From positions 1-43,654 of the forward strand of contig CALEAV010000012.1 of NCBI GenBank assembly GCA_937943575.1: 43,654 nt of DNA. Reading direction: 5' to 3'. The DNA comes from an uncultured bacterium (GTDB lineage: Bacteria; Desulfobacterota; Desulfobaccia; Desulfobaccales; 0-14-0-80-60-11). The notes under the pieces are model-generated. The model worked only from the letters and a program-made list of their open reading frames with translations, was not told the origin of the DNA and did no database searches. Numbering within the stretch: position 1 is the stretch's first letter; every line of letters begins with the position of its first letter. A program made the translations under genes and the position numbers. Below are positions 1-43,654 of the stretch, one piece after another.

Positions 1-2
1 AG

Positions 3-134
3 ATCATCGCCCACATCGACCTGAAGCGCAAGGCGCTGGGCATCGACAAGGCGAGGGAGCGGGTGCTCTTCGACATGGAGATGCGCCGCAAGCTGGAGGC
101 CGAAGCCGCCGCCGCCGAGGCCGCCGAGGTGTAG
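3..134 (+). CDS. C-terminal end of an unidentified protein (partial)
   Basis: Only the last 43 codons are inside the window, read in the frame beginning at base 3 and closed by TAG. The peptide is highly charged and ends in an Ala/Glu-rich tail (residues KLEAEAAAAEAAEV), consistent with a helical C-terminus. There is no recognisable motif, so I do not assign a function. Its reality as a coding end is supported by the strong terminator that follows within about 60 bases. The upstream part lies outside the window. Confidence 0.6.
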   Translation: MIAHIDLKRKALGIDKARERVLFDMEMRRKLEAEAAAAEAAEV

Positions 135-146
135 GGGCGACGACCA

Positions 147-185
147 GGGAAGAGGGCCCAATCCGGAAGGGGAGGGCCTCTTCCC
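147..185 (+). other. Stem-loop upstream of the main terminator
   Basis: An inverted repeat of 12-13 bases (147-159 against 174-185) pairs with one bulged base. It lacks its own T-run and directly precedes the T-tailed terminator at 194-226, so the pair probably act together as a tandem transcription stop. Confidence 0.45.
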
Positions 186-193
186 GCCACCAG

Positions 194-226
194 GGGGCAG
201 GAGGAGGGTGAGCCTGCCCCTTTTTT
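194..226 (+). terminator. Rho-independent terminator
   Basis: A perfect 8-bp stem (GGGGCAGG 194-201 with CCTGCCCC 213-220, loop of 11) is followed directly by TTTTTT at 221-226. It ends the gene that enters the window from the left and isolates it from radC. Confidence 0.85.
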
Positions 227-250
227 GTGCCCAGCGTCTCCAGGGCCGAA

Positions 251-278
251 TTGACAAATTTTTCCCACCCCTTACAAT
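251..278 (+). promoter_or_regulatory. Sigma-70 promoter ahead of radC
   Basis: TTGACA (251-256) and TACAAT (273-278) are separated by 16 bases: a perfect -35 and a 5/6 match at -10. The expected start near 285 gives a leader of about 130 nt before radC. It sits just after the preceding terminator, as a gene boundary should. Confidence 0.7.
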
Positions 279-415
279 GAAACTGGACCTCAGGCCCCAG
301 AAGAAGGGACCTGCGGAGGAGTCAGGCCCGCACATCTGCGCCCTTTCCTCTAGGGCAAACAGGGGGCGGAAGGCGGAAGAGCCTCCTGAAAGGGCAGTTA
401 CCGTTCGGTCTCGCC

Positions 416-1174
416 ATGAAGCAGAAACCCCCGGGGGTGAGAGAGGCCGCCAGCCCGGTCAAGGTCAAACCGGAGCGGCCCCATTATTACGGGCACCGGG
501 GGCGCCTGCGGGCCCGCTTCCTGGAGGGCGGCGCCCAGGCCCTGCAGGATTACGAGCTCCTGGAGCTCCTCCTCACCTTTGCCATCCCCTACTCCGACGT
601 CAAACCCCTGGCCAAGGCCCTCATCGCCCGCTTCGGCTCCTTCAGCCAGGTGCTGGATGCGCCCCTGGACGCCCTCCTGGAGGTCACCGCCGAGGATGCC
701 CGGGGCCGGGCCATGCGCCTGACGGAGTACTCCGCCTGCCTGCTGCGGCTGGCCAAGACCTGCGTGGAGGTCTATCTCAGGGAAGGGGTGCTGGTGCGAC
801 GGAAGATCCCCTCCCTGGAGGCCCTCATTGACTACTGCCGCACCACCATGGGGGGGCTCAAGGACGAGCAGTTCCGGGTGTTGTATCTCAACAGCCAGAA
901 CGAGATTGTGGCGGAGGAGATCGTCCAGGAGGGCACGGTGAACCAGACCGTGGTCTATCCCCGCAAGGTCCTGGAGCTGGCGCTGAAGCACAAGGCCACC
1001 GGCCTGATTCTGGTGCACAACCACCCCAGCGGCAACCCCACGCCCTCGGCCGCCGACCGGGAGCTCACCCGGACCCTGGTCCAGGCCGGTCACGCCCTCA
1101 ACCTCACAGTCCATGACCACCTCATCATCAGCCGCCACGGCTACTTCAGCCTGGCGGAGCACAACATGCTGTGA
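416..1174 (+). CDS. radC: RadC family JAB1/MPN metalloprotein
   Basis: This 252-residue protein has the RadC arrangement: an N-terminal helix-hairpin-helix-like region (HYYGHRGRLRARF, then the DYELLELLL segment) followed by a JAB1/MPN metal-binding domain. The domain carries the JAMM signature HNHPSGNPTPSAAD near the C-terminus, with an upstream Glu in the AEEIV segment. RadC was once thought to act in DNA repair; the family's true substrate is not firmly known. It stands alone behind a strong promoter. No clear Shine-Dalgarno sequence precedes the ATG, so the exact start is less sure than the gene. Length is normal for RadC. Confidence 0.93.
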   Translation: MKQKPPGVREAASPVKVKPERPHYYGHRGRLRARFLEGGAQALQDYELLELLLTFAIPYSDVKPLAKALIARFGSFSQVLDAPLDALLEVTAEDARGRAMRLTEYSACLLRLAKTCVEVYLREGVLVRRKIPSLEALIDYCRTTMGGLKDEQFRVLYLNSQNEIVAEEIVQEGTVNQTVVYPRKVLELALKHKATGLILVHNHPSGNPTPSAADRELTRTLVQAGHALNLTVHDHLIISRHGYFSLAEHNML

Positions 1175-1273
1175 CTTTGCCGGGAATGTTCCCTCGGCAG
1201 GATAATCCCCGCGGAGGATGAGGCGGGCAGTCCCGGTGTGACTGCGTAGGGATTATTAAAAAACGCAAACAAT

Positions 1274-2659
1274 ATGCTTCCCTCGGACATCATCACCAGG
1301 ATCGGTGCCATCGTGGGCCCGGGGCAGGTGCTCAGCGCCCCGGAGGACCGCTGGACCTATGCCTTTGACGCCACCGACCTGGAGCATTTGCCCGATTTGG
1401 TGGTCTTTCCCGGGTCGGCGGCGGAGGTGGCCGCCATTGTGCGGCTGGCCAACGAGCACCGGTTCCCGGTGGTGCCCCGGGGGGCAGGGAGCGGCCGGGC
1501 CGGGGGCGCGGTGCCGGTTGAGGGCGGGGTGGTCCTGGTGCTCACCCGCCTGAACCGCATCCTGGAGATCAACCCCCGGGACTTCGTGGCGGTGGTGGAG
1601 CCCGGCGTCATCACCGGCGAGCTCAAGCGGGCGGTGGCGGCCCAGGGCCTCTATTACCCCCCGGATCCGGGGAGCTCCGAGTTCTGCACCATCGGCGGCA
1701 ATGTGGCCACCGGTGCCGGGGGGGCGGTGGCGGTGCAGTACGGGGTCACCCGGGACTACGTCCTGGGGCTGGAGGTGGTGCTCCCCACCGGGGAGATCAT
1801 CCACACCGGCACCCGCACCATGAAGTCGGTGGTGGGCTATGACCTGACCCATCTCCTTGTGGGCTCTGAGGGCACCCTGGGGGTGATCACCAAGATCATT
1901 CTCCGGCTGGTGCCGCCGCCTGCGGCCCGCCAGACCCTGGCGGCGGGCTTCCGGAGTCTTGCCGCCGCCACCCAGGCGGTGGGGGAGCTGCTGCGCTCCG
2001 GGGTGGCCCCCGCCTCCCTGGAGTTCCTGGACGCCGCCACCTTAAGCTGCGTGGCGGAGCTTTTGCCCTTTCCCGTCCCGGTGGAGGTGAGCGCCTTTCT
2101 CTTCGTGGCCCTGGAGGGCCACCCCCAGGATGTGGCCCAGCGCGCTGCGGCCAGCCGGGAGATCCTCACCGCCGCCGGGGCGGCGCCCCTGGTCCTGCCG
2201 GCGGGCGAGGCCGAGGCCGAGGAAGTCTGGCGGGCCCGCAAGGCCGTCTCCCCGGCCACCCGCAAGCTCCGGCCCCACAAGATTGCCGAGGACGTGGCGG
2301 TGCCTCTGGGGGCCATCCCGGATTTGGTGGCGGCGGTGCAGGAGATCTCCCGGGCCCGGGGGCTCCCCATCCTCTGCTTCGGGCACGCCGGGGACGGCAA
2401 CATCCATGTGAATATCATGTTCGACGCCCGGGTGGAGGCCGAGCGTTGCGCCGCCCGGCAGGCGGTGGAGGATCTGCTGGCGGCGGTGCGCCGGCTGGCG
2501 GGCACCCTCTCCGGCGAGCACGGCATCGGTCTGCTGAAGGCCCCCTTTCTCAGGCTGGAGCTCTCCGAGGCGGTCATTGCCCTGCAGCGCCGCCTGAAGC
2601 AGGCCTTTGACCCTCTCAACATCATGAACCCGGGCAAGATCTTTCCGGGGGAGGGTTAG
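1274..2659 (+). CDS. glcD: GlcD-type FAD-binding oxidase (glycolate/D-lactate dehydrogenase family)
   Basis: The 461-residue protein is an FAD-linked oxidase of the PCMH/vanillyl-alcohol-oxidase fold. The N-terminal FAD domain contains PRGAGSGRAGG, the segment PDPGSSEFCTIGGNVATGAGG and VGYDLTHLLVGSEGTLGVIT. The C-terminal oxidase domain has GHAGDGNIHVNI and SGEHGIGLLK, which supply metal and substrate ligands in the family. It probably oxidises a 2-hydroxy acid such as glycolate or D-lactate and passes electrons to a partner. GlcE or an iron-sulfur partner is not adjacent, so substrate and electron acceptor are open. There is no evident Shine-Dalgarno before the ATG; the upstream bases are A-rich. 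A terminator follows. Confidence 0.88.
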   Translation: MLPSDIITRIGAIVGPGQVLSAPEDRWTYAFDATDLEHLPDLVVFPGSAAEVAAIVRLANEHRFPVVPRGAGSGRAGGAVPVEGGVVLVLTRLNRILEINPRDFVAVVEPGVITGELKRAVAAQGLYYPPDPGSSEFCTIGGNVATGAGGAVAVQYGVTRDYVLGLEVVLPTGEIIHTGTRTMKSVVGYDLTHLLVGSEGTLGVITKIILRLVPPPAARQTLAAGFRSLAAATQAVGELLRSGVAPASLEFLDAATLSCVAELLPFPVPVEVSAFLFVALEGHPQDVAQRAAASREILTAAGAAPLVLPAGEAEAEEVWRARKAVSPATRKLRPHKIAEDVAVPLGAIPDLVAAVQEISRARGLPILCFGHAGDGNIHVNIMFDARVEAERCAARQAVEDLLAAVRRLAGTLSGEHGIGLLKAPFLRLELSEAVIALQRRLKQAFDPLNIMNPGKIFPGEG

Positions 2660-2674
2660 GGCCCGGAAAAGCGC

Positions 2675-2697
2675 CCCCCGGGGCCGGGGGAATTTTT
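2675..2697 (+). terminator. Putative rho-independent terminator after glcD
   Basis: A C5/G5 stem (2675-2679 with 2686-2690, loop of six) is followed by AATTTTT. It is short but GC-only and lies between the glcD stop and the dsrC promoter. Confidence 0.55.
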
Positions 2698-2702
2698 AAT
2701 AC

Positions 2703-2731
2703 TTGACAAAATTTTCACAATGGCATAGCCT
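2703..2731 (+). promoter_or_regulatory. Probable promoter of dsrC
   Basis: A perfect TTGACA at 2703-2708 lies 17 bases before TAGCCT at 2726-2731, which is a weak -10. The surrounding stretch is AT-rich against a GC-rich background. It suggests that dsrC has its own transcript, as expected for an abundant protein. Confidence 0.5.
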
Positions 2732-2777
2732 GAAAACCGGAACGCTGGCATAAACATCCCAAGGAGGACCTAAGAAT

Positions 2778-3095
2778 ATGGCTTTTGTGGAGCATATGGG
2801 GAAAAAATTCGAGGTGGACGAAGACGGTTTCCTGGCCAACCTGGATGATTGGGGGCCGGAGTGGGTGGATTATGTCAAGACGCAGGAAGGGATCACGGAG
2901 CTGACGGAGGACCACTGGAAGGTCATCAACATGCTCCAGGATTACTTCAAGAAAAACGGCATCGCCCCCATGGTGCGCATCCTGTCCAAGGTGACCGGCT
3001 TCAAGCTCAAGTACATCTACGAGCTTTTCCCCTCCGGGCCCGGGAAAGGCGCCTGCAAGATGGCGGGGCTGCCCAAACCCACCGGCTGCGTTTAA
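2778..3095 (+). CDS. dsrC: DsrC, sulfur-carrier protein of dissimilatory sulfite reduction
   Basis: The 105-residue protein matches the DsrC/TusE/RspA family along its whole length. It has both conserved C-terminal cysteines: Cys93 (GACKMAG) and Cys104 in the penultimate position (PTGCV), 11 residues apart. Two cysteines define true DsrC, the co-substrate of DsrAB that leaves as a trisulfide and is reduced by the membrane complex DsrMKJOP. TusE-type proteins keep only the last one. A strong AAGGAGG site lies 10 bases before the ATG, and the gene has its own promoter. dsrAB is not next to it, which is usual in sulfate reducers. This is the best single marker of the organism's energy metabolism. 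Confidence 0.95.
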   Translation: MAFVEHMGKKFEVDEDGFLANLDDWGPEWVDYVKTQEGITELTEDHWKVINMLQDYFKKNGIAPMVRILSKVTGFKLKYIYELFPSGPGKGACKMAGLPKPTGCV

Positions 3096-3135
3096 GGCCT
3101 GCTTTTTCCCTTCCGGCCCACAGCTCGACGTCGGC

Positions 3136-3169
3136 GGCAGATTCCCATACGCCGGTATGGGAATCTGTC
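3136..3169 (+). other. Long perfect stem-loop downstream of dsrC
   Basis: Thirteen consecutive base pairs (3138-3150 with 3155-3167) close a four-base GCCG loop, and a G-T and a G-C pair extend the stem to 3136/3169. No T-run follows in either direction. It lies 43 bases after the dsrC stop, so it may act as a 3' stabilising hairpin of the dsrC mRNA or as a factor-assisted stop. Confidence 0.6.
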
Positions 3170-3264
3170 TGCCCATCCCTTAGGTGTCCTCCGGGCAACG
3201 GCGGCCGCCGGCTGAGGAGCCGCCATCATCCAAAGTTAAAATAATGTCAGCCGCAGCAAAGCGT

Positions 3265-3292
3265 TTGACAAATCCTGCCGCGCCCCTTAAAT
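3265..3292 (+). promoter_or_regulatory. Promoter ahead of the radical SAM gene
   Basis: A perfect TTGACA (3265-3270) is spaced 16 bases from TTAAAT (3287-3292, 4/6). The predicted transcript would have a leader of about 135 nt, containing a 7-bp stem-loop (3313-3319 with 3329-3335). Confidence 0.6.
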
Positions 3293-3433
3293 TGGGTTAA
3301 TAATGAATCAGGGAGAAGCGGAGGCCGGCTTCTCTCCTGTCGTCCTGCCGTTTCTCTTCCCCGGGAAGCCAAGGAGACCCACGCCCCGCCGCCCCTTTTG
3401 GGATGCCGGCGGGCCTGCCCTCAGGGGGAGGTC

Positions 3434-5275
3434 ATGTCCCGTCCCATTCAGCGTGTCTTGTTCATTGAGCCCCGGGCTCCCCGGCCGCACATCTTCAGCC
3501 GGGTGGTGATCCCCCGCCTGGGGGCGGTGCTTCTGGGCACCATCCTCAGAAATCAGGGCCTGGACGTCAAGGTGATTGTGGAGGAGATCGAGCAGCCCGA
3601 CTACCGCCGCCTGGATTTCCAGCCGGACCTGGTGGCCATCTCCACCATCACCTCCACCGCGCCCCGGGCCTATGAGCTGGCCCGCTTTTATCGCCGGCAG
3701 GGCATCCCGGTGGTCCTGGGGGGGGCCCACCCCAGCTTTCTCCCGGAAGAGGGCCTGGAGGAGGCCGACTATGTCATCTGCGGTGAGGGCGATGAGGCCC
3801 TGCCCGAGCTGGTGAGGGCCCTCAATGAGGGCGGGGGGCTCGGGTCCATCGGCAATCTGGCCTACCGGGACGGGGAGGCGGTGCGCCTCAACCCCTGGCG
3901 CCCCTTTGTGGCCGACCTGGACGCCCTGCCCATCCCCAATTACGGCCTCATCCACGGCTGGGAGAAGACCGGCCACCGCTACCTCTCCATCGCCACCTCC
4001 CGGGGCTGCCCCTACAACTGCAGCTTCTGCTCCGTCATCCTGCTGTTTGGGCGCCAATACCGCTACAACTCCGTGGATCGCGTCCTGGAGGAGCTCCGCA
4101 CCCACGGCACCCGGGCGGCCCACGTGTTTTTCTGCGACGACAATTTCACCGCCCGGCCCGAGCGCATCAAGGAGTTGTGCGACCGCATCCTGAGGGAAGG
4201 GCTGAAGGTGGAATGGAGCGCCCAGGTGCGGGTGGAGGCGGCCCAGGATGAGGAGCTCCTCAGGCTGATGGCCAAAAGCGGCTGCTTCATTGTCTTTGTG
4301 GGTCTGGAGTCCATCAACCCGGCCACCCTGAAGGCCTACAACAAGAAGCAGACGGTGGCCGGCATCCGGCAGGCGGTGCACACCTTCCATCGCCATGGCA
4401 TCCGGGTGCACGGCATGTTCGTCTTCGGGGCGGAGGAGGATGACTTCCAGGTCATCCGGGACACGGTCTCCTTTTCCCGGGAGGTGCGCCTGGATTCCCT
4501 GCAGTATCTCATCCTCACTCCCGTGCCCGGCACCCGGGTCTTTCAGGAGCTGGACCAGGCCGGCCGCATCATCTCCCGGGACTGGAGCCTCTACGACGGG
4601 CACCACGCCGTCTTCCAGCCCCGGCATTTCACGCCCTATGAGCTGCAGTATGAGACAGTGCGGGCCCTGCGGCGCTTTTACAGCTGGCCCGCCATTGCCG
4701 GGCGTCTCCTGAAGGGCGACCTTTTGGGGGCGCAGGTGTGGACCTACGCCCGGCTCCTCACCCGGCATGCCTGGAAGAGGGCCAGTTATCCCACGCAGCT
4801 CCGGGAGATGCTCCTGGCCCGGGTGCGGCAGCTGCGCCAGTGGCTGCCCTCGCCCCGCAAGGTGACCAAGGTGGGAATCCCGGCGGATATCTGGTCGCTG
4901 TCCACCTGGGACCAGCAGGCCCGGAAATTTCTGGTGCGATTTCTGGAGCGCCTGGGAATGGAGGTGGTGCAGGAGGCGGCGGAAGAGGCCGGCACCGGCC
5001 CGGTGCAGGCCCTGCAGCGGCAGATTGCCCGCCTCCAGGGAAAGGCCGACTTGGTGCTTTTGCCCCTGTGGGCGGGGCTGGAGGGGGCCCACCAGCGCCT
5101 GAAGGAGCTGCAGGGCCTCACCCAGGAGACCACCGGCCGCCTTCTCACCTTGGAATTTCAGCCCGCCACCTTCTATAATGCCTGCATGGAGCTGGGGCTC
5201 TGCTTCCAGAAACGCCTGGACCGCATCCGGCGCATCTACTTCCAGACCCTGGCGGAGGTGGGGGCGGTTCTGTGA
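3434..5275 (+). CDS. B12-binding-domain radical SAM protein
   Basis: This 613-residue protein starts with a Rossmann-like cobalamin-binding-type domain (about residues 5-160, with VVLGGAHPSF and the YVICGEGDEALPEL segment). A radical SAM core follows, whose CxxxCxxC cluster motif is Cys192, Cys196 and Cys199 (SRGCPYNCSFC). The cobalamin motif DxHxxG is absent, as in many BchE-like members. After about residue 400 comes a C-terminal region of some 200 residues that I cannot assign. The family includes methyltransferases and cyclases with many substrates, so none is proposed. I chose the ATG at 3434 over one 36 bases upstream because GGGGGAGG lies just before it and because the family begins close to this point. 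Confidence 0.88.
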   Translation: MSRPIQRVLFIEPRAPRPHIFSRVVIPRLGAVLLGTILRNQGLDVKVIVEEIEQPDYRRLDFQPDLVAISTITSTAPRAYELARFYRRQGIPVVLGGAHPSFLPEEGLEEADYVICGEGDEALPELVRALNEGGGLGSIGNLAYRDGEAVRLNPWRPFVADLDALPIPNYGLIHGWEKTGHRYLSIATSRGCPYNCSFCSVILLFGRQYRYNSVDRVLEELRTHGTRAAHVFFCDDNFTARPERIKELCDRILREGLKVEWSAQVRVEAAQDEELLRLMAKSGCFIVFVGLESINPATLKAYNKKQTVAGIRQAVHTFHRHGIRVHGMFVFGAEEDDFQVIRDTVSFSREVRLDSLQYLILTPVPGTRVFQELDQAGRIISRDWSLYDGHHAVFQPRHFTPYELQYETVRALRRFYSWPAIAGRLLKGDLLGAQVWTYARLLTRHAWKRASYPTQLREMLLARVRQLRQWLPSPRKVTKVGIPADIWSLSTWDQQARKFLVRFLERLGMEVVQEAAEEAGTGPVQALQRQIARLQGKADLVLLPLWAGLEGAHQRLKELQGLTQETTGRLLTLEFQPATFYNACMELGLCFQKRLDRIRRIYFQTLAEVGAVL

Positions 5276-5298
5276 GGGTGCCGACAGACAATCGGAGG

Positions 5299-5324
5299 GC
5301 CGCTTCCATTCCGGGGCGGCTTTT
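5299..5324 (+). terminator. Weak rho-independent terminator
   Basis: GCCGC (5299-5303) pairs with GCGGC (5316-5320) across a 12-base loop and is followed by TTTT. The short stem makes read-through into the next gene likely. Confidence 0.35.
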
Positions 5325-5406
5325 CCTTTGCTCCGGCCCGGGACGGGAGGTCCCCCTTCCCCGGCCCGCCTCCCCGGCAGTCCGGTGCTTTTCCTGACCG
5401 GGCCTG

Positions 5407-5670
5407 ATGGAGACCTTCCGGCATAATCTCACGCCCGTGGAGGTGAAGAAGTTCCTTCAGGCCACCGGGGAGCTGACGGAGAACCTGCTCCTCCGCTATT
5501 GCTGGCGGACGGAGGCGGCCTGTCCGGTCTGTGGCGCAAGGGGGCTGCTGCGGGCCGCCGGGTTGAGCCTCTACAGCAGCACCATTGATAAACTGACTCA
5601 TGAGCTCAGGTATTGCCTAAACTGCGGTTTCAAGGAACTAAGCACCCTGGAAAGCTGTGAACGCTTGTGA
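5407..5670 (+). CDS. Small zinc-ribbon protein of unknown function
   Basis: An 87-residue protein with two CxxC knuckles, Cys39/Cys42 (CPVC) and Cys70/Cys73 (CLNC), 28 residues apart, which should bind one zinc ion. Extra cysteines occur at 32 and 84. The N-terminal 35 residues look helical. I do not recognise the family. Its stop TGA overlaps a possible GTG start of the downstream acyl-CoA synthetase (GTGA at 5667-5670), and the gene follows the radical SAM gene by 131 bases on the same strand, so the three may be co-transcribed. A role as a small regulator or adaptor is only a guess. Confidence 0.72.
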   Translation: METFRHNLTPVEVKKFLQATGELTENLLLRYCWRTEAACPVCGARGLLRAAGLSLYSSTIDKLTHELRYCLNCGFKELSTLESCERL

Positions 5671-5735
5671 GGGAAGGGCCGGCGGACCGAAGGACGCCCC
5701 CCTGGAAAACCATCACCGGAAGCCGCCACGACGAC

Positions 5736-7814
5736 ATGCGCGCCTTCTTTCATCCCCGCTCGGTGCTGTTGGTGGGCGTGCCCCGGGCCACCGGGGTGGG
5801 GGCCTATAACGGCCTGGAGATGCTCCTGCGCTACGGCTACCAGGGGAAGATCTTCGTGGTGCACCCCGAAGCCGCAGAGATCCTGGGCCACCGGGTCTAT
5901 CCCCGGGTGGCGGACCTGCCGGAAGTCCCGGAGCTGGCGGTCATCTCCCTGGGTCGGGACCGGGTGCTGCCGGCGGTGCAGGAGTGCCTGGACCGGGGTC
6001 TGAGGCGCTTCGTGGTCATCTCCCAGGGCTTTGCCGACGCCGATGAGCGGGGCCGGGAGCTGCAAGGCGAGCTGGTGGCCAGGGTCCGGGCTGCGGGCGC
6101 CCGCCTGGTGGGCCCCAACACCATGGGCAGCCTCAACAATTTCGCCCCCTTCACCACCGCCTTCGTGGATCTCACCCGGCCGGCAAAGCCCCCGCCCGTG
6201 ACCCTGGTGGCCCAAAGCGGCGCCCCCCAGGTGGGCTCCGAATCCTTTACCGGGCCCCTGGGTCAGGCCCTGGATCTGGGGAACGCCGCCGACGTCAGTT
6301 TCGCCGAGGTGCTGGAGTACCTGGAAGAGGACCCCTTCACCCGGGTCATCGCCCTGCACATGGAGGGCCTGCCGGAGGGGCGGCGGTTCCTCCAGGTGGC
6401 GTCCCGGGTGGGGCGGAAAAAACCCATTGTGGTCCTCAAAACCGGCCGCAGCGCTGCGGGGGCCCAGGCGGCCCTGTCCCACACCGGCTCCCTGGTGGGG
6501 GAGGATGGGGTCTTCAGCGCCGCCTTTGCCCGGGCCGGGGTGCTGCGGGCGGCGGACACCACTGATTTCAAGGACAGCATCCAGGCCCTGGTGAAGCTGC
6601 CGCCCCTGAGGGGACCGCGGCTGGGCATCGCCACCCCCAGCGGGGCCCTGGGGATCATGGCCCTGGATGCCCTGGAGGCCGCCGGTCTGGAGGCCGGGCC
6701 CCTGCCCGAGGCGGTGCGCCGGGCGGTGGAGCCCATGGGGCCCTACTGGCACCGCCTGGGAAACCCCGTGGACCTGTGGCCCATCGGCATGAAGATGGGC
6801 GACTACCTCCTGGCGGCCAGAGAGACGGTGCTGGGCTTCCTGGCGGATGAGCGGATCGACGGGGTGCTGTGTATGCTCCCGGCTTTGGCCTCGCCGCTCC
6901 ATGCCAATATCGTTAGGCCCCGGGAGTTCATCGCCGAGCTGGATCTCCCCCGCTTCGGCAAGCCCCTGGTCCTCTGCCTTTACGGCGACGGCCGGGACCG
7001 CATCATGGCGGAATTGGCGGAGGTGCCCGGGGTGGCCTGCTACGTGGCGGTGGAGCGGGCGGTTAAGGCCTTGGCCCGCCTGTGGGCCTGGGAGCGCCTG
7101 CGCCGCCGGCCGGAGGAGGATCTCACGCTGCCGCCGGGGGCCGCTGCGGCGGCGGCCGACCCCCGGATGCTCCTGGGGCAGGAGGCCCTGGAGTATCTCG
7201 CCCGCCGGGGGCTGCCGGCGGTAACCGGCCGGCTGGCGGTCAGCCCCCGGGACGCCGTGGCCGCCGCCCGGGAGGCGGGCTTTCCGGTGGTGCTGAAGGC
7301 CGTCTCCCCGGCCCTGGTGCACAAGTGGGAGGCCCAGGGGGTGCTCCTGGGGCTGGAGACCCCCGAGGCGGTGGAGGCGGGCTTTGCGACCCTGTGGCAG
7401 CGGGCCCGGGAGGCCGCCGGCGGTCGGGACCCCCAGGGCATCCTGGTGCAGAAGCAGCTCTGCGGCCGGGAGGTGCTTTTGGGGATCAAGCGGGACGCCA
7501 CCTTCGGGCCGGTGGTGGTCTGCGGCCTGGGCGGGATCCATGCCGAAGTCTTTGGCGACACCGCCCAGACCCTGGCCCCCATCGACGAGGCCCAAGCCCG
7601 GGAGCTGCTGGCCTCCCTGCGCTCCTTCCCGCTGCTGGCCGGGATTAGGGGCGAGCCGCCGGTGGATCTTGCCGCCCTGGCCCGGATGCTCACGGCCCTC
7701 TCCCGCCTGGCGCTGGCCGAGCCGGAGCTGGCGGAGGCCGACTTAAACCCGGTCATCGCCACCCCGGCGGGCTGCTGGGCGGTGGACGCCCGGCTGGTGT
7801 GGCGGCCACAGTGA
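5736..7814 (+). CDS. NDP-forming acyl-CoA synthetase, fused alpha-beta subunits
   Basis: The protein has the order CoA-binding domain (FFHPRSVLLVGVPRATGVG at the N-terminus), succinyl-CoA-ligase-like domain with the conserved SHTGSLVGEDGVF segment, then a C-terminal ATP-grasp domain (about residues 470-690, FPVVLKAVSPALVHKWEAQGV). This is the layout of ADP-forming acetate/acyl-CoA synthetases, which interconvert acyl-CoA and free acid with ATP formation. The exact acyl group is unknown. The frame is open from a GTG at 5667 that overlaps the preceding stop, but family members begin about where the ATG at 5736 places the start (692 residues). Neither start has a strong ribosome site, so 5667 remains possible. 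Confidence 0.87.
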   Translation: MRAFFHPRSVLLVGVPRATGVGAYNGLEMLLRYGYQGKIFVVHPEAAEILGHRVYPRVADLPEVPELAVISLGRDRVLPAVQECLDRGLRRFVVISQGFADADERGRELQGELVARVRAAGARLVGPNTMGSLNNFAPFTTAFVDLTRPAKPPPVTLVAQSGAPQVGSESFTGPLGQALDLGNAADVSFAEVLEYLEEDPFTRVIALHMEGLPEGRRFLQVASRVGRKKPIVVLKTGRSAAGAQAALSHTGSLVGEDGVFSAAFARAGVLRAADTTDFKDSIQALVKLPPLRGPRLGIATPSGALGIMALDALEAAGLEAGPLPEAVRRAVEPMGPYWHRLGNPVDLWPIGMKMGDYLLAARETVLGFLADERIDGVLCMLPALASPLHANIVRPREFIAELDLPRFGKPLVLCLYGDGRDRIMAELAEVPGVACYVAVERAVKALARLWAWERLRRRPEEDLTLPPGAAAAAADPRMLLGQEALEYLARRGLPAVTGRLAVSPRDAVAAAREAGFPVVLKAVSPALVHKWEAQGVLLGLETPEAVEAGFATLWQRAREAAGGRDPQGILVQKQLCGREVLLGIKRDATFGPVVVCGLGGIHAEVFGDTAQTLAPIDEAQARELLASLRSFPLLAGIRGEPPVDLAALARMLTALSRLALAEPELAEADLNPVIATPAGCWAVDARLVWRPQ

Positions 7815-8017
7815 GCGTGGGATGAGAGAAGGACCCCTTACCGGGGTCTGAAGGGCGGCCAGAGGGAGTGGCGCCCCGGAATTCTCCCCTTGACATGCCC
7901 TCCCCACCTTTTGCAGCCGGGGGAGGGAGGGGCCGATGAGCCTCAGCCCCTTTCACGAAGGTGTCCGAGGGGGCTCAGGTTATCCGGTGAAACAGCCGAT
8001 TCGGGAAAGGGAAGGAG

Positions 8018-8686
8018 ATGATGATGCACAGAATGCAGAGGATGGTGCTGCTGGCGGCCTTGGTGGCCGGACTGCTGATGGCCTGCGGCGCCGGTGAGGG
8101 ACCCAAAGGCTATGTGGCCAAGGACTTCAGCCACCTCAAGGGCATGAAGGGCTTCAGCGACAAGCTCCTGGAGATGCACTTCGCCCTCTACCAGGGCTAC
8201 GTCAGGAATGCCAATCTCCTGGCCGAGGAGCTGGCCAGGCTGGCGGCCCAGGGCCAGGCGGGGACGCCGGCCTTTGCCGAGCTCAAGCGCCGCTTCGGCT
8301 GGGAGCTGAACGGCATGCGGCTCCATGAGCTTTACTTCGGCAACCTGGGCGGGAAAGAGCCCCTCAAGGCCGACAGCCGCCTGATGAAAAAGCTCCAGGA
8401 GGACTTTGGCAGCTATGACAAATGGGCCGAGGACTTCAAGGCCACCGGCCTGATGCGGGGCATCGGCTGGGCGGTCCTGGTCCAGGATCCCATGAGCGGC
8501 CGCCTCTTCAACCTGTGGATCAATGAACACGATGTGGGGCACCTGGCCGGGGGCATCCCCATTCTGATCATGGATGTCTTCGAGCACGCCTTCATCACCG
8601 ACTATGGCCTGAAGCGGGCCGATTACATCCAGGCGTTCTTCGAGAATATCAACTGGGCCGCGGCGGAGGCCCGGCTGATGAAATGA
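8018..8686 (+). CDS. Exported lipoprotein Fe/Mn superoxide dismutase
   Basis: An N-terminal lipoprotein signal (hydrophobic segment ending LLMAC, lipidated Cys23) is followed by a complete Fe/Mn SOD. Predicted metal ligands are His54 (MHFALYQGYV), His103 (RLHELYF), Asp186 and His190 (DVFEHA). Superoxide would be converted to oxygen and peroxide outside the cytoplasm. The usual second-shell region reads NEHDVGH, as in the paralogue at 20049-20636. Three ATG codons are in a row, and AAGGAG touches the first; the third (8024) has better spacing and may be the real start. Export of an iron/manganese SOD as a lipoprotein is unusual. Confidence 0.88.
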   Translation: MMMHRMQRMVLLAALVAGLLMACGAGEGPKGYVAKDFSHLKGMKGFSDKLLEMHFALYQGYVRNANLLAEELARLAAQGQAGTPAFAELKRRFGWELNGMRLHELYFGNLGGKEPLKADSRLMKKLQEDFGSYDKWAEDFKATGLMRGIGWAVLVQDPMSGRLFNLWINEHDVGHLAGGIPILIMDVFEHAFITDYGLKRADYIQAFFENINWAAAEARLMK

Positions 8687-8777
8687 AATTTCTCTCAGGG
8701 GGAGCCGGGGCAGGGACCGCTGGCCCCCGGCCCCCCCTCCCCGGAGCCGCAGGGCAGACTCCCTGAGGCCGGAGCGC

Positions 8778-10013
8778 ATGGCGGATCAGAAAGACTCCCA
8801 GCAGGCGCCGGCGCCGCCGGAGGCGGCCGCGCCTCCCTCCGCCGTCCCTCCCCCGGAGGACTGGCAGGAGTTTCCCAGCCGTTTTGCCCGCCTCTTTTTC
8901 GGGGCCCTCACCCTCCTGGTCCTGTACTATTCGTATGAGATCATCAAGCCCTACCTGGTGGACATCTTCCTGGCCCTGGTGCTGTATTTCACTGCCCGGC
9001 CGCTCTACCAGGCCCTGACCCGGCTGCTCTTCGGCATGCGGGCCCTGGCCAGCTTCCTCACCTGCCTGCTTTTGGCCCTGGTCATCCTCCTGCCGCTCTT
9101 CACTTTGGTGAGCATCATCGCCAACCAGGCCCTGGAGTTCAGCGCCTGGGTGAGCCGGGGGCTGGAGAGCGGCGCCCTGTGGCAGTACCTGACGGGCAGG
9201 GTGGCCGCCGTCAAGGAGCTGCTCCAGCGCCTCAATCTGCCCCTGCCTCCGGAGCAGTTTAAGCTGGAGGACGTGGTCAAGACGGTGCTCACCAGCGCCA
9301 GCGTCTTCATCTACACCAACGCCGTCAGCCTCCTCAAGGGCTTCACCACCTTTCTCCTGGACCTGGCCCTGGTCCTGTTTGTGGCCTTTTTCCTCTTCCT
9401 GCAGGGGGACGACTTCATCGAGGAGATCAAGAAGCTCTCGCCCCTGGATCCGCGCCACAACGAGGAGATCCTGGCGGAGATGGAGGCCACCATCAAAGCC
9501 ACCCTGTGGAGCACGGTGGTGGTGGCCTTCATCCAGGGAGCGCTGGGGGGCTTGGGCTTCTACCTCACCGGGGTGCCCCAGGCGGCCTTCTGGGGTACGG
9601 TGATGATCCCCGCCTCGGTCATCCCGGTGGTGGGCGCCGCCCTCATCTGGGTGCCGGCGGTGGGCTACCTCATCTTCCAGGGCGCCTGGACCAAGGCAGC
9701 GGGGTTGGCCCTTTACTTCATCATTTTTGTGGGGAGCATCGACAATCTGTTGAAACCCTGGCTGATGAAGGGCACCCGGCCCACCCCGGCCATCTTCATC
9801 ATGTTCAGCATTCTGGGGGGAATTTCCTATTTCGGGGTGATCGGCTTCATCATCGGCCCCCTGATCCTCTCCTTCCTGCTGTCGCTGCTGAACATCTACC
9901 GCCTCACCATCCTGGAGGCCCAGGCGGCACCGGCCCTGCAGGGCGGCCCCCCGGCCCCCCCCAAGGAGCCCGCCAGGCAACCCGCCGGCCGGCCGGGAGA
10001 TTCAAACCGCTGA
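8778..10013 (+). CDS. AI-2E family transporter (PerM/YdiK type membrane protein)
   Basis: The 411-residue protein begins with a Pro/Ala-rich cytoplasmic stretch of about 30 residues. Several membrane segments follow, a soluble loop in the middle (about residues 115-175), and a C-terminal group of helices containing the family-typical run from FIQGALGGLGFYLTGVP through to LLKPWLMKG and the GxxG-rich final helices. Members are linked to autoinducer-2 export, sodium-proton antiport or simply unknown substrates, so no substrate is assigned. The tail after the last helix is again Pro/Ala-rich. It follows the SOD gene by 91 bases on the same strand and may be co-transcribed. A strong terminator follows. 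Confidence 0.88.
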   Translation: MADQKDSQQAPAPPEAAAPPSAVPPPEDWQEFPSRFARLFFGALTLLVLYYSYEIIKPYLVDIFLALVLYFTARPLYQALTRLLFGMRALASFLTCLLLALVILLPLFTLVSIIANQALEFSAWVSRGLESGALWQYLTGRVAAVKELLQRLNLPLPPEQFKLEDVVKTVLTSASVFIYTNAVSLLKGFTTFLLDLALVLFVAFFLFLQGDDFIEEIKKLSPLDPRHNEEILAEMEATIKATLWSTVVVAFIQGALGGLGFYLTGVPQAAFWGTVMIPASVIPVVGAALIWVPAVGYLIFQGAWTKAAGLALYFIIFVGSIDNLLKPWLMKGTRPTPAIFIMFSILGGISYFGVIGFIIGPLILSFLLSLLNIYRLTILEAQAAPALQGGPPAPPKEPARQPAGRPGDSNR

Positions 10014-10100
10014 CGCCTTATCTTCATGAAGCCCCCGGAGTCTTCCTGAGGAGCACCAGGGGCGGGCTGGATTTCCTCCTTCCGCCAGCCCCGGGAGAGA

Positions 10101-10135
10101 CCGGGACGGCGAGGGGAGTCCGTCCCGGCCGTTTT
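10101..10135 (+). terminator. Rho-independent terminator after the PerM-family gene
   Basis: A perfect 9-bp stem (CCGGGACGG 10101-10109 with CCGTCCCGG 10120-10128) is followed shortly by TTTT at 10132-10135. It lies about 90 bases after the stop codon. Confidence 0.65.
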
Positions 10136-10197
10136 CCCGGGGCCGGAACGCACGGGCCCTTCCGGGCGCCCGCAAAACCGCCGCTCCCCGGAGGCAC

Positions 10198-10227
10198 AAA
10201 AAAACCCACCACCCGGGGGTGATGGGT
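10198..10227 (-). terminator. Rho-independent terminator of the SWIM gene
   Basis: Read on the minus strand, a 10-bp stem with one wobble pair (10218-10227 with 10204-10213, CCCG loop) is followed by seven T residues. It lies 40 bases after the stop of the minus-strand SWIM gene and faces the plus-strand terminator across a convergent junction. Confidence 0.85.
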
Positions 10228-10266
10228 CAGGAAAAGGCCGAAGAGCGGCCCGGTGGATAGTCGTCC

Positions 10267-11067
10267 TCAGGCGGCTCCCAGGAGCTCCTGCTTGATCTCC
10301 CTCAGATCAAACTCGCCCTGGCTGATGGCGGCCCGGCTCTCCAGCTGCTCCAGCTCCTGCTGCACCAGCTCCTTTTCCAGCTGCCGGTCTTCGTGGATGA
10401 ACTGGACGTATTCCTCGAAGAGCTCGCCTTTGAGGTCGGATGAAAAGAGGGCCTGCCCCAGACGCTCTTCCAGGGCGAGGATGTTGTCCAGGAGATAGAA
10501 GTAGATGGACCGGGCTTCGGACAGGCGGCCGCTCTGGGCCAGGCGGTCCGCCTGGGCCTGGGTGCGCCGGAAGCGCTCCTCGGCCTCGGCAATCTCCAGG
10601 GAATCCTCCAGGATTTCCTCCACCACCTGGTCCACGGCTTCCAGGATCTCGTCCAGACCCAGCTCCTCCTCCTTCAGGAGGGCCCGAGTCTCCGGCACTT
10701 TGGCGGCCAGCTCCACAATGATGTCCACCAGGTCCTTCTTGGAGTATTTTTTCAGGCGGTCCCTGAGATCGGCTTGGTGGAGGAACTTTTGGGGCTGTTG
10801 CACCCAAGCGTGAAGGAGGGCCAGGATATGGTGACAGTTTTCCCCGGCGGCAAAGATGGGGCACTGGCATTCAAAGCTGAGCTGCTCGTCCCGGAGGCGG
10901 ACCTCCACGGGATAGGGCTCCTCCTCCATCACCACGGCGTGCAGCCGCTCCGGGCTGTGGTAGGGATAAAGGACCTGCCGGTCCTGCACCAGTTCCTGGG
11001 CCCGGGCATTGGCTTCCGGGGTGCCGAGGCGTTCCAGGGTGTGGCTCTGCAGTTCGTCGAAGCGCAT
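10267..11067 (-). CDS. SWIM zinc-finger protein
   Basis: A 266-residue protein with an N-terminal SWIM finger: Cys67, Cys69, Cys78 and His80 (CQCPIFAAGENCHH), fitting CxCx(n)CxH. The rest is acidic and helical (about residues 100-266), with long heptad-like Glu/Leu/Arg stretches suggesting coiled coil. SWIM fingers bind DNA or proteins and occur beside SNF2 helicases, but no helicase is nearby, so the function is open. The start at 11067 was preferred to one 57 bases upstream because the added residues are unlike the family and because the predicted promoter -10 element would lie inside them. A terminator follows. Confidence 0.8.
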   Translation of the reverse strand: MRFDELQSHTLERLGTPEANARAQELVQDRQVLYPYHSPERLHAVVMEEEPYPVEVRLRDEQLSFECQCPIFAAGENCHHILALLHAWVQQPQKFLHQADLRDRLKKYSKKDLVDIIVELAAKVPETRALLKEEELGLDEILEAVDQVVEEILEDSLEIAEAEERFRRTQAQADRLAQSGRLSEARSIYFYLLDNILALEERLGQALFSSDLKGELFEEYVQFIHEDRQLEKELVQQELEQLESRAAISQGEFDLREIKQELLGAA

Positions 11068-11096
11068 GATATAGTGAATATTCCTTCTTTTTTTTA

Positions 11097-11124
11097 AATG
11101 TAACACATACGTCGGGGAGGGCAA
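11097..11124 (-). promoter_or_regulatory. Probable promoter of the SWIM gene
   Basis: On the minus strand TTGCCC (11124-11119) and TACATT (11102-11097) are 16 bases apart, each 4/6. An A/T-rich tract lies between this site and the ATG at 11067. Confidence 0.45.
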
Positions 11125-11163
11125 CCGTCTGAAGCCGATTTTTCAGGGTGGGGGAGAAAAAAA

Positions 11164-11826
11164 TTAGGGGGCGGACGCAGACAGGCGCGCCAGGGAATCC
11201 TCCAGGGCCCGGCGTCTGTCCTCCAGCTCAGGGGCCCGGGCCGCGGCGGGCACCCAAAAGGGGGGCCCCGCCGCATATACCAGGCGGCAGCCCGGCCAGG
11301 GGATCTCGAAGCGGTCCCAGGTATTCAGGGTGATCTTCCGGCTGGCCCGCACCGCCACCGGGATCACCGGCACCTGGGCCTCCCGGGCCAGATAAGGCAC
11401 CCCCTTCTGCACCCGCCGGGCCGGTCCCCGGGAGCCGTCGGCGATGAGGCCCACGGGATGGCCCTCCCTGAGGTGGGCCGCCAGGGCGCGCAGGGTCTGG
11501 ACCCCCCCTTTGAGACGGGAGCCGGCCGCGACCATGAACCCCAGGCCCCGGGCCACCTCGGCGATGAACTCCCCGTCCCGGCTGGGGCTGGCCATGAGGA
11601 CCGGCGGTTTGGCCGAGGGCGCCAGCCGGGGCCAGGCGAAGATGGCGCTCAACAGATGGCAGTGCCAGGCAGTGAAGATGTAGGGGCTCCCGGTCTCCAG
11701 CCAGTGAAGGGCGGAAGGGTGGGCCTTGACCTCATGGGAGCAGGCAGCCAGCAGCAGCCGGCACAGTCCCCGGGCCAGCGCCGGGGCTCCCCGCCGGAAC
11801 CAGGGATGCTCCAGGCGCAGCTTCAT
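11164..11826 (-). CDS. DUF374 lysophospholipid acyltransferase family protein
   Basis: A 220-residue protein of the DUF374 group within the PlsC-like acyltransferases. Visible landmarks are the WHCHLL segment (WH-type catalytic region), MASPSRDGEFIAEVARGLGF, and DGSRGPARRVQKGVPYLA, the last being the family's signature. Such enzymes attach acyl chains to lipid A precursors or other envelope lipids, probably at the inner membrane; the actual acceptor is unknown. Its ATG overlaps the stop of the DUF1992 gene (ATGA at 11826-11823), showing translational coupling. A T-run begins right after the stop codon. Confidence 0.83.
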   Translation of the reverse strand: MKLRLEHPWFRRGAPALARGLCRLLLAACSHEVKAHPSALHWLETGSPYIFTAWHCHLLSAIFAWPRLAPSAKPPVLMASPSRDGEFIAEVARGLGFMVAAGSRLKGGVQTLRALAAHLREGHPVGLIADGSRGPARRVQKGVPYLAREAQVPVIPVAVRASRKITLNTWDRFEIPWPGCRLVYAAGPPFWVPAAARAPELEDRRRALEDSLARLSASAP

Positions 11827-12218
11827 GGCCCGGGGCTGCCCCGGCCGGAGGCGGCCTCCAGCCGGGCGATGATCTTGGGGGTGTAGACCTCATGCTCCTC
11901 CAGAAGCGGCGAGGTCTTGCGCATCATCCTGAGTTTCATTACCAGGAAGTTGAGCTTGCGCATGTGGTGCAGCTTGGACTGCTCATCCGGCAGGGCGGAG
12001 AGCAGGTCCTGCAGCTGCAGGATCTCCTTTTTGAGCTCCAGCTCCGGGGGCAGGCAGTCGGCCATCTTCATGATGCGGTAGGCCAGGCGCAGTTCCGGGG
12101 GCACGTGGCTGTCGTCCTCCAGCTTCAGGGGGCGGCCCTTGCCGGGCAGGTTGTTGAAGGCCCCCGCCTCCATGGCCTCCAGGATCTTGTTTTCGGCGAT
12201 GCGGGCAAAGATGTCCAT
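11823..12218 (-). CDS. DUF1992 (DnaJ-homologue subfamily C member 28-like) protein
   Basis: A 131-residue protein with the DUF1992 core at its N-terminus: IAENKILEAMEAGAFNNLPGKGRPL, followed by the LAYRIMKMADCLPPELELKKEI segment. The same domain is found in eukaryotic DNAJC28, but there is no J-domain here. Function is unknown. The ATG at 12218 was chosen because GGAGAG lies three bases before it and the family begins with this sequence; the frame stays open 26 codons upstream. It is coupled by a 4-base overlap to the acyltransferase gene. Confidence 0.82.
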   Translation of the reverse strand: MDIFARIAENKILEAMEAGAFNNLPGKGRPLKLEDDSHVPPELRLAYRIMKMADCLPPELELKKEILQLQDLLSALPDEQSKLHHMRKLNFLVMKLRMMRKTSPLLEEHEVYTPKIIARLEAASGRGSPGP

Positions 12219-12366
12219 GCGCTCTCCGGCCACGGGGGGGCGATGGGCCGGGGGAGGGGTGGCTCGCCCGCCGGCTTCGATCTTCCCGTAGCGCAACCTT
12301 GATGGCTGGGAAGGGGAGTTGTCCCAGGATGCCGGGTCCGCCCCCCCTGGCTCCCCTCCCGCCGGC

Positions 12367-12837
12367 TCAATACCGCCGCTTCCGGGCCCGCTCCAGCTCC
12401 CGCTGCTCCTCCCGGCGGCGGATGGTCTCCCGCTTGTCCGCCTTCTTCTTGCCCTTGGCCAGGGCCAGCTCCACTTTGGCGTACTGGTTCTTGAAGTAGA
12501 GCTTCAGGGGGATGAGGGTGTAGCCCCGTTCCTGGAGTTTCCCCAGCAGGCGCTTCAGCTCCCGGCGATGGAGCAGAAGCTTCCGGGGGCGGTCCGGCTC
12601 GTGGTTGTCGATGCCGGCGAAAGGGTAGGGGCTGATGTGGGAGTTGAAGAGATACAGCTCGCCGTTGCGGAAGCGGGCGTAGGCGTCCTCGATGTTGGCC
12701 TTCCCCAGGCGCAGGGACTGCACCTCGGTGCCCGTCAGCACCAGGCCGGCTTCATAGAGCGCATCCACCGTGTACTCGAAGTAGGCCTTGCGGTTGCGGC
12801 AGACCAGCTTGATGTGTTCGGGCTTGATGGGCATCAT
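12367..12837 (-). CDS. smpB: SsrA-binding protein SmpB
   Basis: The 156-residue protein is a full-length SmpB. It has the oligonucleotide-binding-like barrel with KAYFEYTVDALYEAGLVLTGTEVQSLRLGKANIEDAYARF and the SHISPY segment, plus the basic C-terminal tail (KGKKKADKRETIRRREEQRELERARKRRY) that enters the ribosomal mRNA channel. SmpB delivers tmRNA to stalled ribosomes for trans-translation. No tmRNA gene is recognisable in the window. Two Met codons start the frame (12837 and 12834). A good promoter lies about 90 bases upstream, so it need not depend on ptsHI. Confidence 0.96.
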   Translation of the reverse strand: MMPIKPEHIKLVCRNRKAYFEYTVDALYEAGLVLTGTEVQSLRLGKANIEDAYARFRNGELYLFNSHISPYPFAGIDNHEPDRPRKLLLHRRELKRLLGKLQERGYTLIPLKLYFKNQYAKVELALAKGKKKADKRETIRRREEQRELERARKRRY

Positions 12838-12929
12838 CCTGACCCGGCGGCAAGGCCGGCATTTTCCTCCGGGGAGATATTCAGGCCGCAGGGGCCGGAG
12901 GCCCCGGGCCGCGCTTACGACCTCACCCC

Positions 12930-12958
12930 TTTATATCACGGCGGCCGGTTTCCCCCAA
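12930..12958 (-). promoter_or_regulatory. Promoter of smpB
   Basis: On the minus strand TTGGGG (12958-12953) and TATAAA (12935-12930) are 17 bases apart. The predicted transcript starts near 12923, giving a leader of about 86 nt. Confidence 0.6.
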
Positions 12959-13032
12959 TGGAAAGGAAAAGGGCGCCGGCCGGCCGACCTGCTCCCCCCA
13001 GGGCCGTGGGGCCCGGCGGCGCCTCCCGGCCC

Positions 13033-14811
13033 TCAGATCCCCGCCAGGGCCGAGCCGAAGCGGTAGATCTCGGGGAAGCGCTCCTTGAGAAAGAGATTGG
13101 CGAAGTCGTTGATCTCCTCCACGGAGACCATCTCCAGCACCCGGCTGGCCATGGCCTGGGCCTCGGCCAGGGTGATGGAGCGGATGACCCGCTTGATCAC
13201 CGGGATGGCCAGAGGATTCATGGAGAGCTCGGCCACCCCCAGGCCCAGGAGGATGGGGAGATGCAGGGGATCGCCGGCCATCTCCCCGCACATGGCCACC
13301 GGCACCCCCGACACCCCGGCGGCGGTGACCACCTGGAGCACCATGCGCAGGACTGCGGGGTGCAGGGGCTGATACATGGCGGCCACCTGCTTGTTGCCCC
13401 GGTCGATGGCCAAGGCGTACTGGATGAGGTCGTTGGTGCCGATGCTGAAGAAATCCACCTCGGGGGCCAGCATCTGGCACAGGGTTACCGCCGCCGGCAC
13501 CTCGATCATGGCGCCCACCGGCATCTCCTCATCGAAGGGGTGGCCCTCCCGTCTGAGCTCCCCCTTCACCTCCTCGATGAGGGCCTTGGCCTCCCGCACT
13601 TCCTGGACGCTGCTGATGAGGGGGAACATGACCCGCACCCGGCCGTACGCCGAGGCCCGGAGGATGGCCCGCAGCTGGCGGCGGAAGATGTCCCGCTCCC
13701 GGAGGCAGAAGCGGATGGCCCGGAGGCCCAGGGCCGGGTTCATCTCCGGCACATAGTCGTTGCGGTGCAGGAACTTGTCGCCGCCGATGTCCAGGGTGCG
13801 GATGGTGACCAGCCGGGGGGCCAGGGAGGCCACCACCTTGCGGTAGTCCTCGAAGAGCTCCTCCTCGGTGGGCAGGTGCCGGAGCCGGAGAAAGAGGAAT
13901 TCGGTGCGGTAAAGCCCCACGCCGTCGGCGCCGTAGCGCCCCACCAGGTGCACTTCCTCCGGCAGTTCGATGTTGGCCATCACCCGGGTGGCGAAGCCGT
14001 CGGGGGTGGTGGCGGGCTCCGCGGCGTTGGTGGTGACCTCCTCCCGGAAGGCGGCAAACTCCGCCTGGCGCCGCCGGTAGCGCTCCAGGACCCCCTGGTC
14101 GGGGTTAAGGATGATCCGGCCGGAGAGGCCGTCCAGGATGAGCTCCTCGCCGGGGGCGATCTCCTTGATGGCGTTGTCCACCCCCACCACCGCCGGGATC
14201 TCAAAGGATTGGGCCAGAATGGCGGTGTGGGAGGTGCGCCCGCCCCGCTCGGTGATGAAGCCCACCACCCCGGAGCCGGCCATCTGGGTGGTCTCCGCCG
14301 GGGAGAGGTCCCGGGCCACCAGGATGACCTTGTCCCCGGTGGGGATCAGGCGCCGGGGGCTCTGGCCGATGAGGATGCCCATGAGGCGCCGGTAGACCGA
14401 CTCCACGTCCTGGATGCGCCCCCGGATGTAGGGGTCCTCAATGCGGCTGAAGAGTTCCCGGACCCGCTCGTAGGCCCGGTGCAGGGCCCATTCGGCGTTG
14501 AGGTTCTCCTCCCGGATGAGCCTGAGGGGCTCATCATGGAGCATCTGGTCCGTGAGGATGAGGAGGTGCAGCTCCAAAAGATGGGTGTGTTCGGGGAATT
14601 CGGCGGCCACCCGGTCCCGCAGGCGGCTGAGGTCCGCCTGGGCCTGCTCCACCGCCTCCTTAAAACGGCGGACCTCCGCCTGGCGCTCCCGGTCGGTGTA
14701 GAGCAGGCGGAAGGTGGCCTGCAGGTCGCCGAAGTCGCTCACCACCCGGGCCCGGCCCACCACAATGCCGGGGGAGGCGGGGATGCCGGTGAGGACCCGG
14801 GTGGCGCTCAT
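13033..14811 (-). CDS. ptsI: Enzyme I of the PEP-dependent phosphotransferase system
   Basis: The 592-residue protein is a complete PtsI: an N-terminal HPr-binding/phosphohistidine part with the active His195 in GGRTSHTAILA, and a C-terminal PEP-binding TIM barrel containing LYRTEFLFL, the conserved NPALGLRAIRF segment and CGEMAGDP with the catalytic Cys. It takes phosphate from phosphoenolpyruvate and passes it to HPr, whose gene overlaps it by four bases (ATGA at 14811-14808). No sugar permease (EII) gene is near, so this pair may feed a regulatory branch or remote transporters. Length is slightly above the usual 570-575. Confidence 0.96.
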   Translation of the reverse strand: MSATRVLTGIPASPGIVVGRARVVSDFGDLQATFRLLYTDRERQAEVRRFKEAVEQAQADLSRLRDRVAAEFPEHTHLLELHLLILTDQMLHDEPLRLIREENLNAEWALHRAYERVRELFSRIEDPYIRGRIQDVESVYRRLMGILIGQSPRRLIPTGDKVILVARDLSPAETTQMAGSGVVGFITERGGRTSHTAILAQSFEIPAVVGVDNAIKEIAPGEELILDGLSGRIILNPDQGVLERYRRRQAEFAAFREEVTTNAAEPATTPDGFATRVMANIELPEEVHLVGRYGADGVGLYRTEFLFLRLRHLPTEEELFEDYRKVVASLAPRLVTIRTLDIGGDKFLHRNDYVPEMNPALGLRAIRFCLRERDIFRRQLRAILRASAYGRVRVMFPLISSVQEVREAKALIEEVKGELRREGHPFDEEMPVGAMIEVPAAVTLCQMLAPEVDFFSIGTNDLIQYALAIDRGNKQVAAMYQPLHPAVLRMVLQVVTAAGVSGVPVAMCGEMAGDPLHLPILLGLGVAELSMNPLAIPVIKRVIRSITLAEAQAMASRVLEMVSVEEINDFANLFLKERFPEIYRFGSALAGI

Positions 14812-15092
14812 GTCTCCCCAAACTTGCGGGCGAAGAGCTGCACCATGGCGTGGGCGGCATCCCGGGCGTCGGCGCCTTTGGCCCGGACCACCAGCCGGGT
14901 CCCCTGGGGGCAGTCCAGGGCCAAAACGGAGAGCAGCTCCCGGGCGTTGGCCACAGAGCCGTCCTTTTCCAGGAGAATCTCGGCCTCAAACTGCCGGGCC
15001 AGGTTCAGAATCTGGGAGGCTGGCCGGGCATGGATGCCCAGTCGGTTCTCCACCCACACCTCCCTCTCCACCAGATAAGACTTCTCCTGCAT
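14808..15092 (-). CDS. ptsH: HPr phosphocarrier protein
   Basis: A 94-residue HPr with the phosphorylated His21 in the GIHARPAS motif. Aligning His21 with His15 of Bacillus HPr without gaps puts Glu52 (NARELLSVLAL) at the regulatory Ser46 position, so control by HPr kinase at that site looks lost or mimicked. The ATG at 15092 was chosen over one 36 bases upstream because AGGA precedes it at normal spacing and the family starts here. It overlaps ptsI by four bases and is the first gene of the pair. The upstream region is shared with the divergent AAA+ gene. Confidence 0.94.
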   Translation of the reverse strand: MQEKSYLVEREVWVENRLGIHARPASQILNLARQFEAEILLEKDGSVANARELLSVLALDCPQGTRLVVRAKGADARDAAHAMVQLFARKFGET

Positions 15093-15268
15093 CGGGTCCT
15101 GAGGGCAAGGGGGGAAGGCCCCCGCCACCGGGCAGGGGACTCCCGCCCCGGGATCGGTGCCCGGCGGCGCCCCTCAAAGTAGGTTCGCCCGCCGGACATG
15201 GCGAACACGTTGCTCATATTATGCCTCAGGCCCCCAAAAATGGGAAGGGGCCCCACCCCTCAGTGGCC

Positions 15269-15297
15269 TTGCGGCGGCCTCCGGGAGGGCATATAAT
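15269..15297 (+). promoter_or_regulatory. Promoter of the ClpX-like gene
   Basis: A consensus TATAAT (15292-15297) lies 17 bases after TTGCGG (15269-15274). The transcript would start near 15304, leaving a leader of about 88 nt before the GTG at 15392. Confidence 0.65.
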
Positions 15298-15391
15298 GTA
15301 GGAGAGCGCATGGTTAGACATCGGCGCTGCCGTTTCCGGCCCCCCAGGCGGGAAGCGGACATCCTGCACCGAAAACGGGGGCTTACTCATC

Positions 15392-17056
15392 GTGACTGCC
15401 CACACCACGCTCCACGGGGACAGAGACTCCCGGGAGCGGTCCCGCACCGGCAAGCTCAGCCGCATCAACTTCTCCCTCAAACCGGAGGAGCTGGAGGCTT
15501 ATCTCAACGAATACGTCATCAAACAGGATGAGGCCAAAAGCATCCTGGCCACCAAGGTCTGCACCCACTTCAACCGCATCCGCCACTTCCTGGAGCGGGG
15601 CCGGGAGCCGGAGCCCGGGGTGGGGGCCATCAAGAACAACATCATCCTCATCGGCCCCACCGGGGTGGGGAAGACCTACCTGGTCAAGCTCATCGCCAAG
15701 AAGCTGGGGGTGCCCTTCGTCAAGGGGGATGCCACCAAGTTCAGCGAAACCGGCTATGTGGGCGGCGACGTGGAGGACCTGGTCCGGGACCTGGTGCACG
15801 CCGCCGATGACGACATCGAGCTGGCCCAGTACGGCATCATCTACCTGGATGAGATCGACAAGATCGCCTCGTCCCACTCCTACTGGGGGCCCGACGTCTC
15901 CCGCACCGGCGTGCAGCGGGCCCTCCTCAAGCCCATGGAGGAGACCGAGGTGGACCTCAAGGTGGCCCACGACCCGGTGAGCCAGATCCAGGCCATCGAG
16001 CATTACCGCCGCACCGGCAAAAAAGAGAAGCGCACCATCAACACCCGGCACATCCTCTTCATCGTCAGCGGCGCCTTCAACGGCCTGGACAAGATCATCA
16101 AGGAGCGCCTGGCCAAGCAGGAGATCGGCTTCGGGGTCAAGGCCACCACCAAGGAATATACCCAGAACCTCTTAAAGCAGGTGACGGCCCAGGACCTCAT
16201 CAAGTACGGGTTCGAATCGGAGTTTGTGGGCCGCCTGCCGGTGATCGCGGTGCTGGAGGAGCTCACCGCCGAGGACCTCTATGAGATTCTGGCCAACCCC
16301 AACAACCCCATCATCAACAGCAAGAAGCGGGATTTCAAGGCCTACGGCATCGACATCAAGTTCGAGGACGAGGCCCTGCGCCTGCTGGCGGAGCGGGCCG
16401 CCCGCCACAAGACCGGCGCCCGGGGCCTGGTGAGCGTCATCGAGCGGGTGCTCATCAACTTTGAAAAACGCCTGCCCTCCACCAGCATCCGGCGCCTGGT
16501 GGTCACCCCCGAGGTGGTGAAAAACCCCAAGGAGGAGCTGGAGCGGCTGCTGGCCCACCCGGATGACCCGGCCTACGAGGAGCGCTTTGAGGCGGCGGCC
16601 CGGCGGGAGCGGGAGCTTCTCAGGCAGTCCGTCCGCCGCCGGGAGCAGGAGATCCTCACCCTCTACCGCCTGCCCCTCACCGAGGCCCGGGTGGAGCTCA
16701 TCATCGACCGCTACCTGGGGCTGGACGGCGATCTCAAGGCCGCCCTGGAGGAGGTCTCCCGGCTCTTTCACGAAGTGCGCCGCTTTGAGGAGAAGTTCTA
16801 CGAGGAGCACCTCCTGGAGATCCACTTCGAGGACGAGGCCCTGGATGAAATCCTCCGCCAGGCGATGGCGGAGAACACCTCCGCCCGGCAGATCTGCCAG
16901 GGGCTGGCCAAGGACCTGGAGTATGCCCTGAAGCTGGTGCGGGACCGCACCTCCCAGGACGTCTTCCTCCTCACCCGGGAGGCCATCCAGGATCTGGACG
17001 GGTATCTCAACGAGCTGATCCGGCAGCACTACCAGAAGACCCTCTTTCGGGAGTAA
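15392..17056 (+). CDS. ClpX-like AAA+ ATPase without zinc domain, with duplicated small subdomain
   Basis: A 554-residue protein whose residues 30-375 are a ClpX-type AAA+ module: Walker A GPTGVGKT (88-95), pore loop GYVG (121-124), Walker B YLDEID (151-156), the ClpP-docking tripeptide IGF (245-247) and sensor-2 arginine in TGARGL (341-346). The N-terminal C4 zinc-binding domain of true ClpX is absent. The C-terminus is extended by about 170 residues. It contains a second, degenerate copy of the small AAA+ subdomain: FEDEAL at 324 and 479, with T-x-A-R at 341 and 496, spaced identically. It may unfold proteins for ClpP with different adaptors. The GTG start is the only plausible one. Confidence 0.85.
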   Translation: MTAHTTLHGDRDSRERSRTGKLSRINFSLKPEELEAYLNEYVIKQDEAKSILATKVCTHFNRIRHFLERGREPEPGVGAIKNNIILIGPTGVGKTYLVKLIAKKLGVPFVKGDATKFSETGYVGGDVEDLVRDLVHAADDDIELAQYGIIYLDEIDKIASSHSYWGPDVSRTGVQRALLKPMEETEVDLKVAHDPVSQIQAIEHYRRTGKKEKRTINTRHILFIVSGAFNGLDKIIKERLAKQEIGFGVKATTKEYTQNLLKQVTAQDLIKYGFESEFVGRLPVIAVLEELTAEDLYEILANPNNPIINSKKRDFKAYGIDIKFEDEALRLLAERAARHKTGARGLVSVIERVLINFEKRLPSTSIRRLVVTPEVVKNPKEELERLLAHPDDPAYEERFEAAARRERELLRQSVRRREQEILTLYRLPLTEARVELIIDRYLGLDGDLKAALEEVSRLFHEVRRFEEKFYEEHLLEIHFEDEALDEILRQAMAENTSARQICQGLAKDLEYALKLVRDRTSQDVFLLTREAIQDLDGYLNELIRQHYQKTLFRE

Positions 17057-17175
17057 CCGGGGCCTGAAGGGGGGCCGGAGGCCTCACTTGCAGGGGGTGG
17101 GGTCCAGGGGAGGGCAGGGGCCGGCGGGCCCTGGCTTCCTCCCCCGACCTCGCCTCCAAAGGCACAGGAGACCGC

Positions 17176-18405
17176 ATGGTCGGGGTATCCAAGCTCTACT
17201 GCGGCGCCGTGGAGGCCGGGGATGTGCTGCGCTACGGGCACGGCGCCCGCCGGGCCAAGGAGCTGCCTTCCCACCTGCTGCAGTTTTCCGCCGACAAAAA
17301 GCCGGTGGTGGTGTGGAACGTCACCCGGCGCTGCAACCTGAAGTGCCTCCACTGCTATGCCCAGGCCACCGCCGGGGCGGCCCCGGATGAGCTGACCCAC
17401 GAGGAAGGTCTGGCTCTGCTCCAGGACCTGGCCGACTTCGGGGTGCCGGTGGTGCTCTTCTCCGGGGGCGAGCCCCTGATGCGGGAGGACCTCTTCGAGC
17501 TCATCGAACGGGCCGTGGCCCTCGGCATGCGGGCGGTGATCTCCACCAACGGCACCCTCATCACCCGGGAGGTGGCCGGGCGCCTCAAGACCCTGGGGCT
17601 GTCCTATGTGGGCATCAGCCTGGACGGCACCCAACCCACCCATGACCGCTTCCGGGGCCAGCCCGGGTCCTTTGCCGCGGCCATGGCGGGGGTGCGGAAC
17701 TGCCAGGAGGCGGGCCTCAAGGTGGGGCTGCGGTTCACCGTGAGCCGCCTCAACCACCGGGAGGTGCCCGCCATCTTTGATCTGGTGGAGGAATACAACA
17801 TCCCCCGCATCTGCTTCTATCACCTGGTCTACACCGGCCGGGGGAGCAGGCTTCTGGACCAGGCCCTCACCCACACCGAGACCCGGGAGCTGGTGGACCT
17901 GATCTGCGCCCGCACCCGGCGCCTCTTTGAGGCCGGCCGCCGGGTGGAGGTCCTCACGGTGGACAACCACGCCGACGGCCCCTACATCTACCTGAAGCTC
18001 CTCAGGGAAGATCCGGCCCGGGCCGCCCAGGTGCTGGAGCTGCTGCAGATGAACGAGGGCAACAACTCCGGGCGGGGCATCGGCTGCGTCAGCTGGGAGG
18101 GCTCGGTGCACGCCGACCAGTTCTGGCGGCATTATTCCTTCGGGAACGTGCGGCAGCGGCCCTTCAGCCAGATCTGGACCGACCTCTCGGAGCCGCTTCT
18201 GGCCAGGCTCAAGGACAAGAAGCGCTACGTCACCGGCCGCTGCGCCCGCTGCCGCTGGCTGGACATCTGTGCCGGCAACTTCCGGGTGCGGGCCGAGGCC
18301 GTCACCGGGGACCTGTGGGCCCCGGACCCCGCCTGTTACCTCACCGACGAGGAGATCGGCCTGCACGGCACACAAAAGGAGGGTCCAGGGAGTCCGAATC
18401 CCTGA
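17176..18405 (+). CDS. ahbC: 12,18-didecarboxysiroheme deacetylase AhbC (radical SAM/SPASM)
   Basis: The 409-residue protein has the radical SAM cluster Cys53, Cys57 and Cys60 (TRRCNLKCLHC) and a C-terminal SPASM-like cysteine set (GIGC, GRCARC, DIC, PAC). The opening, SKLYCGAVEAGDVLRYG then LPSHLLQFSADKKPVVVWN, and the segment NNSGRGIGCVSWEGSVHADQFWRHYSFGN recall AhbC of Desulfovibrio and archaea as I remember them. AhbC removes the acetate side chains of didecarboxysiroheme to give Fe-coproporphyrin III, in the siroheme-dependent heme pathway. AhbD, the paralogous last enzyme, is the main alternative. A clear AGGAG precedes the ATG. Other ahb genes are not in the window. Confidence 0.85.
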   Translation: MVGVSKLYCGAVEAGDVLRYGHGARRAKELPSHLLQFSADKKPVVVWNVTRRCNLKCLHCYAQATAGAAPDELTHEEGLALLQDLADFGVPVVLFSGGEPLMREDLFELIERAVALGMRAVISTNGTLITREVAGRLKTLGLSYVGISLDGTQPTHDRFRGQPGSFAAAMAGVRNCQEAGLKVGLRFTVSRLNHREVPAIFDLVEEYNIPRICFYHLVYTGRGSRLLDQALTHTETRELVDLICARTRRLFEAGRRVEVLTVDNHADGPYIYLKLLREDPARAAQVLELLQMNEGNNSGRGIGCVSWEGSVHADQFWRHYSFGNVRQRPFSQIWTDLSEPLLARLKDKKRYVTGRCARCRWLDICAGNFRVRAEAVTGDLWAPDPACYLTDEEIGLHGTQKEGPGSPNP

Positions 18406-18438
18406 ACCCTCCGGGGGCTGTCAGGTTCCGGCGGCAGA

Positions 18439-18458
18439 GGGGCCGGATGTCCGGCCCC
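18439..18458. terminator. Bidirectional stem-loop between ahbC and the cold-shock gene
   Basis: An 8-bp GC stem (GGGGCCGG with CCGGCCCC, loop ATGT) lies midway between two converging genes. The plus side is followed by TTCTCCGTGTTT and the minus side by no T-run, so it fits ahbC termination better. Confidence 0.55.
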
Positions 18459-18475
18459 TTCTCCGTGTTTCGGCC

Positions 18476-18679
18476 TCAGACCTTGGTGACGTTGACGGCC
18501 TGGAGGCCCTTGGGCCCTTCGTTCACCTCAAATTCCACCTCATCGTTTTCCTTCAGGGTGCGGAAGCCCTTGCCCACGATGTTGGTGTAGTGCACGAAGA
18601 GGTCCGGCCCTTCCTCCCGCTGGATGAAGCCGTAGCCCTTGGCCTCATTGAACCACTTGACCCTGCCGGTATAGCGCAT
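18476..18679 (-). CDS. Cold-shock domain protein (CspA family)
   Basis: A 67-residue single cold-shock domain with RNP1 KGYGFI (14-19) and RNP2 LFVHY, of normal length. It binds single-stranded RNA or DNA and acts as an RNA chaperone. The ATG at 18679 directly follows GGAGGAGGT, a very strong ribosome site; the frame is open 35 codons further upstream but those residues are not cold-shock-like. The leader is long and structured (see 18680-18837), which is typical of cold-inducible members. Whether this one is cold-induced or constitutive cannot be told. Confidence 0.95.
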
Positions 18680-18837
18680 ACCTCCTCCAGACCAGAAAGC
18701 CTCCAACTGTGTTGCCGGCACAAAGAACGGGGGCGGGCCAGAAAAAAAACGGCGGGCAGACGCCGCCCCACCGTCGCTTTTCACAACCTCAGACGAACTC
18801 CCCAGACACTGCCAGCATCGCCCGAACCAGAAAGATG
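18680..18837 (-). promoter_or_regulatory. Candidate regulatory leader of the cold-shock gene
   Basis: If transcription starts at the only good promoter upstream (18844-18871), the leader is about 158 nt. It contains an intrinsic-terminator-like hairpin with eight T residues roughly 95 nt into the transcript, ahead of the ribosome site. I see no convincing promoter between that hairpin and the ATG. Confidence 0.4.
18742..18766 (-). terminator. Terminator or attenuator hairpin
   Basis: On the minus strand a 5-bp GC stem plus a wobble pair (CGGCG with CGCCG, six-base loop) is followed by eight T residues (18749-18742). It could end the deacetylase transcript or act as an attenuator inside the cold-shock leader. 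Confidence 0.65.
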
Positions 18838-18843
18838 CCCCTG

Positions 18844-18871
18844 ATTACCATGGAAATCCGGGCTCTGTCAA
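18844..18871 (-). promoter_or_regulatory. Minus-strand promoter between the deacetylase and cold-shock genes
   Basis: A perfect TTGACA (18871-18866) lies 16 bases from GGTAAT (18849-18844, 4/6). It begins just after the deacetylase stop codon and points to the cold-shock gene. Confidence 0.5.
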
Positions 18872-18889
18872 GGAAAATCCGCAGCCGGC

Positions 18890-19876
18890 TCAGGCTTCCG
18901 CCGCCTCCGCCCTCTTCAGCTCCCGGCCGGAGAGCAGACGCAGGTGGTCCTCCACGCAGTCGGCCAGCACCTCCAGGTTGTAGCCGCCCTCCAGGACGCT
19001 CATGAGCCGGCCCCGGGCGGTGTCCTGGGCCAGCTTGAGGAGCATCCGCCCCATGGCAGTGTAGCCCCGGCGGGTGAGGTTCTGATGGGCCAGGGGGTCC
19101 AGCCGGTGGGCGTCAAAGCCGGCGGAGATGAGCACAAACTGGGGCGCGAAATCATACAGGCGGGGGAGTCCCTCCTTCTCCAGGGCCTCCAGGTAGTCCT
19201 CATCGCCGCTCCGCGGCGGCAGGGGCAGGTTGAGGGTGTAGCCCTCCCCGGGGCCGCGGCCCTTCTCCTTGCGGCGGCCGGTGCCGGGATAGCAGTAGTC
19301 CGGGTCCTCATGCAGCGACAGGTAGAAGACCCGGGGGTCGGCCTCGAAGAGGTGCTGGGTGCCGTTGCCGTGGTGCACGTCCCAGTCCACGATGGCCACC
19401 CGCTCCAGGCCGTGCTGCTTCAGGAGATACACGGCGGCGATGGCCACGTTGTTGAAAAAGCAGAAGCCCATGGCCCGGTTGTATTCGGCATGGTGCCCCG
19501 GGGGGCGGACGGCGCAGAAGGCGTTGGCCACCTCGCCTTGCATGATGGCCTCGGCCCCGGCCAGCACCCCCCCCACGGCCAGGAGGGCGATCTCATAGGA
19601 TCTGTCACAGATGCCGCAATCGGGCACCATGAAGATGCTCTGCTTCTTTTGGCAGGCCTGCTCAAAGCGCCTGATGTAGGCCGGATCGTGCACCGCCTCC
19701 ACCCAGGGGAGGACCCCCTCCTCCCAGGGGGGGATGATGGTCAGCTCGTTCCACAGGCCGCTGAATTTGAGCTGCTTGATGATGGCCTTGAGGCGGTCCG
19801 GCCGCTCCGGGTGCCAGGTCCCGGGATCGTGCAGCAGGTAGCGCTCATCCGTCACCAGTCCGGTGGTCACTGTCAT
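18890..19876 (-). CDS. Histone deacetylase/AcuC-family zinc amidohydrolase
   Basis: The 328-residue protein is a class II-like HDAC-family enzyme. It has the opening HDPGTWHPERPDRLK, the RPPGHHA pair of catalytic histidines, GFCFFNNVAIAA, the zinc ligands in DWDVHHGNGTQ and SAGFDAH, and EGGYN near the end. Bacterial members remove acyl groups from small molecules (acetylpolyamines) or from proteins such as acetyl-CoA synthetase. The substrate cannot be read from the sequence. The ATG at 19876 follows GGAGG at seven bases, better than an ATG 18 bases upstream. It lies downstream of the SOD gene on the same strand, separated by two terminator-like hairpins. Confidence 0.92.
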   Translation of the reverse strand: MTVTTGLVTDERYLLHDPGTWHPERPDRLKAIIKQLKFSGLWNELTIIPPWEEGVLPWVEAVHDPAYIRRFEQACQKKQSIFMVPDCGICDRSYEIALLAVGGVLAGAEAIMQGEVANAFCAVRPPGHHAEYNRAMGFCFFNNVAIAAVYLLKQHGLERVAIVDWDVHHGNGTQHLFEADPRVFYLSLHEDPDYCYPGTGRRKEKGRGPGEGYTLNLPLPPRSGDEDYLEALEKEGLPRLYDFAPQFVLISAGFDAHRLDPLAHQNLTRRGYTAMGRMLLKLAQDTARGRLMSVLEGGYNLEVLADCVEDHLRLLSGRELKRAEAAEA

Positions 19877-19894
19877 GGAGTCCCTCCCAGGCAC

Positions 19895-19919
19895 AAAAAG
19901 ACCGTCCGTTTGGGACGGT
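19895..19919 (-). terminator. T-tailed hairpin upstream of the deacetylase gene
   Basis: ACCGTCC and GGACGGT (7 bp, loop of five) are followed on the minus strand by CTTTTTG. It ends only 19 bases before the deacetylase start codon, so it may be an attenuator for that gene as well as a second stop for the SOD transcript. Confidence 0.6.
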
Positions 19920-20006
19920 TATGGATAAACCTTCGCGTTTTTGCCGCCGGGAGTAAAGGAAATTTGCACTCCGGCTCTCAACGGCCTGGCCGGTGACCTG
20001 CGGCGG

Positions 20007-20036
20007 AAAGGGAGGGCCCGGTGTTCCGGGCCTCCC
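20007..20036 (-). terminator. Terminator of the cytoplasmic SOD gene
   Basis: On the minus strand an 11-bp stem with a single bulge (20036-20026 with 20021-20010, loop AACA) is followed by TTT. It starts 13 bases past the SOD stop. Confidence 0.65.
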
Positions 20037-20048
20037 CCGGAGCGGGCC

Positions 20049-20636
20049 TCACTTCCTGACGTAGCGCTGCTCCACTTCCTCCCACTTGAGGTTCTTCATG
20101 AAGGCGGCGATATAATCCGCCCGCTTGAGGCCGTAATCGATCATGAAGGCATGCTCGAAGCAGTCCAGAACCAGGAGGGGGTTGAGGCCGGCGCAATGGC
20201 CGACATCATGCTCGTTGATCCACTGGTTGATCAGCAGCCCCTGGGCGATGTCCTGGTAGACGACCACCCAGCCGATGCCCCGCATGGTGGCCGCGGCGGT
20301 GAACTCCTTGGCCCAGGCGTCGAAGGAGCCGAACTGGGACTCAAGGGCCTGCATCACCGTGGGCGCCTTGGTGGGGTCGCCTTCGCCGCCCAGGTTTTCA
20401 AAATAGAGTTCGTGGAGGCGCATGCCGTTCCATTCCCAGCCCAGGCGCCGCCGGAGCTCCGCCGCCTCATACTCGGCCTGCTTGCCCTCTTTGAGCATGG
20501 CCTCCAGGGTTTCCATGACCTTGTTGGTGTTGGTGACATAACCCTGATAGAGGGTGAAGTGGTTTTTGAGGAGGGTCTCGCTGAAGCCCGGCATACCGAT
20601 GAGGTGGGAATAGTCCAAAACCGCGTATTTCTTCAT
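20049..20636 (-). CDS. Cytoplasmic Fe/Mn superoxide dismutase
   Basis: A 195-residue SOD without signal peptide. Metal ligands are His26 (NHFTLYQGYV), His75 (RLHELYF), Asp158 and His162 (DCFEHA). It converts superoxide to oxygen and hydrogen peroxide. It is plainly paralogous to the lipoprotein SOD at 8018-8686: both share LHELYF, the NEHDVGH segment and the C-terminal EHAF--DYGLKRADYI run. Both lack the usual DxWEHAYY Trp and Tyr residues. Metal preference cannot be decided by eye. GGAGAGGAG precedes the ATG and a fair promoter lies about 30 bases upstream of it. Confidence 0.93.
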   Translation of the reverse strand: MKKYAVLDYSHLIGMPGFSETLLKNHFTLYQGYVTNTNKVMETLEAMLKEGKQAEYEAAELRRRLGWEWNGMRLHELYFENLGGEGDPTKAPTVMQALESQFGSFDAWAKEFTAAATMRGIGWVVVYQDIAQGLLINQWINEHDVGHCAGLNPLLVLDCFEHAFMIDYGLKRADYIAAFMKNLKWEEVEQRYVRK

Positions 20637-20670
20637 GCTCCTCTCCTTTCGGACCCGGAAATTTTCCCTA

Positions 20671-20698
20671 AAGATAGTCCTTGGCCGGGGGAAATCAA
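20671..20698 (-). promoter_or_regulatory. Promoter of the cytoplasmic SOD gene
   Basis: TTGATT (20698-20693) and TATCTT (20676-20671), each 4/6, are 16 bases apart on the minus strand, giving a leader of about 28 nt. Confidence 0.45.
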
Positions 20699-20922
20699 GG
20701 CGCCGCCCGGAAAATATCGGGAAATATTCCTGGACAGGAACGATATCGGCAAAGGCCCTTTGATTTTTCGGATTTTTGGCATAAAATGACAGCGTTGTGG
20801 GAGGGGAGGCCCGGGGAGCGATGGCTCCCTTGCCTCCCCCCTCCCTTCAGGAGCGGGGGAAAGGGCCCGGAAGGGGGCAGGGGGGACGGTGCCCCGGCCC
20901 TGGCCCCCAATCGGGGCCATCC

Positions 20923-21183
20923 TCATCCCTGGGCTTCCAGGTCTTCCGGGTCCAGGAGGCCCTGGGTGAGAAGGGCCTGCTCCAGCTGGGCCAGGGCCTG
21001 TTTGAAGGCAGGGTAGAGGCCCACCGCCAGGGAGACCCCCTTGCGGGTGGGCACCCATTCATCTTCCCCCTCCCCGGGGACGTGGATGCGGATGTCGATG
21101 AGGCGGTGGCCCTTGTATTCCGACAGGGAGAGGAAGATGGTCTCCCGGGCGTTTTTGGGAACCTTGCTGACGGGCTCGGACAT
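20923..21183 (-). CDS. PC4/p15-like single-stranded-DNA-binding transcriptional coactivator
   Basis: An 86-residue protein matching the transcriptional coactivator p15 (PC4) domain: ETIFLSLSEYKGHRLIDIRIHV followed by WVPTRKGVSLAVGLYPAFKQAL. In eukaryotes the domain binds single-stranded DNA; bacterial members are thought to bind single-stranded nucleic acid and their role is poorly known. The frame runs on upstream for hundreds of codons antisense to cysS, but that part is a high-GC shadow. The true start is the ATG at 21183, preceded by GGGGGG at five bases and divergent from cysS. It extends about 20 residues past the core domain at the C-terminus. Confidence 0.83.
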   Translation of the reverse strand: MSEPVSKVPKNARETIFLSLSEYKGHRLIDIRIHVPGEGEDEWVPTRKGVSLAVGLYPAFKQALAQLEQALLTQGLLDPEDLEAQG

Positions 21184-21312
21184 ATATCCCCCCCAAAGAG
21201 CTGGCCGGTGCGGGGCCGGCCTGGCAAAGACTTCGCCCATCCCGGCGGTTTTGTCAACCCCCGGACGCACCCGGGGCGGGTGAGCCGGGAAAAGGGGCTG
21301 ACGGACGGAAGG

Positions 21313-22791
21313 ATGCAGCTCTACAACACCCTCAGCCGGACCAAAGAGGAATTCGTCCCCCTCACCCCCGGCCGGGTGGGCCTCTATGCCTGCGGGGTGA
21401 CGGTCTATGACGACGTCCACCTGGGGCATGCCCGCTCTGCGGTGGTCTTCGAGGTGCTGGTGCGGTATCTCCGCCGCCGGGGCTACCGGGTCACCTGGGT
21501 GCGCAACTTCACCGACGTGGACGACAAGATCATCCGCCGGGCCCAGGAGACGGGCCTCAGCTGGCAGGAGGTGGCGGAGAAGTACATCGCCTCCTTCCGG
21601 GAGGACATGGCGGGCCTGGGGCTGCCCCCGGCCGACATCGAGCCCAAGGCCACGGAGCACATCCCGGAGATGCTGGAGATCATCCGGCGGCTGTGGGACA
21701 GGGGCTTTGCCTACCAGGGGCGGCCCGGGGGGGATGTCTATTTCCGGGTGCGCCGCTTCCCCGGCTACGGCCGGCTCTCCGGCCAGAGCCTGGAGGACCT
21801 GGAGGCCGGGGCCCGCATCGAGGTGGACGAGGCCAAGGAGGACCCCCTGGACTTTGTGCTCTGGAAGGCCTCCAAGCCCGGGGAGCCCACCTGGGACAGC
21901 CCCTACGGCCCCGGGCGCCCGGGCTGGCACATCGAGTGCTCCGCCATGTCCATGAAATACCTGGGGGAGACCCTGGACATTCACGGCGGCGGCCGGGACC
22001 TCGTCTTTCCTCACCATGAAAACGAGCTGGCCCAGTCCGAGGCGGCCACCGGCAAGCCCTTTGCCCGCTACTGGGTGCACCACGGCCTCCTCACCATCGA
22101 CCAGGAGAAGATGAGCAAGTCCCTGGGGAACTTTTTCACCGTCAAGGAGGTGTTGGCCCGCTTTCCGGCGGAGGTGGTGCGCCTCTTCCTCATCCACGGC
22201 CATTACCGCAGTCCTTTGGACTTCTCCGACGCGGCCCTGAAGGAGGCCACCGCCGGGCTGCTCCGGCTTTACACTTGCCTCGCCAAGCTGGGAGAGCACC
22301 TGCAGGCCCACCCGGCCCCGGGTATGGCCGCCCCCCGGGATTTCACCGCCGCGGTCCTGGACGCCGAGGAGACAGAGCGCCTCCTGACCCTGGCGGCCCG
22401 CGTTGACGCCGCCATGGCCGACGACCTCAACACCGCCCAGGCCCTGGGGTATCTTTTCGATGCGGTGCGCCTCACCAACCGCCTGCTGGAGAACCCTTCC
22501 ACGGAGCCGGCCTACCTTGGGGTGCTGGCCCAGGTGGAGCGGGAGCTGAAGGAGCTGGGCGCGGTGCTCACCCTCCTGCAGGCGCCGCCGGCGGCGATGG
22601 TGCAGCTCCTGCGCCGAAGCGGCGGGGAGTTGCCCCTGGCGCCGGAGGAGATCGAGGAGCTCATCGCCGCCCGGGCACGGGCCCGGAAGGACCGGGATTA
22701 CGCGCGGGCCGACGCTATCCGCCGGGAGCTGGCGGACAAAGGCATCATCCTGGAGGACACCCCCCAAGGGACCATCTGGCGCGTGCGGTAA
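21313..22791 (+). CDS. cysS: Cysteinyl-tRNA synthetase
   Basis: A 492-residue class I synthetase. It has the HIGH-type motif HLGH, the KMSKS loop, and the zinc ligands found in CysRS: a Cys in YACGVTVYD, a Cys in WHIECSAMS, and the HHENE segment. It charges tRNA-Cys with cysteine. The C-terminal anticodon-binding part with ARARKDRDYARADAIRRELADKGI is complete. Although the frame is open for about 170 codons upstream, the family begins at MQLYNTLSRTKEEF, with GGAAGG touching the ATG. It diverges from the PC4-like gene. Its stop marks the sharp edge of the AT-rich island. Confidence 0.97.
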   Translation: MQLYNTLSRTKEEFVPLTPGRVGLYACGVTVYDDVHLGHARSAVVFEVLVRYLRRRGYRVTWVRNFTDVDDKIIRRAQETGLSWQEVAEKYIASFREDMAGLGLPPADIEPKATEHIPEMLEIIRRLWDRGFAYQGRPGGDVYFRVRRFPGYGRLSGQSLEDLEAGARIEVDEAKEDPLDFVLWKASKPGEPTWDSPYGPGRPGWHIECSAMSMKYLGETLDIHGGGRDLVFPHHENELAQSEAATGKPFARYWVHHGLLTIDQEKMSKSLGNFFTVKEVLARFPAEVVRLFLIHGHYRSPLDFSDAALKEATAGLLRLYTCLAKLGEHLQAHPAPGMAAPRDFTAAVLDAEETERLLTLAARVDAAMADDLNTAQALGYLFDAVRLTNRLLENPSTEPAYLGVLAQVERELKELGAVLTLLQAPPAAMVQLLRRSGGELPLAPEEIEELIAARARARKDRDYARADAIRRELADKGIILEDTPQGTIWRVR

Positions 22792-23368
22792 ATTGAGAAT
22801 CAATGAATCACTTTGTTTTAAAAATAAATAATAAATAGAGAGGAGATCAAATATGAAATTGCCCATTTGGGAACCATGGAGAAAGTGATTCTGCATATTC
22901 CACATCCTGATAGTTCTGCAGGAGAAAAATACAGACTTTATTATATTATAGAAGGAGAGGGTGAAGAAGAATGTCACGTTAGATCTGGACCAATGAGATG
23001 GAGTGATAGCTTATGCTGTCTTGGAAAAGGTTTCTACGACGATGTTTTGAAAAATAGTGAATTATAATTTCTTTCACTTCCCTGCATGTCTTCTTATATT
23101 ACTTGTTTATGCTTATTTATTTTGTGGAGGGTCAGAAAGAAGGGTCAGGACCACTCTCCCTGGCCGTCCTCCCGGAACAGGTCGGCCCGGAAAAAATTTT
23201 CCCCACCCCTTGTTTTTCCCCATCCCGGCTTTACCATAGTGAGCAAAACCTCACCAAAGAAGCGGTGCTAGACCCGGCGCACCCGGGCCCGTGACCCCCC
23301 TTTGTGTCCTGCCTGCCTGCCCCCGCTCCCCGGGTGAGCCTCCGCCGGCAGCCTGCCAGGAGGATGCC
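22792..23368 (+). other. AT-rich island between cysS and the rimI-like gene
   Basis: Bases 22801-23100 contain 101 G+C of 300 (34%), far below the flanking genes, which are visibly close to 70%. The change is abrupt on the left, within a few bases of the cysS stop, and fades from about 23120. It contains one small ORF (22876-23067) and otherwise no recognisable gene, repeat or integrase. From 23160 to 23368 the GC level returns and I see only untranslated sequence. Confidence 0.75.
22876..23067 (+). CDS. Orphan 63-residue protein in the AT-rich island
   Basis: A 63-residue reading frame (MEKVILHIPHPDSS...) rich in Glu, Lys, Tyr and Ser with a GEGEEE acidic patch; I do not recognise it. A TTG nine bases upstream is an alternative start. 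A much better ribosome site (AGAGGAG) serves an ATG at 22853 in another frame, which stops after 11 codons at 22888, overlapping this ORF. Joining the two frames would give one protein beginning MKLPIWEPW. So it is either a coupled leader-peptide arrangement or a frameshifted gene. Base composition is unlike all neighbours, suggesting transfer. Moderate doubt that it is expressed. Confidence 0.45.
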   Translation: MEKVILHIPHPDSSAGEKYRLYYIIEGEGEEECHVRSGPMRWSDSLCCLGKGFYDDVLKNSEL

Positions 23369-23833
23369 ATGCCCCTCCCCCTGCCTCAACCCCAGGTGGC
23401 CATCCGGGCCGCCACTCCCGAGGATCTGCCCCAAGTGATGGAAATTGAATCCCTGGGCTTCGAGAAGCGCTGGGGACATTTTGAATTCAAGGCCTCCCTG
23501 GAGGATATCTTCCTGGTGGCTGAAGACCGGGAGGCCGGACGCCTTATGGGCTTCATTGTGGCCTGCTGCTGCCGGCTCACCCGCCGGGGCATGATCCTGC
23601 GCCTGGCGGTGCACCCCGACTACCGCCGCCAAGGCGTGGCCAGGGCCCTTTTGGAGGCCGCCTTCGAGGAGCTGCGCCGCCTGGGCCTCAGCGAGGTCGT
23701 CCTGGACGTGGACGTGGTCAAGGGCGGGGCCCAGAAGCTCTACGAGGAAGTGGGCTTCCAGGTGGCGGAGGTCATCTCCCTCTGCCAGGAGGACGAGGAG
23801 GAGAGCTTCTACGTCATGCGCCGCCCCCTGTAA
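23369..23833 (+). CDS. rimI: GNAT N-acetyltransferase, RimI-like
   Basis: A 154-residue GNAT enzyme with the acetyl-CoA-binding motif [17 protein letters not shown], the preceding strand [10 protein letters not shown], and the C-terminal [15 protein letters not shown] segment. The layout fits RimI, which acetylates the N-terminal alanine of ribosomal protein S18, but small GNATs are hard to assign and other protein acetyltransferases remain possible. The ATG at 23369 follows AGGAGG at five bases, so the 26 codons open upstream are not part of it. Confidence 0.8.
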
Positions 23834-23942
23834 GGAGGGGAGGGCGCGGGCCAGCCGAAAGGCAGAGGCGGCGGGCCATCCCCCGGCCTCCCTTCGGAAG
23901 CCGGCAGCCGCTCCCCGTTCCCGTCAACCTGCCGGGAGATCA

Positions 23943-23951
23943 TGGTATATT
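23943..23951 (+). promoter_or_regulatory. Extended -10 promoter ahead of uvrB
   Basis: TGG followed by TATATT (23946-23951) fits an extended -10 element; no good -35 lies 16-18 bases upstream. A 6-bp inverted repeat (CCTGCC near 23928, GGCAGG near 23962) flanks it. I find no recognisable LexA box. Confidence 0.35.
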
Positions 23952-24117
23952 TATAGGAGGGGGCAGGGAGGGCGGCCCTTCGTCCGGACTCTCCCCCTCG
24001 CCACCGCAAGGGAAAGGGGAGGGGAGGGCGGGGAAACCCTCACCCGGGGGCCCGTCCCGCCGTCAGCCTTTGCCTGCCTCCCCCAAGTTATCCCGGGTTT
24101 CCGCCGATTCAGGACAT

Positions 24118-26112
24118 ATGGCCGAAGGTTTCCGATTGCGCACCCCTTTCACCCCCGCCGGCGACCAGCCCCGGGCCATCCGGGAGCTGGTGGCGGGGGT
24201 GCGGGCCGGCTACCCCCACCAGGTGCTGTTGGGGGTGACGGGTTCCGGCAAGACCTTCACCATCGCCAACGTCATTGCCGAGATCAACCTCCCCACCCTG
24301 GTGCTGGCCCCCAACAAGACCCTGGCGGCCCAGCTCTACGGCGAGTTCCGGGAGTTCTTCCCTGACAACGCCGTGGAGTATTTCGTCAGTTACTACGACT
24401 ACTACCAGCCCGAGGCCTACCTCCCCGCCGCCGACCTCTACATCGAGAAGGACGCCAGCATCAACGAGGCCATCGACCGGCTGCGTCACTCCGCCACCCG
24501 CTCGCTTCTGGAGCGCCAGGACGTCATCATCGTGGCCTCCGTCTCCTGCATCTACGGCCTGGGCTCCCCGGAGGCCTACCACGGCATGCTCCTCTCCCTC
24601 GAGGAGGGCATGGACAAGCCCCGCCAGGAGGTGCTGCGCAAGCTGGTGGACATCCTCTACGAGCGCAACGACGTGGATTTCCACCGGGGCACCTTCCGGG
24701 TGCGGGGCGACCGGGTGGAGGTCTTCCCGGCCTATGAAGAGGACCTGGCCATCCGCATCGAGTTTTTCGGCGACCAGGTGGAGGCCATCAAGGAGATCGA
24801 CCCCCTGCGGGGCAAGGTGCGGCGCAGCCTGCCCCGGGTGACCATCTACCCCGCCAGCCACTATGTCACCCCGGACGACGTCCGCAGGCGCGCCCTGGAG
24901 GCCATTGAGGCGGAGCTCAAAGAGCGGGTGGCCTGGTTTGAGGCCCAGGGGAAGCTCCTGGAGGCCCAGCGCCTGGCCGAGCGCACCCGCTATGACCTGG
25001 AGATGATGCGGGAGCTGGGCTTCTGCCACGGCATTGAGAACTACTCCCGCCACCTCACCGGCCGGGCGCCGGGGGAGCCGCCGCCCACGCTCCTGGACTA
25101 CCTGCCCCGCAGGTCCCTGGTGGTCATTGACGAAAGCCACATCAGCATCCCCCAGCTCCAGGGCATGTACCGGGGGGACCGCTCCCGCAAGGAGACCCTG
25201 GTGGAGTATGGCTTCCGGCTGCCCTCGGCCCTGGATAACCGCCCCCTCACCTTCGAGGAGTTCGAAGCCCGGGTGTCCCAGGTGATCTATGTCTCCGCCA
25301 CCCCGGGGCCCTATGAGCTGGAGAAGGCCCAGGGGCGGGTGGTGGAGCAGATCGTGCGGCCCACCGGCCTCATGGACCCCCACATCACCGTCAGGCCCGC
25401 CGCCGGCCAGGTGGACGACCTCTACTTCGAGGCGAAAAAACGGGTGGCCAGGGGTGAGCGGGTGCTCGTCACCACCCTCACCAAGCGCATGGCCGAGGAC
25501 TTGACCGAGCACTTCGCCGAGCTGGGGCTGAAGGTGCGCTACCTGCACTCGGACATCACCACCCTGGAGCGTATGGAGATCATCCGGGACCTGAGGCTCG
25601 GGGTCTTTGACGTGCTGGTGGGCATCAACCTCCTCAGGGAGGGGCTGGATCTCCCGGAGGTCTCCCTGGTGGCCATCCTGGACGCCGACAAGGAGGGCTT
25701 TCTCCGGAGCGAGCGCAGCCTCATTCAGACCATCGGCCGGGCGGCCAGAAACGTCAACGGCGAGGTGATCTTCTACGCCGACAGCGTCACCCCGGCCATG
25801 CAGGCGGCCATGGACGAGACCCACCGGCGCCGCCGGCTGCAGGAGGCCTACAACCGGGAGCACGGCATCACCCCGGAGACCATCAGGAGCTCCATCAAGG
25901 ATGTGCTGGCCTCCGTCTATGAGGCGGATTATGTCACCGTGCCCCTGGCGGCGGAGGAGCAGGCCCCGTATCTGGTGGAGGACGCCCCGGCCCAGATCGC
26001 CCGCCTGAAAAAGGAGATGCAGAAGGCAGCCAGACGCCTGGAGTTTGAGCGGGCCGCGGCATTGCGGGACCGCATCCGGGCCCTGGAGCAGGCCCAGCTG
26101 CAGTTCGGCTGA
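24118..26112 (+). CDS. uvrB: Excinuclease ABC subunit B
   Basis: The 664-residue protein is a complete UvrB: Walker A GVTGSGKT (39-46), the damage-probing beta-hairpin region [12 protein letters not shown], the DESH helicase box, helicase motifs such as [26 protein letters not shown] in the second RecA-like domain, and a C-terminal UVR motif ([17 protein letters not shown]) that contacts UvrC. It verifies damage delivered by UvrA in nucleotide excision repair. uvrC is also in this window (36207-38141). The ATG at 24118 follows AGGA at four bases; a start 48 bases upstream is less likely. A terminator lies about 210 bases after the stop. Confidence 0.97.
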
Positions 26113-26236
26113 GGGGCGGGAACCCCGGTGGCGGCGGAGGTGTGGAGGGCGCCGCTGGGCGGCTGGAGGAGGCGAGAGGAATCCCGGCGGGAGCGCAAGG
26201 GATGGCGGCCGAAGTCCGCCGGAGCTGCGTGACGGC

Positions 26237-26259
26237 GGGAGCATCATCGTGATGCTCCC
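26237..26259 (+). other. Perfect stem-loop in the uvrB 3' region
   Basis: Ten consecutive base pairs (26237-26246 with 26250-26259) close a three-base loop. It lies 125 bases past uvrB and 60 bases before the terminator. The rest of 26113-26528 holds no gene that I can see. Confidence 0.6.
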
Positions 26260-26319
26260 TGGAGCCGGGGCGACGGTGTGGGCTTGGGCCCGGCGCCTTT
26301 CCAGGACGGCCACAGTCAG

Positions 26320-26346
26320 GGCCGGGAGCGGGTCCCGGCCTTTTTT
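26320..26346 (+). terminator. Rho-independent terminator downstream of uvrB
   Basis: An 8-bp stem (GGCCGGGA 26320-26327 with TCCCGGCC 26333-26340, loop of five) is followed directly by six T residues (26341-26346). Confidence 0.85.
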
Positions 26347-26528
26347 GGCGCCGGTGGAGCAGGCGTCAGGGCTGCCGCGCCCGTCCCCTTTAAGGCCGCC
26401 CCGGAGGCCGGGGTCCGGGAGAATGACAGGGCGCGGCCGTGATCCCCGGGAAGATCTGTTTCCCCTTTCAGTGGGTCTCTGCCCGGGGACCTGCTCCGGG
26501 TCCCGACGTCGGAGGCCGCAGGGACGGC

Positions 26529-27620
26529 TCAGGCGCCCTGGCGGTTGCGGGCCGGTTTGTCCCGGGGTGGACTTTCCTCCTGCAGGCGGAGGAACTCCCG
26601 GAGGAGCTCCGCCTGACGGGGGCTGAGCTGGGTGGGGGTCTGCAGGTGCACCTCCACCAGGAGGTCGCCCCGGTGGTGGTTGCGCACCTCCGGGAGGCCC
26701 TGGCCCGGGAGGCTGAAGACTGCGCCGTTCTGCGTGCCCGGCGGGATGGTGAGGGTGGCCTCGCCCTCCAGGGTGGGGACGGTGATCTGGGTGCCCAGGG
26801 CGGCGGCCACAAAGGAAAGGGTGGCGCGATACACCAGGTTTTTGCCCTGCAGGGTGAAGAGGGGATGGGGGGCGACCCGGATTTCGATGTACAGATCCCC
26901 GGGCGGACCGCCGAAGCGCCCGGCCTCGCCTTCGCCCCGCAGACGCAGCCGGGTACCGGCGTCCACCCCCGGGGGGATGCGCACCTGCATCCGCTTTTCC
27001 TCCCGCACCGTGCCGGAGCCCCGACAGGCGGCACAGGGCTGGGAGACCACCGTGCCCTCGCCCCGGCAGACCGGGCAGGTGGTGAAGACCCGGAGCATGC
27101 CCCGCTGGCTGGCCACCTGGCCCCGGCCCTGGCAGCGGCCGCAGGTGGTGCGCTGGGAGCCCGCCCGGATGCCGCTGCCCCCGCACTCCTGGCAGGTGGC
27201 CCGGCGGGTGATGACCACCTCTTTGTCCACCCCCCGGAGCACCTCCTCCAGGGTCAGGGTGATCCGGTGCCGCAGGTCCGCTCCGGGCTGGGGGCTGGGG
27301 CCCCGCCGGCGGCTGCGGCCGAAGCTGAAGAAGTCCTCAAAGAGGTCGCCGAAGCCACGGAAGAGGTCGTCAAACGCGCCGAAGCCGCCCAGATCCATGC
27401 CATGGAGGGCAGCCTCGCCATATAAGTCGTAGAGGTGGCGCCGTTCCGGGTCCGACAGGACCTGGTAGGCCTCCGAAATCTGTTTGAATTTTTCCTCGGC
27501 CTCCTTATTGCCGGGGTTACGGTCGGGGTGGTACTTCAGGGCCAGCTGGCGGTAGGCGCTTTTGATCTCCTCCGGCCCGGCGTGGCGCGGCACCCCCAGA
27601 AGTTCGTAGTAGTCAGGCAT
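26529..27620 (-). CDS. dnaJ: Chaperone DnaJ (type I Hsp40)
   Basis: A 363-residue type I DnaJ: J-domain with HPD at 31-33, a Gly/Phe-rich linker ([17 protein letters not shown]), the cysteine-rich domain with four CxxCxGxG repeats ([32 protein letters not shown]) binding two zincs, and the C-terminal substrate-binding domains. It delivers clients to DnaK and stimulates its ATPase. dnaK and grpE are not adjacent. Five G residues touch the ATG and GAGGAG lies 13 bases further up. The region upstream carries an inverted repeat but no CIRCE element. Confidence 0.95.
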
Positions 27621-27639
27621 CCCCCTGCCACAACTCCTC

Positions 27640-27653
27640 GTTTACCCGTAAAC
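27640..27653. promoter_or_regulatory. 14-base inverted repeat upstream of dnaJ
   Basis: GTTTAC-CC-GTAAAC is a perfect inverted repeat located 20 bases before the dnaJ start and downstream of its putative promoter, where an operator could sit. It does not match CIRCE. Confidence 0.4.
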
Positions 27654-27679
27654 TCGGCAAGATCCCCGGTATCTTAACC

Positions 27680-27705
27680 ATTATCATCCCGCCGGGGGAT
27701 GTCAA
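27680..27705 (-). promoter_or_regulatory. Possible promoter of dnaJ
   Basis: TTGACA (27705-27700) and GATAAT (27685-27680) on the minus strand are only 14 bases apart. The short spacing is wrong for sigma-70 and the sequence is not a clear heat-shock promoter, so this is tentative. Confidence 0.3.
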
Positions 27706-28034
27706 CCCAAGGTTTCCGGGGCCTCCGGCAGGAGCTTCCGCAGGCGTTCCCTAAGCTCGGGCTCCAGGCCGTCCACCGCCACCAGCTTGGCGCGGCCGGC
27801 GGCGCCGTGGAGCAGCCGCACCGCCTGGGAAGGCACCCCCAGGCGCGCCGCCAGGAAGGCCAAAAGCTCCCGGTTGGCGGCCCCCTTCTCCGGCGCCGCG
27901 GCCAGGCGGATCTTCAGGCGGTCGCCGTAGAGCCCCGCCACCTCGGTGCGTCCCGCCCCGGGCACGGCCTGCACCCTGAGGAGGTAGCCCTGGCAGGTGA
28001 CGGCAAAAAAGGCCTCCCGGGGATCAGCCATCAT
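27702..28034 (-). CDS. DUF167 (YggU) family protein
   Basis: A 110-residue protein with the DUF167 core: LLRVQAVPGAGRTEVAG, then RLKIRLAAAPEKGAANRELLAFLAARLGVP and the VRLLHGAAGRAKLVAVDG segment. The fold is known from structural work but the function is not. The ATG at 28034 overlaps the yggT stop by four bases (ATGA), and a second ATG follows at once. The yggT-DUF167 pairing is widespread and supports the call. Confidence 0.85.
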   Translation of the reverse strand: MMADPREAFFAVTCQGYLLRVQAVPGAGRTEVAGLYGDRLKIRLAAAPEKGAANRELLAFLAARLGVPSQAVRLLHGAAGRAKLVAVDGLEPELRERLRKLLPEAPETLG

Positions 28035-28330
28035 CCCAGCAACCGGGCATAGTCCCGGATGGTCTGCACCAGGAACACCTTGAGGAAGATGATGATGGCC
28101 AGCACCACCAGGGGCGAGAAGTCCATGCCGCCGTAAAACAGCCGGAAGCGCCGTCTCAGGGTCCCCAGCACCGGTTCGGTGATGTTGTACAGGAACCGGA
28201 CGATGGGGTTGTAGGGGTCGGGATTGACCCAGGAGATGAGGGCCCGGGCGATGATGAGCCACATGTAGATCTCCAGGCCCCACGAGAGCACGGTGGCCAC
28301 GGCTTCCAGGAGGTGTCTGAGGGCGATCAT
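28031..28330 (-). CDS. yggT: YggT family membrane protein
   Basis: A 99-residue protein with two hydrophobic segments (about 8-30 and 67-90) enclosing the YggT signature ALISWVNPDPYNPIVRFLYNITEPVLGTLRR. Family members sit in the cytoplasmic membrane and have been linked to osmotic tolerance in bacteria and to thylakoid organisation in plastids. It is the first gene of a pair with the DUF167 gene and has its own promoter just upstream. Confidence 0.88.
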   Translation of the reverse strand: MIALRHLLEAVATVLSWGLEIYMWLIIARALISWVNPDPYNPIVRFLYNITEPVLGTLRRRFRLFYGGMDFSPLVVLAIIIFLKVFLVQTIRDYARLLG

Positions 28331-28357
28331 CCGGGTCTCCTTCCGGGAGCATCATTT

Positions 28358-28387
28358 CATATAAAGGGGAGCAGACGGCATTGTCAA
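28358..28387 (-). promoter_or_regulatory. Promoter of yggT
   Basis: On the minus strand a perfect TTGACA (28387-28382) is 18 bases from TATATG (28363-28358). The leader would be under 25 nt. Confidence 0.55.
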
Positions 28388-28404
28388 GCCCGGCGTGGCC
28401 CTCC

Positions 28405-28418
28405 GGGCGAATTCGCCC
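28405..28418. promoter_or_regulatory. Perfect 14-bp palindrome between divergent promoters
   Basis: GGGCGAATTCGCCC is fully self-complementary and lies between the yggT -35 (28387) and the macA -35 (28425). The place suits a shared operator, though no regulator gene is nearby. Confidence 0.35.
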
Positions 28419-28424
28419 CCCTCA

Positions 28425-28453
28425 TTGCAGGCCGGGACGGCATTTCTTACAAT
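28425..28453 (+). promoter_or_regulatory. Promoter of the MacA-like gene
   Basis: TTGCAG (28425-28430) and TACAAT (28448-28453, 5/6) are 17 bases apart. The predicted start near 28460 rules out the earlier in-frame ATG at 28395 as the translation start. Confidence 0.65.
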
Positions 28454-28520
28454 GACACAACAGAGATGCCATTGCGGGGCCAACCCGGGGAAGGGTGGAC
28501 CCCGGAGTGTGAGCGGGGGA

Positions 28521-29684
28521 ATGACACGGATGCGCGCCTGGCGGGCGCCGCTGGCGCTCTTTTTGGGGCTTCTGCTGCTGGCGGACGGCTGCGGGGCTGG
28601 CAGCCCCCGGGAGAAATACCGCACCCAACCGGTGACCCGCCTCACCCTGGAGGAGAGGGTGGTGGCCAACGGCACCGTCAATCCGGTGAGCACCGTCCTG
28701 GTGGGCTCCCAGGTCTCCGGCAAGATCGTGGACATCTTTGTGGATTACAATTCGGTGGTCAAAAGGGGCCAGGTGGTGGCCCGCATCGACCCCCGGCTCT
28801 TTGAGGCCAAAGTGGCGGAGACCCGGGCCCGCTACCAGCAGACCCAGGCCGACCTGGCCCGGGCCCAGGCCAATCTGGCCGACGCCGAGAATGACTATCG
28901 CCGCTATTCCCAGCTCTGGGAACAGAATCTGGTGGCCAGAAATGATCTGGACAAGGCCCTCACCCGCCGCCAGACGGAGCAGGCCAATGTGGCCGCGGCC
29001 CAGGCCCAGGTGACCGCGGCGGCCGCGGCCTACCAGGAGGCCCTCACCAACCTGGAATACACCGCCATCACCTCGCCGGTGGACGGGGTGGTGGTCTCCC
29101 GCAATGTGGATGTGGGCCAGACGGTGGCCGCCTCCTTCCAGACCCCGACGCTCTTCACCATTGCCCGGGACCTCACCCGGATGCAGGTGGAGACCGCGGT
29201 GGATGAAGGGGAGGTGGGCAAGGTGAGGGAGGGGCAGGAGGCCACCTTCACGGTGGACGCCCACCCGGGGACCACCTTCCGGGGCCGGGTCACCAGTGTG
29301 CGCCTGGCCCCCCAGATCGTGCAGAACGTGGTCACCTACACCGTGGTGATCTCGGCGGACAACCCCCAGCTGCTCCTGAAGCCCGGGATGACGGCCACCG
29401 TCAGCCTGAAGGTGGCCAAAGCCGAGCAGGTGCTGGCGGTGCCCAATGCGGCGCTGCGCTTCCAGCCGCCGGCGGACGAGGCTCCCACCGCGCCCGAGGG
29501 GCCGGTGGTCTGGATCCTGGAGCGGGGGGCCCTGAAGCCGGTGGCGGTGGAGACTGGCCTCACCGACGGCGCCTGGACCGAAATCCGCCGGGGGGAGCTG
29601 ACAGAAGGCCAGCCGGTGGTGGTGGGGACGCCGGACCCCCGTAGCCGGGCAGTTCCCCGCCCGGGCCCCCGGGGGCCGTTCTGA
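28521..29684 (+). CDS. MacA-like periplasmic adaptor (HlyD/RND-MFP family)
   Basis: A 387-residue adaptor. The N-terminus has a hydrophobic signal ending ADGC, probably a lipoprotein site though Asp at that place is uncommon. Then come the first half of the lipoyl/barrel-sandwich domain (GSQVSGKIVDIFVDYNSVVKRGQVVARID), a long alpha-helical hairpin (about residues 95-160, Ala/Gln-rich), the second lipoyl half (YTAITSPVDGVVVSRNVDVGQ), and beta-barrel and membrane-proximal domains. Such proteins bridge an inner-membrane pump to an outer-membrane channel. The ABC ATPase downstream points to a MacAB-type pump. The start was set by the promoter at 28425 and GGGGGA before the ATG. Confidence 0.88.
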   Translation: MTRMRAWRAPLALFLGLLLLADGCGAGSPREKYRTQPVTRLTLEERVVANGTVNPVSTVLVGSQVSGKIVDIFVDYNSVVKRGQVVARIDPRLFEAKVAETRARYQQTQADLARAQANLADAENDYRRYSQLWEQNLVARNDLDKALTRRQTEQANVAAAQAQVTAAAAAYQEALTNLEYTAITSPVDGVVVSRNVDVGQTVAASFQTPTLFTIARDLTRMQVETAVDEGEVGKVREGQEATFTVDAHPGTTFRGRVTSVRLAPQIVQNVVTYTVVISADNPQLLLKPGMTATVSLKVAKAEQVLAVPNAALRFQPPADEAPTAPEGPVVWILERGALKPVAVETGLTDGAWTEIRRGELTEGQPVVVGTPDPRSRAVPRPGPRGPF

Positions 29685-29805
29685 TGCGAGGCGGCCTTGC
29701 CCAGGGCCTCCGGGAGGGCCGGGCCGTGTTCCCCGCCTCCGGGGGGGCCTGCCGCTCGGCGCCCGCCCGGAGGTGCCCCAGGGCTCCGTGGCCCGGGGGC
29801 CGGCC

Positions 29806-30513
29806 ATGACCCCCCTCATCCGTCTGGTGAAGATCACCAAGGCCTACCGCCCGGGACTGCACCCGGTGACGGTGCTCAGGGGCATCGACCTGGAGGTGGC
29901 CGCGGGGGAGTTTGTGGCCATCATGGGGCCCTCCGGCTCCGGCAAATCCACGCTGCTCTATATTCTGGGCTGTCTGGACCGGCCCACCGGCGGGGAATAC
30001 TTTCTGGAGGGCCGGGAGGTGTCGCACTTAAAACCCGATGAGCTGGCGGCGGTGCGCAACACCAAGCTGGGCTTCGTCTTCCAGAGCTTTTTCCTCCTGC
30101 CCCGGCTCACCGCACTGGAGAATGCCGAGCTTCCCCTGCTCTACTCCGATGTCCCGGCGGGGGAGCGGCGCCGGCGCGCCCTGGAGGTCCTGGAGCTGGT
30201 GGGCCTGGGCGACCGGGCCGGGCACCTGCCCGCGGAGCTCTCCGGCGGGGAGATGCAGCGGGTGGCCATCGCCCGGGCCTTGGTGAACCGGCCGCCTTTG
30301 CTTTTGGCCGACGAGCCCACCGGCAACCTGGACCGGGCCAACAGCCACCTCATCATGGGCATCTTTCGGGAGCTCCACGCCCGCCAGGGCCTCACCCTCC
30401 TCATGGTGACCCACGACCCGGAGATGGCGGCCTACGCCCGGCGCCGCCTCACCCTGAGGGACGGGGAGATCGTGGCGGATGAAACGGCCAATGAGGAAAG
30501 AAGGGGGGAATAG
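29806..30513 (+). CDS. ABC transporter ATPase of the MacB/LolD type
   Basis: A 235-residue ATPase with Walker A GPSGSGKS, Q-loop VFQSFFLLPRLTALEN, signature LSGGEMQRVAIARAL, Walker B LLLADEPTGNLD and H-loop MVTHDP. The sequence belongs with ATPases that drive MacB, LolCDE or FtsX-like mechanotransmission permeases. The signature has EM where QQ is usual. No FtsX/MacB permease follows: the next gene, 147 bases on, is an MFS exporter. The permease must be encoded elsewhere or the module is incomplete. The ATG at 29806 fits the family better than one 33 bases upstream. Confidence 0.9.
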   Translation: MTPLIRLVKITKAYRPGLHPVTVLRGIDLEVAAGEFVAIMGPSGSGKSTLLYILGCLDRPTGGEYFLEGREVSHLKPDELAAVRNTKLGFVFQSFFLLPRLTALENAELPLLYSDVPAGERRRRALEVLELVGLGDRAGHLPAELSGGEMQRVAIARALVNRPPLLLADEPTGNLDRANSHLIMGIFRELHARQGLTLLMVTHDPEMAAYARRRLTLRDGEIVADETANEERRGE

Positions 30514-30628
30514 CAGGGGGCCTGCGGCAAGGCGCACCGGGCAAGGCGCACCTGAGCCCAATACCATGCCGTTTTTCGGGAAGGAAAAGCAGCCCCGGCC
30601 CCAACCATACTAAGCAGCGACCCTTGGG

Positions 30629-30645
30629 ACCCTGACCCTCAGGGT
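30629..30645. promoter_or_regulatory. Inverted repeat just ahead of the MFS gene
   Basis: ACCCTGA and TCAGGGT (7 bp, CCC spacer) end 14 bases before the ATG at 30660, where a ribosome site should be; none is seen. It could be an operator or an mRNA hairpin limiting translation. Confidence 0.4.
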
Positions 30646-30659
30646 TATCACCATCAACA

Positions 30660-31913
30660 ATGAACGAATTCCTGAATGACACCTTTGCGGCGCTCAGGCA
30701 CCGCAACTTCCGCCTCTTTTACGCCGGTCAGGGCATCAGCCTGACGGGCTCCTGGATGCAGGCGGTGGCCCTGAACTGGCTGGCCCTGGTGCTCACCGAC
30801 TCCGCCTTTTTCCTGGGCCTCATGGGCGCCCTGCAGACCCTCCCCATCTTCCTCTTCTCCTTTGTGGGCGGGGTGGCGGCGGACCGCTACGCCAAGCGCA
30901 CGCTGCTCTTCGCCACCCAGGGGGCCATGCTGCTGTTGGCGGTGGCCTTGGGCGTCCTGGTGGACGTGCGTCTCATCACCATATGGCTCCTGGGGCTGAT
31001 TGTCTTTCTTTCGGGCTCGGCCATGGCCTTCGACATCCCCATTCGCCAGGCCTTCATCGTGGAGCTGGTGGGCAAGGCCGACCTGGCCAACGCCATCGCC
31101 CTGAACTCCACCCTGTTCAACGGCACCCGGGTGGTGGGGCCGGCCCTGGCGGGGGTGTGCATCGCCGCGGTGGGCATGGCCAACTGCTTCTATCTCAACG
31201 CGGTGAGCTTCCTGGCGGTGCTGGTGGCTCTGGCGGTCATCCGCCTGCCCCGGGCGGCCTCGCCCCCCCGGGTGTCCATGGCCCAGGCCTTCCGGGAACT
31301 GCGGGACTTCCTCGGGGCCCGGCCGGCCCTGCGCCTGGTGCTGCTGCTCATGACCCTGGTCTCCATCCTGGGGCACCCCTACTACGTGCTCATCCCGGTG
31401 CTGGCCCGGGATGTGCTGGGGGCCGGGCCCCAGGGCTATGGCCTTCTCATGGCGGCCAGCGGTCTGGGGGCCTTTGTGGGGGGCCTGTCCCTGGCCCGGC
31501 GGCTGCGGCACCGGCCGCCCATGCCCTCTTTTCTGGGGGGCACGGCCCTCTTTCTGGCGGGGGTGCTGGCCCTGTCCCTGAGCCGCCACCTGTGGCTGGC
31601 GGTGCCGGCCATGGCCATGACCGGCTTCGGCATGACCACCCAGCTCTCCACCGGCAACAGCCTCCTGCAGCTCAACGTGCCGGACCATCTCCGGGGGCGC
31701 ATCATGAGCCTCTTCGGCCTCATCATCATCGGCTCCACGCCGGTGGGGAGTCTTCTCTATGGTGCGGTGGCCCAGCACCTGGGGGTGCAGCCCACCTTTG
31801 CCCTGGGGAGCCTCACCGCCGCCCTGGCGGTGGTGCTGATGCTCGTCAAAAACCCGGATCTGTGGAACCTGGGCTTCAGCGAGCTGGCCGCCGCCGACCC
31901 GGAGGCCCGATAG
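30660..31913 (+). CDS. MFS transporter (EntS-like exporter family)
   Basis: A 417-residue protein with about 12 membrane segments. The opening FAALRHRNFRLFYAGQGISLTGSWMQAVALNWL is typical of the MFS_3/EntS group, and the loop GGVAADRYAKR between helices 2 and 3 is the MFS signature. Members export siderophores, drugs or other small molecules by proton antiport; the substrate is unknown. It follows the MacA-like and ATPase genes on the same strand, but a 147-base gap with an inverted repeat separates them. No Shine-Dalgarno sequence is visible before the ATG. Confidence 0.88.
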   Translation: MNEFLNDTFAALRHRNFRLFYAGQGISLTGSWMQAVALNWLALVLTDSAFFLGLMGALQTLPIFLFSFVGGVAADRYAKRTLLFATQGAMLLLAVALGVLVDVRLITIWLLGLIVFLSGSAMAFDIPIRQAFIVELVGKADLANAIALNSTLFNGTRVVGPALAGVCIAAVGMANCFYLNAVSFLAVLVALAVIRLPRAASPPRVSMAQAFRELRDFLGARPALRLVLLLMTLVSILGHPYYVLIPVLARDVLGAGPQGYGLLMAASGLGAFVGGLSLARRLRHRPPMPSFLGGTALFLAGVLALSLSRHLWLAVPAMAMTGFGMTTQLSTGNSLLQLNVPDHLRGRIMSLFGLIIIGSTPVGSLLYGAVAQHLGVQPTFALGSLTAALAVVLMLVKNPDLWNLGFSELAAADPEAR

Positions 31914-32036
31914 CCTGGAGCGACCGGGGCGACAGGGATTTTTGAGGGGGCGCCCGGGAATCGCCGGCTTCTCCGCCCTCCCCGCCCCTTGGCCCCCTCC
32001 GCAGGTCCCGGCCTCGGGGGAAATTTCGCCGGCGCC

Positions 32037-32065
32037 TTGGCAAGGCAAAGATTTCCTGTTATATA
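32037..32065 (+). promoter_or_regulatory. Promoter of the rpsB-tsf operon
   Basis: TTGGCA (32037-32042) and TATATA (32060-32065) are 17 bases apart in an AT-rich patch. The leader of about 110 nt is GC-rich and could hold the S2 feedback site, but I cannot identify it. Confidence 0.65.
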
Positions 32066-32183
32066 AAAGAGATTTAAAAATTTACCGACACACGCTCCGC
32101 CCAAGACAACTGGTGCCGGCGGGGAGGGGGAGCCCGGCCGGTGGGCCCGGCCCGGCGGAGCGGCGGCTGAACCAGGAGGAGCC

Positions 32184-32990
32184 ATGTCCTATGTGACCAT
32201 GAAGGAGCTGCTGGAGGCCGGGGTGCATTTCGGCCACCAGACCCGCCGCTGGAACCCCAAGATGCAGCCCTTCATCTTCGGGGCCCGAAACGGCATCCAC
32301 ATCATTGACCTGCAAAAGACCGTCCAGTATTTCAAGGTTGCCTACCATACGGTGGTGGAGAAGGTGGCCGACGGCGGCATCGTGCTCTTTGTGGGCACCA
32401 AAAAGCAGGCCATGGACGCCATCGCCGAGGAGGCCACCCGCTGCGGCATGTTCTACGTCAATCACCGCTGGCTGGGCGGCATGCTCACCAACTACGCCAC
32501 CATCGCCCGCTCCATCGACAAGCTCAAGGCCTTTGAGGCCATGAAGGAGGACGGCAGCCTGAGGCGCTTCCCCAAGAAGGAAATCCTGATGATGGAGAAG
32601 CGGGCCGCCAAGCTGGAGCGGGCCCTGGGGGGCATCAAGAACATGGGCCGACTGCCCGACCTCATCTATGTGGTGGACCCCCGCAAGGAGAACATCGCGG
32701 TGAGCGAAGCCCGGAAGATGGGCATTCCCATCGTGGCCATCGTGGATTCCAACTGCGACCCCACCATCATTGACTATCCCATTCCCGGCAACGACGACGC
32801 CATCCGGGCCATCCGGCTGCTCACCTCCCGCATCGCCGATGCCTGTATCGAGGGGGCGCGCCTGAGGGAGGAGCGTCTCCAGGGCCTGGTGGACAAGGAG
32901 GCGGCCCTGGCGGAGACGGAGCCGCCGGCAGCCTCGCCCCCTGAAGAGACGGCGGCGGCCCCGGCCGAGGAGCTGGAAGCCGAAGCCTAA
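32184..32990 (+). CDS. rpsB: 30S ribosomal protein S2
   Basis: The 268-residue protein is S2 throughout: [22 protein letters not shown] at the N-terminus, [14 protein letters not shown], and the final core segment [27 protein letters not shown]. The C-terminus is an Ala/Glu-rich tail of about 35 residues, longer than in Escherichia coli. S2 joins the small subunit late in assembly and contacts S1. AGGAGGA precedes the ATG. It leads the conserved rpsB-tsf-pyrH-frr-uppS order found across bacteria. Confidence 0.98.
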
Positions 32991-33079
32991 CTTCTTCAGC
33001 CGGACCGGGAACTCTCACCGGGGCCGGACACTCACCCGCGTCGTGCCTTTAGGACTGTGGCGCAAGGAGGATGACACCC

Positions 33080-33934
33080 GTGGAGATCTCTGCGGAACTG
33101 GTAAAGACCCTGCGAGAAAAGACCAACTGCGGTTTCATGGACTGTAAAAAGGCCCTGAAGGAGACCGGCGGCGATCTGGAGGCCGCCATCGCCTATCTGC
33201 GGCAGAAGGGCATCGCCGTGGCCACCAAACGGGCCGAGCGGGCCACCAGCGAGGGCACCGTCTGGGCCGCCCTCAACCCCGCCGGCACCGCCGGGGTGCT
33301 CCTGGAGGTCAACTGCGAATCCGACTTTGTGGCCAAGACCGACAGCTTCCAGAACTTCGGCCGCACCCTGGCGGAGCAGCTCCTGGCGCAGGAGGTGGCC
33401 GACGTGGAGGCCCTGCTCACCGCCCCCTGGGCCGCCGACCCCCGGCTCACCGTGGGCGATTATCTCAACGAGATCATGGGCCAGCTGGGGGAGAACCTCC
33501 GCCTCCGCCGCTTTGTGCGCCTGGAGGGCGGCCTGGTGGCCTCCTATATCCACTTCGGCGGCAAGATCGGGGTGCTCCTGCAGATGGAAGCCCCCCTCAC
33601 CGAGGCGGCCCGGGTGGTGGCCCACGACCTGGCCATGCAGGTGGCGGCCACCAACCCCCTGGCGGTCCGCCGGGAGGAGGTGGACCCCGAGGCCGTGGCC
33701 AGGGAGAAGGCCATCTTCGAGGCCCAGGCCCGGGAATCCGGCAAGCCCGAGAAGATCATTGAAAAGATGGTCAGCGGCCGCCTGGACAAGTTCTTCAAGG
33801 AGGTCTGCCTTCTGGAGCAGGCCTTCGTCAAGAACCCCGACCTCACCGTGGCCAAGGTGCTGGAGGAGGCCGGGGCCAAACTGGGCGCACCCCTCACGGT
33901 GAGGCGCTTCGTGCGCTTCCAGGTGGGCGCCTGA
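33080..33934 (+). CDS. tsf: Elongation factor Ts
   Basis: EF-Ts exchanges GDP for GTP on EF-Tu. The N-terminal UBA-like domain [42 protein letters not shown] is followed by the conserved region ending [13 protein letters not shown] and by the dimerisation/core domains; length of about 284 residues is usual. An ATG lies nine bases upstream (33071), but AAGGAGG abuts it with no spacing, whereas the GTG at 33080 is nine bases away and gives the family-typical start [10 protein letters not shown] therefore prefer the GTG. Confidence 0.96.
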
Positions 33935-33944
33935 AGGAGGAACC

Positions 33945-34670
33945 ATGTCCGCCGCTCCCCGTTTCCGCCGGGTGCTCCTCAAGGTCAGCGGCGAAACCCT
34001 GGCCGGGGCCAAGCCCTTCGGCCTGTGCCCCGACACCCTGAAGGCCATCGCCCGGGAAATCAAGGCGGCCAAGGCGTTGGACGTGGAGATCGGGGTGGTG
34101 GTGGGGGGCGGCAACATCTTCCGGGGGCTGGCCGCCCAGGCCATGGGGCTGGACCGGGCGGTGGCCGACTACATGGGCATGCTGGCCACGGTGATCAACG
34201 CCCTGGCCCTGCAGAACGCCCTGGAGCGGGAGGGTATCCCCACCCGGGTGATGAGCGCCATCGCCATGCACGAGGTGGCGGAGCCCTACATCCGGCGCCG
34301 CGCCCTGCGGCACCTGGAAAAAGGGCGGGTGGTGATCTTCGCCGCCGGCACCTGCAGCCCCTACTTCACCACCGACACCGCCGGGGCGCTCCGAGCGGCG
34401 GAGATCGGGGCCGAGGCCATCTTCAAGGGCACCAAGGTGGACGGCATCTACGACCGGGACCCCATGACCGACCCCGAGGCCGTCTTTCTGCCCCGGCTCA
34501 CCTACTTTGAGGTGCTGGAGAAGTCCCTTAAGGTGATGGATTCCACCGCAGTGACCATGGCCATGGAGCACAATCTCCCCATCGTGGTCTTCAAGCTCCT
34601 CACCCCGGGAAATATGGTGAACGTTTTGCTCGGTCAGGGTATCTGTACGATAGTGGAGAACGTCCCATGA
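33945..34670 (+). CDS. pyrH: UMP kinase
   Basis: A 241-residue hexameric-type bacterial UMP kinase of the amino-acid-kinase fold. Landmarks are [13 protein letters not shown], the glycine loop [47 protein letters not shown], and the C-terminal segment ending [10 protein letters not shown]. It phosphorylates UMP to UDP and is usually regulated by GTP and UTP. GAAGGAGG lies four bases before the ATG, 11 bases after the tsf stop. Its stop overlaps the frr start (ATGA). Confidence 0.97.
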
Positions 34671-35224
34671 AAGAGAAGGTGATGGAAGAGACCCGGCGCC
34701 GCATGACCAAGGTGCTGGAGGTGCTGGGGCACGATCTGGCCCGGGTGCGCACCGGCCGGGCCTCGGTGGCCTTGCTGGAAGGCATCAAGGTGGAGGCCTA
34801 CGGCTCCCTCATGCCTTTAGCCCAGGTGGCCTCCCTGGCGGCCCCGGAGCCCCGGCTGCTCACCGTGCAACCCTGGGACACCGGCCTGATCGGCGAGATC
34901 GAGAAGGCCATCCTCAAATCCGACCTGGGCCTCACCCCGGCCAACGACGGCAAGGTCATCCGCCTGCCCATCCCGGCCCTCACCACCGAGCGCCGGAAAG
35001 AGCTGGCCAAAATGGTGAAAAAGATGGCCGAGGAGGCCAAGGTGGCCCTGAGGAACATCCGCCGGGACGCCAATGAGCAGATCAAGAAGCTGAAAAACGA
35101 CAAGCAGGTCTCCGAGGACGACGCCCACCGGGCCACCGACGAGGTGCAGAAGATCACCGACGAATTCATCAGGAAGGTGGACAGCCTGGCGGCGGACAAG
35201 GAAAAGGAGATCATGTCCTTCTGA
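34667..35224 (+). CDS. frr: Ribosome recycling factor
   Basis: The 185-residue protein is a standard RRF: the three-helix stem with [28 protein letters not shown] and a C-terminal [41 protein letters not shown] run. It splits post-termination ribosomes with EF-G. It is translationally coupled to pyrH by a four-base overlap. Confidence 0.98.
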
Positions 35225-35231
35225 GGCGGCG

Positions 35232-36023
35232 ATGACACCCCCTTCCCCCTCCCCCCCGAGCCTGGATCCCGCCCGCCTGCCCCGGCATGTGGCCATCATC
35301 ATGGACGGCAACGGCCGCTGGGCCAGGCAGCGGGGCTATCCCAGGGTGCGCGGTCATGCCGCCGGCGCCGAGTCGGCCCGGGCCATCATCCGGGAGGCCC
35401 GGCGGCTGGGGATCGGCTACCTCACCCTCTATGCCTTTTCGGAGGAGAACTGGCAGCGCCCCGCCCGGGAGATCCGCACCCTCATGGCCCTCCTGAAGCG
35501 CTATCTGCGGCAGGAGCTCCGGGAGATGCAGGAAAACGGCATCGCCTTCAATGCCATCGGCAACCTGGCCCGCCTGCCCGCCGACGTCCAGGAGGAGCTG
35601 CGGCGCACCCGGGAGGCCACCCAGGGCGGCACCGGCATGGTCCTCACCCTGGCCTTGAGCTACGGCGGCCGCAGCGAAATCCTCCAGGCCCTCCAGGCCC
35701 TGGCCCGGGAGGTGCAGGCGGGACGCCTCACCCCCGAGGAGATTGACGCTGCCCGCTTTGCCGGCGCCCTCTACACCGCCGGGCTGCCGGACCCGGACCT
35801 CCTCATCCGCACCAGCGGGGAATACCGCCTCAGCAATTTCCTCCTCTGGCAGTCCGCCTACACCGAGCTTTATTTCACCGACACCTACTGGCCGGATTTC
35901 CGGGAGGCGGAATTCCACCGGGCCCTCAGGGATTACCAGCGGCGGGACCGGCGCTTCGGCCTCACCCAGGAGCAGGTGAAATCCGGGGCCCTGGCCCGGA
36001 TGCAGGGCGCTCCCCCCCGCTGA
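35232..36023 (+). CDS. uppS: Undecaprenyl diphosphate synthase (isoprenyl transferase)
   Basis: A 263-residue cis-prenyltransferase with the substrate-binding motif HVAIIMDGNGRWARQRG, the segment YLTLYAFSEENWQRP, and the C-terminal DLLIRTSGEYRLSNFLLWQSAYTELYF motif. It elongates farnesyl diphosphate to the C55 carrier for peptidoglycan and O-antigen. It starts seven bases after the frr stop. cdsA, the usual next gene, is absent: uvrC follows in the opposite direction, so the operon ends here. Confidence 0.96.
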   Translation: MTPPSPSPPSLDPARLPRHVAIIMDGNGRWARQRGYPRVRGHAAGAESARAIIREARRLGIGYLTLYAFSEENWQRPAREIRTLMALLKRYLRQELREMQENGIAFNAIGNLARLPADVQEELRRTREATQGGTGMVLTLALSYGGRSEILQALQALAREVQAGRLTPEEIDAARFAGALYTAGLPDPDLLIRTSGEYRLSNFLLWQSAYTELYFTDTYWPDFREAEFHRALRDYQRRDRRFGLTQEQVKSGALARMQGAPPR

Positions 36024-36206
36024 GGGCGGCCTGTCGCCGCTCTCGTGGAAGAGAGGCAAGGCGCCCGGGCCCTCTGATCCCTCCCCGTTTCCAATTCCAC
36101 CGGCAGGACCACCCCGACAGGGCCGGCCCCGACATCGCCGGGGCCCGCAGCCGGCGCCGGTCCGGCCCTCCCCCGGTTCCAGGCAGCTCTCAGGCCGGAT
36201 CCGGCC

Positions 36207-38141
36207 TCAGGGGGCGGCAGGGACCCCACCCCCATCGCCCGTCTCCTCGTTTATGGCCTGCCGGGTCTGCAGCCAGGCGTGGAGGCGCTCGGCCACCGGC
36301 CGGGTGAAGCCGGGCAGGGCCGCCAGCTCAGAGACCTGCGCGGCCATCAGCTCCCCCAGGCTGGCATAGCGGGAGAGGAGAACCCGGCGGCGGGCGGGGC
36401 CGATGCCGGGCACCTGGGTGAGGTGGGAGGCCAACAGCTCCCGGCGGGCCCGGCGGCGATGGTGGCTGACGGCGAAGCGGTGGGCCTCATCCCGCAGGCG
36501 CACCAGCAGCAGCCAGCCCGGGGAATCCGCCGGCAAAAACAGGGGGTTTTTGCGGCCGGGGAGGAAGAGGCGGTCCCTGACCGGCTTGCCGTCGGCGCCG
36601 GTGCCCTCCTTGGCCAGGGCCACGACCCGGAGGTCCCGGCGGCCCACCTCCGCCAGGGCGGCCTTAACCGCCTGCAGCTGCCCCTTGCCCCCGTCCACCA
36701 CCAGCAGATCCGGCAGCAACGCCTCCTCCTTGCCGAAGTGGCGCCTGACCACCTCCGCCAGCATGGCGTAATCGTCCTGGCCCGCCACCTCCCGGATGCG
36801 GAAGCGCCGGTAGCCCTGCCGGTCCGGGGCGCCGTCGGTGAAGGTGACCAGCGCCCCCACCGGCTGGGCGCCCTGCAGGGTGGAGATATCCAGGCAGGCC
36901 AAATTTCGGGGCGGGGCCGGCAGCCCTAAGCGCTGCTGCAGGTCGGCCAGGGCGTCGGGTGGCAGCGGCCCTTTGAGGCGGCGTTCCAGGGCCGCGGCGG
37001 CATTGTCCTGGGCCAGGGCCAGCAGGCGCCGGTGGTCGCCGGCCGCCGCGGCAGGGGGCGGGCCGGCCGGGGCGGGGGAGGACCCCGGGGTTGTGAATCC
37101 CGGCACCGCCACCAGCTTCACCGGCCGCCCCCGCTGCTCGCTCAGCACCCGGGCCAGAAGCCGCCGGTCGGGAATGTCGTGGGGAAGCAGAATCTCGTCC
37201 GGCAGCGGCCGGCCCTCCCGGTAATACTGCTTGATGAAATCCCCCACCAGGTCCAGGCCCGGCAAAAGATCGGGGAAATAGTACTCCTGGCTCCCCACCA
37301 CCAGGCCCTGGCGCACCAGAAGCACCAGAATGAGGCTGTGGCCGCCGTCCCGGGCCACCCCCAGGACGTCCTGGTCCTTGAAGTGGGGGCGGGCCATGCC
37401 CTGGCGCTCCAGGGTCTGGCGCACCGCGGCGATGCGGTCCCTGAGGCGCGCCGCTTTCTCAAACTCCAGGGCCTGGGCGGCGGCGGCCATCTCCCGCTTC
37501 AAAGTGAGCAGCAGGCTGCGGCCCCGCCCCTTGAGGAACTGCACCGCCTGAAGCACCGCCCGGCGGTAGTCCTCCCGGCTCACCAGCCCGGCGCACGGCC
37601 CCAGGCAGCGCCCCACCTGGGCGTTGAGGCAGGGCCGGGAGCGGGGGACGAGGCGGTTGCCCTTGCAGGTCCTGAGCCCGAAGACCTGCCTCATCAGCCG
37701 GACCGTCTCCCGGGCCTGGGCGGCGTGGGCATAGGGGCCGAAATAGAGGGCCCCGTCGGCGGCAAAGCGGCGCACAAAGCGCAGGGCAGGAAAGTCCTCC
37801 CCCAAATCCAGCCGGAGGCAGAGAAAGTTTTTGTCATCCCTGAGCTCAATGTTGTAGCGGGGGCGGTGCTCCTTGATGAGGTTGCGCTCCAGGATGAGGG
37901 CCTCCCGCTCGGTGGCGGTGAGGAGATACTGCACCTCCCGGATTTTTTTCAGCATCAGGGCGGTCTTGGGGTCGTGCTGCTCCGGGGCCTTGAGATAGGA
38001 GGCCAGGCGGTGGCGCAGATTGGCCGCCTTGCCCACATAGAGCACCCGGCCGCCGGCGTCCTTGAACAGGTAGACGCCGGGCTTGCGGGGCACCTGGCGC
38101 GCCACCGCCGCCAGGACGGGGGAAGGGGAGGGTCTTTCCAT
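36207..38141 (-). CDS. uvrC: Excinuclease ABC subunit C
   Basis: The protein of about 644 residues has the GIY-YIG nuclease domain (KPGVYLFKDAGGRVLYVGKAANLRHRLASY), a UVR motif (LEFEKAARLRDRIAAV), the UvrC-homology endonuclease domain with LLVVDGGKGQLQAV and DEAHRFAVSHHRRRAR, and a C-terminal helix-hairpin-helix pair. It makes both incisions in nucleotide excision repair with UvrB. A linker of about 45 residues near residue 350 is Pro/Ala-rich. The frame opens with GTG at 38144; the adjoining ATG at 38141 is more likely. Neither has a clear ribosome site. Confidence 0.96.
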   Translation of the reverse strand: MERPSPSPVLAAVARQVPRKPGVYLFKDAGGRVLYVGKAANLRHRLASYLKAPEQHDPKTALMLKKIREVQYLLTATEREALILERNLIKEHRPRYNIELRDDKNFLCLRLDLGEDFPALRFVRRFAADGALYFGPYAHAAQARETVRLMRQVFGLRTCKGNRLVPRSRPCLNAQVGRCLGPCAGLVSREDYRRAVLQAVQFLKGRGRSLLLTLKREMAAAAQALEFEKAARLRDRIAAVRQTLERQGMARPHFKDQDVLGVARDGGHSLILVLLVRQGLVVGSQEYYFPDLLPGLDLVGDFIKQYYREGRPLPDEILLPHDIPDRRLLARVLSEQRGRPVKLVAVPGFTTPGSSPAPAGPPPAAAAGDHRRLLALAQDNAAAALERRLKGPLPPDALADLQQRLGLPAPPRNLACLDISTLQGAQPVGALVTFTDGAPDRQGYRRFRIREVAGQDDYAMLAEVVRRHFGKEEALLPDLLVVDGGKGQLQAVKAALAEVGRRDLRVVALAKEGTGADGKPVRDRLFLPGRKNPLFLPADSPGWLLLVRLRDEAHRFAVSHHRRRARRELLASHLTQVPGIGPARRRVLLSRYASLGELMAAQVSELAALPGFTRPVAERLHAWLQTRQAINEETGDGGGVPAAP

Positions 38142-38303
38142 CACAGAACCGCAAGCCGGGCTCCACCGCCGAAGCGGCGGCCCGCCTTTACATCGGCAGT
38201 TTTCTTCTTAATATTATGACACAGGAATGCTTCTTCAGGGCCGTGAACCCGCAAGCGGGGGCCGCAGCCCCCCGGCCCTGCCGGAGAGAACAAGGAGAAG
38301 GCC

Positions 38304-39131
38304 ATGTCCCTTCCGAAGGGTGTTCTGGGCTCCACCGGGGTGAGCGTCACCCGCCTGGGGCTGGGGGGCGAAGGGGTGCTGCGCACCTTCGGTTATGAGG
38401 CGGAGGCCCAGGCGGTGATCGACGCCGCCTTTGCCGGGGGCATCCGCTACTTTGAATCGGCCCGGGCCTATTCGGGGAGCGAAGCCTATCTCGGCCGGGG
38501 TTTGGCGGGGCGGCGCCGGGAGGTCTTCCTCACCAGCAAATCCCACGGCCGCAGCCGCAAGGAGGCGGAAGACCACCTGGCCGTCACCCTGCGCCACCTG
38601 GACACCGACTACCTGGACCTCTGGCAGGTGCACGATGTGCGCACCGCCCGGGATCTGGCCGCCCTGACCGCCCCCGGCGGGGCCCTGGAGGCCTTCCGCT
38701 GGGCCAAAGAGCGGGGCTACGCCCGCTTCCTCGGGGTGACAGGGCACCACGACCCGGAGATCCTGCGCCAGGCACTGGACCTCCTGGACTTCGATACGGT
38801 GCTTCTGCCCATCAACCCGGCGGAGCCTGCCCACCGCAGCTTCCTCCCTGTGGCCCGGGAGGCCCGGGAGCGGGGTTTGGGGGTCATTGGCATGAAGGTC
38901 CTGGCCCGGGGCCTGGTGGAGCAGCTGGGGGTGGCGCCCGTGGGCGACTTTGTGCGCTATGCCCTGAGCCAGCCGGTGGATGTGGTGGTCATCGGCGCCG
39001 ACGACGTCTCCCAGGTCCAGGAGCTCCTGGCCGCAGCCCGGGAATTCACCCCCATGCCACCGGCGGAGCAGCGCCGCCTGGAGGAGGCGGTGCGCCCCTT
39101 CGCCCGGGGGCTGATGTATTACAAGCCATAG
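38304..39131 (+). CDS. Aldo/keto reductase family oxidoreductase
   Basis: A 275-residue TIM-barrel protein of the AKR family: [17 protein letters not shown] at the start, then the catalytic segment [25 protein letters not shown] with the active Lys, and LWQVHDV with the active His. The tetrad Asp is replaced by Glu (FES instead of the common FDT/FDS), while Tyr, Lys and His remain. Substrate is unknown; members reduce aldehydes and ketones with NADPH. AAGGAGAAGGCC precedes the ATG. It diverges from uvrC across a short AT-rich promoter region near 38205-38225. Confidence 0.88.
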
Positions 39132-39171
39132 CCCGCAGGCGGATTGCCCTGGGGCAGCGGCCGAAGGGAGG

Positions 39172-39192
39172 GGGCGGAGCGATCCTCCGCCC
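39172..39192. terminator. Stem-loop downstream of the aldo/keto reductase gene
   Basis: An 8-bp GC stem (GGGCGGAG with CTCCGCCC, loop of five) lies about 40 bases past the stop. No T-run follows, so termination is only suggested. The remaining bases to 39409 hold nothing I recognise. Confidence 0.35.
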
Positions 39193-39409
39193 GTTGGCCT
39201 TTGGCCCCCTCCCCGCACCAAAAGTTCTCAGCCTGGAACCTCCTCCGCTGCCGGACCTTTTTTCCCCATTTCCCGGTGATCCTGCGATCCTGGCCCCTGA
39301 AGGCCGCTTCGGGCGGCAGGGAGGGCCGGTTCTGACCGGCATCGGGGGCGGGACCCGGGGACCCGCCGGCCTCCGGGGCCCTGCCGGCCCTGCCGGCCGG
39401 GGCCACGGG

Positions 39410-39907
39410 ATGGAAGGTAATCCTGCCCCCCTGCGTCCGGGCTTAAAGGTGGAGGCTGCCAGGCTGAAGGAGTTCAAGGAATTCGCCCTCAAGGGCAATG
39501 TGGTGGACATGGCCGTGGGCATCATCATCGGCGCCGCCTTCGGCACCATTGTCAAATCCCTGGTGGATGACATCCTCATGCCGCCCCTGGGCCTGCTGGT
39601 GGGCAATGTGGACTTTTCCAACCTCTTCGTGGTGCTCCGGGAAGGGAAGGCCGCCGGCCCCTACGTCTCGGTGGCGGCGGCCAAGGAGGCCGGGGCGGTG
39701 ACCCTCAATGTGGGCCTGTTCCTCAACACGGTCATCAGCTTTCTCATCGTCGCCTTTTCCGTCTTTCTGGTGGTCAAAGGCATGAACTGCCTGAAGCGCC
39801 AGGGGCCGCCGCCGGACTCCGGCACCGAGGAATGCCCTTTCTGCATCAGTGCCATTCCGCTGAAGGCGGGGCGCTGTCCACATTGCACTTCAGAACTGCC
39901 GGCCTGA
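39410..39907 (+). CDS. mscL: Large-conductance mechanosensitive channel MscL with C-terminal zinc ribbon
   Basis: A 165-residue MscL. The pore helix [38 protein letters not shown] is followed by a periplasmic loop and the second membrane helix [27 protein letters not shown]. The usual charged helix at the end is replaced by a linker and a four-cysteine ribbon, Cys142/Cys145 (CPFC) and Cys156/Cys159 (CPHC), which should bind zinc in the cytoplasm. The channel releases solutes on hypo-osmotic shock. The ATG at 39410 gives the family-typical start; the long open frame upstream is Pro/Gly-rich and not MscL-like. Confidence 0.92.
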
Positions 39908-40001
39908 CCTGCGGCCGGGAAGGTGGAGTGCTCCGGCAAAGGCATGTCTTTGGCACTTGGGGCCGAAGTAACATCATCTTCGGTTCCCGGGAAAAAATTT
40001 A

Positions 40002-40030
40002 TTTACATCTTTTCAGAATCCTTTTACCAT
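40002..40030 (+). promoter_or_regulatory. Promoter ahead of the Tad pilus genes
   Basis: TTTACA (40002-40007, 5/6) and TACCAT (40025-40030, 4/6) are 17 bases apart in the only AT-rich patch of the 443-base gap. Confidence 0.55.
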
Positions 40031-40036
40031 TCGCAA

Positions 40037-40350
40037 ATGGGAATCTGTCCCGAAAGTCTCAGTCCGGGGACCCGCCTGGCCCGGGGGAGGCGGCGTCGGA
40101 TGGATGCCGGTTCGGAAGACTGACTGCCCGAGGGGGAGGGCTTCCAAAGGGATTTTCCGCCCAGGTTTGGAGGTCGAATAAGAGAAATTTCCCCATCTGG
40201 GGAAAAAAGTTAGGGGAGTGGTTAAAGAAATTCGGGCGTCCACCCGTCAAGAGAGAAGAGGGGCTCCCCAAGGGTCCCAAAGAAGGGGAAGGGAGAGACC
40301 GGTGACACAGGTTTGGCCGGGCGGCGCAAACCGGAATTAAGGGGGGAAGG
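40037..40350 (+). other. Long leader ahead of the secretin gene
   Basis: About 314 bases separate the predicted transcription start from the ATG of cpaC. I see three stem-loops: CCGCCT with AGGCGG near 40070-40095, TTTCCCC with GGGGAAA at 40188-40205, and GGTTTG with CAAACC near 40310-40333, just before the ribosome site. There is no open frame with a gene-like start and no riboswitch consensus that I can match. Confidence 0.4.
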
Positions 40351-41820
40351 ATGTTAAGGTTCAGCCGGAAGCGGGGGGCAGGAGGCATGGGGCGCCTGCT
40401 CCTGGTCCTGCTGGCGGCGGCCCTGGTGGCGGGTCCGGGAGGAGATTCCGCCCAGGGGGCGCAGCTGAGCATCAAGGACCAGGAGCTGACCCAGACCCTG
40501 AAACTGAAGGCGGGGCAGTCCAAGGTCCTGCGGACGCCTTTCACCATCACCCGGGTGAGCGTGGCGGACCCGGAAGTGGCGGACATCATCCTCACCAGCC
40601 CCCGGGAAATCTACATCAACGGCCTCTCTCCGGGGGTCACCAACCTGAGCCTGTGGGGTGCCGGCCGCTTCACCAGCGCCCGGGTGACGGTGGAGGCGGA
40701 TGTCACCCTCCTCAAGGAGAAGCTGGCCCAGGTCCTGCCCAAAGAGAAGATCGCGGTGCAGGCTGCGGATGAGTCCATCGTGCTCTCCGGCGAAGTCTCC
40801 GGTCCCCTGGCGCAACAGACCGCCGTGAACCTGGCCCTGCCCTTTGTGGGCAACAAAAAGGACCGGGTGGTCAATCTGCTGCACATCGGGGGGGTGCAGC
40901 AGGTGCTGGTGGAGGTGCGGGTGGCGGAGATCAACCGCAACATCGGGCGCCGCCTGGGGATCAACTTCAACATCATCGACCGGAGCGGCAACGCCTTCGG
41001 CATCAGCACCATCGGCAATCTCACCACCGTGACGGGTCCGACCCGCACCTTCGGCGGCACCACCTTCACCCAGACCATCGGGCAGACCATCAACGCCATC
41101 GCCGGCTGGAAGACGGGGAGCTATCTCTGGACCGTCTTCTTTGACGCCCTGAAGGAGCACCGTCTGGGCCGGCTGCTGGCGGAGCCCAACCTGGTGACCA
41201 CCAGCGGCCAGGAGGCCAGCTTCCTGGCGGGCGGCGAGTTTCCGGTGCCGGTGCCCCAGCAGTTTCAGACCATCACCATCGAATGGAAGAAGTTCGGGGT
41301 GGGGCTGGTCTTCACCCCCACGGTCCTGGAGGAGAACCGCATCGCCCTGAAGGTGGCGCCGGAGGTGAGCGAGCTGGATTTCAGCGCCGGGGTGGTTCTG
41401 CCCCCCGGCGGCTTTGCCGTGCCGAGCATTCGGGTGCGGCGCCTGTCGTCCCACGTGGAGGTCCAGGATGGCCAGACCTTCGCCATCGCCGGGCTGATCT
41501 CGGATTCCCATCGCACCGCGGCCAGCCGCTTCCCCATCCTGGGGGAGATCCCCATCCTGGGCCTGCTCTTCCGCTCCCAGGAATATCAGAAAGATGAAAC
41601 CGAGCTCGTCTTCCTGGTGACGCCGCACCTGGTGAAGCCCATCACCACCCAGGCCAAGCTGCCCACGGAGAAATTCGTGGAGCCCAGCGACCTGGAATTC
41701 TATCTCCTGGGATGGCAGCAGGGGGCCGGCAGGGCGGCAACGGCGGCACCCGCGGCTTCCGGCGGCCAGCCCGGCGGCCAGACCACGCCCCCGGGGTTCG
41801 GGCGGCAGCAGGTGGAATAG
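40351..41820 (+). CDS. cpaC: Tad/Flp pilus secretin CpaC (RcpA)
   Basis: A 489-residue outer-membrane secretin. A signal peptide (hydrophobic residues about 13-28, cleavage near AQGAQ) is followed by the T2SS/T3SS pilus N-terminal domain (about 35-105, ITRVSVADPEVADIIL and INGLSPGVTNLSLW). Next comes a BON-like segment, then the secretin domain with VLVEVRVAEINRNIGRRLGINF, LLAEPNLVTTSGQEASFLAGGEFPVPVP and the final FPILGEIPILGLLFRSQEYQKDETELVFLVTPHLV. It forms the exit channel of a Tad pilus. The C-terminal 40 residues are Gly/Ala/Gln-rich. GGGGGGAAGG precedes the ATG. Two lipoprotein genes follow closely. Confidence 0.93.
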   Translation: MLRFSRKRGAGGMGRLLLVLLAAALVAGPGGDSAQGAQLSIKDQELTQTLKLKAGQSKVLRTPFTITRVSVADPEVADIILTSPREIYINGLSPGVTNLSLWGAGRFTSARVTVEADVTLLKEKLAQVLPKEKIAVQAADESIVLSGEVSGPLAQQTAVNLALPFVGNKKDRVVNLLHIGGVQQVLVEVRVAEINRNIGRRLGINFNIIDRSGNAFGISTIGNLTTVTGPTRTFGGTTFTQTIGQTINAIAGWKTGSYLWTVFFDALKEHRLGRLLAEPNLVTTSGQEASFLAGGEFPVPVPQQFQTITIEWKKFGVGLVFTPTVLEENRIALKVAPEVSELDFSAGVVLPPGGFAVPSIRVRRLSSHVEVQDGQTFAIAGLISDSHRTAASRFPILGEIPILGLLFRSQEYQKDETELVFLVTPHLVKPITTQAKLPTEKFVEPSDLEFYLLGWQQGAGRAATAAPAASGGQPGGQTTPPGFGRQQVE

Positions 41821-41829
41821 GGGGGGGAC

Positions 41830-42114
41830 ATGACTCTCAGGCGTTTGATACTCGCAGGTCTGGTGACGCTGGCGACCTTGGGGCTCTTGTCGGCCTGCAC
41901 GGTGAACACCGAATACCTGGAGCAGGATTACGGCCGCTCCGTAACCCACAATATGGTGGGCCAGTTTGTTAACCCCCGGGCCGGCCAGGTGAATACCCCC
42001 ACCGCCGGCCTGGACCCGGTTTCCAGCGGCAATTTGCTGGGCAAATACGAAAAGAGTTTTGCGGCCGAGGAAGGCCGGCCCATGCTGCAGCTCACCACCG
42101 GGACAGGCAAGTGA
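41830..42114 (+). CDS. Small pilus-locus lipoprotein
   Basis: A 94-residue protein with a clear lipoprotein signal ending LLSAC (Cys23). The short mature part contains YGRSVTHNMVGQFVNPRAG. Its place just nine bases behind cpaC suggests a pilotin-like or CpaD-like helper of the secretin, as small lipoproteins often occur at this point in Tad loci, but I cannot prove it by sequence. GGGGGGGA precedes the ATG. Confidence 0.72.
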   Translation: MTLRRLILAGLVTLATLGLLSACTVNTEYLEQDYGRSVTHNMVGQFVNPRAGQVNTPTAGLDPVSSGNLLGKYEKSFAAEEGRPMLQLTTGTGK

Positions 42115-42240
42115 GCCCGGCAGGGGCTGACAGGTCCGGGAAGGGCAGGAGGCCGCTTCAGGTCCCGTCAGCCGTGGGATAACCTCCGCACGGGGCCGGT
42201 TCAGGACCTGAAGGGTCCGGCAGCCACAAGGGGGGGAGAG

Positions 42241-43654
42241 ATGAAGCCTGAGGAGCAGGGTTCCCGACAACCCGGAGGGGGGGAGGGGCGGAAAGGGCCG
42301 GTCTGGGCGCTTGTGATGCTGGGCCTGGGATGTCTGGCCCTGGCCGCCGTGGTGGCGGCCTGCAGCAGCTCTCCCCTGCATCGCAGGCTGTCCGGCCCCA
42401 AACTGGCCCGGCAGTTTGCCCAGATGGTGCGGCCGCCGTCCTCTGAGACCGCCCGCCTCCTCAACAATGCCAGCATCCTGAGAAGTCTGGGCCGCAGCCA
42501 CCTGGCGGTCAAGGAACTGGAAGAGGCCCTGCAGCGGGATCCGGGCAATCTGAAGGTGGTAGACGCCCTGGCGCAATGCTATGAAGATCTGGGGGACTAC
42601 GCCCGGGCCCAAACCCTCTACGAGGCGGCCCTGGCCAAAAACCCGCAGCACACGGCGCTGCGCAACAATCTGGGTTTTTCCTATTACCAGTCGGGTGAGT
42701 GGCAGAAGGCCGAAGCCTGCTTCCGGGAGGCGCTGAAGCTCGACCCGGCCAACCGCCAGGCCCGGAACAATCTGGGGCTGCTGCTGGTGCGGCAGGGCCG
42801 CCAGGCCGAAGCCCTGGCCCTGTGGCAGGAGCGGGAAGGGGAGCAGGTGGCCCGGGAGCTCCTGGCCCAGGCCCTGGCGGCGGTGGGGGAGAAGGCCCCG
42901 GTGCAGACCGCTCGTCGTTCTTCACCGACCCCTACCCCGGCAGTGGCCCCTCCTGCGTCTGCCCCAGCAGTCGCTCCTTCTGCGTCTGCCCCGGCGGCCG
43001 CTCCCTCCCCGGCGGCGGCCGTCCCGCGGGCTCCGGTGGCGGCCCCACAGCCCCAGGTTCAGCCCTCAGTCGCCGCGCCTCGCCCGCCTGAGGTTACCCC
43101 ACCGCCTGCGTCCTCTCCCATGAAGGAGGCCCAGGGGACCAGGGAAACTCCGGCGAGCCCCCCACAGGCGGCTGCGCCGAGTCCGCCCAAGCCGGTGGTG
43201 AGTGGCGGTTCCACTGCTGTCGCCTTTTCTGCTGCTCCGTCACCGCCCTCACCGGCTCCACCTGCTGCGCCGGCCAAGACCGCCGGGGCTGGAGCGACTC
43301 CGGTGGCTTCCGGGAGCCCGGCCAAGGCGGCTCCGTCTGCCCCGCCGGCGACTTCACCCCCTTCGAAACCCGCTCCGGAGGCGGCAGCCAAGCCCCGGCC
43401 CACGCCTTCAGTCGCCGCCTTGGCGCCTGCAGTGACCCCAGCGCGCCCCGCTCCTGAAGCGGCGCCGACCCGGGTGGCCCAGGCCGAAGCCGAATCGGAC
43501 CGGTCTGCTGTCCCCACGCCCCCTGCCAAGGCAACGGCCGCGATTGGCAAAGCCTCACCCGCCCCGGCCGCCGTCCGTCCGCCTGTGGCGGGATCACCGG
43601 GGTCCCAGCCGGATATTTCCGAGGCGAAGGCCCCGTCCGGATCCCCCCAGGCCG
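42241..43654 (+). CDS. TPR-repeat lipoprotein of the Tad locus (TadD-like), partial
   Basis: The frame starts at the ATG at 42241 after GGGGGGGAGAG and runs off the window, 471 codons without a stop. A cytoplasmic Gly/Arg-rich head of about 20 residues leads into a hydrophobic segment ending VVAAC, a probable lipidation site. Then come tetratricopeptide repeats (about residues 58-185; for example LLNNASILRSLGRSHLAVKELEEALQRDPGN, LAQCYEDLGDYARAQTLYEAALAKNPQ and LGFSYYQSGEWQKAEACFREALKLDPAN). The remaining 270 or so residues are almost entirely Pro/Ala/Ser. TadD-type proteins assist pilus assembly. The size of the Pro/Ala tail is unusual. Confidence 0.83.
   Translation, partial: MKPEEQGSRQPGGGEGRKGPVWALVMLGLGCLALAAVVAACSSSPLHRRLSGPKLARQFAQMVRPPSSETARLLNNASILRSLGRSHLAVKELEEALQRDPGNLKVVDALAQCYEDLGDYARAQTLYEAALAKNPQHTALRNNLGFSYYQSGEWQKAEACFREALKLDPANRQARNNLGLLLVRQGRQAEALALWQEREGEQVARELLAQALAAVGEKAPVQTARRSSPTPTPAVAPPASAPAVAPSASAPAAAPSPAAAVPRAPVAAPQPQVQPSVAAPRPPEVTPPPASSPMKEAQGTRETPASPPQAAAPSPPKPVVSGGSTAVAFSAAPSPPSPAPPAAPAKTAGAGATPVASGSPAKAAPSAPPATSPPSKPAPEAAAKPRPTPSVAALAPAVTPARPAPEAAPTRVAQAEAESDRSAVPTPPAKATAAIGKASPAPAAVRPPVAGSPGSQPDISEAKAPSGSPQA

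Follow-up and report, generated by a model that had tools for sequence, protein, structure and literature searches.

A ClpX-like AAA+ protein with a second small subdomain, and its gene linkage to ahbC, hemB and J-domain genes in Thermodesulfobacteriota

What does a bacterium do with a ClpX-like ATPase that has no zinc domain, is extended at its C-terminus and is encoded away from clpP? We address this question for a gene in the window, the whole 43,654-nucleotide stretch of DNA from an uncultured member of the Thermodesulfobacteriota. The original prediction, made from the sequence, had described a specialised ClpP partner or a stand-alone remodeller with a duplicated small subdomain that would gate substrates or affect how the hexamer packs.

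A ClpX-type core outside the clpP-clpX locus

The gene lies on the plus strand as predicted, from a GTG start at 15392 to a stop codon ending at 17056 (15392..17056), and encodes 554 amino acids. Orthologues in two sister species are 97–98% identical, and the start region is common to both of them and to the window gene. Upstream, both sister species also share a candidate −10 element, TATAAT (15292..15297, plus strand), which is a sequence match only. When the protein was searched against NCBIfam profiles the closest model was ClpX, with both equivalog cut-offs failed (TIGR00382, 329.9 against 370.75; NF003745, 348.3 against 359), and the HslU cut-off was not reached (TIGR00390, 175 against 362.45). 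Pfam assigned AAA_2 and the ClpB_D2-small domain in two stretches.

The motor motifs are those of ClpX. The Walker A motif GPTGVGKT (residues 88–95; 15653..15676, plus strand) is identical in 77 of 79 aligned orthologues, the pore-1 loop GYVG (residues 121–124; 15752..15763, plus strand) is found in all 79, and the IGF tripeptide that docks ClpP (residues 245–247; 16124..16132, plus strand) reads [ILMV]GF in 79/79. Walker B, the arginine-finger motif EFVGRLP and sensor-2 TGAR (341–344) are likewise intact in the window protein, and the core motifs or close variants of them, sensor-2 GAR included, are kept in every aligned orthologue. The earlier claim that every core ClpX element is retained thus holds for the ATPase motifs, GYVG, IGF, EFVGRLP and TGAR but not for the RKH loop, in whose place stands a segment with 11 more residues. 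AlphaFold2 confidence (pLDDT) is poor around residues 160–280, the IGF loop included.

The window genome (2.58 Mb, 96% complete) encodes a canonical, zinc-domain ClpX adjoining clpP on contig 53. The 554-amino-acid protein is therefore not the organism's only ClpX, and its description as a specialised paralogue outside the clpP-clpX locus is borne out; the two proteins share 39% identity over the core. ClpP itself gave one strong match (282.5 bits), the copy next to canonical ClpX, and two weak ones (25.1 and 19.7 bits), and a dedicated second ClpP was rejected because these last two are weak. Elsewhere in the genome, contig 21 carries an HslU-like match and contig 26 encodes a ClpB-like protein.

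A third ClpX-like protein is encoded on contig 8, where the gene for a 370-amino-acid ATPase overlaps that for a 264-amino-acid JAMM-motif protein (L005:413-2316, genome G000). The ATPase has neither zinc domain nor IGF loop; its partner carries the motif HSHG...D and matches Prok-JAB only at E 0.22. This pair is kept in 6/6 relatives examined (L130–L135) and may form a system in which the unfoldase works with a JAMM metalloprotease rather than with ClpP. A 220-amino-acid reading frame beside the pair (L005:2803-3465) had no match in NCBIfam, Pfam or PADLOC. Within the window we also observed a tRNA-Sec gene (selC, 32900-32975, minus strand), which makes selenoprotein synthesis by this organism probable.

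Scanning a collection of genomes yielded 505 relatives, and the 80 best of them were retained. These 80 are mostly from metagenome bins, with isolates including Desulfosarcina alkanivorans and Desulfoluna butyratoxydans, and they span Thermodesulfobacteriota, Verrucomicrobiota, Poribacteria, KSB1, Calditrichota, Zixibacteria, Spirochaetota, Gemmatimonadota and Myxococcota. In the window's phylum the gene is present in 118 of 247 sampled genomes. A tree built with canonical ClpX, HslU and the JAMM-linked paralogue placed 28 family members in one group (support 86/79) and canonical ClpX in another (100/99). The JAMM-linked paralogue is possibly sister to the family (80/53, weak), and we make no claim on the deep order, because the tool cautioned of possible attraction between the long branches of HslU and ClpX. 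One genome, G033, may contain two copies of the gene, since the family query matches there not only the member on C483 but also a second frame (38%, 562 amino acids; L136, C444:46871-48184). By sequence, then, these proteins are a distinct and widespread family of ClpX-type AAA+ unfoldases coexisting with canonical ClpX, from which no curated NCBIfam or Pfam model separates them. The open-licence literature yielded no paper joining ClpX with ahbC and none describing this architecture, which is real, conserved and, as far as that literature shows, uncharacterised.

A second AAA+ small subdomain

C-terminal to the large domain, a first AAA+ small subdomain with sensor-2 TGAR (approximately residues 291–378; 16262..16525) is followed by an all-helical insert (approximately residues 379–453; 16526..16750) and a second small subdomain without sensor-2 (approximately residues 454–545; 16751..17026), all on the plus strand. 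Duplication had been proposed because FEDEAL and T-x-A-R occur twice, and the letters are indeed present at 324/341 and 479/496. At the sensor-2 position of the second copy, where the window protein reads TSAR, residues vary freely among orthologues. Because the orthologues differ so widely there and the exact echo is peculiar to the window's genus, sensor-2 of the second copy is gone and the letter match is partly luck. The T-x-A-R repeat, not being conserved, was set aside as evidence, and profile and fold tests were used instead.

Comparison of profiles for residues 285–380 and 378–554, drawn from 79 aligned sequences, gave a match of 97.8% probability (E 9.8e-13). Among the controls, 100 column shuffles gave at best E 2.8e-3, and three further core segments gave 0.03–0.09; a shallower run of the comparison gave 90% and E 1.5e-6. 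Set against the genome's single ClpX sequence, the C-terminal profile fell in the right register and reached no significance. Similarly, Pfam ClpB_D2-small aligned with the second copy in register and under its cut-off (16.2 against 21.9).

The AlphaFold2 model places the same elements in the same order in both small subdomains, with pLDDT mostly above 85. In the first copy these are helix 306–317, strand 321–324, helices 326–338 and 343–363, strand 368–371 and helix 373–377; in the second they are helix 448–473, strand 476–479, helices 481–493 and 498–520, strand 524–527 and helix 529–533. The second copy thus has the helix-strand-helix-helix-strand-helix fold of the ClpX small domain, and we regard the two as homologous. 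Because a fold search with the whole model spanned residues 26–396 only, the C-terminus was folded and searched alone (mean pLDDT 94.5). All 50 best Foldseek rows were ClpX chains (E 0.018–0.14, probability 0.87–1.00), and the 50 best VIA-align rows were all ClpX or HslU small domains (top Z 7.7, rmsd 2.2, 81 residues). With these as the best PDB matches, the predicted C-terminal fold is that of an AAA+ small domain and not an unrelated one. A Z near 7 is unconvincing by itself; with the profile match and the agreement in register added to it, the duplication that the original prediction had supposed is convincing.

The insert is long in Thermodesulfobacteriota and short in nearly all members elsewhere: the spacing between the small domains is 60–79 residues within the phylum, all helical in the model, and mostly under 20 residues outside it. 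It appears that an AAA+ small subdomain was duplicated and reused without nucleotide sensing, and that the helical insert grew later. In single-chain ClpX hexamers, a short linker connects each subunit's C-terminus to the N-terminus of its neighbour. For this reason a subdomain added at the C-terminus more likely forms a platform on the rim than a plug, and the second copy would most likely sit at the edge of the ring, where a client or an adaptor could dock on it.

Substrate entry and probable ClpP docking

As predicted, the C4 zinc domain is absent: its motif occurs in 0/79 family members, and the single PF06689 match in the genome is the canonical ClpX on the other contig. Among relatives, 36/40 genomes do contain a zinc domain. 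The N-terminus is not simply "missing", since most orthologues carry there a short predicted helix with the motif P.QKELEKELSDYLSKKYGDR that has been lost in the window's genus. We considered a frameshift that hides this helix behind ATG 15310, which has a good Shine-Dalgarno sequence and lies 82 bases upstream in another frame. This candidate was rejected: the upstream DNA of the two sister species differs by indels and contains stops, so we take this region for a leader and conclude that the helix has been lost.

The segment that replaces the RKH loop (approximately residues 181–220; 15932..16051, plus strand) is longer, with a predicted helix at 195–208 and a basic RRTGKKEKR stretch. Its length is 40 residues in 73 of the 78 orthologues measured, and the motif is absent from the window protein; in the canonical ClpX of the same genome the region spans 29 residues and includes GGRKHPQQ. 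The RKH loop is important for recognising ssrA-tagged substrate (PMC7112951). We infer that the new unfoldase does not compete for substrates that are ssrA-tagged or delivered by the zinc domain. Instead, the conserved basic helix-loop at the pore entrance would take the place of zinc domain and RKH loop, together with the second small subdomain and, in most members, the N-terminal helix. On the sequence evidence the family has rebuilt its substrate side while keeping the motor and the ClpP-docking tripeptide.

In ClpX, I268, F270 and V274 pack into ClpP, the IGF loop makes most of the contacts between the two proteins, and I268L already weakens binding in E. coli (PMC7112951). The position matching I268 is M, L or V in 23/79 members, which speaks against docking; that matching V274 is mostly hydrophobic (I, V, L, M or A in 66/79 orthologues), which speaks for it. 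The loop is not kept by default, because the JAMM-linked paralogue of the same genomes has lost it. Of the two roles first proposed, ClpP partner or stand-alone remodeller, its retention in 79/79 orthologues therefore favours the former and disfavours the latter. Most likely the protein assembles as a hexamer whose [ILMV]GF loops dock the cell's ClpP, and substrates would be unfolded through the GYVG pore.

Gene neighbourhood and likely clients

The next gene, 119 bp downstream and with AGGAG before its ATG as a good ribosome-binding site, is ahbC (17176..18405, plus strand), which encodes the radical SAM/SPASM enzyme 12,18-didecarboxysiroheme deacetylase of the siroheme-dependent heme pathway and matches TIGR04546 with 699.6 bits (cut-off 650). 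A search of the plus strand found no terminator-like site between the two genes. Among the 118 phylum genomes with the clpX-like gene, ahbC follows it in 59, on the same strand at 12–830 bp and in 23 of 31 families; in the other 59 the next gene is hemB (16), a J-domain protein gene (29), another gene (11) or a contig end (3). A tetrapyrrole gene is therefore next in 75 of the 115 genomes with readable flanks, and in the named loci the order is often clpX-like, ahbC, hemB, ahbD, ahbA. Gene and AhbC occur together in 81 genomes of this sample, with the AhbC match above the cut-off in all but one, where it falls just short; against a strict link, 33 genomes have AhbC without the gene, and in 37 the gene is present without an above-cut-off AhbC. 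The co-occurrence is significant by a Fisher test that takes no account of relatedness (odds 6.4, p 8e-12). Such neighbourhoods are association, not mechanism, and may in part reflect vertical inheritance.

Outside the phylum the picture differs, with ahb genes or hemB downstream in 0/25 loci, so heme is not the family's universal task. Within the phylum, the J-domain neighbour is often followed by LonB. At L042 the start of a J-domain protein gene (9650-10573) overlaps the clpX-like stop by 4 bases, and a LonB-like protease (10651-13140) comes next, an order that recurs in the phylum. At five further loci (L052:7436-7807, L056, L060, L092 and L100) a small stand-alone receiver-domain protein is encoded between the clpX-like gene and hemB or ahbC, and such a protein precedes hemB in 8 of the 16 hemB-type phylum genomes. 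By analogy with RssB, an adaptor for ClpX in E. coli, it is possibly a phosphorylation-controlled adaptor.

Linkage to ahbC and hemB or to the J-domain protein is the best lead to function. Taking core, entry side and neighbourhood together, we give just short of an even chance to a family of hexameric, ClpP-docked ClpX-type unfoldases with their own substrate entry, whose clients in Thermodesulfobacteriota are most likely tetrapyrrole or heme enzymes. Most likely these would be AhbC and HemB, remodelled or passed to ClpP. Since a J-domain gene can take the place of the heme gene, and loci in other phyla have no heme neighbours, the task shared by the whole family is wider than heme. A stricter version, less likely than not, is a dedicated unfoldase for siroheme-route heme synthesis, in which the duplicated subdomain is the client platform for remodelling or turning over AhbC and HemB. 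It would parallel mitochondrial ClpX, which activates ALAS by partial unfolding (PMC7077987), through a different protein and different enzymes. If the heme link is true, the gene offers a genetic handle on how sulfate reducers regulate or maintain the siroheme-dependent heme pathway, and it would suggest that control of heme synthesis by unfoldases has more than one origin. The first reading of function had recognised the specialised paralogue, the duplicated subdomain and the ClpP dock; it missed the family, the RKH replacement and the linkage to ahbC, hemB and the J-domain gene.

Alternatively, the protein could serve as an unfoldase in general stress response or quality control, together with a J-domain co-chaperone and perhaps ClpP or LonB, and ahbC and hemB would be passengers of shared transcription. 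The adjoining DnaJ/CbpA-like gene in 29/118 genomes, the LonB that often follows, the overlap at L042 and the absence of heme neighbours in other phyla speak for it, as does Myxococcus xanthus ClpX3, similar by description only, which is needed for growth at high temperature (PMC11423568). We nevertheless find it rather doubtful, given how often a tetrapyrrole gene comes next and the ahbC adjacency in 23 families. A stand-alone remodeller that promotes maturation of AhbC or HemB without ClpP, through loading of a cofactor or Fe-S cluster in the manner of mitochondrial ClpX and ALAS (PMC7077987), would agree with the genetic linkage to both enzymes and has that precedent. It is improbable in view of the docking tripeptide that all 79 members keep, though a paralogue shows it can be lost. 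A plain duplicate of ClpX that handles the same range of substrates, compatible with the core identity to the genome's ClpX, is very improbable for a protein with no zinc domain, no RKH loop, an added domain and a separate clade in all these phyla. Anti-phage defence was rejected, the only matches being weak P-loop ones (IetA, 23 bits).

The preferred reading, a ClpP-docked unfoldase with its own substrate entry, can be set beside several known systems. Like ClpX, the window protein has the AAA+ core, GYVG, the IGF loop, the arginine-finger motif and TGAR, and its fold matches 4i4l with Z 28.0 and rmsd 2.6 over 294 residues. Unlike ClpX, it lacks the zinc domain, has a replaced RKH loop, adds a second small subdomain and a helical insert, scores below the curated cut-offs and belongs to a separate clade. 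HslU shares the AAA+ core, the small-domain fold and the absence of a zinc domain; the window protein differs in having an IGF loop and scores far under the HslU cut-off. The JAMM-linked paralogue (L005) is similar in its ClpX core without zinc domain, but at 370 amino acids it has no IGF and no second small subdomain, and its gene overlaps that of a JAMM-motif protein. Compared by description only, M. xanthus ClpX3 (MXAN_2743) is also an isolated paralogue beside canonical ClpX, reported to be without N-terminal domain and RKH motif (PMC11423568). Mitochondrial ClpX with ALAS (PMC7077987) is a functional analogy only: there too a ClpX-type unfoldase is tied to heme synthesis, whereas here the enzymes are AhbC and HemB, not ALAS, and the link is through gene neighbourhood, not biochemistry.
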